From: Halarcobacter sp.
GTDB taxonomy: Bacteria > Campylobacterota > Campylobacteria > Campylobacterales > Arcobacteraceae
Assembly (NCBI GenBank): GCA_030145305.1
Contig: JAQYVX010000003.1
Coordinates: 62,001-126,000 of the forward strand
Length of the DNA: 64,000 nucleotides
Direction: 5' to 3'
Made by a program: the position numbers and the translations under genes
Part shown: positions 1 to 64,000 of the stretch, in pieces
How positions within the stretch are numbered: the stretch's first letter is position 1
Layout: the number at the start of each line of letters is the position of its first letter
The notes under the pieces: model-generated
What the model was told of the DNA's origin: nothing
Seen by the model: the letters and a program-made list of their open reading frames with translations, nothing else
Databases searched by the model: none

Positions 1-24
1 AAAAAGTCAAAAGGTTATAAAAGA

Positions 25-402
25 ATGAAATATGGTGAAAAAGAGATTTTAGAGTTTGATATAAATAAAGAAGAGAACTTCTGGCCAAATACAAATGAAA
101 AAAAATATACTATAAATATTGAACTTCCTGAGTTTATGGCAAAATGCCCAAGAAGCGGTTATCCTGATTTTGCAACAATAAAATTAGAGTATATTCCAAA
201 TAAATTAGTTATTGAATTAAAAGCTTTAAAACTTTATATAAATTCATTTATGAATAGAGAAGTTTCTCATGAAAATACAGCAAATGAGATTTTTGATACT
301 TTATATGAAAAATTAGCTCCTAGATATATGAAAGTTATTGCTGATTTTAAACCACGTGGAAATGTTCATACGGTTATTGAAGTAGATAGCGAAAAAATGT
401 AA
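25..402 (+). CDS. queF: NADPH-dependent 7-cyano-7-deazaguanine reductase
   Basis: QueF reduces preQ0 to preQ1 in queuosine tRNA modification in the cytosol. The 125-residue length fits the short, single-domain (type I) QueF. The segment CPRSGYPDFATI near residues 41-52 holds the active-site cysteine followed by the conserved PDFA, and ELKALKLYINSF followed by REVSHE is the QueF signature that binds NADPH and substrate. ATG start follows an AAAGG-containing leader at the very edge of the window, so its upstream neighbour is unseen. A TTG-started helix-turn-helix gene follows after 9 bp, suggesting cotranscription. Identification is firm. Confidence 0.93.
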   Translation: MKYGEKEILEFDINKEENFWPNTNEKKYTINIELPEFMAKCPRSGYPDFATIKLEYIPNKLVIELKALKLYINSFMNREVSHENTANEIFDTLYEKLAPRYMKVIADFKPRGNVHTVIEVDSEKM

Positions 403-411
403 GGTGAAATC

Positions 412-1065
412 TTGGAGAGATTAGTTACATCAGCACAAGCTGCCCAAATATTAGGACTATCCCTTCAAGGAGTTCATTATAGAATTAAAAATAATCAACT
501 AAAATCTATTAAAAAATCTGGTAAAACATATGTATATATAAGTGAGTATGTAAATAACAATGACAATAATACAGAAGCAAAAGTTGAGTTAAAAGAAGAA
601 ATATATACTCATCATCAAGAAATGCTAAAAGGAAAAGATGAACAAATTGTTTTATTAAAACAATCTATTAAATGGATGAAAAAACAATATGGTTCTGAAA
701 TCTCTAGATTAGAAAAAAATCAAAAAAGAATTATTGGCGTTTTTAATAGAGAAATAGAACTACTACAAAGTGCATTTAATGAAATGCGCTCAATATACAA
801 ACCTCAAATAGTAATGCAAAACCAAGAAAATCAAGAAAATCAAGAGCAAGAAGAAAATAAAAATCATAAAGAAGAAAATAGTAAAAAAGAAGATTTTATA
901 ACACTAAGAGATTTTACAATCTATTTAAAAAGATATAATAAAAATGAAAAAGATATAAAATTAATAGTCTTAAAAGCTATTCAAAATAGGGATAATAGAT
1001 TTATTTATAATAAAAAAGATAAAAAACTTTTAATTTTAAATGAAGATTTTTCAGATTTGATTTAG
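412..1065 (+). CDS. Helix-turn-helix protein with coiled coil, function unknown
   Basis: The 217-residue product starts at TTG, 8-10 nt after AAGGTGA. Residues about 4-45 (VTSAQAAQILGLS, then YRIKNNQLKSIKKSG and YVYISEY) look like an excisionase/MerR-type winged helix-turn-helix. Residues about 60-125 are strongly charged and likely coiled coil, followed by a low-complexity stretch rich in E, N, Q and K (about 137-162) and a small C-terminal domain ending in hydrophobic beta-like segments. It lies 23 bp upstream of the broken response regulator, probably in the same transcript. A DNA-binding role is inferred from the N-terminal fold only; target and partner are unknown. Confidence 0.6.
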   Translation: MERLVTSAQAAQILGLSLQGVHYRIKNNQLKSIKKSGKTYVYISEYVNNNDNNTEAKVELKEEIYTHHQEMLKGKDEQIVLLKQSIKWMKKQYGSEISRLEKNQKRIIGVFNREIELLQSAFNEMRSIYKPQIVMQNQENQENQEQEENKNHKEENSKKEDFITLRDFTIYLKRYNKNEKDIKLIVLKAIQNRDNRFIYNKKDKKLLILNEDFSDLI

Positions 1066-1088
1066 AAGGATTGAATAAGAGGTAAGCT

Positions 1089-1811
1089 ATGAACAATGAA
1101 GACTTGGATCATTTAATATCTATATGTAAAGATTTACATATATTATATGTTGAAGACAATGATGAAGTACGATTACAAACGTCAAAAATGTTAAGTATTT
1201 ATTTTAAGCAAATAACTCAAGCTGTAAATGGGAAAGTGGGCTTAGAAAAGTTTAAAAATAACAAAATTGATGCCGTTTTTACTGATATAAATATGTCCGT
1301 AATGGATGGAATCTCTATGATAAAAGAAATAAAAAAAATAAATTCTCAAATTCCTATCATTATATTTTCTGCTTATGATAATAAAGAATACTTTTTATAA
1401 ACAATAGAATGTGGAATAGATGGGTATATCTTAAAACCTTTTAGATTTGAAGAAATAAAAAAAGTGCTTGCTAAAATAGCTCTAAAGATAATTGATTTAG
1501 AAAAAGTAGATACAAAAATAGAATTAATAGATGGTTTTTATTGGGATAAAGTAGAGAAAATTCTTTATCAAAAAGATAAAGAAATATATCTTACAAAAAA
1601 AGAGTCTAAACTTTTTCAACTTCTAGCTTCAAGTAGACACAAAATTGCAAGTTCTGAAGAAATAGAAATAGAACTTTTTGATGATGATAACTATAATGAT
1701 AATAAAAGAGTTAGAAGTCTTCTTTCTAGGCTTAGATGTAAAGTTGGATGTGATTTAATGCATTCTGTTTATTCTGAAGGATATAAGTTGAATTTGGCAA
1801 AAAAATGTTAA
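1089..1811 (+). pseudogene. OmpR-type response regulator interrupted by in-frame TAA
   Basis: One reading frame encodes a whole response regulator except for a TAA at 1398-1400. Before it lies a receiver domain with acidic pocket VEDND (residues 21-25), phosphoacceptor D66 in FTDINM, and SAYDNKEYFL. After it the same frame resumes with TIECGIDGYILKPF (the conserved K-P of the receiver) and a winged-helix output domain (LTKKESKLFQLLA, then RSLLSRLR and SEGYKL). Alignment by eye with the intact regulator at 22684 puts the stop where that protein has a serine in LLSAIE, so a TCA-to-TAA change is one simple origin. A GTG at 1464 could restart translation but has no ribosome site and would give only the output half. 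The kinase gene overlaps its end by 7 bp. Stop-codon readthrough cannot be excluded. Confidence 0.8.
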
Positions 1812-2938
1812 AAAAAGTAGAGTGGTTTGAACAAATTTTTAATAATAGTGGAGTAGGTATTTTTATAGTAGATAAAGATAGAAATATACTTGAAGCAAAT
1901 GAAGCAATGTGTACAATGTTTGGCTATAAATATGAGGAATTAATTAATAAATCAACAGAATTTTTACATATAGACAAAGCTTCATATGATAATTTTGCAA
2001 AAGTAGCTTTTGACAAAGTATTAAACAATGAATCTCTCAATCTTGAATATATGTTTAAGCATAAAAATGGGAATACTTTTTGGTTAAAAATTGCAGGAGA
2101 TTCTGTTAAATTGAATAAAGAAGTATTATGGACAACTACAGATATTACACAAAGAATAGAAGCAGAAGAAAGAATAAAATATCTCAATGAAGGATTAAAT
2201 AAGGAGATAAAACAGCAAGTAAAAGTTTTAAGAGAAAAAGACAAACAATTACAATATCACGCACGTTTAGCAAAAATGGGAGAAATGCTAAATATGATTA
2301 CTCATCAATGGAGACAACCCTTATCTGCAATAAGTGCGACTACTTGTTTTATGCTTGCTAAATTATCAGCAAACTCATTTGATCAAAAAGAATTCTCAGA
2401 AGAATTAGGACATATAGAAGACTATTCTAAATTTTTATCTAAAACAATAGATGATTTTAGAAATTTTTTTAAACCTAATAAAACAAAGGTTGATACAACT
2501 TTAGAAAATATTGTAAATACAACCTTAGCTATAGTTAACCCAATATTAGTAAATAGTAATATTGTTGTAATTAAAGAGTTTGAATGTAAAGAAATTATAC
2601 ATAATTATGAGAATGAAATAGGACATGTAATTCTAAATCTTATTAAAAATGCAGAAGATGTTTTGATTGAAAGAGCTATAGAAAATGCAACTATTAAAAT
2701 TAGAACATACAAAAAAGACAATAATGCAATTTTAGAAATAAGTGATAATGCAGGTGGAATTCCCCTTGAAATCATAGATAAAATTTTTGATTCTTATTTT
2801 TCTACAAAAACAGAAAAACTTGGAACAGGCTTGGGACTTTGTATGTCAAAAACTATCATAGAAGATAATTGTAAAGGAACAATAGGCGTAAGAAATGAAA
2901 AAGAAGGCTCCGTTTTCATTGTATCTATCCCTTTATAG
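1805..2938 (+). CDS. PAS-domain sensor histidine kinase
   Basis: Soluble sensor kinase of 377 residues. A PAS domain spans about residues 8-118 (FNNSGVGIFIVDKDRNILEAN, ending WTTTDITQR), followed by a coiled coil (about 118-155) and a dimerisation domain with H167 in ITHQWRQPL. The ATPase domain has an N box (LNLIKNAED), the G1 box DNAGGIP and the G2 box GTGLGLCMSK, all intact. There is no membrane segment, so the signal is probably cytoplasmic. It overlaps the broken response regulator by 7 bp and lies directly upstream of the membrane-protein/hydrolase/GTPase operon, whose promoter carries phased repeats. With its own regulator interrupted, its present output is uncertain. Confidence 0.9.
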   Translation: MLKKVEWFEQIFNNSGVGIFIVDKDRNILEANEAMCTMFGYKYEELINKSTEFLHIDKASYDNFAKVAFDKVLNNESLNLEYMFKHKNGNTFWLKIAGDSVKLNKEVLWTTTDITQRIEAEERIKYLNEGLNKEIKQQVKVLREKDKQLQYHARLAKMGEMLNMITHQWRQPLSAISATTCFMLAKLSANSFDQKEFSEELGHIEDYSKFLSKTIDDFRNFFKPNKTKVDTTLENIVNTTLAIVNPILVNSNIVVIKEFECKEIIHNYENEIGHVILNLIKNAEDVLIERAIENATIKIRTYKKDNNAILEISDNAGGIPLEIIDKIFDSYFSTKTEKLGTGLGLCMSKTIIEDNCKGTIGVRNEKEGSVFIVSIPL

Positions 2939-2943
2939 AAATA

Positions 2944-3018
2944 TAGACAATTAATAGACAATTCAAATTTTAAATTTTTAAAAAGTTGGACATTTCATAG
3001 ACACTCTAGGAATATAAT
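2944..3018 (+). promoter_or_regulatory. Promoter with four phased TNGACA half-sites
   Basis: Four 7-mers of the form T-R-G-A-C-A-N occur on this strand: TAGACAA at 2944 and 2955, TGGACAT at 2987 and TAGACAC at 2998. Each pair is spaced 11 bp (one helical turn) and the pairs are 43 bp apart (about four turns). A perfect -10 hexamer TATAAT sits at 3013-3018, 8 bp after the last repeat, so the proximal pair overlies the -35 position. Direct repeats in this position are the usual layout for OmpR-family activators. The adjacent two-component genes make their regulator the obvious candidate, which is inference. A strong ribosome site (AAGGAGG) precedes the next gene. Confidence 0.6.
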
Positions 3019-3052
3019 GGATTTATTAAATTAAATTCTTAAGGAGGATTTT

Positions 3053-4438
3053 ATGGAACAGCCACTTTTTCTCGAACAGAGAAAGTTAATTAAGAGATGG
3101 AATGGACCATGGTCAATTGTTCTAAATACAGCATTTGTTTTAGCATTATTTTATATAAGTTGGTGGATTTTTCAAGACCCTAGAGGTATTATGAGAATGT
3201 ACACACCTTATGTTGGTTATATGTGGTGTAGATGGCTTTTAGTTATTATGATTTGGATGGCATATGTTTTTGATTTTTGGCCATTTAAAAGAAAATGGTT
3301 AAATGATACTCATCCTGTTGTAAAGGGAGTTATTTTAACTACTTTAACAGTTGTCCTTTTTACAGTTGTTTTAAAAGTATTTTTTGAAACAATTTTAGGT
3401 GAATACTCAATTGCCTATTTTAGTCCTGCCAGATTAGAAGAATTAGGTATTGTTGAGTTTTATGCCGAAGAATACTCTGCTCAAGCTATTTTGATGTTTG
3501 CGGCCATTGCCTCTTGGTTAAGCCCTGCTTGGGTGGTTGCTGCTGAAAATGCTCCTTGGCAAAAGTTAACTCAGCCTGTGAAGGGCTTTACTATTTTAAT
3601 GTTTACATTTTTACTAAGTATGATAGTTTATTTTGTTGCATTTCACTCTCACATGGCAATATTATTTGATCCTTGGCAACAGTTTACAGCAATTACTCCC
3701 CCATGGTGGGAAGATTTTGCAAATACAGTTCATGGTAATTTTAACATTGCATGGATTATGTGTTGTACTGTTATTGTATGGATGCATGAAACAATTTGGG
3801 AACGATATCCATTTTCTCAAATTAAAACTAATTGGTTAAGAAGATTTTCTTCATTTTTTGGAATTATCGCAGTTGCCGTAGCTCTTAGCTTTTTTCTTTA
3901 TTATGCACAAGAGTTAGTATGGGGAGAAGCAGTTAGAGGAACAAGAAGATTAATGTCTCCTGATTGGCGATGGTTACATGTTGGAGAAATGGCAATATTC
4001 TGGTTAGTTCCAGCTTTATTTATGCATTTTTATATGAAAAATGCAATTAATAGTTATTCAAAACCAGTGAATGTTCTTTTACGAACAGTTGTTTCTATCA
4101 TTGCTGCAGTAATTTTATATTATGTTTATTATAAAACAGCACACTTATTTTTAGGTACTCAAAAAGGTTTTTCACATCCTCAACAATTTCCAATGATACC
4201 AATGATTTGGCTTATAAATGTAATGCTTATAAACTATTGGTTTATGGATGGTTGGCCTGGTTGGAAACTTGATAAACGAGAGATAATAAAAGAAGAAGAA
4301 AAATATATTGGTGATGAAGTATCTATGACCCCAAAATTTAATTATGGCTTACTTGTTGGTGCTATTGTGGGAGTTATAATTTATTTTGCAATTGTTTATA
4401 TTTTGCCAGCTTTTGGTAATACATTTACAATATTTTAA
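3053..4438 (+). CDS. Trp-rich polytopic inner-membrane protein, unknown function
   Basis: This 461-residue protein has about ten hydrophobic segments (for example about 18-40, 54-75, 88-111, 145-165, 180-200, 228-245, 268-288, 312-330, 342-362 and 430-455) and is unusually rich in tryptophan, often at helix ends (WWIF, WCRW, PPWWEDF, WPGW). I see no cofactor motif or known transporter signature; some databases label such proteins as amino-acid transporters, but nothing here supports that. It starts 7 bp or so after AAGGAGG, follows a promoter with phased repeats, and is 15 bp upstream of a Tat-exported hydrolase. The operon context suggests a membrane partner for a periplasmic metal-dependent reaction. 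Confidence 0.75.
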   Translation: MEQPLFLEQRKLIKRWNGPWSIVLNTAFVLALFYISWWIFQDPRGIMRMYTPYVGYMWCRWLLVIMIWMAYVFDFWPFKRKWLNDTHPVVKGVILTTLTVVLFTVVLKVFFETILGEYSIAYFSPARLEELGIVEFYAEEYSAQAILMFAAIASWLSPAWVVAAENAPWQKLTQPVKGFTILMFTFLLSMIVYFVAFHSHMAILFDPWQQFTAITPPWWEDFANTVHGNFNIAWIMCCTVIVWMHETIWERYPFSQIKTNWLRRFSSFFGIIAVAVALSFFLYYAQELVWGEAVRGTRRLMSPDWRWLHVGEMAIFWLVPALFMHFYMKNAINSYSKPVNVLLRTVVSIIAAVILYYVYYKTAHLFLGTQKGFSHPQQFPMIPMIWLINVMLINYWFMDGWPGWKLDKREIIKEEEKYIGDEVSMTPKFNYGLLVGAIVGVIIYFAIVYILPAFGNTFTIF

Positions 4439-4453
4439 TTAGAGGAGTATGTT

Positions 4454-5617
4454 ATGAATGAAAATGAAAGTAAAGGAAGAAGAGATTTCTTAAAAGGGAC
4501 TGCTACAGGGATAGGTTTAGGTACTTTGGCCTCTATGGGATTATTTTCTTATTCTCCTCTTAGAGAATTCTTTCTTCCTAAGATAGAAAGAAAATTTGCA
4601 GATTTTGGGGCATGTAAAAGTGTAAAAGTAACAAATATATCTGAAACTAGTTGGTTTGATAATGCAACACTTATGGGCGATATAAAGGGTGCTGGTGGTC
4701 TTTTAGTAAATCAGTATGATTTTAATTGGGCTCCATTTGGAGATGGTTCAGGTTTAGCAAAAGGTAGTTATGAAAAAGGTATTGCAAAAATCAAACATCT
4801 TTTGCCAAATAAATTAGAAGAAGCTTGGGCAATAGCAAAAGAAAATAGTATAAATGCAGATAATGCTGGTGGTTTTTCAGCATTAATTGAGGTTGAAAGA
4901 TTAGACGGTACAAAGAAAAAATATTTACTTGATACGGGTTGGTCTTATGAGTGGATGGATAAATCTTACAAAAGAGAAGGTATTGATAAAATGCTTGCAA
5001 GTGGAGAAATTGATACTTTAATTGTTTCCCATGAGCACTTTGATCACTTCTTTGGTTTTCCTGTTGCTATGAAATACAACCCAAATTTAAAAGTAATTAT
5101 CCCTGAGGGATTTTATAAAGAGGGATTACAATATATTAAAGACTCTGGACATACAGGAGAGTTGATAGTTGCAAAGAACGGTTTATATGAAATTGAACCA
5201 GGATTCTCAACATATGTCTTTAATGTTCCTATCATATGTCGAGTCTTTGGAGAGCAGTCTATTTTTGCAAATGTAAAAGATAAAGGATTAGTGAGTGTAA
5301 CAGGATGTTGTCACCAAGGTATTATAAAATTTGCAAATACTGCTTACAAAGAACTTAAATACGATAATGACCAGATGTATGGATTATATGGAGGATTACA
5401 TATTTCACCTTTTGATGATTGGGATCCTAAGTATGATGACCTTGTTATCTCTTTAGGTAAATGGGATTTTAAAAGAGTAGGTTGTAATCATTGTACAGGT
5501 CTTTTGACTGCTGAAAAATTTATACGTGCTGGTTATCCAGTTGTAAAAGGTACAGCTCAACATAGGTCTAAAAGTAAGTCTTATCTTGGCAATGGAGATA
5601 TAATTACATTTGGATAA
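4454..5617 (+). CDS. Tat-exported metallo-beta-lactamase-fold hydrolase
   Basis: The 387-residue product opens with a twin-arginine signal (GRRDFLKGTATGIGLGTLAS, residues 8-27), so it is probably exported folded with its metal. Zinc-ligand motifs are SHEHFDH (192-198), GCCHQG (284-289) and GGLH (313-316). This triplet matches the MBL subfamily that includes archaeal dihydropterin-methyl-ribofuranosylaminobenzene phosphate synthases (SHGHxDH, GCSHxG, GGFH types). The substrate is unknown; the family label should not be read as methanopterin synthesis. It sits between a membrane protein (15 bp upstream) and a G3E-type GTPase (44 bp downstream), which suggests metal loading and membrane assembly are linked. 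Confidence 0.85.
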   Translation: MNENESKGRRDFLKGTATGIGLGTLASMGLFSYSPLREFFLPKIERKFADFGACKSVKVTNISETSWFDNATLMGDIKGAGGLLVNQYDFNWAPFGDGSGLAKGSYEKGIAKIKHLLPNKLEEAWAIAKENSINADNAGGFSALIEVERLDGTKKKYLLDTGWSYEWMDKSYKREGIDKMLASGEIDTLIVSHEHFDHFFGFPVAMKYNPNLKVIIPEGFYKEGLQYIKDSGHTGELIVAKNGLYEIEPGFSTYVFNVPIICRVFGEQSIFANVKDKGLVSVTGCCHQGIIKFANTAYKELKYDNDQMYGLYGGLHISPFDDWDPKYDDLVISLGKWDFKRVGCNHCTGLLTAEKFIRAGYPVVKGTAQHRSKSKSYLGNGDIITFG

Positions 5618-5661
5618 ATTTATAAGTCGAAGTTATTTACTTCGGCTTCTTAGGATAAGTC

Positions 5662-7488
5662 ATGAACATAGATAAATTTTACCCAGCTAAAATAAATGCA
5701 GATAGAGAAACCTTTAATGCTATTATGCGGTCTCTTTTGATAAAAGCCAGTTATGATGGGATATTAAAAAGGATTACAGACTATAAAGGTATGTATTTAT
5801 CTGAAGAGAAACAAGAGTGTTGGACTATTAAATTTGAAAATTTTAAAGGTGTCTTCGGATTAGTTTTGTCAAATGCAGATGAGAAAAAAAATGGATATTT
5901 GGGAAAATTTAATTTGTATTATTTTCCTTCTTGTGATGATGAATATCTTTCAAAGTGTTCTTTAGTTGAAGAGTATATTGCAATTGATGAAATTTTTATA
6001 GAAAAAGTAAGAGCTTTTTCATCTTATCCAGAATTAACTACAAACTTTTATATTTGTACAATTAGTCTTTTTATTGATAAACAAAAAAGCAGTTTATTTG
6101 TGAGTTATGAAGTGCAGAAAAAAGAAAAATCATATACAAAAGATGGGGTAAAAGATATAAAAGATGTTACAAATGAAGAGTATATACTCAAACCTCTTAG
6201 TATAGATAAAAACTTTCCTACATTTAGAGTGATGTCCCAATTTTTTAATTTTTTTAATACACTTTTGACTAGGATAAATGGAGAAAAACCTGATTATTTT
6301 AGAGCCTATAAAAGTAAAGCAGAAGAAATTCTCTATTCGCAAAATGGTTCTTTTACAAAAGAATATAGTACAAATAATTTAAAACTATTTTTTTCATTAG
6401 CTTATGGAGATTTTGATTTTAAAAGTTTGGAAACAAATCTTGAAATAAAAAAAGAATTAAAAAGTACAAATATACTTCTTAGTTATATGAAATATTCAAG
6501 CTGGACAACTGTTGATGTAGATTTTAAAAAATATAGTAAAACATTTACTCAAAACAGTTTAAAGCCTAAGTTGATTTTGGTAACAGGATTTTTAGGTTCT
6601 GGAAAAACTAAATTTTTACAAAACTATATTGAGTATGAAAATAGTAAAAATAGATTTGTAGGTATTATCCAAAATGAAATAGGAAAAATTGGATTAGATG
6701 GAGAGTTATTAGATTATGATTATTCCTTGGTTGAGATTGATGAAGGTTGTATTTGTTGTAGTTTATCAGGACAGTTAAAAGCAGGGATTGCATCACTTAT
6801 GAAAAATTCCCAGCCTGATACTATCTTAGTTGAGACAACAGGTGTTGCTAATCCTTTTAATTTACTTTCAGAATTAAATGAACTTGAGAATATAATAGAA
6901 TTTGATTCAATTGTAAGTGTTATTGATGGAGCAAATGCGCTTGAACTTTGGGATAAATATGCAATTTTTAAAGATCAAGTAAGAGCAGCAGATGTAATTT
7001 TGCTCAATAAAGTAGATTTGCTAAGTGAAGAAGAAATAGAACAAGTAGAAAATTTATTGTTAAAAAACAATAAATGTGCAAATATTATAAAAACCGTAAA
7101 CTGTGATATAAATCCGACTAGCATATTTAACTCCTCAAAGTTGATTAAATCAAGTACTTCTCATATAGGAATGATGTTTACAGAGGATACTCCACAAGAA
7201 AGAACACATATCCAAGATGGAATATCTAGTAAAAAAGTAGATATATTAGAGCCTATAGATAAAAATCTTTTTAAAATATACCTTGAAGCTATTCCAAAAG
7301 ATATTTTTAGAATCAAAGGAATAGTTGAGTTTACAAACAACGATAATCAATTTGTAGTTCAATTTGTAAATGGAAAATATGAGTTTTTAGAAATAGAAAA
7401 AAGAAAAGGAAAGGATAACTTTTTAGTATATATTGGTAAAGATATAGATAAATATAATTTGATATTAATTAGTAGTTTTAAGACTTGA
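5662..7488 (+). CDS. G3E (CobW-like) GTPase fused to a novel N-terminal domain
   Basis: The C-terminal half of this 608-residue protein is a G3E-family metallochaperone GTPase: Walker A GFLGSGKT (about residues 309-316), the metal-binding C-x-C-C motif CICC (about 361-364), an ETTGVANP switch segment and NKVD (about 447-450), then a CobW C-terminal-like region (FRIKGIVEF). The first roughly 300 residues are an extra domain that I do not recognise, with no membrane segment. Normal G3E proteins are 300-420 residues, so this is a fusion. It is the third gene after the Tat-exported hydrolase, so I infer that it supplies a metal to that enzyme or monitors it. Transcript probably ends in the 90 bp gap downstream. 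Confidence 0.85.
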   Translation: MNIDKFYPAKINADRETFNAIMRSLLIKASYDGILKRITDYKGMYLSEEKQECWTIKFENFKGVFGLVLSNADEKKNGYLGKFNLYYFPSCDDEYLSKCSLVEEYIAIDEIFIEKVRAFSSYPELTTNFYICTISLFIDKQKSSLFVSYEVQKKEKSYTKDGVKDIKDVTNEEYILKPLSIDKNFPTFRVMSQFFNFFNTLLTRINGEKPDYFRAYKSKAEEILYSQNGSFTKEYSTNNLKLFFSLAYGDFDFKSLETNLEIKKELKSTNILLSYMKYSSWTTVDVDFKKYSKTFTQNSLKPKLILVTGFLGSGKTKFLQNYIEYENSKNRFVGIIQNEIGKIGLDGELLDYDYSLVEIDEGCICCSLSGQLKAGIASLMKNSQPDTILVETTGVANPFNLLSELNELENIIEFDSIVSVIDGANALELWDKYAIFKDQVRAADVILLNKVDLLSEEEIEQVENLLLKNNKCANIIKTVNCDINPTSIFNSSKLIKSSTSHIGMMFTEDTPQERTHIQDGISSKKVDILEPIDKNLFKIYLEAIPKDIFRIKGIVEFTNNDNQFVVQFVNGKYEFLEIEKRKGKDNFLVYIGKDIDKYNLILISSFKT

Positions 7489-7578
7489 TTTAAAAGTAAT
7501 TAACACAGACACTGAGTATTCATTAACTTTAAATCTCAAATTAAGATAATTATTGATATTATTAAAAAAAGGATTTAA

Positions 7579-7866
7579 ATGAAAATTATTAAAGGATGGG
7601 CTCCTCCTTTAGGATTAGGATGGGGAAAATGGACTCCAATTTATACTCATGTAGGGAATATAGGATTTAAAGTTTCTTTTGTTTCAGAATCTGATACAGA
7701 ATCAATTTTTAATATTCAGATACTAGAGGGTGGAAAATCTATTCCTAAAAGTTATGTTGGTCCCATAAGTAATATAAAAGTTCGTTCTGATGATTGTATT
7801 TGTAAAACAAAAGTTAGATTTAAAAGCCATTTTTCTGGTCAAAATATTAGAATAGAGGTATCATAG
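7579..7866 (+). CDS. Small protein of unknown function
   Basis: A 95-residue protein with a good ribosome site (AAAGGATTTAA then ATG). It is rich in aromatic residues and glycine at the start (GWAPPLGLGWGKWTP), then has alternating beta-like segments, and two cysteines in DDCICK. There is no signal peptide or membrane helix. Its TAG stop overlaps the GTG start of the following lipoprotein gene by one base, so the pair is translationally coupled. I recognise no family. Confidence 0.6.
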   Translation: MKIIKGWAPPLGLGWGKWTPIYTHVGNIGFKVSFVSESDTESIFNIQILEGGKSIPKSYVGPISNIKVRSDDCICKTKVRFKSHFSGQNIRIEVS

Positions 7867-8279
7867 TGTTAAGAACAAGTTTAGTTATAGTTTTATTTGC
7901 AGCTTTTTTTACTGGTTGTTATAATAAACAAGAAAATATTGAATATACAAATCATTTTTTTATAATTGATAAAAGATTAACTTTACAAAAAGAGGATATA
8001 GAAGATATTAAATATATAAAGAATGATGAAGGTTTATATAATGTAGATTTAATTCTAAAGAAAAGAGGATTAAATAAATTAAAATACCTATTTAAAAACT
8101 CTATTGATAAACATTTTGGAATGATTATCAATAATAAAATAATTCAATTTAATATACCTATAGTTGAGAACATTTTTGAAGAAAGTGGAATACTAAATAA
8201 TAAAGAAATACACTTCCAATTTGATGAAATACAGACACTATATTTCTTAAAAAGTTTTGATGTGAAATTTAAAAAATAA
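7866..8279 (+). CDS. Predicted lipoprotein, unknown function
   Basis: The 137-residue product starts with a lipoprotein signal (hydrophobic core LVIVLFAAFF, lipobox FTGC with C18) and so is probably anchored in a membrane facing the periplasm. The rest is charged and lysine-rich with no motif I know. It starts at GTG overlapping the stop of the small upstream gene (TAGTG), which argues that the two act together. Nothing follows it in the same direction for about 490 bp. Confidence 0.65.
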   Translation: MLRTSLVIVLFAAFFTGCYNKQENIEYTNHFFIIDKRLTLQKEDIEDIKYIKNDEGLYNVDLILKKRGLNKLKYLFKNSIDKHFGMIINNKIIQFNIPIVENIFEESGILNNKEIHFQFDEIQTLYFLKSFDVKFKK

Positions 8280-8319
8280 TTGAAAGTTCTATCTATAATA
8301 AAAAAAGAAAGTATTATAT

Positions 8320-8505
8320 ATGACTAGCTTAATATTTCGGAAAAACTTTAATTTAGGAACAGAACTCCACGTCTCTTGAAACTTTATTTATATTGGTTTA
8401 TATACTTTTGAAGAAATGGAACCTTTGGATTTTGATAATGGAATGATTCCTGATTATATTAAGCATTTTAAAAGTTATCTGAAAAAGTTTTTGAAGAGCC
8501 TATGA
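8320..8505 (+). pseudogene. Decayed gene fragment with internal TGA
   Basis: The frame from ATG 8320 encodes a recognisably protein-like sequence (TSLIFRKNFNLGTELHVS, then after a TGA at 8377-8379, NFIYIGLYTFEEMEPLDF and NGMIPDYI) before ending at 8505. The stop lies where VSGNFIY would read naturally, consistent with a GGA-to-TGA change, and the C-terminal part degrades into lysine- and phenylalanine-rich text. No ribosome site is obvious. I take it as a remnant of a small gene of unknown function; its end overlaps the hairpin that follows the SRP RNA on the other strand. Confidence 0.5.
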
Positions 8506-8514
8506 GCTAATTCA

Positions 8515-8624
8515 TAGTACTCTTCTCCAGATACCCAAACACACCAAAAGAAGAGGTGCCTTGCTATGTTCCCATCCTGGGGCATTGTCTCTAAAAATGA
8601 TTGTAAGGGTCTAAAGAAGAGCAT
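8515..8624 (-). ncRNA. ffs: Signal recognition particle RNA (4.5S type)
   Basis: On the minus strand, 8559-8580 forms the diagnostic domain IV of SRP RNA: CCAGG, a 3-bp stem ATG, the tetraloop GGAA, the partner CAT, then AGCA, enclosed by TGCC/GGCA pairing. This matches the universal CAGG/GGAA/AGCA core. Outside it a long helix forms between GCTCTTCTTTAGACCC (8607-8622) and GGGTATCTGGAGAAGAG (8518-8536). The total of about 110 nt is the small bacterial type that binds Ffh for membrane protein targeting. The exact ends are estimated from the helix. A hairpin at 8500-8517 and a T-rich stretch follow. Confidence 0.88.
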
Positions 8625-8668
8625 AAAAAATATCTAAATATTCTTTGTGCTTCTCTTTTAAGCTTGTT

Positions 8669-8674
8669 ATTATA
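8669..8674 (-). promoter_or_regulatory. -10 hexamer for the SRP RNA gene
   Basis: The minus strand reads GCTATAATAAC here, a perfect TATAAT in an extended context, about 45 nt upstream of the helix that starts the SRP RNA. A start near 8661 is expected, so a short 5' leader may be trimmed. Confidence 0.55.
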
Positions 8675-8769
8675 GCTTAAGAAGCTTAAACTTCCTATAA
8701 AAATGGCTTCTTGACATAAGATTTTAAAAGAGTATAATTCTTGCCTAATTTTAAAAGAAGAGTAATAAA

Positions 8770-9672
8770 TTGCCAACAAACTATAATCTAACAGCTATTT
8801 TTTCACTAATTATTGCAATGTTTATCTGGGGTAGTTCTTTTATCGGATTAAAGCTAGCTATGGTCGATTTGGGAGAATTCACAGTAATATTTTTAAGAAT
8901 GCTAAGTGCTTCATGTTGCTTTTTATATTTTATAAAAGGCTTTTTAAAATATGATTTTACAAAAAGTGATATTAAGTACATTTTACTTTTAGCTTTATTT
9001 GAACCTTGTTTATATTTTATTTTCGAAGCAAAAGCATTACTATATACTTCCGCATCTCAAGCTGGAATGATTACTTCCTTAATGCCTATAATAACTGCAA
9101 TGGCAGCTGGGTATTTCCTAAAAGAAATTGTAAGAAAACAACTGATTTTTGGCTCTTTAATAGCAATGATTGGAGCTATTTGGCTAAGTCTTCATGCAAC
9201 ATCAAGTTTCAACGCCCCAAATCCGATACTAGGAAATTTTTTAGAACTTTGTGCAATGTTTTGTGCTTCTGGATATACAATTACAGCTAGGTATTTAGTT
9301 GATAAATATTCTGCAATTTTTATAACAGCAATTCAAGCTTTTATTGGAACAATATTTTTCTTTCCATTTTTTATATATGAATATTTTACAAAACCTATGG
9401 TTTTCACAGTTGAGGCAATGTCTTGGGTTTTATATTTAGGAATAGTAGTAACACTTGGTGGTTATGGTTTATATAATTTTGCATTAACAAAAATCAAAGC
9501 TTCTAAAGCTGCTATGTTTATAAATTTTATTCCTATTTCTACTCTTATTTTAGCTTTTTTAATACTTGGAGAAGAGCTTTCTATTGAAGAATTAATAGCT
9601 TGTACAATAATCCTTTCAGGAGTAATTCTTTCTCAAATTTCATTTAAAAGATTTAGAAGAAAAGCTATTTGA
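8770..9672 (+). CDS. EamA/DMT-family transporter
   Basis: A 300-residue inner-membrane protein with about ten helices in two EamA repeats. The first begins at FSLIIAMFIWGSSFIGLKLA (the family's WGSSF motif) and the second begins near residue 155 (GNFLELCAMFCASGYTITARYL). The family exports or imports small metabolites; the substrate cannot be told. The TTG start at 8770 follows AAAGAAGAG and keeps the first helix complete. It overlaps the next gene by four bases (TTGA). Confidence 0.88.
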   Translation: MPTNYNLTAIFSLIIAMFIWGSSFIGLKLAMVDLGEFTVIFLRMLSASCCFLYFIKGFLKYDFTKSDIKYILLLALFEPCLYFIFEAKALLYTSASQAGMITSLMPIITAMAAGYFLKEIVRKQLIFGSLIAMIGAIWLSLHATSSFNAPNPILGNFLELCAMFCASGYTITARYLVDKYSAIFITAIQAFIGTIFFFPFFIYEYFTKPMVFTVEAMSWVLYLGIVVTLGGYGLYNFALTKIKASKAAMFINFIPISTLILAFLILGEELSIEELIACTIILSGVILSQISFKRFRRKAI

Positions 9673-10079
9673 TATATTTAATTCTCTTTTCTTCGGCTTT
9701 CTTATCTGCCACCCTCTTTCCTTTAGGAAGTGAGGCTCTTTTTATTTATGATATTAATCAAGGGTATAATCTTTGTTTTCTTATTTTCTTTGCTACATTT
9801 GGAAATGTTTTAGGTTCAGTTATTAACTATTTCCTTGGTTTAAAAGGGGAAGAATATTTAAAGGAAAAGAAATATTTAAAAGAAGAAAAAATAGAAAAAT
9901 ATAAGGCTTTTTTTGATAAATATGGAGCTTTTACTCTTTTACTCTCTTGGGCTCCAATAATAGGCGATCCTCTTACTTTTATAGCTGGAATTCTAAAATA
10001 TGATTGGAAGAAGTTTTTATTTTTAGTGACTATTGCTAAATTTGGAAGATATTTATTTTTAGCTCTTTTCTTTTTATAA
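9669..10079 (+). CDS. YqaA/DedA-type (VTT domain) membrane protein
   Basis: This 136-residue protein has helices at about 1-17, 30-58, 95-112 and 118-136 and the DedA/VTT-type features: an N-terminal re-entrant segment with SATLFPLGSEALF, GNVLGSVINYFLG, and a C-terminal GDPLTFIAGILKYDWKKFL. It is the short YqaA subgroup. Related proteins act in lipid scrambling or membrane homeostasis. The TTG start overlaps the end of the EamA gene, so the two are coupled. Confidence 0.8.
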   Translation: MIYLILFSSAFLSATLFPLGSEALFIYDINQGYNLCFLIFFATFGNVLGSVINYFLGLKGEEYLKEKKYLKEEKIEKYKAFFDKYGAFTLLLSWAPIIGDPLTFIAGILKYDWKKFLFLVTIAKFGRYLFLALFFL

Positions 10080-10093
10080 ACTTGAAGAAAAAC

Positions 10094-10113
10094 GAAGAGC
10101 AAAAAAGCTCTTC
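10094..10113. terminator. Shared terminator between convergent genes
   Basis: GAAGAGC (10094-10100) and GCTCTTC (10107-10113) form a 7-bp stem with an A6 loop, between the YqaA gene (plus) and yceI (minus). The minus reading is followed by GTTTTTC, so it best fits termination of yceI. Confidence 0.6.
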
Positions 10114-10129
10114 ATTTCAAAATAAAGAT

Positions 10130-10696
10130 TTATTTTTGAAGATTACCTTCTAAATCAATTGATAGTTTTATTATTTCGCCAACGGCAACTCCACCTGCTT
10201 CTAGAACTTTATTGTATACAACTCCATAATCTTTTCTATTAATTTTTCCATACAATGACAGTCCAACTTTGGTATTTCCTCTTTGGTCTTTTATCGTACC
10301 ATTATTTTCTAGTTCAAATTCAACTTCTTTTGTAACACCTCTTAAAGTAAATTTACCTAGTACTTTATCTCCTTCAACTTTTGAAGATTCAAAAGTAATA
10401 TATGGAAATTTTTCTGCTGCTAGAAAATCATCCTCTTTTAGATGTTTATCTCTTTTTTCATTTTCTGTATTAATCGAATCAACTTCAACTTTCCCTGAAA
10501 TAGATTTTAATGTTTTTGTTGTTTCATCATATTCTATAGTTCCAGAAAATTTATCAAATTTTCCTACAACATTTGTAATCATTAAATGTTTTACTTTAAA
10601 GCCTACATTTGAGTGTGATTTGTCAATATTAAATGTTCCTGCATATAGTGCAGCTGATGTGAGAAGTGAAAGCATTCCAATTTTAATTAATTTCAT
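10130..10696 (-). CDS. YceI family periplasmic lipid-binding-like protein
   Basis: A 188-residue protein with a Sec signal peptide (MKLIKIGMLSLLTSAALYAG) followed by the YceI lipocalin-like barrel. Diagnostic parts are FNIDKSHSNVGFKVKHLMITNVVGKF, the EKRDKHLKEDDFLAAEKFPYITFES motif, GKFTLRGVTKEVEF and KINRKDYGV. Family members bind polyisoprenoids in the periplasm. The ATG follows AAAAAGGATAAAT. It is a single gene with a divergent MOSC gene upstream. Confidence 0.93.
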   Translation of the reverse strand: MKLIKIGMLSLLTSAALYAGTFNIDKSHSNVGFKVKHLMITNVVGKFDKFSGTIEYDETTKTLKSISGKVEVDSINTENEKRDKHLKEDDFLAAEKFPYITFESSKVEGDKVLGKFTLRGVTKEVEFELENNGTIKDQRGNTKVGLSLYGKINRKDYGVVYNKVLEAGGVAVGEIIKLSIDLEGNLQK

Positions 10697-10825
10697 ATTT
10701 ATCCTTTTTTATTAAAATATTTGATATTTTAAAACATTATTATTAACAAGATGTTAACACCAAAAACATTTGTTTCTAAGGAATAAAATTGTACTTTACT
10801 TGTATATTAAAACAAAAGAGAAAAT

Positions 10826-11455
10826 ATGAAAGCAAAACTAATAAGTATCGCCGTTGGAAAGTCAAAAACATATAAATTTTCTGAAAAAGTATTTGAAAGT
10901 GCATATAAAAAAGATGATTTTTTAAATACCGTACAAGTTACAAAGCTCGGATTAGTTGGTGATTTTCAAGTTGACAAGCGATTTCATGGCGGAGTTGACA
11001 AAGCTATTCATTTTGGGGCTATAAAACATTTAGAAAAAAATGAAGACTTTGATAAATTAGCTATTGGCTGTAATATTTTTGTAGATTCTTTTGATGAAGA
11101 AGATATTTGTTTAGGGGATAATTATAAAATTGGTGAAGTAGAATTAGAAGTTACTCAACCAAGACATCCTTGTTGGAAAATTGGAGCACTTTTTGGGAAA
11201 GAAGTTAGTAGATATATCTCAAAAAATAGTGCAACAGGCTGGTATGTAAGAGTTTTAAAAGAGGGAAATATAAATATTAATGATGAAATGATTCTTACAA
11301 AAAGAGTTTCAGACATAACAATAAGAGATTTGAGTTCTTATATCTCTATCCCTCCAAGTTCAAGAAAAATTATTGATGAGATTCTAAATTCAGAAGTTAT
11401 AGGTTCTTCATATAAAAAAGATTTCTTTTCTAGTTTAGAAAAAAATAATTCATAA
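10826..11455 (+). CDS. MOSC domain protein, YiiM type
   Basis: The 209-residue product matches MOSC sulfur-carrier domain proteins of the YiiM subgroup: GLVGDFQVDKRFHGGVDKAIHFGA (residues about 38-61) and QPRHPCWKIGALFG, where the cysteine is the conserved MOSC cysteine. YiiM-type proteins reduce N-hydroxylated bases using a molybdenum cofactor in some species; here that is family knowledge only. ATG start follows AAAGAGAAA. It ends one base before the convergent pseudouridine synthase gene. Confidence 0.85.
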   Translation: MKAKLISIAVGKSKTYKFSEKVFESAYKKDDFLNTVQVTKLGLVGDFQVDKRFHGGVDKAIHFGAIKHLEKNEDFDKLAIGCNIFVDSFDEEDICLGDNYKIGEVELEVTQPRHPCWKIGALFGKEVSRYISKNSATGWYVRVLKEGNININDEMILTKRVSDITIRDLSSYISIPPSSRKIIDEILNSEVIGSSYKKDFFSSLEKNNS

Positions 11456-11456
11456 C

Positions 11457-12359
11457 TTAATCATTAAACTTTTTGAAAATTTCAGGATTTTTAGAAAATA
11501 TTTTATAAGTAACTTTTTTATAATCAAACTCTAAATAGTTTGCATGAAGCCACAATCTATAAGAACCTGTAATTTTCTCTCTATCTTTTATAGCTAAAGT
11601 CTTATTTAAATATCCCTCTGCACTTTCGTCATCAACCCCATAAATAGGGTCTCCTAGGATTTTATGTCCAATTGAATAAAGGTGAACTCTTATTTGATGT
11701 TGTCTTCCTGTTATTGGAATAAGTTCAATTAGTGAAAGATTTTCTTCTTTATTGTATTTTATAGGTTTTACATGAGTAATAGACTCTTTGCCTTCATTAC
11801 TTTCACATATTGCCATTCTAACTCCAATATTTTTGCCCTCTTTTTTAAGGTTTTTATCTATTGTAAGCTCTTTAGATATTTCCCCTTCTACAATGGCTAA
11901 ATAAGATTTTTTGTACTCTTTATTTTCAAACATACTTGCAAGTGATTTAGTGACTTTTTCATTCTTACCTACTAAGACTAAACCTGAGGTTTCCGCGTCT
12001 ATTCTATGTGCTTGATTCGCTTTTTCTCCAAAGTGGTATCTAATTTCATCTAAAAGTGAATACTCTGTTTTTTTAGAATTTGGGTGAATTACTAAATTTG
12101 AGGGCTTGTCAAAAATAGCAAAATCTAAAAAAGTGTGTAAAGGTTTTAACCCCCTTGTATGACCCTCAAACAAGGCAATATAAACACAATCCTCTTTTAT
12201 TGATTCTGATATTAAATATGAATTTTGCTTAGAATCAAAAATTCTTCCACGACTTATCAAACGATGGGCAAGAGCGGGCTTATAGGCCAAACTCTTTAAT
12301 AAAAACAGTTGTATTTTCATGCCTTTAACGGCATCAAATTTTTTTAATATAAATGGCAA
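11457..12359 (-). CDS. RluA-family 23S/tRNA pseudouridine synthase
   Basis: A 300-residue RluA-type enzyme. The catalytic aspartate is in HRIDAETSGLVLVGK, and the conserved ITGRQHQIRVHL and GDPIYG segments follow. The N-terminal 60 residues resemble a short S4-like RNA-binding region (LAHRLISRGRIFD). The TTG start fits an AGGA seven nt upstream. The exact RNA target position cannot be assigned from sequence. Confidence 0.9.
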   Translation of the reverse strand: MPFILKKFDAVKGMKIQLFLLKSLAYKPALAHRLISRGRIFDSKQNSYLISESIKEDCVYIALFEGHTRGLKPLHTFLDFAIFDKPSNLVIHPNSKKTEYSLLDEIRYHFGEKANQAHRIDAETSGLVLVGKNEKVTKSLASMFENKEYKKSYLAIVEGEISKELTIDKNLKKEGKNIGVRMAICESNEGKESITHVKPIKYNKEENLSLIELIPITGRQHQIRVHLYSIGHKILGDPIYGVDDESAEGYLNKTLAIKDREKITGSYRLWLHANYLEFDYKKVTYKIFSKNPEIFKKFND

Positions 12360-12494
12360 TATTATTTCCTAAAAAATATAAAAATTATACAAAAATTTAA
12401 ACAAGTTTTTTGTCTAAATTAGATAGCATATCATACAAAAATAAAGACAAATTCTTGCTAAAAACAAAGAATATTGATAATAAGGGATATACAG

Positions 12495-13826
12495 ATGGTT
12501 GAAAGATATGCCAGAGAAGAAATGACGAAAAATTGGACACAACATGCAAGATATGCAGCCTGGCTTGAAGTTGAAAAAGCAGCTGTAAAAGCCTGGAATA
12601 AATTAGGTCTTATTCCTGATTCTGATTGTGAAAAGATTGTAAAAAATGCAACTTTTTCAGTTGAAAGAATAGAAGAAATCGAAGCTGTTACAAAACACGA
12701 TTTAATCGCTTTTAATACAAGTGTAAGTGAAAGTTTAGGCGAAGAATCAAGATGGTTTCATTATGGAATGACTTCTTCAGATGCCGTTGATACTGGTGTT
12801 GCTCTTCAAATGAGAGATTCTTTAGAAATTATCATAGAAGATGTAAAAATGTTAATGGAATCTATTAAAAAAAGAGCAGTTGAACATAAAATGACTCTAA
12901 TGGTAGGACGAAGCCATGGTATTCATGGAGAACCTATTACTTTTGGATTGACTTTAGCTGTTTGGTATGATGAAATGGCTAGACATTTATTAAATTTAGA
13001 ACAAACTATGGATGTTATTGCAGTTGGTCAAATCTCTGGTGCTATGGGTAACTTTGCCCATGCTCCACTTGAACTTGAAGAATTAGCAATGCAAGAATTA
13101 GGATTAAAACCTGAGCCTTGTTCAAATCAAGTAATTCATAGAGATAGATATGCAAGACTTGCAACTGCTTTAGCTTCAATGGCTTCATCAATTGAGAAAT
13201 TTGCAGTACAAGTTAGACACTTACAAAGAACAGAAGTTTATGAAGCAGAAGAATTTTTCGCAAAAGGTCAAAAAGGATCTTCAGCGATGCCACATAAAAG
13301 AAACCCTATTCTAACTGAAAATATTACAGGACTTGCTAGAATGATTAGATCATACGCAGCACCTGCTATGGAAAACATTGCCCTTTGGCATGAAAGAGAT
13401 ATTTCACACTCTTCAACTGAAAGATTCTGGTTACCAGATGCATTTATCACTTCTGATTTTATGCTTCATAGAATGAATAATGTAATTGCAAACTTAACAG
13501 TTATGCCTGAAAATATGATGAAAAATTTAAACTTAACTGGTGGTTTAGTTTTCTCTCAGAGAGTTTTACTAGAATTACCAAAAGCTGGAGTATCAAGAGA
13601 AGATGCATACAGAATAGTTCAAAGAAATGCAATGAAAGTATGGGAAGAGATTCAACAAGGTAAACCATCAACAAACGAAAATGGTGAGTCTTTATATCTT
13701 GGACATTTATTAGCAGATGAAGAGTTAGGAAACTCATTAAGTGAAGAGCAAATAAGAGAGTGTTTTAATTTTGATTATTACACAAAAAATGTTGATGCAA
13801 TCTTCAATAGAGTTTTTTTCAAATAG
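12495..13826 (+). CDS. purB: Adenylosuccinate lyase
   Basis: PurB cleaves SAICAR and adenylosuccinate in purine synthesis. The signature GSSAMPHKRNP is present, as are the TSSDAVDTG and GRSHGIHGEP segments holding the catalytic histidine and substrate-binding residues. The start is placed at ATG 12495 (MVERYAREEM), 7 nt after AAGGGA, rather than at an in-frame TTG seven codons earlier. The 443 residues fit the family. A hairpin (GTGCT/AGCAC, 13828-13841) follows the stop and separates it from nrdA. Confidence 0.96.
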   Translation: MVERYAREEMTKNWTQHARYAAWLEVEKAAVKAWNKLGLIPDSDCEKIVKNATFSVERIEEIEAVTKHDLIAFNTSVSESLGEESRWFHYGMTSSDAVDTGVALQMRDSLEIIIEDVKMLMESIKKRAVEHKMTLMVGRSHGIHGEPITFGLTLAVWYDEMARHLLNLEQTMDVIAVGQISGAMGNFAHAPLELEELAMQELGLKPEPCSNQVIHRDRYARLATALASMASSIEKFAVQVRHLQRTEVYEAEEFFAKGQKGSSAMPHKRNPILTENITGLARMIRSYAAPAMENIALWHERDISHSSTERFWLPDAFITSDFMLHRMNNVIANLTVMPENMMKNLNLTGGLVFSQRVLLELPKAGVSREDAYRIVQRNAMKVWEEIQQGKPSTNENGESLYLGHLLADEELGNSLSEEQIRECFNFDYYTKNVDAIFNRVFFK

Positions 13827-13888
13827 AGTGCTAAACAGCACAAAAACAAACAAATATAAAATATGATATTAATCACAAGGCGAGAAAT

Positions 13889-16273
13889 ATGGCAATAATG
13901 ATTGAAAAGAGAAACGGTAGAAAAGAAGTTTTAGATATTACTAAAATTCAAAAAATGACTATAGACGCAACAGCTGATTTAGAAGGTGTTTCACAAAGTG
14001 AATTAGAACTTGATGCACAAATTAAATTTATTGATGGAATGAGTTCTTCTGATATTCAAGATGCATTAATCAAAACAGCAGTTGAAAAGATAGATATTGA
14101 TGTTCCAAATTGGACTTTTGCTGCATCTCGACTATTTTTATTTGATTTATATCATAGAGTTGGAAAAGTAACACATGGCATAAAAGGTGAACCGTATTGC
14201 CATTTATCAGAATACCTTAGATATGGGAAAGAAGCAGGACGTTTACTTCCTCATTTAGGTGAAGGTTATGATTTAGATGAATTAAATGAATACCTTGACC
14301 CTTCAAGAGATTATTTATTTAATTATCTTGGAATCAAAACTTTATATGATAGATATTTAATTAAAAATAAAGATGGAATTCCAATTGAACTTCCTCAACA
14401 AATGTTTATGGCAATCGCTATGTTCTTGGCTAATGATGAAGAAAATAAGCAAGAAAAAGCAAAAGAGTTTTATGATGTAGTTTCAAAATTTGAAGTTATG
14501 TTAGCAACTCCAACTCTATCAAACGCAAGAACAAATAGACATCAATTATCTTCTTGTTATATTGGTTCAACACCTGATAATATTGAAGGTATCTTTGATA
14601 CTTACCATGAAATGGCATTATTATCTAAATTTGGTGGTGGTATTGGTTGGGATTGGAATCAAGTTAGAGCATTAGGCGGAGTTATTGATAACCATAAAAG
14701 TGCAGCAGGTGGTACTGTTCCATTCTTAAAAATTACAAATGACGTAGCAATTGCAGTTGACCAATTAGGTACAAGAAAAGGTGCTATTGCTGTTTATCTT
14801 GAGCCTTGGCATATGGATATTGTGGACTTTATTGATTTAAAGAAAAACTCTGGTGAAGAAAGAAGACGAGCTCACGATTTATTCCCTTCATTATGGATTA
14901 GTGATTTATTTATGGAAAGAGTTGCCGAAGATTCTTACTGGACTTTATTTGATCCATACGAAGTTAGAGATTTATCTGAGACTTTTGGAGATGAATTCAA
15001 AGAAAAATATATTGCTTATGAAAATGATAATTCTATTACAAAAGATAGAATGAAAGCAAAAGATTTATGGAAAAAAATCTTAACTTCTTATTTTGAATCT
15101 GGTTCTCCATTCTTATGTTTTAAAGATAATGCAAATAGAGCAAACCCAAATGCACATGCGGGACATATTAGATCTTCAAACCTATGTACAGAGATTTTCC
15201 AAAATACAAATCCAAATCACTATAAAATAAAAATAGAGTTTAATGATGGGTCTATTGAAACTCATGAAGAAGAAGATTTAATTGTTGTTGATGGTGGAAT
15301 CACTAAAAAAGCAAATAAAATATCTGCTCTTGATTCAATAAATGGAAAAAGAGTATTTATAGTTGATAAAGAAAAAATTGATGGAGATACAGCTGTTTGT
15401 AATCTTGCTTCTATAAATCTTTCAAGAATTTATACAAAAGAAGATATTGAAAGAGTTGTTCCAATTGCTATTAGAATGTTAGACAATGTAATTGATTTAA
15501 ACTTCTACCCACTTAGAAAAGTTAAAGCTACAAACTTAAAATCAAGATCAATAGGACTTGGTGTTATGGGTGAAGCTCAAATGCTTGCTGAAAGCAAAAT
15601 CATTTGGGGAAGTAGTGAACACTTTAAGAAAGTTGATTCTATTATGGAAGCTATTTCATATAATGCTATCAAATCTTCATCTGAAATAGGTGTTGAAAAA
15701 GGTGTTTATCCAACATTTGAAGGTTCAAACTGGTCAAAAGGAATTATGCCACATGATCATACTCCACAAGCAGTGAATGCAATAGTAGAAAAAGATTTAT
15801 TTGATACTTCTTATGATTGGGATGAATTAAGAGAGAAAGTGAAAGCAAATGGTATGCGAAATGGTTACCTAATGGCTATTGCTCCAACATCATCAATCTC
15901 TATTTTAGTGGGGACTACACAAGCAATTGAACCTGTATATAAAAGAAAATGGTATGAAGAAAACTTATCAGGACTTATTCCTGTAGTTGTTCCAAAACTA
16001 TCTCCTGAAACATGGCCTTATTATATCCCTGCTTATGAAGTGAATCAATTGGATTTAATTAAAGCAGCAGCAGTTAGACAAAAATGGATAGATCAAGGAC
16101 AAAGTACAAATGTATTTATGTCTTTAGATAAAGCAAGTGGAAAATATTTACATGAGATTTATATGCTAGCTTGGAAGCTTGGATTAAAGTCTACATATTA
16201 CTTAAGAAGCCAATCTCCTGAAGCTGTAAATGATGTTGAAGATAGATCTATGGAATGTTCAGGTTGTCAATAA
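13889..16273 (+). CDS. nrdA: Class Ia ribonucleotide reductase, large subunit
   Basis: The catalytic subunit that makes deoxyribonucleotides, 794 residues. An N-terminal ATP-cone (MIEKRNGRKEVLDITKIQKM) provides allosteric control. The active-site cysteines lie in LSSCYIGS, NLCTEIFQN and AVCNLASINL, and the C-terminus ECSGCQ holds the redox-shuttling pair. About 50 residues (roughly 443-497) separate NLCTEIF from the third cysteine motif. I considered an intein there but saw no splice motifs, and the frame reads as a normal phylum-specific insertion. Its start follows AAGGCGAG. nrdB follows after 75 bp containing a hairpin. Confidence 0.96.
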   Translation: MAIMIEKRNGRKEVLDITKIQKMTIDATADLEGVSQSELELDAQIKFIDGMSSSDIQDALIKTAVEKIDIDVPNWTFAASRLFLFDLYHRVGKVTHGIKGEPYCHLSEYLRYGKEAGRLLPHLGEGYDLDELNEYLDPSRDYLFNYLGIKTLYDRYLIKNKDGIPIELPQQMFMAIAMFLANDEENKQEKAKEFYDVVSKFEVMLATPTLSNARTNRHQLSSCYIGSTPDNIEGIFDTYHEMALLSKFGGGIGWDWNQVRALGGVIDNHKSAAGGTVPFLKITNDVAIAVDQLGTRKGAIAVYLEPWHMDIVDFIDLKKNSGEERRRAHDLFPSLWISDLFMERVAEDSYWTLFDPYEVRDLSETFGDEFKEKYIAYENDNSITKDRMKAKDLWKKILTSYFESGSPFLCFKDNANRANPNAHAGHIRSSNLCTEIFQNTNPNHYKIKIEFNDGSIETHEEEDLIVVDGGITKKANKISALDSINGKRVFIVDKEKIDGDTAVCNLASINLSRIYTKEDIERVVPIAIRMLDNVIDLNFYPLRKVKATNLKSRSIGLGVMGEAQMLAESKIIWGSSEHFKKVDSIMEAISYNAIKSSSEIGVEKGVYPTFEGSNWSKGIMPHDHTPQAVNAIVEKDLFDTSYDWDELREKVKANGMRNGYLMAIAPTSSISILVGTTQAIEPVYKRKWYEENLSGLIPVVVPKLSPETWPYYIPAYEVNQLDLIKAAAVRQKWIDQGQSTNVFMSLDKASGKYLHEIYMLAWKLGLKSTYYLRSQSPEAVNDVEDRSMECSGCQ

Positions 16274-16348
16274 GATTAACTTACAATTTTTTCACACGAA
16301 AATTTTGTAATAAATATATAATAATAAAAAAATATAGAGGATAGTTGC

Positions 16349-17368
16349 GTGGCAAGAAAAACGATATATAACCCAGATTCAAATGAAACATTAAATGATA
16401 GAAGAGTATTTGGCGGAAACCCAGATGGTATGATTAATTTTACAAAAATGAAATACCAATGGGCTTTAAACCTTTGGGATACAATGGAAGCAAATACGTG
16501 GTTCCCAAAAGAAGTTCAAATGACAGGAGATGCAAAAGATTATAAATATTTATCTCCTGCTGAAAAAAGAATGTATGACCTAGTATTATCGCAACTTATT
16601 TTTATGGATTCTTTACAAACAAATAACTTAATGGATAATATAAATCCATATATAACAGCGCCTGAAATCAATGCTTGTCTTTCAAGACAATCTTATGAAG
16701 AAGCAAATCATTCTAAATCATATGCTGTTATGGTTGAATCTATTTCTGATAACACAGACGAAATTTATGATATGTGGAAAAATGATTTACAATTAAGAGA
16801 AAAAAACAACTATATTGCAGATGTTTATAAAAATCTTGCAGGTGATATTACTGATGAAAAAATGGTTCTAGCAATGTTTGCAAACCAAATCTTAGAGGGT
16901 CTATATTTTTATGCAGGATTTGCCGCACTATATGCTCTTGGGAAATCAGGGAAAATGCTTGGTTCTTCGCAAATGATTAGATTTATTCAAAGAGATGAAG
17001 TAACACACTTGATTTTATTCCAAAACATGATTAATTCAGTAAGAAAAGAGAGACCAGAATTATTTACAGCTGAGTTAGAACAAGAAGTAAGAGCAATGTT
17101 TAGAAAAGCAGTTGAACTAGAAGCTTCATGGGGTTCATATATCACTCAAGGACAAATCCTAGGATTTACAGATGCAATTATAAGACAATATATCGAATAC
17201 CTAGCAGATAGAAGACTAGAAGCAGTTGGATATAAACCAGAATATAATGTGAAACATCCAATACCATGGGTAGATGGTTACGCTTCATTTAATGACCAAA
17301 GAACAAACTTCTTCGAAGGAAATGTAGTAAATTATTCAAAAGGTTCAATCGACTTCGACGATTTTTAA
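16349..17368 (+). CDS. nrdB: Class Ia ribonucleotide reductase, small subunit
   Basis: The 339-residue radical-generating subunit. Diiron ligands and radical site are visible: D87 in FMDSLQ, E118 and H121 with the radical tyrosine Y125 in [10 protein letters not shown] in QILEGLYFY and E and H in [10 protein letters not shown]. The tyrosine is kept, so this is a classical tyrosyl-radical enzyme. It starts at GTG after AGAGGATAGTTGC. Its stop codon lies inside the left arm of a large inverted repeat. Confidence 0.95.
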
Positions 17369-17487
17369 TAGGTCTTTTTGACAATCTCTGCGTTGGAGCA
17401 GTTATTTTTACTCAGTCACATACTGTAGTATGCTCCTTCGCAAAAAAACTCCCCCGCCTTGACCTTGACAAAAATACCTATTAAAAA
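17362..17487. repeat. 126-bp nested palindromic element after nrdB
   Basis: The outer arms 17362-17384 and 17465-17487 pair over 23 bp with two mismatches. Inside, TGCGTTGGAGCA (17389-17400) pairs with TGCTCCTTCGCA (17431-17442) except for two bases, and CATACT-GT-AGTATG (17419-17432) is a further hairpin. The element is more GC-rich than its surroundings, with a C-rich run near 17450. It begins inside the nrdB stop region, so it could end the nrdAB transcript. Its form is like a dispersed palindromic repeat unit; only one copy is in this window. Confidence 0.7.
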
Positions 17488-17548
17488 CTTCACTTTATAA
17501 AATCTCTTTTTTGATATAATTTTATTATATATTTTATTTAGGATAAAT

Positions 17549-18541
17549 ATGAAAAAAGATTTAAATGATGATTTAATAGTTTTTATAAAAATAGGAGCAT
17601 TTTTTATAGTTTTAGCTTTTGTTTTTTATTTTATTAATTTTGGTTTTCAAGGATTATCAAATGACCAAGAAGTTTGGGCTCAATTTGGAGATTATTTTGG
17701 TGGAGTTCTAAACCCAGTTTTTGCATTTCTAGCTTTTATTGCACTATTAATTACCATAAATCTACAAAATAAGGCTCTTACTCAATCTAAGGAAGAATTA
17801 GAATTAACAAGAAAAGAACTTGAAAAATCTACAAAAGCTCAAGAAGAACAGAGTAGATCCCTAAAATTACAAAATCAAGCAACAATGCAACAAGTATTTG
17901 AGAACACTTTTTTTCAGTTAAATGAACTTTTTAATAATATAAAAAAAGGATTATCAATTAAGGTAGATATTTTTAAGGATGAAAATGGATTTATAGATGG
18001 TTCAGGGGGAACTGTAACAGATTATTTTGGGATTGATGATAATGACTTTAATACTTTAGATTGTATTAATACCTCAAAGTTTATTTCTTATGAAGTGATA
18101 GAAAAATACTTACTTATTTTAAAAAAGAATTATTGGTTAGATTATGAAGAATTTAATAAAAGATATGAAAAGTATACTGGTACTTACTTTGGACAGGCCT
18201 ATCAAATTATTAAATTTATTGACGATAGTAATATCGAAGATAAGCAAAGATACATAAATATTTTTAGAGCTCAATTTACAAAATATGAATTGGAATTTTT
18301 ATTTTATCATTGTTTAGGGAAAATAGGAAAACGTAGATTTAAAGCTCTAATTGAAGAATATGAATTTTTTGAACATATTACTAATATAGAAAAAAGAGAG
18401 GGAACAAAATCTATATCTGAATACAATATCAGTACATATGGTAAAAATGAAGATTTAAGAAAAATGCATAATGATTATAAAATTGAAGGAAAAGATAAGT
18501 ACTGGAATCAAGGCTTTGATGAAAAAAGTCTCAGCCTTTGA
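17549..18541 (+). CDS. Putative phage abortive infection protein (AbiC-like)
   Basis: A 330-residue membrane-anchored protein. Two helices lie at about 12-33 and 55-73, joined by WAQFGDYFGGVLNPVFAF, then comes a coiled coil (about 75-115, with SKEELELTRKELEKS and KAQEEQSRSLKLQN), and then a soluble domain beginning ENTFFQLNELF. This order and these phrases are those of the putative phage abortive infection (putAbiC) family, as I remember it. Its role would be to stop phage growth by harming or halting the infected cell. ATG follows TTAGGATAAAT. It sits between the palindromic element and an unknown small gene. Function in this organism is inference. Confidence 0.75.
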   Translation: MKKDLNDDLIVFIKIGAFFIVLAFVFYFINFGFQGLSNDQEVWAQFGDYFGGVLNPVFAFLAFIALLITINLQNKALTQSKEELELTRKELEKSTKAQEEQSRSLKLQNQATMQQVFENTFFQLNELFNNIKKGLSIKVDIFKDENGFIDGSGGTVTDYFGIDDNDFNTLDCINTSKFISYEVIEKYLLILKKNYWLDYEEFNKRYEKYTGTYFGQAYQIIKFIDDSNIEDKQRYINIFRAQFTKYELEFLFYHCLGKIGKRRFKALIEEYEFFEHITNIEKREGTKSISEYNISTYGKNEDLRKMHNDYKIEGKDKYWNQGFDEKSLSL

Positions 18542-18653
18542 GAACTTAATTGGTGGCTTTTTATTTTACTTCTTGCCAGCAAAAAGTAATAAATAAAACA
18601 ACTTTAGTTAAACTACCCTCCTCTAAAAAGAAAATGTAAAAGGCAAAAAAATC

Positions 18654-18917
18654 ATGAATATAGAAAAAGAATGTGAAGAACTATTTGATAACTTAAGAAA
18701 AGTTCTTTTTTATGTAGGTCATGGAAAATACAATGATTTTATGAGTTTTGAAGAAGTTACAAATATCAAAGCTAGTCTTGAAAAAATCCTTGCTTTAGAA
18801 AAAGAGTATGAACTTGCAACTACTCTTGAAGAAAAAGAAGCTATTTACAAAAGATTAGAACCTTTTAAAACTTTTAGTATTAGAGATTTTTTAGATTATA
18901 AAGTAGAGAAAATATAA
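18654..18917 (+). CDS. Small helical protein of unknown function
   Basis: 87 residues, acidic and lysine-rich, predicted mostly helical, with no signal peptide or recognised motif. The ATG follows AAGGCAAAAAAATC. It converges on the S24 peptidase gene with a 2-bp gap. It may or may not belong with the upstream defence-like gene, from which it is separated by 112 bp. Confidence 0.55.
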   Translation: MNIEKECEELFDNLRKVLFYVGHGKYNDFMSFEEVTNIKASLEKILALEKEYELATTLEEKEAIYKRLEPFKTFSIRDFLDYKVEKI

Positions 18918-18919
18918 AT

Positions 18920-19285
18920 TTACAAATTTGTAAAAGTAATTAAAACCCTACCTATTATATGTATTTCATCCTCTTTGTAAACCAAATGAGAATATTTTGG
19001 ATTAATAGAAACAAAGCTTTTACTTGCTAATTCATACTTTTTAACCCACATCTTAGAGCCATGATACAAAACATATATACAAGTATCAATAAACTCTTTT
19101 TGAGATAAATCAGCGACAATAACAGCTTTATGATTTATAATAGGCTGCATAGATTCTCCATCAACTAAAAGTGGAAATAAAGAAGCTTCTTTAAAATCTT
19201 CTTTTATTAAATGTCTTGAAAAAACCAAATCTTTTGATTTTTGTTCATCAAATACATCAATATATTGTAAACTTATTGTATTTAT
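18920..19285 (-). CDS. Stand-alone S24 (LexA-type) peptidase, probable AUA start
   Basis: The protein carries the S24 catalytic serine in LVDGESMQP and the lysine in MWVKKYEL, so the self-cleavage dyad is intact. The helix-turn-helix normally found N-terminal in LexA or phage repressors is missing. The first standard start is TTG at 19228, but it has no ribosome site, and the frame upstream still reads as protein (NTISLQYIDVFDEQKSKD). That frame is closed by TAA at 19289-19291. The only codon correctly placed is ATA at 19285, six nt after AAAGGA. I therefore give 121 residues from ATA and treat this as an AUA start or a mutated ATG. Target of the peptidase is unknown. Confidence 0.65.
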   Translation of the reverse strand: MNTISLQYIDVFDEQKSKDLVFSRHLIKEDFKEASLFPLLVDGESMQPIINHKAVIVADLSQKEFIDTCIYVLYHGSKMWVKKYELASKSFVSINPKYSHLVYKEDEIHIIGRVLITFTNL

Positions 19286-19397
19286 ATCTTATCCTTTAAT
19301 ATTTATTACATTTTATCAGATTCTTTATTTAAACAATTTAATAAAAAATAAGAATACAAATAGTAAGATTTAAAAAACATTATTTAAAGAGTTATAT

Positions 19398-19871
19398 ATG
19401 ATAAGTCCTGATACAAACAATCTTGTTTCAACAATTTCTTCCCTTATTCAACTCTCCGTTGCTCCTGTTTTTTTGTTAGCAGGTGTGGCTGGATTGCTAA
19501 ATGTTTTTATTGGAAGATTAACTAGAATTATTGATAAGCTTGAAAAATTAGATAGTTTTGTAAATTCTCAAGAAAAAAGAGAAAAAGAGTATTCTCAAGA
19601 AAAGATAACAAAAAGAAGAAATTTCTTAGTAATGCGTATGCAAAATACAAATCTTGCGATTTTCTTTTGTACATCAACTGGTCTTATGGTGGCTTTAGTT
19701 ATTTTTACAATTTTTTTTAGTGAATTATTTTCTTTTAATGCTTCAACCTTTGTTTCAATATTATTTATACTTGCTATGACTTCTTTGATTATTGCTTTAT
19801 TGCTTTTTTTAAAAGAGATATATTTTACAACTTCATATATTAAAACAAAAAAAGAGAATATTTTTTCATAA
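19398..19871 (+). CDS. DUF2721 membrane protein
   Basis: A 157-residue protein with three hydrophobic segments (about 20-40, 86-108, 115-138). The opening STISSLIQLSVAPVFLLAGVAGLLNVFIGRLTRIIDK is typical of the DUF2721 family, followed by a charged cytoplasmic loop (EKREKEYSQEKITKRR). Function is unknown. It is monocistronic and followed by about 215 bp of AT-rich DNA with no coding sense. Confidence 0.82.
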   Translation: MISPDTNNLVSTISSLIQLSVAPVFLLAGVAGLLNVFIGRLTRIIDKLEKLDSFVNSQEKREKEYSQEKITKRRNFLVMRMQNTNLAIFFCTSTGLMVALVIFTIFFSELFSFNASTFVSILFILAMTSLIIALLLFLKEIYFTTSYIKTKKENIFS

Positions 19872-20086
19872 AACTTTCTCTTTTAAAAAGTTAAAAAATA
19901 GAGTTAAACTTTATCTTCATTATTATAAAATTTATTTACTCTAAAAGTATGATCTTAAATTATATAAAAAAGGAAAAAAACTAAACTTACATTTTTTAAT
20001 TAAATATAAGCTGTTTTTATTATGTACTTTAAACTCTTTTGATAAAGAATAAGATAGAATAAATAAAAAATATTAAAGATATAAAA

Positions 20087-20926
20087 ATGAGTGCAGAAAA
20101 AAAAGTTTTATTACTATTCCTATCCTTGATTATACTTATTATTGTATGTGTATATACTCACCTTCCTAACTTTATGCAAGAAGATAATAATCTAAATGTA
20201 GCAAAAATAGAAAAAAGTGAATTATCTACTGAACAAAATGAGATTATTGTTTCAGATGATGAAGCTAAAATTGAAGGGCAAGAGCCTAATTTAGAATCAG
20301 AAGTTAATGATGCACAAGAACCTAACTTGGAAGTACAAACTAAGGTAAGTACAAATGGTGATGTTACTAATATTACAAATACCATTGAAAAAGAAGCCTT
20401 AACAAATAGTATAAAAGATGAAATAGGAAATACTACAGAACTTGCAGTAATAGAAGAAAATTTAGATGATAAAGTACCTCAAATCCCTTTACTTACAACG
20501 GATGAAAGATATATTAGAACAGCAAATGAAAGAAAAATTGAAGAATTATCAAAAAAGACTCAAGAACTTCAAATAAAGATAAGTGATTATGTGAAAGAAA
20601 ATCAAGTTTCTTTTAAAAGAGGAAGTTTCAAAATTAGAAGAAGCAGTATTAAAACAATTAATATGATAGTTGAAATATTAAAAGAGTTTGAAAATCTAAA
20701 AATTGAAGTTGCTGGACATACAGATGCAGTTGGAGCTGCAAAACTTAATCAATCAATTTCATTAAAAAGAGCAGAAGCAGTAAAAAATGCCTTAGTATCA
20801 TCTGGAATAAATGAAGATAGAATTATTCCACGTGGATATGGAGAATATATTCCATTGGTAAAAAATAGTCCAAATGGCTACTCTAAAATAAATAGAAGAG
20901 TAGAATTTAACATGGTAGAGGAATAA
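20087..20926 (+). CDS. OmpA-family peptidoglycan-binding protein
   Basis: 279 residues. An N-terminal membrane anchor (about 6-24) is followed by an acidic, low-complexity linker (about 30-135) and a C-terminal OmpA domain (about 160-279). Its peptidoglycan-binding signature reads EVAGHTDAVGAAKLNQSISLKRAEAVKNAL and ends IIPRGYGEY and NRRVEF. The linker would let it span part of the periplasm. The next gene starts 4 bp after its stop, so the two are probably one operon. Confidence 0.88.
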   Translation: MSAEKKVLLLFLSLIILIIVCVYTHLPNFMQEDNNLNVAKIEKSELSTEQNEIIVSDDEAKIEGQEPNLESEVNDAQEPNLEVQTKVSTNGDVTNITNTIEKEALTNSIKDEIGNTTELAVIEENLDDKVPQIPLLTTDERYIRTANERKIEELSKKTQELQIKISDYVKENQVSFKRGSFKIRRSSIKTINMIVEILKEFENLKIEVAGHTDAVGAAKLNQSISLKRAEAVKNALVSSGINEDRIIPRGYGEYIPLVKNSPNGYSKINRRVEFNMVEE

Positions 20927-20929
20927 AAA

Positions 20930-21328
20930 GTGATAGAAATAGCATCTCAAATAGTAATATGTTTAGTAATTGCAGCATTTATAGGTTTTTTAATTGGATT
21001 AATTATTGGTAAAGTATTTGCAGGCGATACTTCGACTAATTATAACAGCTTAACTGCCCATGGTGGAGCTGCTGCTGGAAATATTTATAATAAACCTTTA
21101 ATAAGATCATCTCCAAGACCAAGTGGAAAAGATAATTTACAAGAGATAGAAGGAATTGATTCTGATTTAGAAGCAAGATTAAATGAACTTGGAATTTTTC
21201 ATTTTGATCAAATTGCTAAATGGAGTGCAAAAAATGCTCACTGGGTTGAAGAATATCTAACTTTAGAAGATAGTCAAATCAGAGAATCAAACTGGGTTGA
21301 ACAAGCACAAAAATTCTCTAAAATATAG
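20930..21328 (+). CDS. Membrane-anchored helix-hairpin-helix-like protein
   Basis: The 132-residue product has an N-terminal helix (IVICLVIAAFIGFLIGLIIGKVF), a glycine/alanine and serine/proline linker and a C-terminal domain LQEIEGIDSDLEARLNELGIFHFDQIAKWSAKNAHWVEEYL. That domain resembles the small helix-hairpin-helix fold of predicted flap-endonuclease-like proteins (COG3743 type). It starts at GTG 4 bp after the OmpA-family gene. Role unknown. Confidence 0.65.
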   Translation: MIEIASQIVICLVIAAFIGFLIGLIIGKVFAGDTSTNYNSLTAHGGAAAGNIYNKPLIRSSPRPSGKDNLQEIEGIDSDLEARLNELGIFHFDQIAKWSAKNAHWVEEYLTLEDSQIRESNWVEQAQKFSKI

Positions 21329-21330
21329 GT

Positions 21331-22053
21331 TTATTTATTTTTTAAACCTATATCAATATATTTTCTAATTTTTTTAATTTCATTTAAATCCATAGTATAA
21401 GAGATAAGCTCTTTTGAGTCATCTCTATACTCCTCTCCCCAAGGAGTTATAATTCCACTTCCTTTTGCCATATTCCCATCAGCTCCATTTGCAGTTAAAA
21501 CATAACACTGATTAGCAATAGCAAGTGCTTTTGTCATGGTTTCAAAATGAGATTTTCTTTTTATTCCCCACATAGATGGGTTTAAAATTAAATCTGCTCC
21601 TAAAACTTTTAACCAATATTTTGGGAATCTTATTTCAAAACAGATTAAGACAGCAACTTTTATTCCATCTATATTTAGAATTTTCATATTATCTTGTTTT
21701 CCACGCTCAAAATGCATAGGTTCATCTCCTAGAGGGAAAAGTTTATGTTTTGATTGTTTGTGAATAATTTTATTATTATGAAAAATATAAAGAGTATTAT
21801 AATAATCTAAATCCTCTTTTTCTATAAATGTTAGAGCTATGGTTTTATTTTTAGATAGTTTTTTTATTTTATTTTTTGCTTTTATTGAAAATTCAGAAGC
21901 TTCATCCATTCTATCGTATGTAAATCCGCTTAGGCATAACTCAGGTGCTAAAATAAATGAGCCTTCTTCACAAGAAGTGATTAGCTTTTTTAAGTGTTTT
22001 AGGTTTTGCTTAAAATCTTTTGTTATTTTTGTTTGAAGTGCAATTAATTTCAT
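21331..22053 (-). CDS. Carbon-nitrogen hydrolase (nitrilase superfamily)
   Basis: A 240-residue amidase-type enzyme with the three catalytic residues: Glu in ILAPELCLSGF, Lys in HKQSKHKLFPLGDE and Cys in VAVLICFEIRFP. This size fits bacterial omega-amidase or related small nitrilase-branch members; the substrate is not predictable. ATG follows AAAGGTTATAA. The DNA-repair methyltransferase gene ends 12 bp upstream, so the two share a transcript. Confidence 0.88.
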   Translation of the reverse strand: MKLIALQTKITKDFKQNLKHLKKLITSCEEGSFILAPELCLSGFTYDRMDEASEFSIKAKNKIKKLSKNKTIALTFIEKEDLDYYNTLYIFHNNKIIHKQSKHKLFPLGDEPMHFERGKQDNMKILNIDGIKVAVLICFEIRFPKYWLKVLGADLILNPSMWGIKRKSHFETMTKALAIANQCYVLTANGADGNMAKGSGIITPWGEEYRDDSKELISYTMDLNEIKKIRKYIDIGLKNK

Positions 22054-22065
22054 TTATAACCTTTA

Positions 22066-22629
22066 TTAGTGTTTATGTTTTGTTCTCGGAACATCATCAT
22101 AATATTTTTTCTCAAGTTCTAAGAGGAATTGTTTTTTATCTATTCCTCCTGTATATCCTCCAAGTTTGCCATCACTTTGGATTATTCTATGGCAAGGAAT
22201 TAAAATACTAATCATATTTTGTCCATTTGCATTTGCAACAGCTCGTGCTGCTTTTGGGTTTTTCAAAAGTTGAGCTTCTTCTTTGTATGAGATGGTTTCC
22301 CCATATGGAATTTTCATTAAAATCTTCCAAGTATCTTGTTGAAAAGGAGTTCCTATTAATTGAAGTGGAATTGTAAAATCAATTCTTTTCCCAATAAAAT
22401 ACTCATCTAATTCTTTTTGTAAACATTCAAAATATTTATTCTTAGCAGGTATTGCTTGGGCATCAAAAAAAACTTGTACTTTTTGGATTTGTTTTTCTAA
22501 ATTCTTTTGTCCAAAAAAACTAAGAAGACAAATACCTTTTTGTGTAGCTGCACAAAACATATCACCAAGCGGAGTTCTTATCACAGAAGTTGCAAGTATA
22601 CTTTTTTTAATAGCCTTGTATTCTCTCAT
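22066..22629 (-). CDS. ogt: Methylated-DNA-[protein]-cysteine S-methyltransferase
   Basis: This suicide enzyme removes alkyl groups from O6-alkylguanine. The acceptor cysteine lies in IPCHRII, preceded by the helix-turn-helix-like ARAVANANGQNMISI and the GTPFQQDTWKIL segment. The start is placed at MREYKAIKKS (22629), preceded by AAGGATAAAA, not at a longer in-frame alternative 10 codons upstream. 187 residues fits Ogt. Confidence 0.92.
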   Translation of the reverse strand: MREYKAIKKSILATSVIRTPLGDMFCAATQKGICLLSFFGQKNLEKQIQKVQVFFDAQAIPAKNKYFECLQKELDEYFIGKRIDFTIPLQLIGTPFQQDTWKILMKIPYGETISYKEEAQLLKNPKAARAVANANGQNMISILIPCHRIIQSDGKLGGYTGGIDKKQFLLELEKKYYDDVPRTKHKH

Positions 22630-22683
22630 TTTTATCCTTATTTGTATAGATTTTAACATAAAGAAATTAAGATATAATATTAA

Positions 22684-23364
22684 ATGCTAAATGAAATTAA
22701 CAAAAAAATAAAAATTTTATATGTGGAAGATGATGATATTTCAAGAGAAAATGGAATAGAGTATTTAGAAAACTATTTTGAAAATATATATGAAGCTTCA
22801 GACGCATTAAAAGCACTTAAATTATATGAAAAAATTCATCCTGATATTATAATTACTGATATACAAATGCCTAAATTAAATGGTTTAGAATTTGTAAAAA
22901 GAATAAGAGAAAAAGATAAAAGAACTCAAATTATAGTATTAACAGCTTATTCCCATAAGGATTATCTTCTTAGCGCAATTGAATTGCAACTTGTAAAATA
23001 TTTAACTAAACCAATAAAAGAAAAAGAATTAGAAGATGCCTTGCAGTTATGTATAAGTAGTATCCAAAATGATGCCTCAAATATAATCAAGCTAGATAAA
23101 AATTCTATTTTCGATATTTATAATCAAACTTTATTTATAGATGAGCAACTTGTAAAACTTAGAACTAAAGAACTCACTCTTCTATCTCTTCTTGTAAAAA
23201 ACAAAAATAGATATGTTACATATGAGGAAATAGAAAATCATGTTTGGTATGAAAGTGTTATGAGTAAAGATGCTCTTAAAACTGTTATAAAAAATCTAAA
23301 AACTAAATTGCCAAAAGAATTAATATTAAATTTATCAGGTACAGGATATAAGATTGATATCTGA
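22684..23364 (+). CDS. OmpR-type response regulator
   Basis: A 226-residue regulator. Receiver: VEDDD (14-18), phosphoacceptor D59 in ITDIQMP, the threonine in LTAYS and K in YLTKPI. Output: winged helix with LRTKELTLLSLL, YVTYEEIENHVW, KNLKTKLP and GTGYKI. Its gene ends 11 bp inside the following kinase gene. It is the intact relative of the broken regulator at 1089. A TATAAT lies just upstream of the ATG, so the leader is very short. Its target genes are not evident in this window. Confidence 0.92.
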   Translation: MLNEINKKIKILYVEDDDISRENGIEYLENYFENIYEASDALKALKLYEKIHPDIIITDIQMPKLNGLEFVKRIREKDKRTQIIVLTAYSHKDYLLSAIELQLVKYLTKPIKEKELEDALQLCISSIQNDASNIIKLDKNSIFDIYNQTLFIDEQLVKLRTKELTLLSLLVKNKNRYVTYEEIENHVWYESVMSKDALKTVIKNLKTKLPKELILNLSGTGYKIDI

Positions 23365-24673
23365 TTTAAATGTTGTTTTAACGTATGGTATTGCTTTTGG
23401 AATAGTTATTATGACAATAGTTTATACTTTTATAAGATATATATACTCAAAGCAGATATTTTATATTAGTTATTGTCTTATGCAAATATTCTCATTATTG
23501 TATATTTTAGCTTATAGCAGCTTATTTGACATTTCTTCCTCTATTCAGCAGCTAAGCCTACTTTTCGCAACTTTAGCTTCTGTAGTCTTTGCTGTTAGCT
23601 TTTATGAGGGTGGATTTCTACCTAAGATGAAAAATATAAAAGAACTCATATTAAATACAGTAATTTTAAATGTGATAATACTAACAGCTTTTTATCATTA
23701 TATGCTTTTTGGTTATTTACCTTATACAATTATTTATGCAATTCTTTTTATGTCAGTGGCTTTTAATATAAAAGAAGGATTTAATCCAACTTTTATTTAT
23801 GTAGTTGGGTGGTCTATTTTTTGTTTTTTCCTTTTTGTTTCTGATTTTAAATTATATTATGAAGCCTTTGGTTTTATGGATATTGTTTTGTTGGCTTTTG
23901 CTCTTGAAGCTGTTCTTTTTACGATTTCTGTTGAATATAAACACAGTTTAGTATTAAAACAAAGTAGAAGTTTTGAAGATAAGTTTTTACATCAATCAAG
24001 ACTAGCAAAATCAGGAGAAATGATTGCTAATATAACTCATCAGTTTAAACAGCCTCTAAATAACTTATCTTATATTTTTATAAATTTAAAAAAGAGATAT
24101 GAAAACAATAAACTTAGTGAAGAGTATTTTCATAAAAAAGTAAATCAAGCAAATGGGCAGTTAGATTTTTTATCAAAAACTATTGATGATTTTAAAGAGT
24201 TTTACGCTCCTTCTAAAATAAAAGAAGATTTTAGTATAAAAGAGGCAATAGAAAATGTTTTTACTATATTAAGTGCTGATTTAAAAAAAAGAAATATAAA
24301 TTTTATTATTGATTTTAAAGTGAATGAAAATATTAAGATTAATGGTATAAAAAATGAGTTTTCACAAGTTTTATTATCTTTAATTTCAAATGCAAATGAG
24401 GCTTTAAAAAATATAGAAAAACCTTATGTAAAAATTGAAGTTAATTCTTCAGAAGCTGATGTGATTATTAAAATAAAAGATAATGCCCAAGGAATAAAAA
24501 AAAGAGATTTTGATAAGATATTTGACCCTTATTTTACAACAAAAGATAAAGGAACAGGACTAGGACTTTATCTTGTCAAAACTATTATAGAAGAGAGTTT
24601 CAATGGAAAAGTTGAAGTACAGAATCAAAAAGAAGGAGCGGTTTTCTCCCTCTTTATTGAAAAGATTATTTGA
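23354..24673 (+). CDS. Membrane sensor histidine kinase
   Basis: 439 residues, starting at a TTG that overlaps the regulator gene by 11 bp. The N-terminal 195 residues form about seven hydrophobic helices, then comes an H-box with the phosphorylated histidine near residue 229 (IANITHQFKQPLNNLS), the N box LISNANEAL, and ATP-binding DNAQGIK and GTGLGLYLVKTI. It senses through its membrane part; the ligand is unknown. Its 3' end overlaps the convergent ccoG gene by 8 bp. Confidence 0.9.
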   Translation: MISDLNVVLTYGIAFGIVIMTIVYTFIRYIYSKQIFYISYCLMQIFSLLYILAYSSLFDISSSIQQLSLLFATLASVVFAVSFYEGGFLPKMKNIKELILNTVILNVIILTAFYHYMLFGYLPYTIIYAILFMSVAFNIKEGFNPTFIYVVGWSIFCFFLFVSDFKLYYEAFGFMDIVLLAFALEAVLFTISVEYKHSLVLKQSRSFEDKFLHQSRLAKSGEMIANITHQFKQPLNNLSYIFINLKKRYENNKLSEEYFHKKVNQANGQLDFLSKTIDDFKEFYAPSKIKEDFSIKEAIENVFTILSADLKKRNINFIIDFKVNENIKINGIKNEFSQVLLSLISNANEALKNIEKPYVKIEVNSSEADVIIKIKDNAQGIKKRDFDKIFDPYFTTKDKGTGLGLYLVKTIIEESFNGKVEVQNQKEGAVFSLFIEKII

Positions 24674-26009
24674 TTAAATCATTTCTGGGATAGATAAAAG
24701 ATACTTCTCTTTGAACTTTTATTTTAGGGTTTTCTTTTGCAAAAGCTATAATCTTTGTTTTTATGGCTATGTTTTTTTTCTCTGATAAGAATAGTCTTTT
24801 GTTAGTTTGTAAAATAAGTACTGTTTTTACTCTTTGTTTTGGTTTTAGTTTTGTAGGCTTGAATTTTTTTACTCTAAAATTCTCTTTATCTACTACTTCT
24901 ACATTCAAGGTGTATGTTTCTTTACTTGTATTATGAAGAGTTAAAATATAGTTATTACTAACTTCTGAATTTTCTTTTATTTTATAAATACTTGTTGTTT
25001 TATTTACACTTACTAAAAAGGCTTCTTTTTTAGAGGCAAAAAAACCAGCTAAAATAATACATAAAATTAACGATGCAATATAAACAATATTTCTTTTTGA
25101 AAAAACATTATTGATTCTATTTTTTAAAACACTATTTGTACTTCCCCAATCGATTAGTGAAGCTTTTCCTAATTTTCCCATAACAGTAGAACAAGCATCT
25201 GAACACTCTAAGCAATTTATACATTCAACTTGCAGGCCTTTTCTTATATCTATGTGTGTAGGACAAATTCTTACGCAGGCTTCACAAGTAGTACACTCTT
25301 CATTTGCATTCCATTGTTTTAGGTCAAAAATAGATTTAGCGCCATTTTCGTAAATATTCCCACCTCTTTTAGTGTTATAAACTATCTGTTTTGTATCATC
25401 ATCATAAAGTACAGATTGGATTCTTGAATAGGGACAAACATAAGTACAGAAATCTTCTTTCATAAAAATAATGTCATATATTAAAAATACACTTATACTT
25501 ATTACAAACATATATAAAAAGAAGTGTTCTTTTGGATTTTGGATATAAATAAAAAAATCTTCAGGGGGAATAAAGTACCACATAAAATTTATTGAAGCCA
25601 ATAAAGATAATATTGCCCACAAGGAAATAGCAAGATATTTTTTAAATTTATTAGAGGTTTTAGAATAATCAATATCTTTTTGTTTATTTTTTAATCGTCT
25701 AAGCCCAAAAACAAAAGTTTCAATTAAATCCCGATAAATCACCCTGAATATTGTTTGGGGACATGCCCATCCACACCAAACTCTACCAAAAATAGCCGTC
25801 ATTGCAAAAATACCAATAAACAAAAATATTAACAAAAAGGGCATAATATAAAGTTCATTCATATTAAAAGCAAAGCCCATAAAATGAAACTGTAGTTTAT
25901 CAAAAGATAATAATAGTAGATGATTTCCATTGATTTTTATAAAAGGAATAATCATCGTAATTATTGTAATAAGGGCATAAGTAATATACCTTTTTTTTGA
26001 ATATGACAT
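24666..26009 (-). CDS. ccoG: Cytochrome c oxidase accessory protein CcoG
   Basis: A 447-residue membrane iron-sulfur protein for assembly of cbb3-type cytochrome oxidase (copper reduction). Helices lie at about 9-28, 52-75, 128-148, 165-185 and 305-325. Cysteine sets include GRVWCGWACPQTIF, CTYVCPYSRIQ, and two 4Fe-4S motifs in CTTCEACVRICP and CINCLECSDAC. The C-terminal 120 residues form a periplasmic immunoglobulin-like domain. AAGGAGAACAG precedes ATG. The oxidase genes themselves are not in this window. Confidence 0.93.
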   Translation of the reverse strand: MSYSKKRYITYALITIITMIIPFIKINGNHLLLLSFDKLQFHFMGFAFNMNELYIMPFLLIFLFIGIFAMTAIFGRVWCGWACPQTIFRVIYRDLIETFVFGLRRLKNKQKDIDYSKTSNKFKKYLAISLWAILSLLASINFMWYFIPPEDFFIYIQNPKEHFFLYMFVISISVFLIYDIIFMKEDFCTYVCPYSRIQSVLYDDDTKQIVYNTKRGGNIYENGAKSIFDLKQWNANEECTTCEACVRICPTHIDIRKGLQVECINCLECSDACSTVMGKLGKASLIDWGSTNSVLKNRINNVFSKRNIVYIASLILCIILAGFFASKKEAFLVSVNKTTSIYKIKENSEVSNNYILTLHNTSKETYTLNVEVVDKENFRVKKFKPTKLKPKQRVKTVLILQTNKRLFLSEKKNIAIKTKIIAFAKENPKIKVQREVSFIYPRNDLIK

Positions 26010-26088
26010 CTGTTCTCCTTAATTTTTCATATCATAATTCTTTTTAGTGTCCAATTGGTGGTATAGAAATAATATTAGAAAGTTTTGT

Positions 26089-26094
26089 TATACT
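26089..26094 (+). promoter_or_regulatory. Promoter -10 and inverted repeat upstream of LysE gene
   Basis: TATACT lies 21 bp upstream of the LysE-family ATG. It is embedded in GAAAGT-N8-ACTTTC (26078-26097), an inverted repeat that could be a repressor site. Confidence 0.4.
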
Positions 26095-26115
26095 TTCATT
26101 TTAAAAGGATGAGTA

Positions 26116-26745
26116 ATGTTAGAATTAACAAATGTGTATTTATTTATTGCAGCTTCATTTTTATTATGTTTAGCTCCTGGGCCTGATAATATTTATGTAT
26201 TAACTCAAGGTATGACTAAGAGTAAAAAAGCGGCACTTATTACAACTTTTGGTTTATGTTCTGGCCTTATAATTCATACAACAGCAGCTGCTTTTGGAAT
26301 CTCTGTTATTTTTAAAACCTCTGAAGTTGCTTTTAATATTGTGAAATATGCGGGCGCTTTATATTTACTTTATATTGCTTTTCAAGCCTTTAGATATAGA
26401 AATCAAGCTCTTGATTTATCAGTACAAAATTCAAGTAGTGAACTTAAAAAGCTTTTCGTAAAAGGTTTTTTTATGAATGTTTTAAATCCAAAAGTTTCAA
26501 TTTTCTTTTTAGCTTTTTTACCCCAATTTGTAAGTCCAGAAAATGCTAATGTTCCTCTACAAATGGTTAGTTTAGGAGCTATATTTATGATTTTAACAAT
26601 TATTATATTCTCTTCAATTGGAATTGCTGGAAATATGTTAAGTGCAAAGCTCTTAGAAAAACCAAGTATTGTAAAATATATGAATATATTAACTTCTTTT
26701 GTACTTGGAGCCTTAGCTGTTAAATTAGCACTTTCCTCTAGGTAA
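26116..26745 (+). CDS. LysE/RhtB-family amino acid exporter
   Basis: A 209-residue inner-membrane exporter with about six helices. The family signature APGPDNIYVLTQGMTKSKKA occurs at about residues 20-39, and NPKVSIFFLAFLPQFV in the middle. Members export amino acids or related compounds; substrate unknown. ATG follows AAAAGGATGAGTA. It stands alone between divergent ccoG and a convergent lipoprotein gene. Confidence 0.9.
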   Translation: MLELTNVYLFIAASFLLCLAPGPDNIYVLTQGMTKSKKAALITTFGLCSGLIIHTTAAAFGISVIFKTSEVAFNIVKYAGALYLLYIAFQAFRYRNQALDLSVQNSSSELKKLFVKGFFMNVLNPKVSIFFLAFLPQFVSPENANVPLQMVSLGAIFMILTIIIFSSIGIAGNMLSAKLLEKPSIVKYMNILTSFVLGALAVKLALSSR

Positions 26746-26770
26746 GAGGATTTTATAAACCAATTTTTTA

Positions 26771-27316
26771 TTATTTATTTATGAATTGTTTTTTGTAGTT
26801 TTTAATTAAACTTGTAAAGCCATTATATAAATTATGTTTTTCTATATTAGAAAAATTTATGTCAACTTTTTTGTAGTCTAATTCTTTTATACTATTATCT
26901 TTTTTATTAATTGTTACAACTTTCATTCCATACTCTTTGGCAAGAATTCCTAAAACTGAATCATCAGTAAAAGTCATAAAATCATTTTGGAATAAATTAT
27001 TTTCTATACCATTTTTTGAGAATTCTGAATACAAAGAGTTAAACTCTTTATTTGATGAGATAAAACTATTTTTTATTGTTTTGCTATTCAAAGGATTATA
27101 ATTTGTAGTTTTATAACCAATAATTACATCTTCAATATTGTAAAGTTCATTATAATTATTTCTTAATTTAACTTCAATTTGCTCTATTATTGGGAATACT
27201 GTACTTTTACCTGTATTTTTATCAATGATAGTAATCATTCTGCTACTTGTTGTACAAGCTGTAAATAAAAGTATTATACTAGTTATTGAGAAAAGATATT
27301 TAAAGTACTTGTTCAT
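26771..27316 (-). CDS. Predicted lipoprotein, unknown function
   Basis: 181 residues with a lipoprotein signal ending in FTACTTSS (cysteine 21). The body has no motif I recognise. AAAAGGCATCAA precedes ATG. It starts 27 bp after the stop of the FecR-domain gene and is likely cotranscribed with it. Confidence 0.65.
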   Translation of the reverse strand: MNKYFKYLFSITSIILLFTACTTSSRMITIIDKNTGKSTVFPIIEQIEVKLRNNYNELYNIEDVIIGYKTTNYNPLNSKTIKNSFISSNKEFNSLYSEFSKNGIENNLFQNDFMTFTDDSVLGILAKEYGMKVVTINKKDNSIKELDYKKVDINFSNIEKHNLYNGFTSLIKNYKKQFINK

Positions 27317-27343
27317 TTGATGCCTTTTACTATTTTATTAAAA

Positions 27344-28054
27344 TTAGTGCCCTGCTCCATTATCTCCTCCAGATTTTCCATCACCAGTAGTTTTCATTTC
27401 TGATACTGCATTTTTCAAAGTATTTTCTAGTAAAATAAGTTTTTTATTTTCTTCTGTTTGTTCTTTCCTATAAATATCAATAGCTAAACCATCATAAAGT
27501 ATGTTTATTATTTCATCATCTAATGTAAGAGGAATTTCTACTTTATCTAATGTTTTTGTATACTGCTTTTCTAAAAGTGTTATTTTCTTTTGTTTTGTTA
27601 ATACTTCTATTTCTCCTAAAGTACAAGCAACAATTTCTTGATTTGCAATAATTATTGTCCCTCTAATTCCAATATTAGCAGTTTTAGTTCGTAATTTAAA
27701 TTTTTCTGGATGAATCTTTCCAATTATTCCTGTTACAGATTTGAAAGTACCTTTTAGAAAATTAAAATTTGTTTTTGAATTTATTGTGTTATTTGAATCG
27801 TATATGTATTCTTCAATTATTAAAGTAGAGTTTTTACCAACGGTAATAATAGTATTATCATTAAATTTGATAATTATATTGGAGTTGTTTTTTGTATGAA
27901 TTGTGTCATTTTTTTCTATATTAAGTCCCAAAGAAGGTCTAATTATTTGACTCTCTCTTTGTATTTCTACACTTCCTTTAAAAGAAGATATTGTACCAAT
28001 TGCTGCAAATGCGATATTTGAGAATAAAAATACTATAAAAAGCAAATATTTCAT
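27344..28054 (-). CDS. FecR-domain periplasmic protein
   Basis: 236 residues with a Sec signal (MKYLLFIVFLFSNIAFA). The FecR fold is shown by IGTISSFKGSVEIQRES, ITVGKNSTLIIEEY and the later TANIGIRGTI. The C-terminus is a lysine/glycine-rich tail (TTGDGKSGGDNGAGH). There is no sigma factor or TonB receptor beside it, so it is not a classical FecR iron-signalling protein; stand-alone FecR-domain proteins are often secreted or surface-associated. It shares an operon with a lipoprotein gene. Confidence 0.8.
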   Translation of the reverse strand: MKYLLFIVFLFSNIAFAAIGTISSFKGSVEIQRESQIIRPSLGLNIEKNDTIHTKNNSNIIIKFNDNTIITVGKNSTLIIEEYIYDSNNTINSKTNFNFLKGTFKSVTGIIGKIHPEKFKLRTKTANIGIRGTIIIANQEIVACTLGEIEVLTKQKKITLLEKQYTKTLDKVEIPLTLDDEIINILYDGLAIDIYRKEQTEENKKLILLENTLKNAVSEMKTTGDGKSGGDNGAGH

Positions 28055-28139
28055 AAAGAATCCTTTATAGAATTACATTGTATATCTTTGCTTTTTATAT
28101 AAACTTAATAATAAATTTTAGAATTTATATAAAGTTTTA

Positions 28140-28466
28140 CTAATTTATTTCATCACTATAAACGCAAACATTAAAATCTTTTACAAGACCATTTTTATCT
28201 ACGCAATGTTTTTCAAAAAAATCTGTTATATAAGCTTTGTTACAATGTAATTCAAAAGCTTCTTTTGATGCCCAAATTTCATTAAATACAATTGGGAAAG
28301 ATTTTCCCCTTGCATTTTCATGACTAATATGTTTTGTTACTAGGTATTGAATACACCCATCTTCTCTTGAAGATTGTGGTTCAAGGGCTTGAAGTGTTTC
28401 TAATAATTCTTGTTCTTTGCCATCTTTTGCTTCAAATGAAGCTATACAATATACTTTTTTTGACAT
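28140..28466 (-). CDS. Putative quinol monooxygenase (ABM family)
   Basis: 108 residues with the antibiotic-biosynthesis-monooxygenase fold: YCIASFEAKDGKEQELLETL, SREDGCIQYLVT and FNEIWASKEAFELHCN. The conserved His in HCN and E/W residues are kept. Such proteins act as small cofactor-free oxygenases on quinols or as dimeric ligand binders. The ATG overlaps the proA stop (TAATG), so it is coupled to proA. Confidence 0.8.
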   Translation of the reverse strand: MSKKVYCIASFEAKDGKEQELLETLQALEPQSSREDGCIQYLVTKHISHENARGKSFPIVFNEIWASKEAFELHCNKAYITDFFEKHCVDKNGLVKDFNVCVYSDEIN

Positions 28467-29698
28467 TATCTTATTTGTCCATTTCCGTGAATTTTATATT
28501 TAAATGTTGTTAAATCATTTATTCCCATTGGTCCTCTTGAATGAAGTTTGTTAGTTGAAATCCCAACTTCCGCTCCTAATCCAAAAGCTCCGCCATCAGT
28601 AAATCTAGTACTAGCATTTGCGTATACACAAGCTGCATCCACTTGGTCTAAAAACTTATTTACAATAGAATAGTTCTCACTAATAATTGCTTCTGAGTGT
28701 CCTGAACCATATTTAGAAATATGTGCAATTGCGTCATCAACATTTTTTACTATTTTTATATTTAGAATATTTGCTAAATATTCAGTATCATAATCTTCAT
28801 GTGTTGCATGTTGTACATCAATAAATTTTCTAGTTTCATCACAACCTTTAACTAATGTACCATATCTTTCATAAGCTTCATGAAGTGGAAGCAAAATATA
28901 TCCTGCTACATCTTTATGAATAAGTAAGGTTTCCATAGCATTACAAACTCCTGGTCTTGATACTTTTGCATTAATTGCAATTTGTATTGCTTTTTCATGA
29001 TTTGCATCTTTATCTATGAAAACATGACAAATACCTTTATCATGTTTTACCACAGGAACTGTTGCATTTTGGCTTACATATTTAATTAAAGCAGAGCCAC
29101 CACGAGGAATTATTAAATCCACATACTTATCTTGCTTTATTAAATTTGCAACACCTTCTCTACTTGAATCAGGTAGCAATGAGATGGCTTGTTCAGGAAG
29201 TTTATTTCGTGAAAGAACATTTCTTAATATATTTGCAATAGCTTTATTAGAATGTTCTGCTTCTTTTCCACCTTTTAATACACAAACATTTCCACTTTTA
29301 AAACAAAGTGCTGCTGTGTCAGAGGTTACATTTGGTCTACTTTCATAGATGATTCCAATTACTCCAATAGGAATTGAAACTTTTTGAATATTTAGGCCAT
29401 TTTCAGTAACCCATCCATCTAAAGTTCTACCTACTGGTTCTTTTAAATTTGCAATTTCTTTTATTGCTTTGGCCATATCTTTTACTCTATCGCCTGTTAA
29501 TAGAAGTCTATCAAGAAGTGCTTCATCTAGGTTTCCTAGTCTGCCAACACTCATGTCTTTTTCATTATTGCTTACAATAAAATCACAATGCTCAATTAAG
29601 GCATCTGCCATTTCATTTAAAACTCTATTTTTAACTTCACCACTTAAAGTTGCTATTTCTCTACTGATTTTTTTTGATTGTTCTAAGAACTGTTGCAT
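28466..29698 (-). CDS. proA: Glutamate-5-semialdehyde dehydrogenase
   Basis: ProA reduces glutamyl-5-phosphate in proline synthesis. The catalytic cysteine is in SRPGVCNAMETLLIH; GVIGIIYESRPNVT and SSREGV are typical nucleotide and substrate regions. Start placed at MQQFLEQSKK (29698) because AGGATAAAC lies just upstream; eight earlier codons are not needed. The 410-residue length fits. Confidence 0.95.
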   Translation of the reverse strand: MQQFLEQSKKISREIATLSGEVKNRVLNEMADALIEHCDFIVSNNEKDMSVGRLGNLDEALLDRLLLTGDRVKDMAKAIKEIANLKEPVGRTLDGWVTENGLNIQKVSIPIGVIGIIYESRPNVTSDTAALCFKSGNVCVLKGGKEAEHSNKAIANILRNVLSRNKLPEQAISLLPDSSREGVANLIKQDKYVDLIIPRGGSALIKYVSQNATVPVVKHDKGICHVFIDKDANHEKAIQIAINAKVSRPGVCNAMETLLIHKDVAGYILLPLHEAYERYGTLVKGCDETRKFIDVQHATHEDYDTEYLANILNIKIVKNVDDAIAHISKYGSGHSEAIISENYSIVNKFLDQVDAACVYANASTRFTDGGAFGLGAEVGISTNKLHSRGPMGINDLTTFKYKIHGNGQIR

Positions 29699-29786
29699 GT
29701 TTATCCTAATGAATCTTTGCATTTTGCTAATTTTATCTAAAATTTTCTTTTTTTACTAGAAAGAGAGGAGGAAGAGTTTGTAGAGT

Positions 29787-29814
29787 TTAGGTAGTAGAAT
29801 TTTCTACTACCTAA
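29787..29814. terminator. Perfect 13-bp hairpin after trxA
   Basis: TTAGGTAGTAGAA (29787-29799) pairs fully with 29802-29814. It lies 10 bp past the trxA stop on the minus strand. No U-run follows, so it may end or stabilise the transcript. Confidence 0.55.
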
Positions 29815-29824
29815 GAAATATTTA

Positions 29825-30142
29825 TTATAATTGAGCGTTAATTTTGTCAGCTAATGCTTGTTTTGATTGTGCACCAATAACTTGATCAACTATTTCACCA
29901 TTTTTCATAAATAAAATTGTTGGAACTGATCTAACACCATATTTTACTGCTAAATCTTGTTGTTCATCTGTATTTACTTTACAAATGTTTGCTTTTCCAT
30001 CAAACTCACCTGCTAATTCATCAATTACTGGAGCTATCATTCTACAAGGACCACACCATGGTGCCCAGAAGTCTACTAAAGATACTCCTTCTTTTACTGT
30101 CGCTTCAAAATTTTCTGCTGTTAATTCTATATATCCTGCCAT
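29825..30142 (-). CDS. trxA: Thioredoxin
   Basis: A 105-residue thioredoxin with the redox pair in WCGPC (C30, C33) and the cis-proline in RSVPTILF. It reduces cytosolic disulfides and can feed the nrdAB-encoded ribonucleotide reductase in this window. Monocistronic, ATG after AAGGAAAAAAC. Confidence 0.96.
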   Translation of the reverse strand: MAGYIELTAENFEATVKEGVSLVDFWAPWCGPCRMIAPVIDELAGEFDGKANICKVNTDEQQDLAVKYGVRSVPTILFMKNGEIVDQVIGAQSKQALADKINAQL

Positions 30143-30208
30143 GTTTTTTCCTTATTAGTTTTTTATTGTTTGAAATATTATCTTAATAGCGAAATATTGT
30201 CAAGTATG

Positions 30209-30239
30209 TACTTAAAAGTTCTATAGGCACTTTTAGGTA
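30209..30239 (+). promoter_or_regulatory. Inverted-repeat operator upstream of HxlR gene
   Basis: TACTTAAAAGT (30209-30219) and ACTTTTAGGTA (30229-30239) are inverted 11-mers differing at one position, with 9 bp between. They lie between divergent trxA and the HxlR gene and overlap the expected promoter. HxlR proteins bind such repeats, often near their own gene. Confidence 0.5.
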
Positions 30240-30294
30240 GGTATAAATATATTTTAGATATTATTTTAAATAAAATTAAAAATTGGACATTAAT

Positions 30295-30651
30295 ATGGAT
30301 ACTAAAGAATATAATTGCTTTTTTCAATTAGCAACTGAAGTTATTGGTGGGAAGTGGAAAAGCATGGTTCTTTGGGCTTTAAAAAAAGATGTGAAAAGAA
30401 ATGGAGAGCTTAAAAGACTTATTCCTAAAATTAGCCAAAAAATGCTAACTCAACAATTAAGGGAGTTAGAAGAAGTTGGAATTGTAAAAAGAGTTGTTTA
30501 TCCTGTTATTCCTCCAAAAGTTGAATATAAGTTAACAAAAGATGGGCAGAAACTTATTCCTATTTTGGAACAACTTCATGATTGGGGAAAAGATTATGCT
30601 AAGAATAATGATATAAATATAATAAAAGATGCAAATTGTGTTATTGAATAA
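30295..30651 (+). CDS. HxlR-family transcriptional regulator
   Basis: 118-residue winged-helix protein: IGGKWKSMVLWAL (recognition of family), SQKMLTQQLRELEEVGIVKR and YPVIPPKVEYKLT. Start chosen at ATG 30295, with a weak GGA upstream; a TTG 12 bp earlier is the alternative. It has a single cysteine near its start and another at the end, so redox or electrophile sensing as in YodB or HypR is possible. It converges on the acuI-like gene, which a second HxlR gene flanks on the far side. Confidence 0.88.
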   Translation: MDTKEYNCFFQLATEVIGGKWKSMVLWALKKDVKRNGELKRLIPKISQKMLTQQLRELEEVGIVKRVVYPVIPPKVEYKLTKDGQKLIPILEQLHDWGKDYAKNNDINIIKDANCVIE

Positions 30652-30653
30652 AC

Positions 30654-30685
30654 TAAATATAGTATTTAATTAAATACTATATTTA
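30654..30685. terminator. Perfect 32-bp palindrome between convergent genes
   Basis: The 16-bp arm starting TAAATATAGTATTTAA at 30654 pairs completely with 30670-30685. It lies between an HxlR gene (plus) and the reductase gene (minus) and is followed by CTTTTT on the plus strand, so it probably terminates one or both. Confidence 0.55.
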
Positions 30686-30692
30686 AGTCTTT

Positions 30693-31670
30693 TTAGCTTA
30701 TTTTAACTAAGTATCTTCCTACAGCATTACCTTTTAATAAGTTTGTATAAGCTTCTTTTATTTCATCTAATGAGATTTCATTTGTAAGCTCTTTTAATGA
30801 ATCTATTTTAAATTCATCTGCTATTTTTTCCCAAGCAGCTTCTTTTTTCTCTTTTTTACACTCAACTGAATCAATTCCAATAAGTCTAACCCCTCTTAGA
30901 ATAAATGGAAATACGTTTGTTGGTAATTCATGTGAAGAAGTTAAACCACAACAAGTTGCAACACCATCATATTTTATAAGTTTTAAGGCTTCAGCTAAAA
31001 TATTCCCCCCAACAGTATCAATTACTCCATCATATTTTTCACTACCCATTGGTCTTTTATTCTCAATATCAAAGTCTTTTCTTAAAATAACTTCTTTTGC
31101 TCCAAGCTCATTTAAAAAAGGTATTTTCTCTTCTTTTCCTGATATGGCTGTTACTTCAAAACCTAATTTATTTAAAATTGAAACAGCTATACTTCCAACT
31201 CCACCTGTGGCTCCTGTTACTAAAACCGTACCTTTTGTTATACCATTATTAAGAAGTTCATTAACAGAAAGTGCAGCTGTTAGCCCTGCTGTTCCATAAG
31301 TCATAATCTCTTTATCACTTATATTGCTTGGCATTTTAACTACCCATGATGCTGGAACTTTTACAAATTCTGAATGTCCGCCATTTGTATTCATCCCTAA
31401 ATCATAACCTGTAACTAAAACTTTTTCCCCTACTTTGAATAAAGAACTATTAGTTTCTTCTACAACTCCCGCAACATCAATTCCTGTTACATGAGGGAAA
31501 ACTCTAGTTACTCCTGGATTTCCAACTGAACTTAGTGCATCTTTAAAGTTCAAAGAGGAATAACTTGTTTTTATTAATATCTCATCTTCTTCAATTTTTG
31601 GAATTTCTATATCTTGAATTCCTGATTCAAATTTTTTATCTTCTATTTTTTCAACTACGTATGCTTTCAT
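30693..31670 (-). CDS. Zinc-free MDR oxidoreductase, AcuI/YhdH type
   Basis: 325 residues of the medium-chain reductase family. The opening FKDALSSVGNPGVTRVFPHVTGIDVAG and nucleotide-binding GATGGVGSIAVSILNKLG, then TVGGNILAEAL and GLTSSHELPTNVFPFILRGV, match the acrylyl-CoA reductase / YhdH quinone reductase group using NADPH. It is flanked by two HxlR regulators, suggesting induction by reactive electrophiles such as quinones, enals or acrylyl compounds. ATG follows AAAAGGACTAAT. Confidence 0.88.
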   Translation of the reverse strand: MKAYVVEKIEDKKFESGIQDIEIPKIEEDEILIKTSYSSLNFKDALSSVGNPGVTRVFPHVTGIDVAGVVEETNSSLFKVGEKVLVTGYDLGMNTNGGHSEFVKVPASWVVKMPSNISDKEIMTYGTAGLTAALSVNELLNNGITKGTVLVTGATGGVGSIAVSILNKLGFEVTAISGKEEKIPFLNELGAKEVILRKDFDIENKRPMGSEKYDGVIDTVGGNILAEALKLIKYDGVATCCGLTSSHELPTNVFPFILRGVRLIGIDSVECKKEKKEAAWEKIADEFKIDSLKELTNEISLDEIKEAYTNLLKGNAVGRYLVKIS

Positions 31671-31738
31671 ATTAGTCCTTTTGATATTTTATTTGTTTAT
31701 ACTGAAATATTAGCTAAAATATATCAAAAGAACAAGAA

Positions 31739-31774
31739 CTATCATAAAAGATAGGTACTATCAAAAAGATACTA
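31739..31774 (+). promoter_or_regulatory. Tandem inverted repeats between reductase and HxlR genes
   Basis: CTATC-N6-GATAG (31739-31754) is followed at once by TACTATC-N5-GATACTA (31756-31774, one mismatch). They lie in the 127-bp divergent promoter region and fit a doubled regulator site for the adjacent HxlR protein. Confidence 0.5.
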
Positions 31775-31797
31775 TAAGAGAAATAGGGGTTTAGTTA

Positions 31798-32160
31798 ATG
31801 GAAATAGATAAAAAAGAGAAACAAGAAATCAATACAGAAGAAAAAGAAATTGTAAAATGTCCAGTAGAAACAGCAATTGATGTTTTAGCAGGAAAATGGA
31901 AAATATTAATTTTATGGTACTTAAGACGAGATACTCTAAGGTTTAATGAATTACAAAAACTTCTTCCTAGAACTACTCAAAAAATGTTAATACAAAAATT
32001 AAGAGAACTTGAAAAAGATGGTATTGTGCATAGGGAAGTTTATCCTATTGTTCCTCCAAAGGTAGAATATTCTTTGACAAGTTACGGTAAGACTTTAAAA
32101 CCAATTATTAAAGATCTTTATTTATGGGGTGAAATTCATAAAAAGAAAAATGATAAATAG
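31798..32160 (+). CDS. HxlR-family transcriptional regulator
   Basis: 120 residues: KCPVETAIDVLAGKWKILILWYL with the conserved early cysteine, TTQKMLIQKLRELEKDGIVHR and YPIVPPKVEYSLT. The cysteine after a charged lead (VKCPVE) is in the position used by redox-sensing members. It is divergent from the reductase gene, the typical arrangement for an HxlR regulator and its target. ATG lies after AGGGGTTTAGTTA. Confidence 0.9.
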   Translation: MEIDKKEKQEINTEEKEIVKCPVETAIDVLAGKWKILILWYLRRDTLRFNELQKLLPRTTQKMLIQKLRELEKDGIVHREVYPIVPPKVEYSLTSYGKTLKPIIKDLYLWGEIHKKKNDK

Positions 32161-32165
32161 TTCTT

Positions 32166-32861
32166 TTATTTGATTTTTTTATCTTTCATCAAAAAATATA
32201 CAATTGTACTAATTCCAGCACTTGAAAGTATCATAGTCATAATCATAATTTGGTATCGTACTGCTATTAAAGGGTCTATTCCTGATAATATTTGTCCTGT
32301 CATCATTCCAGGAAGTGCAACTAATCCAACTGCTAATAAAGCATTTATCTGAGGTATCATACAAGCTTTAAAAGCTATTTCTCTTGATTTCTCAAAGCTA
32401 ACATCTCGTTGTCTTTCTTTTTCAAATCTTTCAATTGCCAAAGATAAAGCATTCATCGTATTTGCAAAAATCATTCCTGCTAAAGGAATTACATATCTTG
32501 GTTCATAAATTGAATCTAAATCTAAAACAAATCCAACTATAAGAATAAGATTTACAAGCCCTGAGATTGTGATTGATATTAGTATTTGTTTATAATGTTT
32601 AAAGGATTTGTCAATTGTATTTCTAAGGCTTATCCATGAAGAAATAGCAATCATAAAGATAATAATAAAGATTCCTAGAAATATATTTTTTGTTTCAAAA
32701 ATAAGAACTAATAAGTATCCAATTGCAATTAATTGAACTAGCATTCTAATTGTAGATATAAGTATTTCAGTACTATTATTTGCCCACTTTTTATAATAAT
32801 ACCATACAAAAATAAGTGGAATAAGAGTTAAAGATAAGTTAAAAAATGAAATAAGTTGCAT
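32166..32861 (-). CDS. fetB: FetB-type permease (UPF0014)
   Basis: 231 residues with about six or seven helices; the UPF0014 hallmarks are FVWYYYKKWANNSTEILISTIRMLVQLIAIGYLL, PRYVIPLAGMIFANTMNALSLAIERF and the C-terminal LLAVGLVALPGMMTGQILSG. The family is the membrane part of an iron-export ABC transporter. The partner ATPase gene (fetA) is not adjacent. It starts 1 bp after the gpsA stop, so it is last in the surA-like, gatB, gpsA, fetB transcript. Confidence 0.88.
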   Translation of the reverse strand: MQLISFFNLSLTLIPLIFVWYYYKKWANNSTEILISTIRMLVQLIAIGYLLVLIFETKNIFLGIFIIIFMIAISSWISLRNTIDKSFKHYKQILISITISGLVNLILIVGFVLDLDSIYEPRYVIPLAGMIFANTMNALSLAIERFEKERQRDVSFEKSREIAFKACMIPQINALLAVGLVALPGMMTGQILSGIDPLIAVRYQIMIMTMILSSAGISTIVYFLMKDKKIK

Positions 32862-32862
32862 T

Positions 32863-33759
32863 TTAACTTTTTAGTAAATCTTTAAGGCTTTCTAAGGGAT
32901 TCTTTCCCTCTAAGATTTGTTTTACTTCATATGCAATTGGTGTATAGATTTCATACTTTGAAGAAAGCATATGTATAGCTTCTGCTGTTTTAACACCTTC
33001 TGCTACTTCTCCTAGTTCTTCTAAAATACTTTCTAGGGATTTTCCTTTAGCAAGTCCAAGTCCTACTCTATAGTTTCTACTTAGTGTACTACTTGCTGTT
33101 AAAAAAAGATCGCCTGCTCCACTAAGCCCTACAAAAGAAGATTTCTTAGCTCCAAAATGAATACCAAATCTTTGCATTTCCACAAGTCCTCTTGATATTA
33201 AAGAGGCTCTAGCATTATTTCCTAATTGTAAGCCCTCACAAATACCACTTGCAATAGCAAGTACATTTTTATATGCACCCGCAACTTCAGCACCTATTAC
33301 ATCTTTTGAGTAATATGTTTTTAAAAAGCTTGGGAAAAAAGGAGCAAAATTTTTATATAATTTTTTTGATTTTGAGTTTATTACAATAGCTGCTGGAAGT
33401 CCTTTTATTACTTCTGCTGCAAAAGAAGGTCCTGAAATAAAGCCTACATTTTTAGAAGGTACAAAGTTGTCATAAATTTCATTTAAAAATTCTCCTGTTG
33501 AAGCTTCAATTCCTTTTGAAGCTACAAGAATTTTTTGTCCTTTAAATACAAAGTTTTCTTTCATCCAAGCTCTAATTTGTTGGGCTGGAATTGCTATTAT
33601 TAAGTATTCACAATCCATTGCAGTATTTAAATCAACAAAATTTTTAATTTCTCTTTTTGTTCTAGAAGTAATTAGACACTCTTGTTTTCTAGAAAGAGCA
33701 AAATGAAGAGCTTCTCCCCATTTTCCTGCTCCAATAACTGCAATAGAATTTTTTTTCAT
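32863..33759 (-). CDS. gpsA: Glycerol-3-phosphate dehydrogenase [NAD(P)+]
   Basis: Makes sn-glycerol-3-phosphate for phospholipids. The 298-residue product has the N-terminal GAGKWGEAL dinucleotide fold, SGPSFAAEV, the catalytic lysine in AGAYKNVLAIA and GLSGAGDLFLT. ATG follows AAAGAGTATAG. It lies between gatB and fetB in one operon. Confidence 0.95.
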   Translation of the reverse strand: MKKNSIAVIGAGKWGEALHFALSRKQECLITSRTKREIKNFVDLNTAMDCEYLIIAIPAQQIRAWMKENFVFKGQKILVASKGIEASTGEFLNEIYDNFVPSKNVGFISGPSFAAEVIKGLPAAIVINSKSKKLYKNFAPFFPSFLKTYYSKDVIGAEVAGAYKNVLAIASGICEGLQLGNNARASLISRGLVEMQRFGIHFGAKKSSFVGLSGAGDLFLTASSTLSRNYRVGLGLAKGKSLESILEELGEVAEGVKTAEAIHMLSSKYEIYTPIAYEVKQILEGKNPLESLKDLLKS

Positions 33760-33769
33760 CTATACTCTT

Positions 33770-35197
33770 TTATGAAAGTTTTGCTTTTAAAAGTTCATTT
33801 ACTTTTTGTGGGTTTGCGCTACCTTTAGATGCTTTCATAGTTTGACCTACAAAAAATCCAAATAGCTTATCTTTTCCAGATTTATATTGTTCTACTTTAT
33901 CTTGATTTGCAGCTAAAATTCCATCAATTATTTCTAAAATAGCACCGTCATCAGATACTTGTTTTAAGCCAAGTTTTTCAATAACTGCATCAATTTCCAT
34001 ATCTGGTGTTTCCATTAAGAAATCAAGGACTTCTTTAGCAGCTTTTCCAGAAATTGTTCCATCTTCAATTGCTTTTACTATATTTGCTAATTTTTTAGCT
34101 TGAACAGGAGAGTTTGAAAGTGTTATACCTTCTTTAAATCTTCCTAATAATTCAACAGTAAGCCATGTTACAGCATTTTTACCGCTTATTCCTTCTTCTA
34201 TCATTTTCTCGAAAAATAAAGCCATCTCTAAAGATGAAGTAATTACAGAAGCATCGTATTCTTTGATTCCGAAATCTTTTACATATCTTTCTTTTTTCTC
34301 ATCTGGTAGTTCTGGTATTTGTGAATATTTTTCTAGCATTTCATCTGTAATTATTACAGGAAGTAAATCTGGGTCTGGAAAATATCTGTAATCAGCAGCA
34401 TCTTCTTTCCCTCTCATTGATCTAGTTTCACCACGTTCTGGATCAAATAGTCTTGTTTCTTGAACAATTTCAGTTGAATGAATACCATCTTCCCAAGCTT
34501 CAATGTGTCTATTTACTTCATAATGAATAGCTTTTTCAATGAACTTAAATGAGTTCATATTTTTGATTTCACATCTAGTATTTAAGTTCGTATCACCTTT
34601 TGGTCTAATAGATACATTTACATCACATCTAAATGAACCTTCTTGCATATTAGCGTCAGAAATTCCTAGGTATCTTACAATTGAATGAAGTTTTTTAAGA
34701 TATAAAATAGCTTCTTCTGCATTTCTCATATCAGGCTCTGAAACAATTTCAAGTAAAGGTGTTCCTGCTCTATTTAAATCTACTTGTGAACTAGATGCAG
34801 TATGAATACTTTTACCTGCATCATTTTCTAAATGGGCTCTTGTAACTCCAATTTTTTTACTACTTCCATCTGGAAAGTCTATAGTTAACTCTCCCAGTCC
34901 TACAACAGGTACTTCAAATTGAGAAATTTGGTATCCATTTGGTAAATCTGGATAAAAGTAGTTTTTTCTATTAAAGATAGATTTTTGGTTAATTTGTGAG
35001 TTTAATGCAGTTCCTAGCATAATTGCTTTATGAACCGCTTCTTTATTTAAAACTGGTAATGCCCCTGGTAATCCTAAACAAGTTGGACATACATTTGTAT
35101 TTGGTTCTTCACCAAAACTTGTTGCACATGAACAAAATAATTTAGAGTTTGTATTTAATTGGACATGTACTTCAAGACCTATAATAACTTCGAACAT
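33770..35197 (-). CDS. gatB: Aspartyl/glutamyl-tRNA amidotransferase subunit B
   Basis: 475 residues. GatB works with GatA and GatC to amidate mischarged Glu-tRNA-Gln or Asp-tRNA-Asn. Signature elements: [42 protein letters not shown] and a C-terminal YqeY-like tail ([20 protein letters not shown]). Zinc-ligand cysteines (CSC, CPTC) are present. ATG after AAAAGGAAATAG. Confidence 0.96.
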
Positions 35198-35216
35198 CTA
35201 TTTCCTTTTATCTTAA

Positions 35217-36071
35217 TTATCTTACTATTTTTATATCTGCAGATAACTTTAATTTTTCAAAATAATCTTTTAAATATTTCTTTTCTCTATCTTGCATTAC
35301 TATATTAAAAATTCTATCTCTTACTTCTTCAAAAGCAATAGTTTTTAGTTCATCTTTTTGTCTAATTAAAAGTGAAACAAATTGATTGTTTGAAGTAAAA
35401 ATTGGAGTAAATTGATTTACTTTTGTCTCATTAATAATATATCTTAATTGAGGGTTTAAATTTGATTGGTCTAAATCAACTGGAGATTTACTAATTCCAG
35501 GAATATTTGCCATTGGATTCGCAATAACTGCACTTAATTCACTTTTATTTTTTGAAGCATACTGTACTGCTTTAACATTTGAAGCCATTTTAAATTTATT
35601 AAGATTATTTTCATAATAGATTTTTAAATCTTCTTCATTTGCGATTTTTAAATTTCCACGAACAAGCGTATTTGTAAGTTTTTGTCTTAAAATCAAATTT
35701 CTGGTTTGTTCTTCATATTTATTATAATCAGTATATTTTTGTTTTATAATTGATTTAAATGTATACAAATCCATTCCATTTGAAGCAGCAATTTTTTCTA
35801 AATAGTTATTCACATCAAAGATATCTGCTGTTATATTATACTTACTTATTAATTGTGAGTATAAAGCTTCATCAACTAACTCTCCAACTGCTTTTTCTTT
35901 TGAAAGATTTCTTTCAACTTTTCTTTTTTCTATGTCGTAGAGTGTTATAGGCTCATCATTTACAACTAAAGCTATTGCATCAAGAGTGGCTGCATATGAG
36001 CTAGAAGTTAATAATAAGAATGTAAGTAATAATTTTGTTCCTGCAAGCAAGAGTGCATTTTGTTTCATCAT
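35217..36071 (-). CDS. Periplasmic SurA-like chaperone / peptidyl-prolyl isomerase
   Basis: A 284-residue exported protein. The start at 36071 follows AAGGATTAAA and gives a clean signal peptide (MMKQNALLLAGTKLLLTFLLLTSSSYAA); a longer in-frame version has no ribosome site. The SurA-like N-terminal helical domain (DAIALVVNDEPITLYDIEK) is followed by a parvulin-like region (KAVQYASKNKSEL to FEEVRDRIF). It resembles Campylobacter Cj1289-type chaperones for outer membrane proteins. First gene of the gatB-gpsA-fetB operon. Confidence 0.8.
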   Translation of the reverse strand: MMKQNALLLAGTKLLLTFLLLTSSSYAATLDAIALVVNDEPITLYDIEKRKVERNLSKEKAVGELVDEALYSQLISKYNITADIFDVNNYLEKIAASNGMDLYTFKSIIKQKYTDYNKYEEQTRNLILRQKLTNTLVRGNLKIANEEDLKIYYENNLNKFKMASNVKAVQYASKNKSELSAVIANPMANIPGISKSPVDLDQSNLNPQLRYIINETKVNQFTPIFTSNNQFVSLLIRQKDELKTIAFEEVRDRIFNIVMQDREKKYLKDYFEKLKLSADIKIVR

Positions 36072-36091
36072 TTTAATCCTTTTTCTAAAGA

Positions 36092-36126
36092 ACAGATATT
36101 TTACCAAAAAAATGGTAAATATCTGT
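36092..36126. terminator. Hairpin between dld and the SurA-like gene
   Basis: ACAGATATTTTACCA (36092-36106) pairs with TGGTAAATATCTGT (36113-36126) with one bulge and an A-rich loop. It sits just past the dld stop on the minus strand and separates the lactate gene from the housekeeping operon. Confidence 0.55.
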
Positions 36127-36142
36127 TTTTGTATTAAAAAGA

Positions 36143-38983
36143 TTAGATATATTTTGCTTTAGAAGTTTTATCTATTAAATAAAATATAGAGTTGTAATCA
36201 AGATTTGCATGTTCACTTAAACCTATTTCACAAGTTTTAGAAGTTGAGAAAGCAAATTTTGCTTCTTTTACTTCTTCACTTAAAAATCTAAGTGCTGAGT
36301 CATTTAATTCAGGGAAATTAAATCCTCTATCTCCTGCAAATCCACAACATTTTACATCATCTGGCACAATAACTTTTGTTGAACATATATTTGCAAGTTT
36401 TATAAATTTTTCATGTAATCCCATTTTTCTTGAAGAACAAGTAGTATGAATAGCAATAGGTTCATCTATTTTCTTAAATTCAAGTTCAGGTACTAAATAA
36501 TCTAAGGCAAACTCAATTGGTTCATAGATTTTTATTTTACTATTAAAGCTTTCAATCATTTTTTTAGTACATGGACTAGTATCACAAAGTACTGGATATT
36601 CTCCAAAATTACTAACTTCATTTAGGGCATGTTCTAATTCATCTGATTTTTGCTTAGCTTGTTGTGCAAATCCTTTTGAGGAAAAAGGCATTCCACAACA
36701 TAAATTATCCATACCATTTGGAAAGATAATTTGGTAACCAGCTTTTTTCAGAAGTTTTACTGTTATATCAAATAATTCTTCATCAACAGTTGTTTTTGCA
36801 CTTCTTCCCATACTTCTACTAATACATGAAGGGAAATAAACAACTTTTTTAAAGCTTTCTTTTTGTTCAAAATTTATATCAATTGAAGTAGGTCTTGGTA
36901 AATGTGCTGACCACTTAGGAATTTTCCCACCTGACCAATCTCTTAAGGTTGCAGTTATACTTTCCATACTTGCTGTTCCTAAAATAGAATGAACTAAATT
37001 AGCACTTCCAAGTCCAAACTTCATTCCTTTTATTGTAGTTGAAAAGTTATTTGCTATTTTAAAAGCAAGTTTATTTTCTTTTGGAGTAATTTGTTCAGCT
37101 CTTAAGTGTTTTGTTAAACTTCCCGTATCTATCTTTACAGGACAGGTAGTTGAACATAAAGAACAAGTTGCACAAGTCTCTAATCCATCATATTCATAAA
37201 GCTCTTTATACTCATTTGCTTCTTCTGCCTTACCCTCTTCTTCTAATCTAGAGATTTCTCTATTTACAACTATTCTTTGTCTTGGAGTTAATGTAATTTC
37301 ATTTGAAGGACAAGTTGGTTCACAAAATCCACATTCAATACATTTATCTACAATTTCATTTGTAGCAGGCATTCTTTTTAAATTTTTTAAATGAACTTGA
37401 GCGTCGTCATTTATTATAACCCCTGGATTTAATAACTCTTTTGGATCAAAAAGATTTTTAATTCTTTTCATCATTGAATATGCAGTAACTCCCCATTCAA
37501 TTTCAACAAATGCTGCCATATTTCTACCTGTTCCATGTTCTGCTTTTAAGCTTCCTTGGTATTTAACAGCAACAGAATGAACTACATCATTCATAAAGGC
37601 ATCATATCTTTTGATTTCTTTGTCTATTGAAAAATCTTGAGTAAATACAAAGTGGAAATTTCCTTCTAAGGCATGCCCAAAGATAAGAGCTTCTTTATAT
37701 CCATGTTTTTTAAATAAATCTTGAAGTTCAAGTGCCGCTTGCGCTAAGTATTCAATTGGGTAAGCTACATCTTCAATAATAACAGTAGTTCCTGTTTCTC
37801 TAACTGCTCCAACAGCTGGGAAAAGACCCTTTCTAATTTTCCAATATAAAGTGTATTCAGCCACATCTTTTGTAAAATAAATATCTCTTACAACTGTAAA
37901 CTCTTTAAGTAAATCTTCTAATTCTTTAATTTGTTTATCAAGTGCTTCATCACTTACAGCTCTTGTTTCAATTAAAAGTGCAGTTACATTTTCATCAAAA
38001 TCTTTTATAAATTCTGGCATTGCAGGATCATTTTCAATTGATTTAAGACCTGCTCTATCCATAAGTTCAACAGCATCAACTGTTATGGTTTTATTATCAC
38101 GAGCTAGTTTTAATTTTGTAACAGCAGTACAGGCTTCTTCTACATCTTTAAAGTAAATAAGTGCACTAGCTTTATCTTTTAAATCTTCAACTGTTCTATA
38201 TGTAATTTCTTCAATAAAAGCCAAAGTTCCTTCACTTCCTATAATTAAGTGTTGTAAAATTTGGAATTCATCTTGGAAATCAATTAAAGCATTTAAAGAG
38301 TAACCACAAGTATTTTTGATTTTGAATTTTCTTTCTATTTTTGCTCTTAATTCTTCATCATTAACTGTATCACTTGCTATTTGCTTTAAATCTTTTAGAA
38401 ATTCGCCATGAGTTTTTCTAAACTCTTCTTTTGATTTTTCACATGCTGTATCTAATCTTGCTCCATCTTGGAAGATTAATTTCATAGATTCTAAAGTTTG
38501 ATATGAGTTTTGGGCAATTCCACAACACATTCCTGAGGCATTGTTTGCTGCAATTCCACCAATCATAGCTGCATTTATAGAAGCTGGATCTGGACCTATT
38601 TTCTTTGAAAATGGTGCTAAAATATTATTTGCTTCTTGTCCTGTAAGTGAGGGCTGTAATGAGATTAGTTTTCTATTTTTAGATAGTCTAAAGTCTCTAA
38701 AATTTCTTGAAGTTACAATTAATATGGAATCAGTAATAGCTTGTCCTGATAAAGAGGTTCCAGCTGCTCTAAATGTAACACTCAACTCCATTTCATTTGC
38801 GAGTTCTAAAATTGTGGCAACTTGTGTTGCATCATCTGTTTTAATAACTATTTTAGGAATAAGCCTATAAAAAGATGCATCTGTTCCATAAGCTAAGGTA
38901 TGTAATTTATCTGTAAAAATCTTCTCTTTTTTAATTTTCTGTGAGATTTTGTCATAAAAATTTTGATATTTTCCTTCTAACAT
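36143..38983 (-). CDS. dld: FAD/Fe-S D-lactate dehydrogenase
   Basis: A 946-residue fusion of an FAD-linked oxidase with an iron-sulfur half. The FAD part shows TFRAAGTSLSGQAITDSILI and INAAMIGGIAANNASGMCCG, and ends with HGTGRNMAAFVE. The C-terminal part has two 4Fe-4S motifs (CIECGFCEPTCP, CATCSLCSTTCP) and two CCG motifs (CCGMPFSS, CCGFAGDRG). This build matches Dld-II type D-lactate (or glycolate) dehydrogenases that pass electrons to quinone. The neighbourhood (TRAP uptake genes, lutABC, and the shared promoter box) supports lactate. ATG after AAGAAGGATTAGAA. Confidence 0.87.
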   Translation of the reverse strand: MLEGKYQNFYDKISQKIKKEKIFTDKLHTLAYGTDASFYRLIPKIVIKTDDATQVATILELANEMELSVTFRAAGTSLSGQAITDSILIVTSRNFRDFRLSKNRKLISLQPSLTGQEANNILAPFSKKIGPDPASINAAMIGGIAANNASGMCCGIAQNSYQTLESMKLIFQDGARLDTACEKSKEEFRKTHGEFLKDLKQIASDTVNDEELRAKIERKFKIKNTCGYSLNALIDFQDEFQILQHLIIGSEGTLAFIEEITYRTVEDLKDKASALIYFKDVEEACTAVTKLKLARDNKTITVDAVELMDRAGLKSIENDPAMPEFIKDFDENVTALLIETRAVSDEALDKQIKELEDLLKEFTVVRDIYFTKDVAEYTLYWKIRKGLFPAVGAVRETGTTVIIEDVAYPIEYLAQAALELQDLFKKHGYKEALIFGHALEGNFHFVFTQDFSIDKEIKRYDAFMNDVVHSVAVKYQGSLKAEHGTGRNMAAFVEIEWGVTAYSMMKRIKNLFDPKELLNPGVIINDDAQVHLKNLKRMPATNEIVDKCIECGFCEPTCPSNEITLTPRQRIVVNREISRLEEEGKAEEANEYKELYEYDGLETCATCSLCSTTCPVKIDTGSLTKHLRAEQITPKENKLAFKIANNFSTTIKGMKFGLGSANLVHSILGTASMESITATLRDWSGGKIPKWSAHLPRPTSIDINFEQKESFKKVVYFPSCISRSMGRSAKTTVDEELFDITVKLLKKAGYQIIFPNGMDNLCCGMPFSSKGFAQQAKQKSDELEHALNEVSNFGEYPVLCDTSPCTKKMIESFNSKIKIYEPIEFALDYLVPELEFKKIDEPIAIHTTCSSRKMGLHEKFIKLANICSTKVIVPDDVKCCGFAGDRGFNFPELNDSALRFLSEEVKEAKFAFSTSKTCEIGLSEHANLDYNSIFYLIDKTSKAKYI

Positions 38984-39009
38984 TTCTAATCCTTCTTTAT
39001 AATCTTGTT

Positions 39010-39040
39010 ATTATATCTTAGCAATATGATAAATATATGC
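39010..39040 (-). promoter_or_regulatory. dld promoter with phased lactate box
   Basis: Minus strand: GCATATA (39034-39040), TTTA, TCATATT (39023-39029), seven bp, then a perfect -10 TATAAT (39010-39015). The 11-bp repeat spacing and the 7-bp gap to -10 are identical to those at dctP and lutA. The half-sites are weaker matches than at the other two promoters. Downstream of the dctM gene the rest of this 174-bp gap is AT-rich and holds only a GGTCTT/AAGACC hairpin near 39143. Confidence 0.55.
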
Positions 39041-39157
39041 TATTTTACTCCAAAATTTTATAGATTTATTAAAAAATAAAAACTTTTAAATTAGAAAGAA
39101 AGATAAGAAAAGTGTTGTTTTTAGTTTAAATTAGTATGTGAAGGTCTTAAAAAAGAC

Positions 39158-40531
39158 CTACACACTAGCTGACATTCCAAAGAATTCTGGATAGAAAGCA
39201 ACAATACAAAGTACGATTACTTGTATTAAAATAAAAGGTAATACACCTTTATAAATTTGAGTTGTTTTTACATGTGCTGGAGCACAACCTTTTAAGTAAA
39301 ACAATGAAAATCCAAACGGTGGAGTTAAAAATGATGTTTGTAAATTCATTGCAATTAAAATAGCAAACCATACTGGGTTTATTCCAAGAGTATCTGCTAC
39401 AGGAATTAAAATAGGAACAATAATATATGATATTTCAATAAAATCAATAAAAAATCCTAAAATTAAAACAGCTAACATAGTAAAGATTATAAACCCTAAT
39501 TTCTCATCACCTGGCAAGCTTAGCATTATATGTTCAACAACTTCTTCTCCTCCTGTATAAGAAAATACCATTGAAAAGGCAGTTGCTCCAATTAAGATAC
39601 CAAATACCATAGAAGTAATTTTAACTGATTCTAAGGCAGCTTCTTTTACCATTGCTACTGAAAATGTTTTATACATTAAGGCTAAAGCAACAGCACCAAT
39701 ACATCCTACTGCTGATGATTCTGTTGGTGTTGCAACACCTGCAAAAATTGAACCTAAAACTAATACAATCAGTGTTAAAGATGGAATAATATCAACTAAA
39801 GCTCGAATAACTTGTTTCTTTTTACTCCCACGGCTAGGATCAGCTGGAATTGCAGGAGCTATATCTTTATTCACATAAGATAAAACAAGAATGTATAAAA
39901 TATAAGCTGCTACTAAAGTAAGTCCTGGTCCAACAGCTGATGCAAATAAATCGCCAACAGGAACTTGGAATACATCACCTAAAATAATAAGTACAATAGA
40001 AGGTGGAATAATTTGTCCAAGAGTTCCTGAAGCACAAATAGTTCCACAGGCAAGTTGGGTGCTATATTTATACTTAAGCATAACAGGAAGTGAAATAACT
40101 CCCATAGCTACAACAGAAGCTCCTACAACACCAGTTGAAGCTGCAAGTAAGGTTCCAACTAACACTGTAGAAATAGCAACTCCACCTCTAATCTCTCCAA
40201 ATAAGAATCCCATTGATTCTAAAAGTTTTTCTGCAAGACCTGTTTTTTGTAAAATAATTCCCATGAAAATAAACATTGGAATAGCCATTAAGATTGTACT
40301 TTGTTGAATTGAGAAAATCCTATAAGGCATAAACTCAAACATTGAAATACCTTCAATCCAACCTTCTTGAATTAATTCAAGAAGTAAAGCTCCCTCTTCT
40401 GCCCCATTAAAAATTTCAATAAAACCTGCTGCAATTCCAAAAAATACTGAAACAGCTGCAAAAGTAAAAGCTACAGGAAATCCAATTAACAGCATACATA
40501 AGGCTGTAAAGAACATTACAATACCAATCAT
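39158..40531 (-). CDS. dctM: TRAP transporter large permease
   Basis: 457 residues, about 12 helices, DctM family: opening IGIVMFFTALCMLLIGFPVAFTFA, PMFIFMGIILQKTGLAEKLL, GGVAISTVLVGTLLAASTGVVGASVVAMG and GFFIDFIEISYIIVPI. It carries the ion-driven transport step for the ligand delivered by DctP. It overlaps dctQ by 4 bp (ATGA). Confidence 0.93.
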   Translation of the reverse strand: MIGIVMFFTALCMLLIGFPVAFTFAAVSVFFGIAAGFIEIFNGAEEGALLLELIQEGWIEGISMFEFMPYRIFSIQQSTILMAIPMFIFMGIILQKTGLAEKLLESMGFLFGEIRGGVAISTVLVGTLLAASTGVVGASVVAMGVISLPVMLKYKYSTQLACGTICASGTLGQIIPPSIVLIILGDVFQVPVGDLFASAVGPGLTLVAAYILYILVLSYVNKDIAPAIPADPSRGSKKKQVIRALVDIIPSLTLIVLVLGSIFAGVATPTESSAVGCIGAVALALMYKTFSVAMVKEAALESVKITSMVFGILIGATAFSMVFSYTGGEEVVEHIMLSLPGDEKLGFIIFTMLAVLILGFFIDFIEISYIIVPILIPVADTLGINPVWFAILIAMNLQTSFLTPPFGFSLFYLKGCAPAHVKTTQIYKGVLPFILIQVIVLCIVAFYPEFFGMSASV

Positions 40532-41169
40532 TTTGAATCTCCTTTCTTTTCATTTTCCTCTGTTATAACATCATCCGATCCATCTATATTTACTACATGG
40601 AATTTGTGTTGTTCTAACTCACACTTTAATCCCTCAATCTCACCTTTTAGATTATATTCATCTAAAGAGTGTAGACCTTTGAAAACATTAAGATTTTTAA
40701 TAAAAAATCCAGTTGTAGTAATAATTAGTAAAAGAAAAGATAAAGGAATCAAAGCTTTTACTATCCATCTATAAGGAAGTCCTCCTGGGTCACCACTTGT
40801 TTCCATTGAAAGATATGCTTCTTTTGCATTTGCAATAGAATCTATACCTACTAAAATTGCGATTGGCAATATAAAAATTACTGAACCGACCATATTAATC
40901 ATGGCTTTTTTTCTTGAACTTAATCTATCATAAACTAGGTCAACTCTTACATGACCATCTTCTTTTAGAGTATACGATATACCAATTAATATAATTACAG
41001 AAAAGAGATGCCATTCCATCTCTTGCATAGCAATAGAGCCAGAATTTAAAAAATATCTCATAACTACATCATAAAATACATTTAAAATCATTAGCACCAT
41101 TGCAATAGCAGTTACTGTTCCAATATAATCAGCAAACTTATCGAAACCTCGCTCTAACTTTAACAACAT
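40528..41169 (-). CDS. dctQ: TRAP transporter small permease
   Basis: 213 residues with four helices in the DctQ pattern (AIAMVLMILNVFYDVVMRYFLNSGSIAMQEMEWHLFSVIILIGISYTLKEDGHVRVDLVYDRL). The C-terminal 45 residues are an acidic, charged tail longer than usual. ATG after AAAAGGAATTTTT; it follows dctP by 110 bp containing two hairpins. Confidence 0.9.
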   Translation of the reverse strand: MLLKLERGFDKFADYIGTVTAIAMVLMILNVFYDVVMRYFLNSGSIAMQEMEWHLFSVIILIGISYTLKEDGHVRVDLVYDRLSSRKKAMINMVGSVIFILPIAILVGIDSIANAKEAYLSMETSGDPGGLPYRWIVKALIPLSFLLLIITTTGFFIKNLNVFKGLHSLDEYNLKGEIEGLKCELEQHKFHVVNIDGSDDVITEENEKKGDSK

Positions 41170-41203
41170 AAAAATTCCTTTTGGGTATTCTTTAAATAAT
41201 TAA

Positions 41204-41268
41204 GATAAATATATATCTTCTATATTTATCTCAAGTATTATATATGTAATCCCCTGAGAAGGGGATTA
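41204..41268 (-). promoter_or_regulatory. Two intercistronic hairpins between dctP and dctQ
   Basis: TAATCCCC (41247-41254) pairs fully with GGGGATTA (41261-41268), and GATAAATATA (41204-41213) pairs with 41221-41230. There is no U-run, so these more likely slow or protect the transcript than fully terminate it, letting binding protein be made in excess of the permease. Confidence 0.5.
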
Positions 41269-41279
41269 TTTAAGATATT

Positions 41280-42350
41280 TTACAAATTATCTTTTAGGTA
41301 TAAATAGTCAGACATTTTAGTCCACTCTCTAGCTTTCTTTTGATAAGCTTTTTGTGAATCTAAGATCTCTTTTAATAGTGGTTGACCTTCTGTTTTTTCA
41401 ACAAGTAGTTCTTCATTTGCTTTTTTCATAGCATCCATAACTTCTTTAGGGAAAGTTTTGATTTTGATATTTGGATATTCAGGTCCAATTTTTGACCAAG
41501 CTTCAGAACTCATATGATAATTTTGAATATACATATCATAAGCACTTAATCTAATAGCTGTGATTAATATTTGTTGTAAATCTTTTGGTAATTTATTGAA
41601 TTTTCTTTCATTTACTAAAAACTGTAATTCAGTTGCTGGCTCATGCCATCCTGTATAATAAAAAGGAGCAATTTTATGGAATCCCATATTTACATCCATT
41701 CCAGGTCCAACCCATTCTAAAGCGTCAATAGTTCCTCTTTCTAATGAAGTATATAACTCTCCTGAAGGAATATTAGTAACTGTTAATCCTAGTTTTGCCA
41801 TAACTTCACCAGCAAATCCTGGGATTCTCATTTTAAGACCTTGTAAATCATCTAAAGATTTAATCTCTTTTCTGAACCATCCACCCATTTGACTTCCAGT
41901 GTTTCCACCAGGAAATGATAATACTTTATGTTTTTTGTATGCTTTTTTCATTAAATCCATACCACCACCATAGTAAAACCATGCATATTGTTCAGGTGTA
42001 GTCATACCAAATGGCATAGTAGTAAATGGTAAAGTATTTATATCTTTACCTTTCCAGTAATATGATGCACTATGTCCCATATCATACTGACCACCTTTAA
42101 CCATATCTAAAACTCCAAAAGCAGCTTTATGTTTATTTGAAGCATCTACTCTAATGATTAATCTACCATCAGACATCTCTTCTACCATTTTAGCCATATT
42201 TTTTGGTGCATCTATAAATGGTGAGAGTGTTGGCCCCCAAGTAGTCGCTAATTTCCATTTATATACTTTTTTTGCCATAGCAGAAGTTCCAAGTCCTGCA
42301 AGTAATGCAGTTGCTACAAGTAGTTTTGTTGTCTTCCCAAACATATTCAT
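41280..42350 (-). CDS. dctP: TRAP transporter solute-binding protein, probable lactate/2-oxoacid type
   Basis: 356 residues with a Sec signal (residues 1-26). It belongs to the DctP superfamily branch related to TakP-like binding proteins for lactate and 2-oxoacids: YKWKLATTWGPTLSPF at the start, MRIPGFAGEVMAKLGLTVTNIPSGELYTSLERGTIDALEWVGPGMDVNMGFHKIAPFYYTGWHEP later. The arginine in MRIPG is the usual carboxylate ligand. Lactate specificity rests on context. ATG after AAGGAGATCAA. Confidence 0.87.
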   Translation of the reverse strand: MNMFGKTTKLLVATALLAGLGTSAMAKKVYKWKLATTWGPTLSPFIDAPKNMAKMVEEMSDGRLIIRVDASNKHKAAFGVLDMVKGGQYDMGHSASYYWKGKDINTLPFTTMPFGMTTPEQYAWFYYGGGMDLMKKAYKKHKVLSFPGGNTGSQMGGWFRKEIKSLDDLQGLKMRIPGFAGEVMAKLGLTVTNIPSGELYTSLERGTIDALEWVGPGMDVNMGFHKIAPFYYTGWHEPATELQFLVNERKFNKLPKDLQQILITAIRLSAYDMYIQNYHMSSEAWSKIGPEYPNIKIKTFPKEVMDAMKKANEELLVEKTEGQPLLKEILDSQKAYQKKAREWTKMSDYLYLKDNL

Positions 42351-42379
42351 TTGATCTCCTTAAATTTTGTCTTAGAAAA

Positions 42380-42410
42380 AGTTTAACGGCACAGTATGAA
42401 ATTAGTATGA
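42380..42410 (-). promoter_or_regulatory. dctP promoter with phased lactate box
   Basis: Minus strand: TCATACT (42404-42410), AATT, TCATACT (42393-42399), seven bp, then TAAACT as a weak -10 (42380-42385). Both half-sites are identical. A weak -10 preceded by a perfect phased repeat fits an activator-dependent promoter. Confidence 0.62.
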
Positions 42411-42430
42411 TATTTTAGAAAAATTTTTGA

Positions 42431-42458
42431 AAAAAACCCCAAAAAATCGGGGTTTTTA
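42431..42458. terminator. Bidirectional terminator after the lut/BCCT operon
   Basis: AAAAACCCC (42432-42440) pairs with GGGGTTTTT (42449-42457) around an 8-nt loop. The minus-strand reading gives a U-run after the GC stem, terminating the operon that ends with the BCCT gene 54 bp earlier. Confidence 0.8.
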
Positions 42459-42511
42459 ACATATGTTCACTTGAAATGGAGTAATGCTATTTTGGTGCTA
42501 TTTTTGACCAA

Positions 42512-44509
42512 TTAGTCTATTGGAACAACAGGATTCAAACTTGCTGTATTATGTAAAAAGTGTCTATGCTTTTCAAATTGATCAATTATATCAATTACAA
42601 TAGCATCTTCATCATAACCATAAATATCATAAGCTGTGTTTCCATCTTGCAAATAAACTTCTACTCGTGAATATTTTTTCTGTTCCTTCGTAGGATTAAT
42701 TGATTCTGGATACGCATAAGTTGGTGTGTCATAATTTCGTGTACGAACTTCATAAATAAAGTCAAAATCTAAAGAGTGCTCAACTCTTAAAGTAGATATA
42801 GCATTTACTTCATCATGTACAATCTCAGAATCCCATGAATAAGTAGCTAATTCTTCTTTTACGGTTTTCATAGCTGATATTACATCTTCATTTATAAATC
42901 TTTTTGCTTCTAAACGATTTGGAAATTCAATAATTCTATTAAGTCTTACTTTCCATGTACCACTTATTTTTCCATGACGACCTGCATTCATATGGTGTTT
43001 TAAACTTTCATTTCTAATTGTTTCAAGTTTTAAGGCTTTGTATAAGCCCCAGGCTGCAATTAACATAATAATAGCAAATGGAAGGGCAACTATTATGGAA
43101 GCTGATTGTAAAGCACCTAAGCCACCTGCTAGAAGTAATGCAATGGCAACCAATCCTTCAGTTAAAGCCCAAAAAATTCTTTGCCAAACAGGATTATCAT
43201 CTTTTCCACCTGATGCTATTGTATCAATTACAAGAGAAGCAGAATCTGATGATGTTACAAAGAAAACAGCAATTAGTATTACTGCAACAATAGAAGTAAA
43301 TCCAGAAAAAGGAAAGTGTTCTAAAAATTTGAAAAGTGCTGTTGAAACATCATTTGACACAGCAGTTGGTAATAGGGCAAATCCATCATGAATAATAGCA
43401 TCCAAAGCACTGTTTCCAAATACTGTCATCCAAATAAATGTAAATCCAGTTGGAACAAATAATACTCCAATTACAAATTCTCTAATAGTTCTTCCTCTTG
43501 AAACTCGTGCTATAAACATACCAACAAAAGGAGCCCAAGCAACCCACCATGCCCAATAGAATAAAGTCCATGAACCTGTCCAAGAAATTTTATCATAAGC
43601 ATATTGGTTAAATGTCATAAAAACAACTTCTGATAAATATGAACCAATATTTTGAATATAAGCACTTAGTAAGAAGAAAGTAGGTCCTGCAATAAATACA
43701 AATAGAAGTAAAAAACTAGCTAAATAAAGATTTAGCTCTGATAATCTTTTAACTCCCCCATCTAATCCTAAAACAACAGAAATAGTTGCTAGTCCTGTAA
43801 TAAAAGAGATTAATATTATTTGAGAAGTAATCCCTATTGGAATATCAAATAAATAGTTTAATCCTGAATTTATCTGTAAAACACCAAAACCTAAAGATGT
43901 AGCAACACCAAAAACTGTTCCTAAAACAGCAATAGTATCAACACTATGTCCAATACCGCCATAAATTCTTTCTCCAATTAAAGGATATAAAGCTGATCTA
44001 ATTGATAAAGGTAATCCATGTCTAAATGAAAAATATCCTAAAACCAATCCAACTAAAGCATAAATAGACCAAGCATGAATTCCCCAGTGGAAAAATACTA
44101 TATTCATAGCCATTTTTGCAGATTCTATACTCTCTTTTGTTCCCGTTGGTGGAGCAACATAATGCATTACTGGTTCAGCAACACCCCAGAACATAAGTCC
44201 AATTCCCATTCCTGCTGAAAATAACATAGCAAACCAAGAAAAGTTTGTATATGCAGGTTTTGAATGATCTGGACCTAATTTGAATTTACCAAAAGGTGAA
44301 ATTGCTAAAAAAAGTACAAAAAGTACAAAGATTCCGACACTTAGCATATAAAGCCAACCAAATTTATCTGCTATAAAATTTTTAACTGAACTAAAAGTTT
44401 CATTAGCTAGTTCTGGGCTTATCATAGTAAAAAGCACCAATAATATTATAAATAATACTGATGGTATAAATACTGGTTTTAACATTGTAGTTTTAAAATT
44501 ATTACTCAT
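42512..44509 (-). CDS. BCCT-family transporter, BetT type
   Basis: 665 residues. Twelve helices fill about residues 10-505, followed by a cytoplasmic tail of about 160 residues, as in BetT-like members. The BCCT hallmarks are HWGIHAWSIYALVGLVLGYFSFRHGLPLSIRSALYPLIG, FNQYAYDKISWTGSWTLFYWAWWVAWAPFVGMFIARVSRGRTIREF and TSSDSASLVIDTIA. The family moves quaternary ammonium compounds such as choline or glycine betaine. It is the sixth gene in the lut operon, 12 bp after the regulator gene, with no promoter visible in between; so its expression should follow lactate. ATG after AAGGAAACTA. Confidence 0.9.
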   Translation of the reverse strand: MSNNFKTTMLKPVFIPSVLFIILLVLFTMISPELANETFSSVKNFIADKFGWLYMLSVGIFVLFVLFLAISPFGKFKLGPDHSKPAYTNFSWFAMLFSAGMGIGLMFWGVAEPVMHYVAPPTGTKESIESAKMAMNIVFFHWGIHAWSIYALVGLVLGYFSFRHGLPLSIRSALYPLIGERIYGGIGHSVDTIAVLGTVFGVATSLGFGVLQINSGLNYLFDIPIGITSQIILISFITGLATISVVLGLDGGVKRLSELNLYLASFLLLFVFIAGPTFFLLSAYIQNIGSYLSEVVFMTFNQYAYDKISWTGSWTLFYWAWWVAWAPFVGMFIARVSRGRTIREFVIGVLFVPTGFTFIWMTVFGNSALDAIIHDGFALLPTAVSNDVSTALFKFLEHFPFSGFTSIVAVILIAVFFVTSSDSASLVIDTIASGGKDDNPVWQRIFWALTEGLVAIALLLAGGLGALQSASIIVALPFAIIMLIAAWGLYKALKLETIRNESLKHHMNAGRHGKISGTWKVRLNRIIEFPNRLEAKRFINEDVISAMKTVKEELATYSWDSEIVHDEVNAISTLRVEHSLDFDFIYEVRTRNYDTPTYAYPESINPTKEQKKYSRVEVYLQDGNTAYDIYGYDEDAIVIDIIDQFEKHRHFLHNTASLNPVVPID

Positions 44510-44521
44510 TAGTTTCCTTTT

Positions 44522-45166
44522 TTAATCTGTTTTAAAAATGTATCCCGTATCTACGACAGTTTGAATATAATCTTTTTTTACTATAATTCTCAATCTTCTT
44601 ATTAAAGATCTTACAGATTCAATCGAAGCAAATGTCCCTTCCCAAACATAATTTTCTATTGTCTCATAAGTAAGCACTTGATTTAATTTTGTTAAAAAAA
44701 GATTCATAAGTAACCTCTCTTTTTTTGTTAAATGGTGGGATTGTCCATCAATAGAAATAATAGAAGATTTGTAATCAAAGAAGCAATTTGTATCAAAATT
44801 GATTACATGGTCTTTTATTTGACAAAGTCTTTCAATTTTTATTTCTAATTCATCTATAAAGAAGGGTTTCTTTAAATAATCATTACATCCAAAGTCATAT
44901 GATTGTTTTATTATATCAAGTTCAACTGTGGCGCTTATTATAATGACCGGAACTTCAGGGTAAAATTCTCTAATTCGCTTTAAAATCTTGACTCCATCGA
45001 CATTTGGAACATTTATATCTAAGATAAAACAGCTAAATCCTTCTGTTACATTATCATAAGCTTCTTGCCCATCAATAAAACTAAATACTTTATAGCCTTT
45101 TAATTCAAGTCTTTTTTTTATTGTTAAATTTAGTTTTTTATTGTCTTCTAGCAGTAGTATTTTCAT
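44522..45166 (-). CDS. OmpR-type response regulator of the lactate block
   Basis: 214 residues. Receiver with LEDN (7-10), phosphoacceptor D50 in FILDINVP, SATV and YLKKPF; winged-helix output (LTKKERLLMNLFL, VLTYETIENYVW, VRSLIRRLR, VDTGYIF). It is encoded between its kinase (1 bp upstream) and the BCCT transporter. I infer that it binds the 7-mer/4 bp/7-mer box found at the dld, dctP and lutA promoters, since OmpR-type dimers bind 11-bp direct repeats. ATG after AAGGAATCTAAT. Confidence 0.92.
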   Translation of the reverse strand: MKILLLEDNKKLNLTIKKRLELKGYKVFSFIDGQEAYDNVTEGFSCFILDINVPNVDGVKILKRIREFYPEVPVIIISATVELDIIKQSYDFGCNDYLKKPFFIDELEIKIERLCQIKDHVINFDTNCFFDYKSSIISIDGQSHHLTKKERLLMNLFLTKLNQVLTYETIENYVWEGTFASIESVRSLIRRLRIIVKKDYIQTVVDTGYIFKTD

Positions 45167-45167
45167 A

Positions 45168-47369
45168 TTAGATTCCTTTATTATGAGGTAGTTTTAGTGT
45201 AAAAATAACATTTTCATCTTTATTTTGAACGCTAATAATCCCTTGCATTTTATCTTCAATAATAACTTTTGCCATATATAAGCCAAAGCCCGTACCATCT
45301 TTTTTAGTTGTGAAATAAGGTTCAAATATTTTATCAATAATATTTAAATCAATATTTCCCCCATCATCTGCAATCTCAATTGTGGTAAATTGTTCACAAT
45401 TTGTAATATTAATAGTAATATTTGATTTATGATTAGGATTTTTTTCAACAATTTTATTTTTTGCATTATTAATCAAATTTAATAAAACTTGCTTAAATTC
45501 ATTTTCATAACCATATATCAAAAGTTCCTTTTTTTGATAATCATGATTAAAATGTATATTTATATTTGAATAGAAAATCTGTTTTCCAATGATTTCAAAA
45601 ATTTCTTCAAAGGATTTTCTAATTGAAAAAAGCTTTTTCTTAGTGGAAGGTTTTAAGAAGTTCCTAAAATCACTTAATGTTTGTGACATATATTTTATTT
45701 GTATCATTGAATCTTTTACAAAATTTTCCACATCGACATTTTTTAATTCATCTAATAAAAATGAAGTTTGAATATCTTGAACTTGTGCCGATAACTCAAC
45801 AAGAGGTTCATTCCATTGGTGGGCAATTGCTGCCACCATATCTCCCATTTCGGCTAATTTTCCTTGTTGTATTAGAAATTGCTTTTGTTGAATTCTTTCT
45901 GTTATATCATCCATAATACAAACAATTCCCCCAATAGAACCATCATTATGTAAATAAACAGCTTTATTTATAATAATATGCTTCATATGGTTATTTGATA
46001 AATGAAAAGTAACTTCTGCTGTATTTGTACCTAAAGTTTTAAGTAATTCTTTATCAATTATTTCATTCTTTTTTGCAATATCAGGAGCAAAAAAATCGTG
46101 GGCTGTTTTTCCAATAACATCTTTTTTAGGGATACTTATTAATTTTGAGAAGGCCTTATTGCAACCTAGAAATTTTCCATCTCTATTTTTATAATAAATT
46201 GGATTTGGCAAAGTATCAAGAAGAACTTTATCAAATTTAATTCTATTTTGTAAATCTTTTTCTACAATTTTTCTTCTATTTATATTTGCTTTCATTGAAA
46301 ATAAGATTACTAATAAAATAGCAATTATTATAATGGTACTTATTACAAGTTTAGTATATTTTCTTATAAAACTATGTGGTTGATTTATTATTGTGTATTT
46401 TTTAACAACTTTTTTAACATCTAAATTAAATCTATTTAGTTCTTTATAATCAAAAAGGTATTTATTTGGTGATTTTTCTAAAATTGGTATATCTTCAATA
46501 TGTACACCTTTTAAGACTTTTAAAGCCATCTTTGCCACCGCATCACCTTGTGCTGAAGCTGAAGTCATAAGTCCACCAATTACTCCATAATCTAAATAAA
46601 AATCCCATAAACCATAGATAGGAATTTGGCTAAATTTTCTAATTTCTTCTAAACTTTGTTTATAAGTAAAATACTTGCCTGCTTTATCTTTGAAAAGTAA
46701 AACTAATAAAATGGCTGTATCACTTCCTGCTCTTTTTATTTTATTTTGAAGATTTTGAATATTTATATTATCAACATATTCAATCTCAACTTTTTTTGAA
46801 TATTTCTCAATAAGAGGTCTTAACTCTCTTTCAACAGCAGAACCAGTTTTTGAACGGTCATTTATAATTAATAATTTTTTTAATTTTGGTTGTAACTCTA
46901 GTATAAGTTTAAAGTTTTTTTCCAAATCAACTTGCTCTACAACTCCTGACATATTGTATTTCATAAAGTTTTCATTAAGTAAAGTTTTATCAAAATCATT
47001 AATTCCTGTAAAAAGTACAGGAAGATCCTTAAATAGATAATCATAATATTTAATTGTAAATTCAAGAGCATTATCATCACTTACAATTAATAAATCAAAA
47101 TGTCTTTTTGATAATTGTTCTTTAAAAAGTGAAGCTAGTTTTTCAAAATATATAGGTCCTACAACTCTTTTTGTATCCATGTATAAAGTTGTAAGTTCAA
47201 TATCTCCATTTTTTTTGAAATTTTTTTCAATAGCAAGGGAGATATCATCAGTCCACTTATATCCTTTGTGATAAGAGTGAAGTAATAATACCTCTTTATT
47301 TTGTGCATACAAGAAGTTTATAAGAAGTAGAATGAAGATTAATGATTTTTTCATTCTAAATTGTATCAT
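45168..47369 (-). CDS. Sensor histidine kinase with periplasmic ABC-substrate-binding-like domain
   Basis: 733 residues. After a signal/anchor segment (MKKSLIFILLLINFLYA) comes a periplasmic region (about 25-325) resembling the ABC_sub_bind fold (KEVLLLHSYHKGYKWTDDI, LLIVSDDNALEF, LPVLFTGIND). A membrane helix follows at about 340-362, a PAS domain at about 375-495, and a kinase core with the histidine near residue 515 in IAHQWNEPL, N box LNLINNAKN, DDGGN and GTGFGLYMAK. It lies between lutC (start overlaps its stop as TAATG) and the regulator. A lactate-related ligand is inferred from context. Confidence 0.9.
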   Translation of the reverse strand: MIQFRMKKSLIFILLLINFLYAQNKEVLLLHSYHKGYKWTDDISLAIEKNFKKNGDIELTTLYMDTKRVVGPIYFEKLASLFKEQLSKRHFDLLIVSDDNALEFTIKYYDYLFKDLPVLFTGINDFDKTLLNENFMKYNMSGVVEQVDLEKNFKLILELQPKLKKLLIINDRSKTGSAVERELRPLIEKYSKKVEIEYVDNINIQNLQNKIKRAGSDTAILLVLLFKDKAGKYFTYKQSLEEIRKFSQIPIYGLWDFYLDYGVIGGLMTSASAQGDAVAKMALKVLKGVHIEDIPILEKSPNKYLFDYKELNRFNLDVKKVVKKYTIINQPHSFIRKYTKLVISTIIIIAILLVILFSMKANINRRKIVEKDLQNRIKFDKVLLDTLPNPIYYKNRDGKFLGCNKAFSKLISIPKKDVIGKTAHDFFAPDIAKKNEIIDKELLKTLGTNTAEVTFHLSNNHMKHIIINKAVYLHNDGSIGGIVCIMDDITERIQQKQFLIQQGKLAEMGDMVAAIAHQWNEPLVELSAQVQDIQTSFLLDELKNVDVENFVKDSMIQIKYMSQTLSDFRNFLKPSTKKKLFSIRKSFEEIFEIIGKQIFYSNINIHFNHDYQKKELLIYGYENEFKQVLLNLINNAKNKIVEKNPNHKSNITINITNCEQFTTIEIADDGGNIDLNIIDKIFEPYFTTKKDGTGFGLYMAKVIIEDKMQGIISVQNKDENVIFTLKLPHNKGI

Positions 47370-47953
47370 TATTCTACAAAAATTACATATCCTGATTTAG
47401 GACCGTGAGCTCCAATGACTAAGGATTGCTCAATATCAGCTGTTTTAGAAGGACCGCTTACAAAAACTCCATAAGAAGCTTGATTAAAAGAAATTAATTC
47501 ATATGCTTCATGCATATTATTAAGTATTGAATTTTTATCAACTACTATTACAATATTTTGTGCAATAAAATATAAACTTCTATGTCGGTTTTCTTTATTC
47601 TTTATCCAAACAGCACCATTTTCTGCAACTGCAAATTCACCTTTTACAATTGCTAAGTCTACATCTTTTAAGTTATGCGCATCATCTTGAATATTTGAAT
47701 CAAAATTTCCTAAAGTACACTCTTCAACTATAGAAACAATTTGCTTTTCTTCTTTATACAATTCTTTTATTGTTTCATCTAATTCTTCCTTTTTTATAAA
47801 AAGTGCTTTCCCTCCTACACTTTCAAGCATAGTTGAAAATTTTGCATACTTATCTTCAAATTTAATTCCAAAGTTGCTATATGTAGGAAGCATGGTATCT
47901 TCTACAATATTATTGCTTTTTATATTTTGAAGTATTTGTTCTTTGCTAGTCAT
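47369..47953 (-). CDS. lutC: L-lactate oxidation protein LutC
   Basis: 194 residues, LUD domain (YkgG/LutC type): EECTLGNFDSN, VKGEFAVAENGAVWI, NIVIVVDKNSILNNMHEAY and GPSKTADIEQSLVIGAHGP. With LutA and LutB it forms the iron-sulfur L-lactate dehydrogenase system. It overlaps lutB by 8 bp. Confidence 0.93.
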   Translation of the reverse strand: MTSKEQILQNIKSNNIVEDTMLPTYSNFGIKFEDKYAKFSTMLESVGGKALFIKKEELDETIKELYKEEKQIVSIVEECTLGNFDSNIQDDAHNLKDVDLAIVKGEFAVAENGAVWIKNKENRHRSLYFIAQNIVIVVDKNSILNNMHEAYELISFNQASYGVFVSGPSKTADIEQSLVIGAHGPKSGYVIFVE

Positions 47954-49334
47954 TTTTTAGTCCTTCTTTATATAAATCTTTAAAACTTTTTTTAGGCATT
48001 GGTGGTAAATCTCTTTGTTTTCCCCAAACATTAAATTTATTATAAATCATAGCTTTTGGAAGTAATGGAACTATTTTTCTTGCAAATTTCCCTAATAAAT
48101 CAAACAAGGCAGGTTTATTCATTATCCAAACAGCAGCTTGCATAGAGAAAACTTTTTTAGAAGATATAATTCCTTTCTCTCTTAAATCTTGCCTATGGGT
48201 ATAAAGTTGTGAATCAAGATCAATTTTAACAGGACACACATTAGTACAAGAACCACATAGAGTACAGGCAAACGATAAGGTTTTAAAATCTTTTGGAGCT
48301 CTAAATGTTGATAAACTAGAACCAATTGGTCCTGGAATTACATATTCATACGAGTGACCACCACTTCTTCTATATATAGGACAAGTATTCATACAAGCAC
48401 CACATCTTATACAATTAAGTGCTTTTTGATAACTTTCACTTCCTAGAAATGGACTTCTTTTATTATCTACAATAATAATATGTAATTCTCCACCTTCTGT
48501 TGGCCCGTGGAAGTGCGAAGTATATGAAGTAATAGGTTGTCCTGTAGCACTTCGTGCTAGCAATCTTGTAAATACAGATAAATCTTTTAATCTTGGAATT
48601 ATTTTTTCTATTCCCATTGATGCAATATGAAGTTTAGGAACATTTGCTCCCATGTCTGCATTTCCTTCATTTGTACAAACTACAACTCCTCCTGTTTGAG
48701 CAATTGCAAAGTTTACCCCTGTTAATCCAGCTTCCGCAGTTAAAAAATCTTCTCTTAAACTAGCTCTTGCCGCTCTAGTTAGATAAGTAGGGTCATCATT
48801 TCCTTTTTTGGTTCCTAAATGTTTATGAAAAGTATCAGATACATCAGATTTTTTTAAATGAATTGCTGGAAGAACAATATGAGAAGGTGGTTCTTCTCTT
48901 AATTGAACAATTCTCTCTCCTAAATCTGTATCAATTACTTCAATTCCTTTGGCTTCCAAATAAGGATTTAGATGACACTCTTCTGTTAACATAGATTTTG
49001 ATTTAACTAATTTTTTTACATTCTTCGCTTTTAAAAGTTTATGAACTATTTCATTGTGCTCTTGGGCATCTTTTGCCCAATGAACTTTTATACCTTTTTT
49101 TATTGCATTTTCTTCAAATTCTAGTAAATATTTATCAAGATTAGCCATTGTATGAGTTTTTATTTGATCAGCAAATGCTCTTAATTGTTCCCATTCGGGG
49201 AGAGACTTTGAAGCTAAATCTCTTTTTTCTCTTACAAACCATAAAGCCTTATCATGCCAATGCATTCTCTCATCATTTGCTACAAATTTTGCTGCTTTTT
49301 CTGGATGGTTGTTTTGATGTTCATTTGTGCTCAT
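47946..49334 (-). CDS. lutB: L-lactate oxidation iron-sulfur protein LutB
   Basis: 462 residues: an N-terminal LUD domain and two 4Fe-4S motifs, CIRCGACMNTCPIYRR and CTLCGSCTNVCPVKIDL. It is the central electron-carrying subunit of the Lut complex. ATG after GGAGTTTTAAA, 1 bp after lutA. Confidence 0.95.
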   Translation of the reverse strand: MSTNEHQNNHPEKAAKFVANDERMHWHDKALWFVREKRDLASKSLPEWEQLRAFADQIKTHTMANLDKYLLEFEENAIKKGIKVHWAKDAQEHNEIVHKLLKAKNVKKLVKSKSMLTEECHLNPYLEAKGIEVIDTDLGERIVQLREEPPSHIVLPAIHLKKSDVSDTFHKHLGTKKGNDDPTYLTRAARASLREDFLTAEAGLTGVNFAIAQTGGVVVCTNEGNADMGANVPKLHIASMGIEKIIPRLKDLSVFTRLLARSATGQPITSYTSHFHGPTEGGELHIIIVDNKRSPFLGSESYQKALNCIRCGACMNTCPIYRRSGGHSYEYVIPGPIGSSLSTFRAPKDFKTLSFACTLCGSCTNVCPVKIDLDSQLYTHRQDLREKGIISSKKVFSMQAAVWIMNKPALFDLLGKFARKIVPLLPKAMIYNKFNVWGKQRDLPPMPKKSFKDLYKEGLKND

Positions 49335-49335
49335 T

Positions 49336-50079
49336 TTAAAACTCCCCAGCTAATATTTCAGTTATATGCATAACTCTTACAGCTTCATTATCTCTATTTA
49401 TAATTCCTTCCATGTGCATTAAACAGGACATATCAGCCCCTGTGATTATTTGTGCTTGAGCTTGAACATGGTCTTTTATTCTATCTTTTCCCATTGCCAC
49501 AGAAATTGCTTCTTCTGTTACACAAAAAGTACCTCCAAATCCACAACACTCATCATCTCTTTTTAAATCAACAATTTCGATATCTTTTACAAGAGAAAGT
49601 AGGTTTTTTAATTTGTTTAAAGGTGGGAGATTAAGTTCAGTAGGTGTTCCTAATCCTAAACCTCTATGTCCATGACATGAGTTATGAACTCCTACTTTAT
49701 GAGGAAAAGACACATCGAGCTTTTCTATTTTTATAATATCATGTAAAAATTCACAAACTTCATAAATAGAGGTTTTTACTTTATTATAATCTTCATCATC
49801 AGCTTCAAAAAATGGTTCATAGTGATCTTTTACCATGGTAACACATGATCCTGTAGGAGCTACGATATAATCATATTTTTTAAAAGTGTTTACAAATTTT
49901 AATGCTAAAGATTTCATATCTTTAGAACATCCTGAATTTGCCATTGCTTGTCCACAACATGTTTGTTCAAGTGGATAATCAACATTTAAATTTAAATTCT
50001 TTAAAAGTTTTAATGTTGCAACACAACTTTTTGGATATAACTCATTCATAAAACAGGGAATAAATAGTCCAATCTTCAT
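49336..50079 (-). CDS. lutA: L-lactate oxidation protein LutA
   Basis: 247 residues with two CCG (cysteine-rich) motifs: EQTCCGQAMANSGC and DECCGFGGTF, plus NSCHGHRGLG. First gene of the operon lutA-lutB-lutC-kinase-regulator-BCCT. Strong ribosome site AAGGAGAAAGA. Preceded by a phased lactate box. Confidence 0.95.
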   Translation of the reverse strand: MKIGLFIPCFMNELYPKSCVATLKLLKNLNLNVDYPLEQTCCGQAMANSGCSKDMKSLALKFVNTFKKYDYIVAPTGSCVTMVKDHYEPFFEADDEDYNKVKTSIYEVCEFLHDIIKIEKLDVSFPHKVGVHNSCHGHRGLGLGTPTELNLPPLNKLKNLLSLVKDIEIVDLKRDDECCGFGGTFCVTEEAISVAMGKDRIKDHVQAQAQIITGADMSCLMHMEGIINRDNEAVRVMHITEILAGEF

Positions 50080-50111
50080 TCTTTCTCCTTAAAATCATTC
50101 TTCTTTTTATT

Positions 50112-50142
50112 ATTGTAATAGTTTAGTATGAAAAAGTTATGA
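50112..50142 (-). promoter_or_regulatory. lutA promoter with phased lactate box
   Basis: Minus strand: TCATAAC (50136-50142), TTTT, TCATACT (50125-50131), seven bp, then -10 TACAAT (50112-50117). Same geometry as at dctP and dld. The box lies only a few bp beyond the end of the methyltransferase gene. Confidence 0.62.
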
Positions 50143-50145
50143 TAT

Positions 50146-50709
50146 TTATTTCTTTAATAAGATTGTAGAATCATTAGAAAGATAGTCATTTCCTACAAAT
50201 ATTTTATTTGTAAGTGTTTTACAATAAGTTTCTACTTCTTCTAAAGATATTTTTTGAAAGGACTCTTGTGTAAGAAAGTTAAAAATAAAACCTTTTTGAC
50301 TAGATTCAAAACATTTAGCAATAGCCAAAAAGAACTCTTTTCTATTTAATAAATTTAAAGATCCACTACAAAATAAATAATCAGCTTTTGGAATATTATC
50401 TTTTAAAATATCACATACTAAAAAGTTTTTATCTTGATGTTTTTTAGAAGCTATGTTTATCATAAATTCTTCACAGTCTAGACCTAAATAGTTTTTTACC
50501 TTAATATTTTGCTCTTCTAAGAAAATTAGATAATCCCCAAATCCACATCCTATATCAATAATTGATGAATTTCCAATATTTTCAATATATTTTGTAATTA
50601 TTTCAAATCTTATGAATTGTGTTTCTTTTGAGTTCCAATGAACTCCTTCTGCATTTATTCCATATTTTTTGTAAGCTTTACTATAAAATTGATTATTTAA
50701 AGAAGACAT
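50146..50709 (-). CDS. Class I SAM-dependent methyltransferase
   Basis: 187 residues with SAM-binding motif I SIIDIGCGFGDYLIFL, acidic LGLDCEE and a catalytic-region phrase YLFCSGSLNLL. Substrate unknown. It follows the dCMP deaminase gene by 31 bp, a gap made largely of a 17-bp tandem repeat that also supplies its AAAAGG ribosome site. Confidence 0.83.
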   Translation of the reverse strand: MSSLNNQFYSKAYKKYGINAEGVHWNSKETQFIRFEIITKYIENIGNSSIIDIGCGFGDYLIFLEEQNIKVKNYLGLDCEEFMINIASKKHQDKNFLVCDILKDNIPKADYLFCSGSLNLLNRKEFFLAIAKCFESSQKGFIFNFLTQESFQKISLEEVETYCKTLTNKIFVGNDYLSNDSTILLKK

Positions 50710-50740
50710 ATTTCTATTTTTTCTATTTTTTTTACCTTTT

Positions 50741-51178
50741 CTAATTTTTTACCTTTTCTATAGTAACACCATTATCTTTAATAAATTTAGATACTACTTC
50801 TGAGTTTGTGTGCTCATACCCTTTATCATAAACAATTCTTTTAATACCTGCTGCTATTAGATTCTTTGAACATTCGCTACATGGTTCTAATGTGACATAA
50901 ATGGTACTATCTTCTATACTTATTCCTTTTCTTGCAGCCCATATAATGGCGTTCATTTCCGCATGAATTTCATAAGTTTTAGACCAATCATGATGATCTT
51001 TTGTATATTTGCCTTCCCAATGTGAACTGCAATTTGTATATCCCGTTGGTGTTCCGTTGTATCCTGTTGATAAGATTCTTCCATCTTTTACAATTACAGC
51101 TCCTACTTGTTTTGAAACACATTTTGAGGCACTTGCAATTTCATGTGCGATATTTATAAAGTTTTTATCACTGATCAT
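50741..51178 (-). CDS. dCMP deaminase family protein
   Basis: 145-residue zinc deaminase. HAEMNAII holds the zinc histidine and catalytic glutamate, and EPCSECSKNL the two zinc cysteines. The N-terminal ISDKNFINIAHEIASASKCVSKQVGAVIVKDGRILSTGYNG is typical of ComEB/deoxycytidylate deaminases, which supply dUMP for dTMP synthesis. Its stop lies in a 17-bp tandem repeat. Confidence 0.9.
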   Translation of the reverse strand: MISDKNFINIAHEIASASKCVSKQVGAVIVKDGRILSTGYNGTPTGYTNCSSHWEGKYTKDHHDWSKTYEIHAEMNAIIWAARKGISIEDSTIYVTLEPCSECSKNLIAAGIKRIVYDKGYEHTNSEVVSKFIKDNGVTIEKVKN

Positions 51179-51314
51179 TTTCTATCCTAAGCTTAGTGTT
51201 TGATTTATTACATATAAATTGCAATAAAGTTGTCAAAAAATAAATTCTTTCATTTTTTCATATTTCTATTGATTTTACACTAGTTTTTAATAGTTTTTGA
51301 TAAAAAAAGATTGA

Positions 51315-51335
51315 ATTTTGCAAAATTTGCAAAAT
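51315..51335 (+). promoter_or_regulatory. Tandem TTTGCAAAA repeats upstream of accB
   Basis: Two adjacent copies of TTTGCAAAA (51317-51325 and 51326-51334) form a near-palindromic block about 30 bp upstream of a -10 TATTAT (51366-51371). A regulator site for fatty-acid synthesis genes is possible; no known consensus is claimed. Confidence 0.4.
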
Positions 51336-51399
51336 AAGTAAAAGATTTTATAACAAAAATTATGGTATTATTTCCAAAATTTGAGAAAAAAGGTTAAAC

Positions 51400-51849
51400 A
51401 TGGATTTTAAAGAGATAAAAGAATTAATTAGAGTATTTGATAAAAGTGAATTGAATAAATTAAAAGTAAAAGATGGAGATTTTGAGATTTCTATGCAAAC
51501 AGGATTTGAAAGTGGAACTGTAGTTTCAGCTGCTCCTGTTGCTGCTCCTGCACCAGTTACTCCTATTGCTGCTCCAACTGCTGAAGCTGCTCCAGCTTGT
51601 GCTATTTTAGGAGAAACTATTAATTCTCCAATGGTTGGAACTTATTATGCATCACCATCTCCTGAATCACCTGCATTTGTAAAAGCTGGAGATACTGTAA
51701 AAAAAGGTCAAACTTTATGTATCTTAGAAGCTATGAAAATAATGAATGAAGTTGAAGCAGAATTTGATTGTAAAATTGTAAATGTTCTTGTTCAAGATGG
51801 AAACCCTGTTGAATATGATATGCCAATTTTTGTTATTGAAAAATTGTAA
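51400..51849 (+). CDS. accB: Biotin carboxyl carrier protein of acetyl-CoA carboxylase
   Basis: 149 residues. An N-terminal helical part (MDFKEIKELIRVFDKSELNKLKV) and an alanine/proline linker (about 43-66) lead to the biotinyl domain with K113 in EAMKIMNEV. ATG after AAAAAAGGTTAAAC. Cotranscribed with accC, 11 bp downstream. Confidence 0.96.
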   Translation: MDFKEIKELIRVFDKSELNKLKVKDGDFEISMQTGFESGTVVSAAPVAAPAPVTPIAAPTAEAAPACAILGETINSPMVGTYYASPSPESPAFVKAGDTVKKGQTLCILEAMKIMNEVEAEFDCKIVNVLVQDGNPVEYDMPIFVIEKL

Positions 51850-51860
51850 AAGTTTTAGCT

Positions 51861-53213
51861 ATGGCAGAAATAAAAAAAATATTAATAGCAAACAGAGGAG
51901 AAATAGTTCAAAGAGCAATTAGAACTATTAGGGAAATGGGTAAAAAGTCTGTTGCAGTTTATTCTGCTGGAGATAAAAATGCCTCTTATTTAAAGCATGC
52001 AGACGAGGCTATTTGTATTGGTGATGTTAAATCTATTGACTCATATTTAAATATCCCAGCAATTATAACAGCAGCAGAAATCACTGGTTGTGATGCTATT
52101 TTCCCAGGATATGGGTTTTTATCTGAAAACCAAGATTTCGTAGAAATTTGTAGACTTCATGATGTTAAATTTATTGGACCTTCTGTAGAAGTTATGGAAA
52201 AAATGGCTGATAAATCAAAAGCAAAAGAAGAGATGATTAGAGCAGGAGTTCCTGTTGTTCCTGGAAGTGATGGTGCTGTTCATTCTGTTGAAGAAGGTAG
52301 AATTGTAGCTGCTGAGATTGGATATCCAATTATGGCAAAAGCTGCCGCTGGTGGTGGTGGTAGAGGAATGAGACTTGTTAATGACGAATCTGAATTTGAT
52401 CAACTATTTATGGCAGCTTCTTCTGAAGCTTTAGCTGCATTTGGTGATGGAACTATGTATCTTGAAAGATTTATTAATAATCCAAGACATATAGAAGTTC
52501 AAGTTATTGGGGATTCTCATGGGAATGCTATTCATATTGGTGAAAGAGATTGTTCCCTCCAAAGAAGACATCAAAAAGTAATTGAAGAATCACCTGCAAT
52601 TTTATTAAGTGATGAAACAAGAGCACATTTACATAAAGTTGCTATTGATGCAACTAAATATTTAAAATATGAAGGTGCAGGAACTTTTGAATTCTTAGCA
52701 GATGATAAACAAAATATTTATTTTATGGAAATGAATACAAGACTTCAAGTTGAGCATCCTGTTTCTGAAATGGTATCAGGACTTGATATAGTTGAATGGA
52801 TGATAAAAGTTGCCCAAGGTGAAGAATTACCTAAGCAAGAAGAAATTAAATTTAGTGGTCATGCTATTGAAGTAAGAATTACAGCTGAAGATCCAAATTC
52901 ATTTTTACCAAGTCCAGGAAAAGTGACACAATGGATGGTTCCTGGTGGAAGAAACGTAAGAGTAGATTCTCATGTTTACGCAGGATATGATGTTCCTCCA
53001 TATTATGATTCAATGATTGGAAAATTGATTGTTTGGGGTAGAGATAGACAAAAAGCAATTAATATTATGAAAAGAGCTTTAAATGAATTTGAAGTTGAAG
53101 GAATTAGAACAACTCTTCCTTTCCATAAAAAAATGATGGAAAATGTTGATTTTATTTCAAATAATTACGATACAAAATATTTAGAGAACTACAAGTCTTT
53201 AGACCAACTTTAG
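51861..53213 (+). CDS. accC: Biotin carboxylase subunit of acetyl-CoA carboxylase
   Basis: 450 residues: ILIANRGEIVQRAIRT, the ATP-grasp glycine loop KAAAGGGGRGMRLV, HIGERDCSLQRRHQKVIEE, and the FMEMNTRLQVEHPVSE catalytic stretch. Carboxylates biotin on AccB in the first step of fatty acid synthesis. A clear terminator follows. Confidence 0.96.
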   Translation: MAEIKKILIANRGEIVQRAIRTIREMGKKSVAVYSAGDKNASYLKHADEAICIGDVKSIDSYLNIPAIITAAEITGCDAIFPGYGFLSENQDFVEICRLHDVKFIGPSVEVMEKMADKSKAKEEMIRAGVPVVPGSDGAVHSVEEGRIVAAEIGYPIMAKAAAGGGGRGMRLVNDESEFDQLFMAASSEALAAFGDGTMYLERFINNPRHIEVQVIGDSHGNAIHIGERDCSLQRRHQKVIEESPAILLSDETRAHLHKVAIDATKYLKYEGAGTFEFLADDKQNIYFMEMNTRLQVEHPVSEMVSGLDIVEWMIKVAQGEELPKQEEIKFSGHAIEVRITAEDPNSFLPSPGKVTQWMVPGGRNVRVDSHVYAGYDVPPYYDSMIGKLIVWGRDRQKAINIMKRALNEFEVEGIRTTLPFHKKMMENVDFISNNYDTKYLENYKSLDQL

Positions 53214-53232
53214 ACTAAATCTTAATAAAATA

Positions 53233-53261
53233 AAAAGAGTAGGTATTAACCTACTTTTTTT
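53233..53261 (+). terminator. Rho-independent terminator of accBC
   Basis: AGTAGGT (53238-53244), loop ATTA, ACCTACT (53249-53255), then a T-run, preceded by an A-run. A textbook intrinsic terminator 20 bp after accC. Confidence 0.88.
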
Positions 53262-53290
53262 ATCAAAGCTTAAATTTATATTAAACTAGA

Positions 53291-53474
53291 TATAATCCGC
53301 CAAATCATACACATTTATATACTATATTTACTTTGAGTTTCGAATTTCAAAGCCTGCTTTATGACTTGAGCAACCAGTTTTTTAACTAAAATTTATTTAG
53401 AATCAGAAGTTTATAACCGTGTATTTTTTAAATCCTAAATACCTACGATGGTATAAATACACAAAAGGTAACAA
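53291..53474 (+). promoter_or_regulatory. Long structured 5' leader of the DEAD-box helicase gene
   Basis: A -10 TATAAT lies at 53291-53296, about 180 bp before the ATG, leaving a leader of about 170 nt. At its end, GTGTATTT (53419-53426) pairs with AAATACAC (53455-53462), enclosing an inner hairpin ATACC (53439-53443)/GGTAT (53450-53454). The helix stops 2-5 nt before the ribosome site AAAAGGT. Leaders of this length with structure next to the ribosome site are typical of cold-shock helicase genes. No small ORF is apparent in the leader. Confidence 0.5.
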
Positions 53475-55004
53475 ATGACTTTTAAAGACTTTAATTTTAA
53501 AGAAAAATTACAACAATCGATTGACAATGCAGGTTTTAAAGAACCAAGCCCAATTCAAAAAGACGCAATTCCTGTAGTTTTACAGGGGAAAGATATGGTT
53601 GGGCAAGCCCAAACAGGTACTGGAAAAACAGCAGCATTCGGACTTCCAATTATTAACATGATGAAAGGTAACGCTGGTGTTGAGACTATAGTTATTGTTC
53701 CAACAAGAGAACTTGCAATGCAAGTATCAGATGAACTTTTCAGATTTGGTAAAAATTCAGGAATGAATACAGCTACAGTTTATGGTGGGCAATCTTACTC
53801 TATGCAGTTAAAAAATATAGATAGAGCATCAATTATTGTTGCAACTCCAGGAAGATTAATAGACCTTTTAAAAACTAAGAAAATCGATATTAAACCTTCT
53901 TTTGTAGTTTTAGATGAAGCTGATGAAATGTTAGATATGGGATTTCTTGATGATATAAAAGAAATTTTTAATTATTTTCCAAAAGAAAGACAAACATTAT
54001 TATTCTCTGCAACTATGCCACAAGCAATTAAAAAACTTGCACAAAATATTTTAAAAGATCCTGCATTTATTACAGTTACAAAATCAGAAATGACAAACTC
54101 TAAAATTACTCAATCATTTTATGTGGTTAATGAGTATGAAAGAGATGATGCCTTAATCAGACTTTATGACTTTAAAAACCCAGAAAAATCAATTATATTT
54201 TGTAGAACAAAAAAAGAAGTTGATAGATTATCAACTTTCTTAGTTTCTCAAGGGCATATGGCAAAAGGTCTTCATGGTGATATGGAGCAAAGACAAAGAG
54301 AAGAAGTAATTAGATCATTCAAAAAAGGTGATTTAGATGTACTTATTGCAACTGATGTTGCAGCTCGTGGACTTGATGTAAATGACGTATCTCACGTATT
54401 TAATTATCATTTACCATTTGATTCTGAGTCTTATGTACATAGAATTGGAAGAACAGGACGTGCAGGAAAAGACGGTGTTGCTGTTTCAATTGTAACTCCA
54501 CATGAGTTTAGAATGATTCAAAAAATTCAAAAAGATACAGGTGGAAAATTAGAAGCAAAAGTTATACCTAATATCAACTCAGTTAAAGAGAAAAAAACTA
54601 ATACATTAAAATCTAAAATCAGTGAACAAAAAGTTTATGATTCTGGAATGGAATTAGTTGAATCTTTAAAAGAAGAGTTTGATTTATTAACAATTGCTCA
54701 TAAATTAGCATCAATTTTAACAAATGCTACTTTTGTAAAAGGTAGTAATTACATTGGTAAATCAGAAACTGACATCGAAAGATTATTTGAAAGACTTAAA
54801 GATGGTGGTGGCGGAGATAGAGATTCTCGAGGAAAAGGCCGAGGTGGATACCGAGGTGGAAATAGAAATAGCCGTGGTGGAAGCAGAAGTGGTGGAAGTC
54901 GTGATGGTGGAAATAGAAGCGGAAACAGAAGCGGTGGAAGCCGTGATGGAAATAGAAGCGGAAGCAGAGATAGAAGTAGCGGAAGTAGAAACAATAGAGG
55001 TTAA
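53475..55004 (+). CDS. DEAD-box ATP-dependent RNA helicase with RG-rich tail
   Basis: 509 residues. All core motifs are visible: AQTGTGKTAAF (motif I), PTRELA, TPGRL, DEADEML (motif II), SATMP (III), ATDVAARGLD and HRIGRTGRAGK (VI). After residue about 445 the tail is a repetitive glycine, arginine, serine and asparagine stretch that should bind RNA. The repeats in the DNA coding for the tail (54800-55000) are diverged, so they are prone to length change. Its likely role is cold-adaptive RNA unwinding or ribosome assembly (CsdA/RhlE-like). Confidence 0.93.
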   Translation: MTFKDFNFKEKLQQSIDNAGFKEPSPIQKDAIPVVLQGKDMVGQAQTGTGKTAAFGLPIINMMKGNAGVETIVIVPTRELAMQVSDELFRFGKNSGMNTATVYGGQSYSMQLKNIDRASIIVATPGRLIDLLKTKKIDIKPSFVVLDEADEMLDMGFLDDIKEIFNYFPKERQTLLFSATMPQAIKKLAQNILKDPAFITVTKSEMTNSKITQSFYVVNEYERDDALIRLYDFKNPEKSIIFCRTKKEVDRLSTFLVSQGHMAKGLHGDMEQRQREEVIRSFKKGDLDVLIATDVAARGLDVNDVSHVFNYHLPFDSESYVHRIGRTGRAGKDGVAVSIVTPHEFRMIQKIQKDTGGKLEAKVIPNINSVKEKKTNTLKSKISEQKVYDSGMELVESLKEEFDLLTIAHKLASILTNATFVKGSNYIGKSETDIERLFERLKDGGGGDRDSRGKGRGGYRGGNRNSRGGSRSGGSRDGGNRSGNRSGGSRDGNRSGSRDRSSGSRNNRG

Positions 55005-55315
55005 TCCCTCTTTTGTTTTGTCCTATTTTTAATAAATTTCTAATTCTTAAAATAATATCTTTCTAAAAAAAATCAATAATTTTCAATCTTTTAAAAAAAT
55101 TCCTTTATATTTATACAAAATCTTACTTTTTATCTTTTTATTTTCTAAGAAAATTAGCAAATTTGGTAATTTAACAATCCTATATTATAGAGATACAAAA
55201 TAATTTAAGTATTTTAGTAATAAATAAATTAAGTTTTTTTAAAGCTTGTATAATCAAATATCCAATATAATCCTACAAAATTATGATTACGAAATAGTTA
55301 CAAAAAAGGTTTACT
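55005..55315 (+). other. AT-rich intergenic region upstream of phosphate permease
   Basis: About 310 bp with no coding sense in any frame. Two perfect TATAAT hexamers (55249-55254 and 55266-55271) mark probable promoters for the downstream permease. I see no Pho-box-like repeat. Confidence 0.5.
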
Positions 55316-56899
55316 TTGGATATAAATACGATTGATACTTTCGATAAGGCTACGGAGAAGACTCTTCCTGGTTTTGCTAAGCTTTCTCTTGGTTTGTTAT
55401 TTGTTGCGTTAGTGTTTTTATGGAGTTACACTTCTTATGGAGATGTCCCTAATAATACGTTTCTAATCTTAGGTGCTGTCTTTGGTGCTTATATGGCAAT
55501 GAACATTGGTGCAAATGATGTTGCCAATAATGTTGGTCCTGCTGTTGGTTCTAAGGCTATGACTCTTATGTGGGCAATTATAATAGCAGCAGTCTTTGAA
55601 GCACTTGGAGCTTTTATAGCAGGTGGTGAAGTTGTTAAGACTATTAAAAAAGGAATTATTGACCCAGCTTTAATTACAAATCCTGAAATATTTATTTGGG
55701 CTATGACAGCTGCTTTATTTTCTGCTGCTTTATGGCTTAATTTTGCAACTTCTATTGGTGCTCCTGTTTCAACTACTCACTCAATAGTAGGAGGAGTCAT
55801 GGGATCTGGAATTGCAGCTGCTGGATTCTCTATTGTAAACTGGGGAACAATGGGAAAAATTGCTATGTCTTGGATTATTTCTCCTGTTCTTGGAGGGGTA
55901 ATAGCCGCACTTTTCCTCTTTTTTATAAAGAAAAAAATAATGTATAAAAAAGATATGGTCTCATCTGCAAAAATATTTGTACCTTATTTAATCTCTTTAA
56001 TGACTTGGGCTTTCTCTACTTATCTTATTTTAAAAGGTTTTTCAAAACTTGTTAAACTTGATTTTTTAACAGCTGCTGGAATTGGCTTTATTATTTCAAT
56101 AATTGCATATATTTTAGTAAAACCTTTAGTAATTAATGCTGCTAATAAAATAGAAAATACAAGATACGGTGTGAATTCTTTATTTACTATTCCTCTTATC
56201 TTTGCAGCTGCTTTATTATCATTTGCTCATGGTGCCAATGATGTTGCAAATGCTATTGGACCTTTGGCTGCAATTAATGATGCAGTTGTTAACTCAGGAA
56301 TTTCTACAGATGTTGATATTCCATTTTGGGTTATGTCTGTTGGGGCAATTGGTATAGCAATTGGACTTGCTTTATATGGACCAAAACTTATTAAAACTGT
56401 TGGTTCAGAAATTACGGAACTTGATCAAGTAAGAGCATTTGCTATTGCAATGGCTGCTGCTTGTACTGTTATCTTAGCTTCACAACTTGGACTTCCTGTT
56501 TCTTCAACTCATATTGCAGTTGGGGGAGTTTTTGGTGTTGGATTTTTAAGAGAGTATTTGGATTCTAGTGAAAGTAAGTTTATTTCAAATACAAGAAAAA
56601 AATTCAAAAAAGATAAAAAAGAGTTAGATTCATATGAACATGAACTTGTAAAATTAGAAAAATTAGAAAAAAAATCTAAGATTGAATATATGAGAATTGC
56701 TGAATTATATAAAACAATTGAAGATAAAGTTGAACTTGTAAAACAAGAAAAGAAAGAGTTTAAAATTGCTAAAAGAGTTAAATATGTGAAAAGAGATGCA
56801 GTTAAAAAAATTATTGCTGCATGGGTTATTACTGTTCCCGCAGCTGCTTTACTTTCTGGATCTATTTTCTTTATGATAAAAGGGATTATGTTACCTTAA
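55316..56899 (+). CDS. PiT-family inorganic phosphate transporter
   Basis: 527 residues, about ten or eleven helices. The two PiT signatures appear as GANDVANNVGPAVGSKA (about 63-79) and GANDVANAIGPLAA (about 305-318), with GAPVSTTHSIVGG and GLPVSSTHIAVGG. A long charged coiled-coil loop of about 70 residues (about 420-490) precedes the last helix; such an insertion is large for PitA. TTG start after AAAAAAGGTTTAC. Confidence 0.92.
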   Translation: MDINTIDTFDKATEKTLPGFAKLSLGLLFVALVFLWSYTSYGDVPNNTFLILGAVFGAYMAMNIGANDVANNVGPAVGSKAMTLMWAIIIAAVFEALGAFIAGGEVVKTIKKGIIDPALITNPEIFIWAMTAALFSAALWLNFATSIGAPVSTTHSIVGGVMGSGIAAAGFSIVNWGTMGKIAMSWIISPVLGGVIAALFLFFIKKKIMYKKDMVSSAKIFVPYLISLMTWAFSTYLILKGFSKLVKLDFLTAAGIGFIISIIAYILVKPLVINAANKIENTRYGVNSLFTIPLIFAAALLSFAHGANDVANAIGPLAAINDAVVNSGISTDVDIPFWVMSVGAIGIAIGLALYGPKLIKTVGSEITELDQVRAFAIAMAAACTVILASQLGLPVSSTHIAVGGVFGVGFLREYLDSSESKFISNTRKKFKKDKKELDSYEHELVKLEKLEKKSKIEYMRIAELYKTIEDKVELVKQEKKEFKIAKRVKYVKRDAVKKIIAAWVITVPAAALLSGSIFFMIKGIMLP

Positions 56900-56954
56900 A
56901 AGCTTACAAACTACTATTCTATGATAAAATTCTTTTTTTTTAAAAGGAATTTTC

Positions 56955-57869
56955 ATAGAAGCATTACTCTCTGTTGCAACAATTTATCTTTTTATTATCA
57001 TTGGATTTATTTTTAAAAGAGTATTTAAAAATGATGTGAATGAAAGAAGTTTTGTTTTACTAAATTTATATTTCTTACAACCTATACTTATTTTTTGGGG
57101 ACTAACAAGAGCTCCTCTTGATGAAAAGTTTATTAGTACACCTTTAATCTATTTTCTAATAATTTTTATTACTTTGATTATTGGATATTTTTATTCAAGA
57201 AAAGCTTTTAGAGATAATCAAGATAAATCAATTTTTATGGCCTCTTCTTTAGTTGGAAATACAGGAAACTTAGGAATTCCACTAGGAATTGCCCTTTTTG
57301 GAATACAAAGTGTTCCTTATACTTCTATTCTTAATATTGCTAATATATTTTTTATCTACATTTTTTCTGTTTATTTTTTCGCAGGAGATAAATTCAAATT
57401 TATAGATGCATTAAAAGAAATATTTAAAATACCTGCTATTTGGTTTACCGTTCTAGCTCTTGGCTTTAATTATAATAACTTCGAGCTAAACCCTGCTTTT
57501 GATAAAGTATTCACTATGGGAGCCTATACAGCTATTGTAATGCAATTGATAATTTTTGGTGTATTTATGTCAAAAGTAAAAGTAAAAACAGCAAATTGGA
57601 GACTTTCACTAAATATATCTTTATTTAAACATATTGTTTTACCCCTTGTTGGTTTATTTGTTATTTTATATTTTGATGTTGAAGCTTTTCTTGGAGCAAT
57701 TATCTTTTTAGAGCTTATTGTACCTCTTGCTGTGAACAACGTAAATATTGCTTCTTTATATAATTGTAAACCTATTGATGTTACTTTCTCTATTTTAATT
57801 TCAAGTTTAATTTTTATTGTGTTTATTTATGGATATATTTTGATTATTAATAAGTATTTTGGATTATAA
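56955..57869 (+). CDS. AEC (auxin efflux carrier) family transporter, probable AUA start
   Basis: The family's first helix is encoded only upstream of the first ordinary start (GTG 57036): IEALLSVATIYLFIIIGFIFKRVF from 56955. The frame is closed by TAA at 56925, and no ATG, GTG or TTG lies between. AAAAGGA sits six nt before ATA 56955, exactly as in the S24 gene at 19285. I therefore place the start at ATA. The 304-residue protein then has the ten helices expected, with GNTGNLGIPLGIALFG in the middle. Substrate unknown. It ends 1 bp before asnB. Confidence 0.75.
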   Translation: MEALLSVATIYLFIIIGFIFKRVFKNDVNERSFVLLNLYFLQPILIFWGLTRAPLDEKFISTPLIYFLIIFITLIIGYFYSRKAFRDNQDKSIFMASSLVGNTGNLGIPLGIALFGIQSVPYTSILNIANIFFIYIFSVYFFAGDKFKFIDALKEIFKIPAIWFTVLALGFNYNNFELNPAFDKVFTMGAYTAIVMQLIIFGVFMSKVKVKTANWRLSLNISLFKHIVLPLVGLFVILYFDVEAFLGAIIFLELIVPLAVNNVNIASLYNCKPIDVTFSILISSLIFIVFIYGYILIINKYFGL

Positions 57870-57870
57870 G

Positions 57871-59670
57871 ATGTGTGGAATTTTAGGAACAAACTTTATA
57901 AGTACAGATTTTAACTCTGCTTTAGAGCATTTAAATAATAGAGGACCTGATTATTCCTCTTTTACTAAAATAGAAAATAAAATGTTTGGACATACAAGAT
58001 TAGCGATTATTGATTTAGATAATGAAGCAAATCAACCTATGGTGTATGATGAAATTTTAATAGTTTTTAATGGTGAGATTTATAATTATAAAGAGTTAAT
58101 AAAAGAAGAAAATCTTCTTTGTAAAACAGCCTCTGATACAGAGGTTATAATTAGGCTTTATCAAAAATATGAAGAATCATTTTTAAATAAGTTAAATGGA
58201 ATGTTCTCTTTTTGTCTTTACGATATAAAAAAACAAAAGTACTTCTGTTCAAGAGATAGATATGGGAAAAAGCCATTTTTTTATTATTATAAAGATAATA
58301 AATTTATCTTTTCAAGTTCAATACAAGCAATTATAAAAATACTAGGAACTACTCCTTCTTTAAATAAAGTTGCTTTATCTCAATATATGCAATATTTTGT
58401 AAGCCTAGGCGAGAACACTTTTTATAAAGATATTGAAGCTTTAGAAGCAGCTACTTATTTTACCCTTGAGGCAAAAAATGAAAGTAATATTAATAGTGAA
58501 ATAAAGAAAAAGAAATTTTATAAAATTAATACCTACAAAAAAATAAAAACTGAAGAAGAAGCTTTAACTGGTATAGAGGACTTACTTTTCAAATCTGTAG
58601 AATCAAGACTTACAGGTGATGTTGAAGTTGGAAGTTTGTTAAGTGGAGGGATTGATAGTTCTTTGATTTCTTCTTTATATACTAAAATTAGTGGAAAAAG
58701 AATTAATACTTTTTCAATAGGCTATGATGAATATAAAAACTATTGTGAACTTGATTATGCTCAAATTACAGCAAAACATATAAACTCAAACCATACTCCA
58801 ATTTCTATATGTAAAAATGATTTTATAAATTATTTTGAAGATACCTTAACTGCCCTTGAAGAACCTCATGCCGATAGTGCAGCAATTCCTTTAAATATAT
58901 TAACAAATAAAATTCACAAAAGTGGAATAAAAACTGTTTTAAGTGGAGAAGGTAGTGATGAAATTTTTTTGGGCTATGATAATTATGCTAAGTTTTTAAG
59001 ATATTACGAATTTGAAAAAACCTTGTCTAGTGGACAAAATGAGTTTTTAAATTCAATTATAAGTGCTTTACAAAATAATACAAAAGAGAGTGAATACTTA
59101 AGAAGAATCGTTAAAAAACAGACTTTATATAACTCTTTTGGGGAAGTATATTCAGATATTCAAAAGAAAAAATTATTTAAAAAAGTACCTACTTTTAAAC
59201 CTGAAAAAACAAAAAAAGATCCTGTTGATTGGATGAGTTATATTGACTTAAAAATTTGGTTAGGGGAAGCTTTATTAAGTAAAGTGGATAGAATTTCTAT
59301 GCATAATTCTTTAGAAGTTAGAACGCCATTTTTAGATTATCGTTTAGTGGACTATCTTTTTTCTATTGATTCAAAACTAAAAGTTGGGAATACTAATAAA
59401 TACTTACTTAAAAAAATTGCTTCAAAATATATTCCTGAGACTATAATCAATAGAACAAAAAAAGGTTTTAATTCTCCTTTTAATGAGTGGATTCATGAAG
59501 AGTATGGAGATTCTATACTAGCTTGTATTTTAAAAGTTAATAATGAAACAAATCTATTTAATGAAGAGTATATAAAACAGATTTATTCATTATCAAAAAA
59601 TAGAAAATTTAAACAGCACTTGTGGTCACTATTTATTTTCTCACGCTGGTATGAAAAAACTTACCTTTGA
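57871..59670 (+). CDS. asnB: Asparagine synthase, glutamine-hydrolysing
   Basis: 599 residues. The true start is MCGILG at 57871, since the second-residue cysteine is the glutaminase nucleophile after removal of Met; a TTG four codons upstream is rejected. Glutaminase domain: NNRGPDYSS, FNGEIYNY, DTEVIIRLY. Synthetase domain: LLSGGIDSSLISSLY pyrophosphate loop and SGEGSDEIFLGY. It could serve asparagine supply or amidation of a surface sugar; no polysaccharide genes are adjacent. Confidence 0.93.
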   Translation: MCGILGTNFISTDFNSALEHLNNRGPDYSSFTKIENKMFGHTRLAIIDLDNEANQPMVYDEILIVFNGEIYNYKELIKEENLLCKTASDTEVIIRLYQKYEESFLNKLNGMFSFCLYDIKKQKYFCSRDRYGKKPFFYYYKDNKFIFSSSIQAIIKILGTTPSLNKVALSQYMQYFVSLGENTFYKDIEALEAATYFTLEAKNESNINSEIKKKKFYKINTYKKIKTEEEALTGIEDLLFKSVESRLTGDVEVGSLLSGGIDSSLISSLYTKISGKRINTFSIGYDEYKNYCELDYAQITAKHINSNHTPISICKNDFINYFEDTLTALEEPHADSAAIPLNILTNKIHKSGIKTVLSGEGSDEIFLGYDNYAKFLRYYEFEKTLSSGQNEFLNSIISALQNNTKESEYLRRIVKKQTLYNSFGEVYSDIQKKKLFKKVPTFKPEKTKKDPVDWMSYIDLKIWLGEALLSKVDRISMHNSLEVRTPFLDYRLVDYLFSIDSKLKVGNTNKYLLKKIASKYIPETIINRTKKGFNSPFNEWIHEEYGDSILACILKVNNETNLFNEEYIKQIYSLSKNRKFKQHLWSLFIFSRWYEKTYL

Positions 59671-59767
59671 TTGGCTAATAAGTTCTAAAAATATATAATA
59701 TCATTTCATTTTAAAGAATATCAAAGACAAAGTAGATATTATTCGAAGATGAATTAAGGAAAGTAGT

Positions 59768-60070
59768 ATGAATTTATTAATCCCTGTAGATTGTAATAGT
59801 AGGCATGAAGCTTTGATTACTACACTTGACAGTTCAAAAGATTGGGCTTTTGTAGAGCTTGAAGATGGACAAATTATTGAGTGTAAGTTTTATAAAGATA
59901 GAAAAGATATTGAAGCTTGGGTTGAAACTGTTGTAGTAATAAATGAATTAGAGTATATTTGGCAATTTCAAGAAGATGGAATTGCTGTATTAGTAGCTCC
60001 CACACAAAGAAGTATAGATGAAATTGTTGAGGCATTTTTATTTAGTGAACTTCACGATTTAAGTGTATAA
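59768..60070 (+). CDS. Small protein, NifX/NifB-like fold suspected
   Basis: 100 residues. The beginning MNLLIPVD and alternating beta/alpha pattern (WAFVELEDGQIIECKFY, AWVETVVVI, IAVLVAPTQRSIDEIVEAFL) are reminiscent of the dinitrogenase iron-molybdenum cofactor biosynthesis (NifX-like) fold, but the similarity is general. ATG after AAGGAAAGTAGT. A terminator overlaps its stop. Confidence 0.6.
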   Translation: MNLLIPVDCNSRHEALITTLDSSKDWAFVELEDGQIIECKFYKDRKDIEAWVETVVVINELEYIWQFQEDGIAVLVAPTQRSIDEIVEAFLFSELHDLSV

Positions 60071-60097
60071 AACTAAAAAGTTTTATACACTTATTTT
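60061..60097 (+). terminator. Intrinsic terminator overlapping the stop codon
   Basis: AAGTGTATAAAACT (60061-60074), loop AAAA, perfect complement 60079-60092, then ATTTTT. It includes the gene's TAA and ends the transcript just before the tRNA gene. Confidence 0.85.
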
Positions 60098-60107
60098 TAA
60101 ATAATCT

Positions 60108-60183
60108 GACCGTGTAGCTCAGTTGGTAGAGCACTTCGTTGACATCGAAGTTGTCAGCAGTTCGAATCTGCTCATGGTCACCA
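60108..60183 (+). tRNA. tRNA-Val (anticodon GAC)
   Basis: 76 nt with encoded CCA. Acceptor GACCGTG pairs with CATGGTC (one G-T); D arm GCTC/GAGC; anticodon stem CTTCG/CGAAG with loop TTGACAT (anticodon GAC); T arm AGCAG/CTGCT with loop TTCGAAT. Confidence 0.96.
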
Positions 60184-60320
60184 TTCTATTTTATTTTTAT
60201 TTCTCTCAAAAAATTATTTTATTTTTAAAAATCATGAAAATTTAAGCTAAAAAATTAAGCTATATTTAACCAAAAGGTGCAAGTTTAAAGACTTTGACAC
60301 GATATGTTTGACATTGTGAA

Positions 60321-60326
60321 TATAAT
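60321..60326 (+). promoter_or_regulatory. -10 hexamer upstream of the GGDEF/EAL gene
   Basis: TATAAT, 36 bp before the ATG. Two TTTGACA copies (starting near 60293 and 60307) lie upstream; only weak -35 spacing is possible. Confidence 0.45.
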
Positions 60327-60361
60327 GATGTAAAATATAATAAAAATTATTTAGGATGTTT

Positions 60362-62431
60362 ATGAGCGATACCATTCATTATTATGAAGATGTTTTTAAT
60401 AATATAGATGAACCTATTCTTTTGATGGAGGGTAATTTATTTATATATGCAAATACAGCTGCTCTAAATTTTTTTAATATGTCCTCAAAAGAAGATTTAC
60501 TTTTATTACACCCTTCTCAATTGTCTCCTAAATATCAAGAAGATGGAGAACTGTCTTCTATAAAATCAAATAGAATGATTGAAATTTGTTTGGAACAAAA
60601 TGGTCACAGTTTTGAATGGTTATCTAAAACTATTGATGGTAAAACCTTCACTATTGCAGTTAATTTGAAGAAAATACATATTAATAATAAAGAACTTATT
60701 CAATGTGTTATAAAAGATTTAGGAAATATAAAAAAACTTGAAAGAGATTTATCAAAATATAAAAAACTAGTTGAACAAAAAGATGATTATATTAATCAAA
60801 TAAATCAAAACTTATCAACAAATAGTGATAATAATGAAAACTTAATAGAATCATTACTTTTATTAGAAGAGTATAAAAAAGCCTTAGATGAAAGTTCAAT
60901 CGTATCAAAAAGTGATTTAGATGGAACTATTACTTATGTAAATGAAAAATTTTGCGAAAGTTCAGGATATACAGAAGAAGAACTAATTGGAAATAATCAC
61001 AGAATAGTAAAGCATCCTGATACTCCAAAAGAATATTTTGTTAGTTTATGGAAAACACTAAGAAGTAAAAAAATATTTAAAGGTATTGTAAAAAATAAAA
61101 AGAAAAATGGAGATGCATATTATATAGATTCTACTATTATCCCTATTTTAGATAAAAACAATGAGATAGTTGAGTATATAGCTATTAGAAATGATATTAC
61201 TTCTTTATTTGAAAAAGATAAAATGATTTATGAGCAATTTATTGATGACTTGACTCTTTTGCCAAATAGACAAAAATTTTTAGAGGATTTAAAAAATTCT
61301 ATTAATCCAAATTTAGCATTAATTAATATTGATAGATTTAGAGATATAAATAACTCTTATGGTATAAAAATTGGAGATAAAATACTAAAAGCTTTTGCAA
61401 AAAGACTAGTAATGTTTAAAAGCAAAAATTTAAATGCCTATAGAATCTCAGGGGATGTATTCGCTTTTCTTTCATTTGGTAAATTCAAAACAAATGAATT
61501 ATATAAAACTTGTAATAACCTAACTACTATGTGTGATAAAGAGAGTTTTATAATAGATGATTATGTTTTTGATATTTCTTTTACAGTAGGAATTGCAGAT
61601 ACTAATCATAAGTTATTAACCCATGCAGAAGTAGCTTTATTTTGGGCTAAACAAATAAATGTTGATATAGCTGTTTTTGATAAAGAATTGCCAATATATA
61701 AAGACTTAAAAAAGAATATTGAATTAACAAAAGAGATAAAACAAGCTTTGAAAACTGATAATATCTTGATGTATGCTCAAGAAATCATTGATAATAAGAC
61801 AAAAGAAGTAAAATATGAAGTTCTTATGAGAATGAGAAATAGTAAAGGAAAAATAATTTCACCTTTTGTATTTTTAGAACATGCAAAAAGAGCAAGGTTT
61901 TATCCTCAAATGACGAATAAAATTATAGAGAAATCATGCGAATATTTTAAAAATAAAGATATTGTCTTTTCTATAAATTTAATGATTGATGATATAAAGA
62001 ATGAAAAAACAATTAATTACTTATTTAATAAATTAATAGAGACAAAGACCGCAAATAAGGTTATTTTAGAAATTGTAGAATCAGAAGGAATAGAAAAATT
62101 TGAAGAGGTTGGAGATTTTATAAGAAAAGCAAAACTAATAGGATGTAAAGTTGCGATTGATGATTTTGGAACTGGATATTCAAATTTTGAATATATAATA
62201 AATTTAAATGTTGATTTTTTAAAAATTGATGGCTCTTTAATAAAAGATATTCATGTAAATGAAAATATAAAATTAACAGTATCAACTATTGTAAATTTTG
62301 CGAAAGTATTAGGTATTCAAACAGTTGCTGAGTTTGTACATTGTCAAGAAGTTCAAGATATAGTAGAATCTTTAGGTATTGATTTTTCTCAAGGCTATTT
62401 ATTTCATAAACCTGAAGAATTTATTAATTAA
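60362..62431 (+). CDS. PAS-PAS-GGDEF-EAL protein, likely c-di-GMP phosphodiesterase
   Basis: 689 residues from ATG 60362, five nt after AGGA (an ATG two codons earlier has no ribosome site). Two PAS domains (about 8-122 and 178-285, the second with YVNEKFCESSGYTEEELIGNNHRIVKHPDTP as in aerotaxis-type PAS), then GGDEF-like (about 300-435) and EAL (about 445-685). The cyclase motif is SGDVF instead of GGDEF, so synthesis activity is probably lost. EAL residues look intact: YEVLMRMR, FSINL, LEIVESEG, DDFGTGYSN, FLKIDGSL, VAEFVH and FSQGYLF. No membrane segment, so it likely senses a cytosolic or redox signal. Confidence 0.9.
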   Translation: MSDTIHYYEDVFNNIDEPILLMEGNLFIYANTAALNFFNMSSKEDLLLLHPSQLSPKYQEDGELSSIKSNRMIEICLEQNGHSFEWLSKTIDGKTFTIAVNLKKIHINNKELIQCVIKDLGNIKKLERDLSKYKKLVEQKDDYINQINQNLSTNSDNNENLIESLLLLEEYKKALDESSIVSKSDLDGTITYVNEKFCESSGYTEEELIGNNHRIVKHPDTPKEYFVSLWKTLRSKKIFKGIVKNKKKNGDAYYIDSTIIPILDKNNEIVEYIAIRNDITSLFEKDKMIYEQFIDDLTLLPNRQKFLEDLKNSINPNLALINIDRFRDINNSYGIKIGDKILKAFAKRLVMFKSKNLNAYRISGDVFAFLSFGKFKTNELYKTCNNLTTMCDKESFIIDDYVFDISFTVGIADTNHKLLTHAEVALFWAKQINVDIAVFDKELPIYKDLKKNIELTKEIKQALKTDNILMYAQEIIDNKTKEVKYEVLMRMRNSKGKIISPFVFLEHAKRARFYPQMTNKIIEKSCEYFKNKDIVFSINLMIDDIKNEKTINYLFNKLIETKTANKVILEIVESEGIEKFEEVGDFIRKAKLIGCKVAIDDFGTGYSNFEYIINLNVDFLKIDGSLIKDIHVNENIKLTVSTIVNFAKVLGIQTVAEFVHCQEVQDIVESLGIDFSQGYLFHKPEEFIN

Positions 62432-62444
62432 GTCCTTTTTTTAG

Positions 62445-62463
62445 TCTAACTCAAAGAGTTAGA
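62445..62463. terminator. Hairpin between convergent c-di-GMP genes
   Basis: TCTAACTC and GAGTTAGA form an 8-bp stem with a 3-nt loop between the stops of the two genes. No clear U-run, so it is a weak candidate. Confidence 0.45.
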
Positions 62464-62471
62464 TAAGGAAA

Positions 62472-64000
62472 CTATCTAATAGTTACTCTATTTTTACCTT
62501 TTGTTTTTGAAGAATACATCGCTTCATCTGCTCTTCTTAAGAGTTTAATTATTGAATCATTTTCCTTATAAGTAGATACTCCAAAGCTTACTGTTTTATT
62601 TCCTACTACATCAAATTGATTTTTTTCTATCTTATCTCTTAGTTTTTCAGCTACTTTAGCAGCCTCTTTTTCATTTGTATTTGGACAAACAATAAGAAAC
62701 TCTTCTCCTCCCCATCTTCCTACAATATCTATTTCTCTTGTGCAATTTTTTAAAATCCTTGCAATATCAATTAATACTTTATCTCCTACAAGATGGCCAT
62801 GGGTGTCATTAACTTCTTTAAAGTCGTCAATATCTAATAATATTATAGAAAAAATATCATTGTATCTTCTGAAAATATTTTCATTTATTTCTAATGCCGA
62901 ATCTATACTTTTTCTATTGTTTAATTTTGTTAAATGATCTATTGTAGAGATGATTTGTAATTCATCATTTTGCTCTTTAAGCTCATTTGCGTAATTTAAT
63001 TTATTGATTATTGAATAAGCTAAAAGTAAAAGACATGAAAAAATTGCGACGTGACTTGGATACTCTGCCCAAGGAACAATACCATAGGCAATTAATGAAG
63101 AATAGAGCCAATACATAGAGATTATCAAAAAGCTAGAGGTGATAATTTTAGTTTCTTTGTCACCTTTAAAAAAGAAATAAATCATAAAAAAAGTTAAAAT
63201 AGGAAGTGAAATAAAATTATATAAAATATCAAAATATTCATATGTTGAAGTTATATCATAAAAGCCAAGTAAAGAACCAATAATTGCACATAGTAGGTAT
63301 ACCAAATGTACTTGCCATAATCTTTTTATAAGATTAAAAGGCACTTTCTCTTTTATTGTTTTATCCATAAATAAAGCTATCCCTACAGGAAAGAAAAAGA
63401 AAGCAATTGCTAATAGATATTGTTTTAATAATGGAAAAAACAGATATATTTGAATAACTTTTACAGATACTAGAACCTCTATTCCTTGAGCTAAGAATAA
63501 TAAACCTAAGAGGAATAACTCTATTCTTCTAAATCTTGATAAAAAAGATAGTATAAATAATATTCCAACAAAAGTAGCGATTGAACCTATCATTATCTTT
63601 GGAATATCATCTTTTAAAATTTTTTTAAATAAATATCCTTTTGAAGATATTAAAATTTCTCCCCATAATCCTATGTCTATATAGTTTGAATATACTCTAA
63701 AATATAGATACTCTCCTTCACTATTAGTAGGTAATGAGATCATGTGCCAAGGCCAACCTTTAAACTCTCCCTTCCCTTTTTCATCAAAATCACCAAAATG
63801 GTATATTTGTTTGCTTTTATAATAAACTTCTGAAATTAAATCAATACTAAAAATATATAAAGTTGGATCTTTTGTTAGAGTTTTTGGAAGTTGTACTCTG
63901 TACCAAACATTAGTTTTTTTGGCTCTATTAGGAGGATTACTTGGGAAATTAATTTCTTGCCATTTCTTTGAATCACTTTTTTCTGTGGTCCAAAAAGGAA
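62472..64000 (-). CDS. 7TM-DISM diguanylate cyclase (partial at window edge)
   Basis: The frame runs open to the window end, so the N-terminus is missing; 509 residues are visible. The first part is a periplasmic beta-rich 7TMR-DISM extracellular domain (WYRVQLPKTL, YLYFRVYSNYIDIGLWGEI), then seven helices (about residues 125-330), and a GGDEF domain near the C-terminus with an intact active site GGEEF in GRWGGEEFLIVCP and the preceding DIDDFKEVNDTHGHLVGD. It should make c-di-GMP in response to an external ligand. It converges on the phosphodiesterase-like gene, an opposed pair in one place. Confidence 0.9.
   Translation of the reverse strand, partial: PFWTTEKSDSKKWQEINFPSNPPNRAKKTNVWYRVQLPKTLTKDPTLYIFSIDLISEVYYKSKQIYHFGDFDEKGKGEFKGWPWHMISLPTNSEGEYLYFRVYSNYIDIGLWGEILISSKGYLFKKILKDDIPKIMIGSIATFVGILFILSFLSRFRRIELFLLGLLFLAQGIEVLVSVKVIQIYLFFPLLKQYLLAIAFFFFPVGIALFMDKTIKEKVPFNLIKRLWQVHLVYLLCAIIGSLLGFYDITSTYEYFDILYNFISLPILTFFMIYFFFKGDKETKIITSSFLIISMYWLYSSLIAYGIVPWAEYPSHVAIFSCLLLLAYSIINKLNYANELKEQNDELQIISTIDHLTKLNNRKSIDSALEINENIFRRYNDIFSIILLDIDDFKEVNDTHGHLVGDKVLIDIARILKNCTREIDIVGRWGGEEFLIVCPNTNEKEAAKVAEKLRDKIEKNQFDVVGNKTVSFGVSTYKENDSIIKLLRRADEAMYSSKTKGKNRVTIR

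Follow-up and report, generated by a model that had tools for sequence, protein, structure and literature searches.

A three-gene set on the forward strand of the 64,000-nucleotide stretch of DNA analysed here (the window), encoding a membrane protein without known family (MP), an exported metallo-beta-lactamase-fold hydrolase (MBL) and a dedicated metal-delivery protein, is rare and strongly conserved, and suggests an unstudied membrane-bound enzyme of certain low-oxygen bacteria. The account that we prefer, and to which we give about even chances, is that of a self-contained inducible cassette, in which MP and MBL would form a periplasm-facing metalloenzyme and be supplied with metal by a dedicated GTPase in the cytosol. 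The cassette and its upstream region comprise the following features:

1089..1811, + strand: OmpR-type response regulator gene, interrupted (Response_reg and Trans_reg_C domains)
1805..2938, + strand: PAS-domain histidine kinase (HATPase_c 2.9e-17, PAS domains)
2945..3018, + strand: promoter with two 11-bp-spaced pairs and a -10 box (window sequence)
3053..4438, + strand: MP, integral membrane protein with about 11 predicted helices, of a family without name (open reading frame, profile searches, AlphaFold model)
4454..5617, + strand: MBL-fold hydrolase with a twin-arginine signal (Lactamase_B PF00753 1.2e-6, motifs, TIGR01409)
5662..6555, + strand: GTPase N-terminal domain, about residues 1-298 (alignment A3; model pLDDT 80.4, pTM 0.79)
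6556..7488, + strand: G3E/CobW-type GTPase with GCICC motif and CobW_C domain (PF02492 1.6e-41, PF07683 5.3e-10)

Gene order, occurrence and co-inheritance

A sequence-only reading of this DNA had placed the three open reading frames at 3053-4438 (461 aa), 4454-5617 (387 aa) and 5662-7488 (608 aa), coordinates that are borne out here, and had made their conservation together in other genomes its main test. Once run, this test found MP followed by Tat-type MBL and then by the fused G3E GTPase in 23 loci, as far as each contig extends, and MP, cassette-type MBL and the GTPase N-terminal domain in exactly the same 6 of the 298 Campylobacterota genomes searched. MBL matches occurred in 23 of these genomes in all, the remaining 17 being distant (52 bits or less), and two stray matches were dropped as spurious, one to MP with seven stops (17.5 bits, G142) and one to the GTPase N-terminal domain inside an apparent TolC-like protein (18.8 bits, G079). 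The cassette is more than a product of chance: other genera have it too and so, to judge by record titles, does another phylum, through two metagenome-assembled loci titled Bacteroidales (L018, L019). The relatives' contigs were found by a scan with six exact peptides, which reaches close relatives only; searches of plasmids and of viral contigs gave no MP relatives, nor did the order of one Bacteroidales carrier (393 genomes) give any MP match besides that carrier itself.

Pairwise distances over 18 loci rise together (MP-MBL r=0.976, MP-GTPase r=0.942, with none of 1000 permutations as high), a correlation that is also expected from joint vertical descent and thereby leaves a functional link unproven. 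Mean column identity is 78% for MP, 82% for MBL and 57% for the GTPase, computed on overlapping, non-identical sequence sets, so that by alignment MP and MBL appear as the more conserved pair. The anti-phage defence models of PADLOC returned 0 families at E 0.001 for all three proteins. The earlier view that no named pathway fits the set agrees with the findings. Among the papers listed by searches of the open-access literature, absence from which is weak evidence, none was recognised as a description of the cassette; passages traced by estimated S. multivorans locus tags deal with other genes, chiefly formate dehydrogenases.

Upstream regulators and promoter

A response regulator and a histidine kinase lie upstream of MP in 20 of the 23 loci, while in the two loci titled Bacteroidales the two-component pair is replaced by a GntR-FCD regulator. 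The pair that had been read directly upstream in the window is indeed present, but it is not intact: an in-frame TAA at 1398-1400 splits the response regulator into open reading frames of the same frame at 1089-1400 and 1464-1811, a single stop at codon 104 when set against a 239-aa relative in L008. The detected regulator part is stop-free in 18 of the 20 regulator-bearing loci, the exceptions being the window and L166; with its regulator gene broken, regulation in the window's genome may therefore be altered.

The phased repeats noted earlier in the promoter are real. The distal pair consists of AGACA at 2945-2949 and 2956-2960, the proximal pair of GGACA at 2988-2992 and AGACA at 2999-3003, followed by a -10 box, TATAAT, at 3013-3018. 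Of 19 Campylobacterota upstream regions examined, 17 have similar AGACA pairs with an 11-bp period, compared with an average of 0.05 and at most 1 over 1000 rounds of shuffling. According to a study of tetrachloroethene respiration in Sulfurospirillum (PMC7755780), the pceAB operon is under OmpR-type control, with five-base direct repeats separated by six-base gaps at its -35 box and a binding consensus, CTATW-N17-CTATW, formed by the outer two of three repeats at a distance of 22 bp. The cassette promoter shares the five-base direct repeats with six-base gaps but belongs to a different operon, with a half-site of AGACA rather than CTATA and pairs 11 bp apart rather than consensus half-sites 22 bp apart.

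The membrane protein

MP, 27 of whose 461 residues are Trp, had been assigned ten helices; the AlphaFold model, of moderate confidence (pLDDT 62, pTM 0.66), and hydropathy suggest 11 instead. That it carries no known motif agrees with the absence of Pfam or NCBIfam matches at E 1 and of PDB matches by phmmer and hmmsearch; when 17 members were compared with Pfam, five families each matched one member, with a best E of 0.062. Full-length relatives are 64-85% identical to the window copy. Invariant residues account for 51 of 98 positions in loops assigned outside and 28 of 97 in those assigned inside, and four invariant His (H198, H309, H364, H375) fall on the predicted outer side. Mean K+R is 13.4 inside and 9.4 outside, a modest positive-inside signal, and we infer from the predicted topology that the conserved loops probably face the periplasm.

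Attempts to place MP by fold with Foldseek and VIA-align, using the same moderate model, gave weak rows only, among them MATE proteins, receptors, an alternative complex III subunit (E 0.26) and a designed helical barrel (Z 7.8). The WW and PDWRW loops raised the idea of a haem-handling WWD protein (CcsA), which was rejected at an HHalign probability of 0.6%, as were haem-copper oxidase (COX1, 0.4%) and NrfD (0.8%), in comparisons with 25 Campylobacterota proteins each that included a reversed-MP control (0.6%) and no positive control. Kept at 64-85% identity, lacking a family name and constantly accompanied by MBL, MP probably represents an enzyme whose chemistry nobody has assigned.

The exported hydrolase

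The sequence-only reading of the second gene as an MBL hydrolase with zinc motifs and a twin-arginine signal holds: besides Lactamase_B and HxHxDH, it carries RRDFLKG, followed by a hydrophobic stretch and scored at 18.0 bits by NCBIfam TIGR01409 (cut-off 16.7), though Pfam TAT_signal (PF10518) reaches 14.5, below its cut-off of 22.7. All 14 cassette MBLs aligned share the RR at 9-10, and the presumed metal-site motifs comprise H193-x-H195-x-D197-H198, H287, H316 and H346.

Two features absent from the earlier reading emerge from the alignments. Kinship to the hydrolases 7dck, 2p4z and 3h3e, a group that we take to be COG1237 and of which 7dck is presumably a phosphodiesterase by label, is indicated by hmmsearch (E 2.9e-13 to 7dck, 3.1e-11 to 2p4z) and by HxHxDH, GCxH, GGxH and HC(T/S)G, motifs shared with that group and found without exception in the 14 cassette MBLs. 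The other is a pair of extra cysteines, C286 and C344, beside presumed metal-ligand His in all 14 cassette MBLs and in none of 14 relatives chosen by a pattern requiring HxHxDH and G(C/S)xH. These cysteines, an N-terminal extension and probably the twin-arginine signal set the cassette MBL apart from the group, as does its length of 387 aa, where the 14 relatives measure 187-250 aa counted from their first Met and the three PDB chains a compact 248-284 aa. Given this length and signal, it would therefore be a derived branch of the COG1237-type MBLs and not a typical member.

The fused GTPase

From residue 305 on, the third protein is the CobW-like GTPase with CICC that had been recognised earlier, with cobW at 142.3 bits (cut-off 20.7), CobW_C at 39.5 (cut-off 22) and YjiA (1nij, 3.4e-22 by phmmer) as its nearest PDB chain. 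By motif (P-loop, GCxCC, NKxD) and domain content it classes as a G3E/COG0523 protein, with G309, L311-T316, C363/C365/C366 and N449-K450-x-D452 unchanged across all 13 GTPases aligned. It shares GFLGSGKT, GCxCC, NKxD and CobW_C with COG0523, CobW and YjiA but, unlike them, is tied to one cassette and adds a 300-residue N-terminal domain, rightly described earlier as unfamiliar, for which Pfam offers nothing below E 0.026. The leading VIA-align rows for the model of this domain are helix-grip folds of the SRPBCC/START/Bet v 1 type (best Z 6.3, rmsd 4.1, 130 aligned, a Z below the tool's telling level), and Foldseek gave nothing at E 0.001 or below, its top row being an unrelated lipoprotein (E 0.035). 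None of its His, Cys, Asp or Glu residues is conserved throughout the 14 sequences compared. Among three cobW-family matches in the same genome (145.7, 77.2 and 20.8 bits) the cassette GTPase is the highest, the other two being frames of 259 and 265 aa.

Urease and NiFe hydrogenase are metalloenzymes with their own GTPases, UreG and HypB. The cassette resembles them in encoding a P-loop GTPase of the same superfamily with a presumed metalloenzyme client, whereas MP and MBL have no sequence relation to these enzymes in Pfam or NCBIfam. The client of the GTPase could also be MP or some other protein. The cassette could provide a G3E GTPase with a clear client, which to our knowledge many COG0523 proteins lack.

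Proposed mechanism and alternatives

Building on the observed gene order, co-occurrence, matched divergence, promoter conservation and motifs, we propose that the sensor kinase, responding to an inducer, and the OmpR-type regulator, binding the tandem AGACA boxes, would switch on the operon. The cytosolic GTPase, with its N-terminal domain as a client-binding adaptor, would load metal into MBL before Tat export, or into MP. Tat exports folded proteins, which fits cytosolic loading of MBL. The folded MBL, possibly anchored by a signal helix that stays uncleaved, would then reside on the periplasmic side of the inner membrane, where it might join the conserved outer surface of MP in a complex that acts on a small substrate; the invariant MP His lie on the same side to which MBL should be exported. 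The regulated periplasmic metalloenzyme with a membrane partner envisaged from the sequence alone survives in part: a regulated operon and an exportable MBL beside MP fit it, and metal insertion by the GTPase, an MP-MBL complex and any enzyme activity are so far inferred.

Mere coincidence of unrelated genes is scarcely credible, having nothing in its favour beyond the lack of known function, and conserved order and co-occurrence speak against it. Metal acquisition, with MP carrying a metal or its chelate, periplasmic MBL cleaving the ligand and the GTPase allocating the metal inside the cell, would make use of the four outer His of MP and would suit the frequent link between COG0523 proteins and zinc limitation. 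We regard it as rather improbable: the upstream regulators, a PAS kinase with a response regulator or GntR-FCD, are not a typical metal repressor, and MP has no credible transporter match (MATE and LacY rows at E 0.16 or above, MATE rows up to Z 4.7). Envelope or lipid modification seems similarly improbable; here MP would handle a lipid-linked substrate and MBL would act as a phosphodiesterase in the periplasm, while the N-terminal domain of the GTPase would bind a hydrophobic ligand. Many proteins of the best-aligned folds of that domain bind such ligands, and its lack of invariant His, Cys, Asp and Glu agrees, but the structural scores are as low as given above, and among the papers listed by a search of the open-access literature none bore out the phosphodiesterase label presumed for 7dck.

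A role as accessory of polysulfide or thiosulfate respiration on reduced sulfur compounds, in which the cassette-specific C286 and C344 would take part, is a little less likely still, and sulfur chemistry is only a lead. It draws on a profile scan of neighbours in 7 loci in part (L008, L013, L018, L019, L025, L026, L027; uncorrected for chance), which found a molybdopterin-binding, Fe-S, NrfD and rhodanese-like cluster just upstream in L013 (Campylobacteraceae), an Fe-S, NrfD, sulfur-transport and rhodanese cluster just upstream in L019 (Bacteroidales), and an SQR-like gene, below its family cut-off, third downstream in L008. Against this, clustering of 21 loci placed the shared Fe-S protein in no others, and other neighbours are unrelated (kdpA, pyrG, recJ, alanine racemase). 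A bolder form of the preferred metalloenzyme reading, unlikely though not far-fetched, is that the 11-helix, Trp-rich MP, whose periplasmic face bears the four invariant His together with several acidic residues that are likewise invariant, founds a new membrane metalloenzyme family. Its substrate, which might be a reduced sulfur compound, would be processed jointly with the cysteine-modified MBL in a manner without parallel among known enzyme pairs. Two of the loci (L008, L011) are in bacteria titled Sulfurospirillum, a genus with cultured strains in which direct deletion and expression tests can be made.

Gene Order and Distribution of the Cassette

The three-gene cassette is real and conserved, with parts of known kinds except for its Trp-rich membrane protein (MP); its gene combination and derived metallo-beta-lactamase-fold (MBL) hydrolase appear new, and no paper among the matches listed from an open-access library was recognised as describing it. 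In the window, the three genes lie where the sequence-only reading had placed them, on the same strand and with gaps of 15 and 44 bases:

1805-2938, histidine kinase
2945 AGACA, 2956 AGACA, 2988 GGACA, 2999 AGACA and 3013 TATAAT, promoter elements between kinase and MP
3053-4438 (+), MP
4454-5617 (+), MBL hydrolase
5662-7488 (+), GTPase with an additional N-terminal domain

That reading had also put a two-component pair upstream; the kinase and a response regulator are indeed there, but it missed that the regulator's frame is broken by an in-frame TAA (1398-1400), the rest of the cassette being intact. In L166, a same-genus relative, the regulator is spread over two frames. Beyond the cassette, 7579-7866 (+) encodes a stand-alone protein of 95 amino acids that scores 82.4 bits (2.1e-23; cut-off 50) against NCBIfam's model of the colicin Z C-terminal domain, directly followed at 7866-8279 (+) by a small lipoprotein-looking product with weak, sub-cut-off similarity to SecD.

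Scanning a single genome for each species yielded 15 loci with MP relatives at 61-85% identity, 13 titled Campylobacterota and two Bacteroidales; the latter (L018, 7.9 kb, and L019, 16.8 kb) are contigs assembled from metagenomes and belong to separate records, so the cassette's occurrence in a second phylum depends on their binning. With further genomes added, the comparison set comprised 23 loci, in 22 of which the MBL gene follows MP (L015 meets a contig end), with the GTPase gene next in 21 (contig ends in L015 and L022). A lack of joint conservation, which would have refuted the sequence-only view of the three genes as one system, was not observed: their order is kept wherever the contig continues. 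In L016 the MBL is visible for residues 79-387 only, and in L027 (genome G263) its gene contains a single in-frame TGA. Regulator and kinase lie upstream in 20 of the 23 loci, although in L015 just the end of the regulator is present and in L011 the kinase is split. They are absent from L022, a second, truncated MP-MBL copy whose genome also holds a full cassette, and from both Bacteroidales loci, where a GntR-FCD regulator plus a PAS protein lie upstream instead. Outside the five cassette genes, every gene cluster is common to at most eight of the 21 loci clustered.

Of 298 Campylobacterota genomes, six encode MP (one spurious fragment dropped), and the same six hold the GTPase N-terminal domain (one spurious match dropped) and an MBL above 770 bits, the next-best MBL scoring 52 bits; in the window's own family, 4 of 104 genomes are positive, its own genome counted. 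Pairwise distances across 18 of the 23 loci (L015, L016, L018, L022 and L027, which are cut, incomplete or broken, were omitted) correlate at 0.976 for MP-MBL, 0.942 for MP-GTPase and 0.939 for MBL-GTPase, each unequalled in 1000 permutations; this indicates genes that travel together, not interaction, and joint descent alone could produce it.

Promoter Repeats and Possible Local Control

The phased repeats described earlier upstream of the operon are present in the window, and pairs with an 11-bp period scoring at least 9/10 recur in 17 of 19 Campylobacterota upstream regions (the full 20 minus L015; L020 and L026 score below), a figure that overstates independence because these related sequences were themselves the source of the half-site and shuffling preserved base composition only. 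Shuffled regions gave a mean of 0.05 with a pair (maximum 1), and the mean pair score peaks at period 11 (9.63) among periods 7-24, followed by 8.0 at 9 and 13. The two Bacteroidales upstream regions have no such AGACA pairs (scores 7 and 6). Genome-wide, AGACAAT-N4-AGACA was matched 28 times, in 15 of 17 genomes, and the reversed pattern twice; 12 of the 28 lie at the cassette promoter, in 11 genomes, and the other 16 read as four intergenic and 12 inside coding sequence. One pair, mid-locus in L161 (genome G351), lies upstream of a gene read as solute-binding/sensor and just after a response-regulator gene resembling the cassette's own.

In Sulfurospirillum, promoters with CTATA repeats are reported to be bound by an OmpR-type regulator, for which the authors give the consensus CTATW-N17-CTATW; at the pceAB promoter, three CTATA copies separated by six-base gaps overlap the -35 box (PMC7755780). 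The cassette promoter has repeats of the same length and spacing, but its half-site and the way the copies are paired are different. The repeat layout supports local control of the operon by the cassette's own regulator through these predicted sites.

The Three Proteins

The product of the second gene is, as anticipated, an MBL-fold hydrolase that carries a twin-arginine signal; among solved structures its nearest relatives are 7dck, 2p4z and 3h3e. Its H193, H195, D197, H198, H287, H316 and H346 are invariant in 14/14. Compared with 14 other, motif-filtered Campylobacterota relatives (loci L048-L061), two cysteines, each near a presumed metal-ligand histidine, are exclusive to the cassette proteins: C286 (Ala in 12 relatives, Ser in one, Gly in one) and C344 (Pro in all 14). 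The pair could be joined in a disulfide or could modify the metal site. Since no clear AxA cleavage site is seen after the signal, it may stay uncleaved and serve as a membrane anchor.

The third product is the expected CobW/YjiA-type GTPase with 300 additional N-terminal residues, the top-scoring of three cobW-family matches in its genome, and its P-loop, GCxCC and NKxD motifs are invariant in 13/13. Across 14 sequences of the N-terminal domain, not one His, Cys, Asp or Glu is invariant, which argues against a metal site there. The domain's model is good (pLDDT 80.4, pTM 0.79); Foldseek against the PDB returned nothing at E ≤0.001, and a second structure comparison ranked SRPBCC/Bet v 1-type folds top at Z ≤6.3, below that tool's telling level.

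MP, with 461 residues and no match in Pfam, NCBIfam or the PDB, contains 27 Trp, 22 of them invariant across 17 aligned proteins; its model is moderate (pLDDT 62, pTM 0.66). Assuming 11 helices and an inside N-terminus, an orientation for which the charge bias is modest (mean K+R 13.4 inside, 9.4 outside), invariant loop residues number 51 of 98 outside and 28 of 97 inside, and H198, H309, H364 and H375 are all placed on the outer side. A Campylobacterota profile comparison, run without a positive control, was negative for MP as a relative of CcsA, COX1 or NrfD.

Working Model and Possible Roles

In the likeliest scheme, the kinase-regulator pair would sense a cue and switch the operon on, as the promoter supports; the GTPase would insert metal into the MBL ahead of Tat export, or into MP, and MP and MBL would work jointly on the periplasmic side. 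Family knowledge and conservation are what lead us to infer this metal loading and joint action. The same parts could possibly serve metal acquisition or envelope modification, and a sulfur role is a lead that comes from neighbouring genes, profile-scanned in part in seven loci: just upstream of the cassette lie Mo/Fe-S/NrfD/rhodanese-like genes in L013 (3-4026) and Fe-S/NrfD/sulfur-transport/rhodanese genes in L019 (2-3326). NrfD/Fe-S/rhodanese-type genes precede the cassette in these two loci, which are titled as different phyla.
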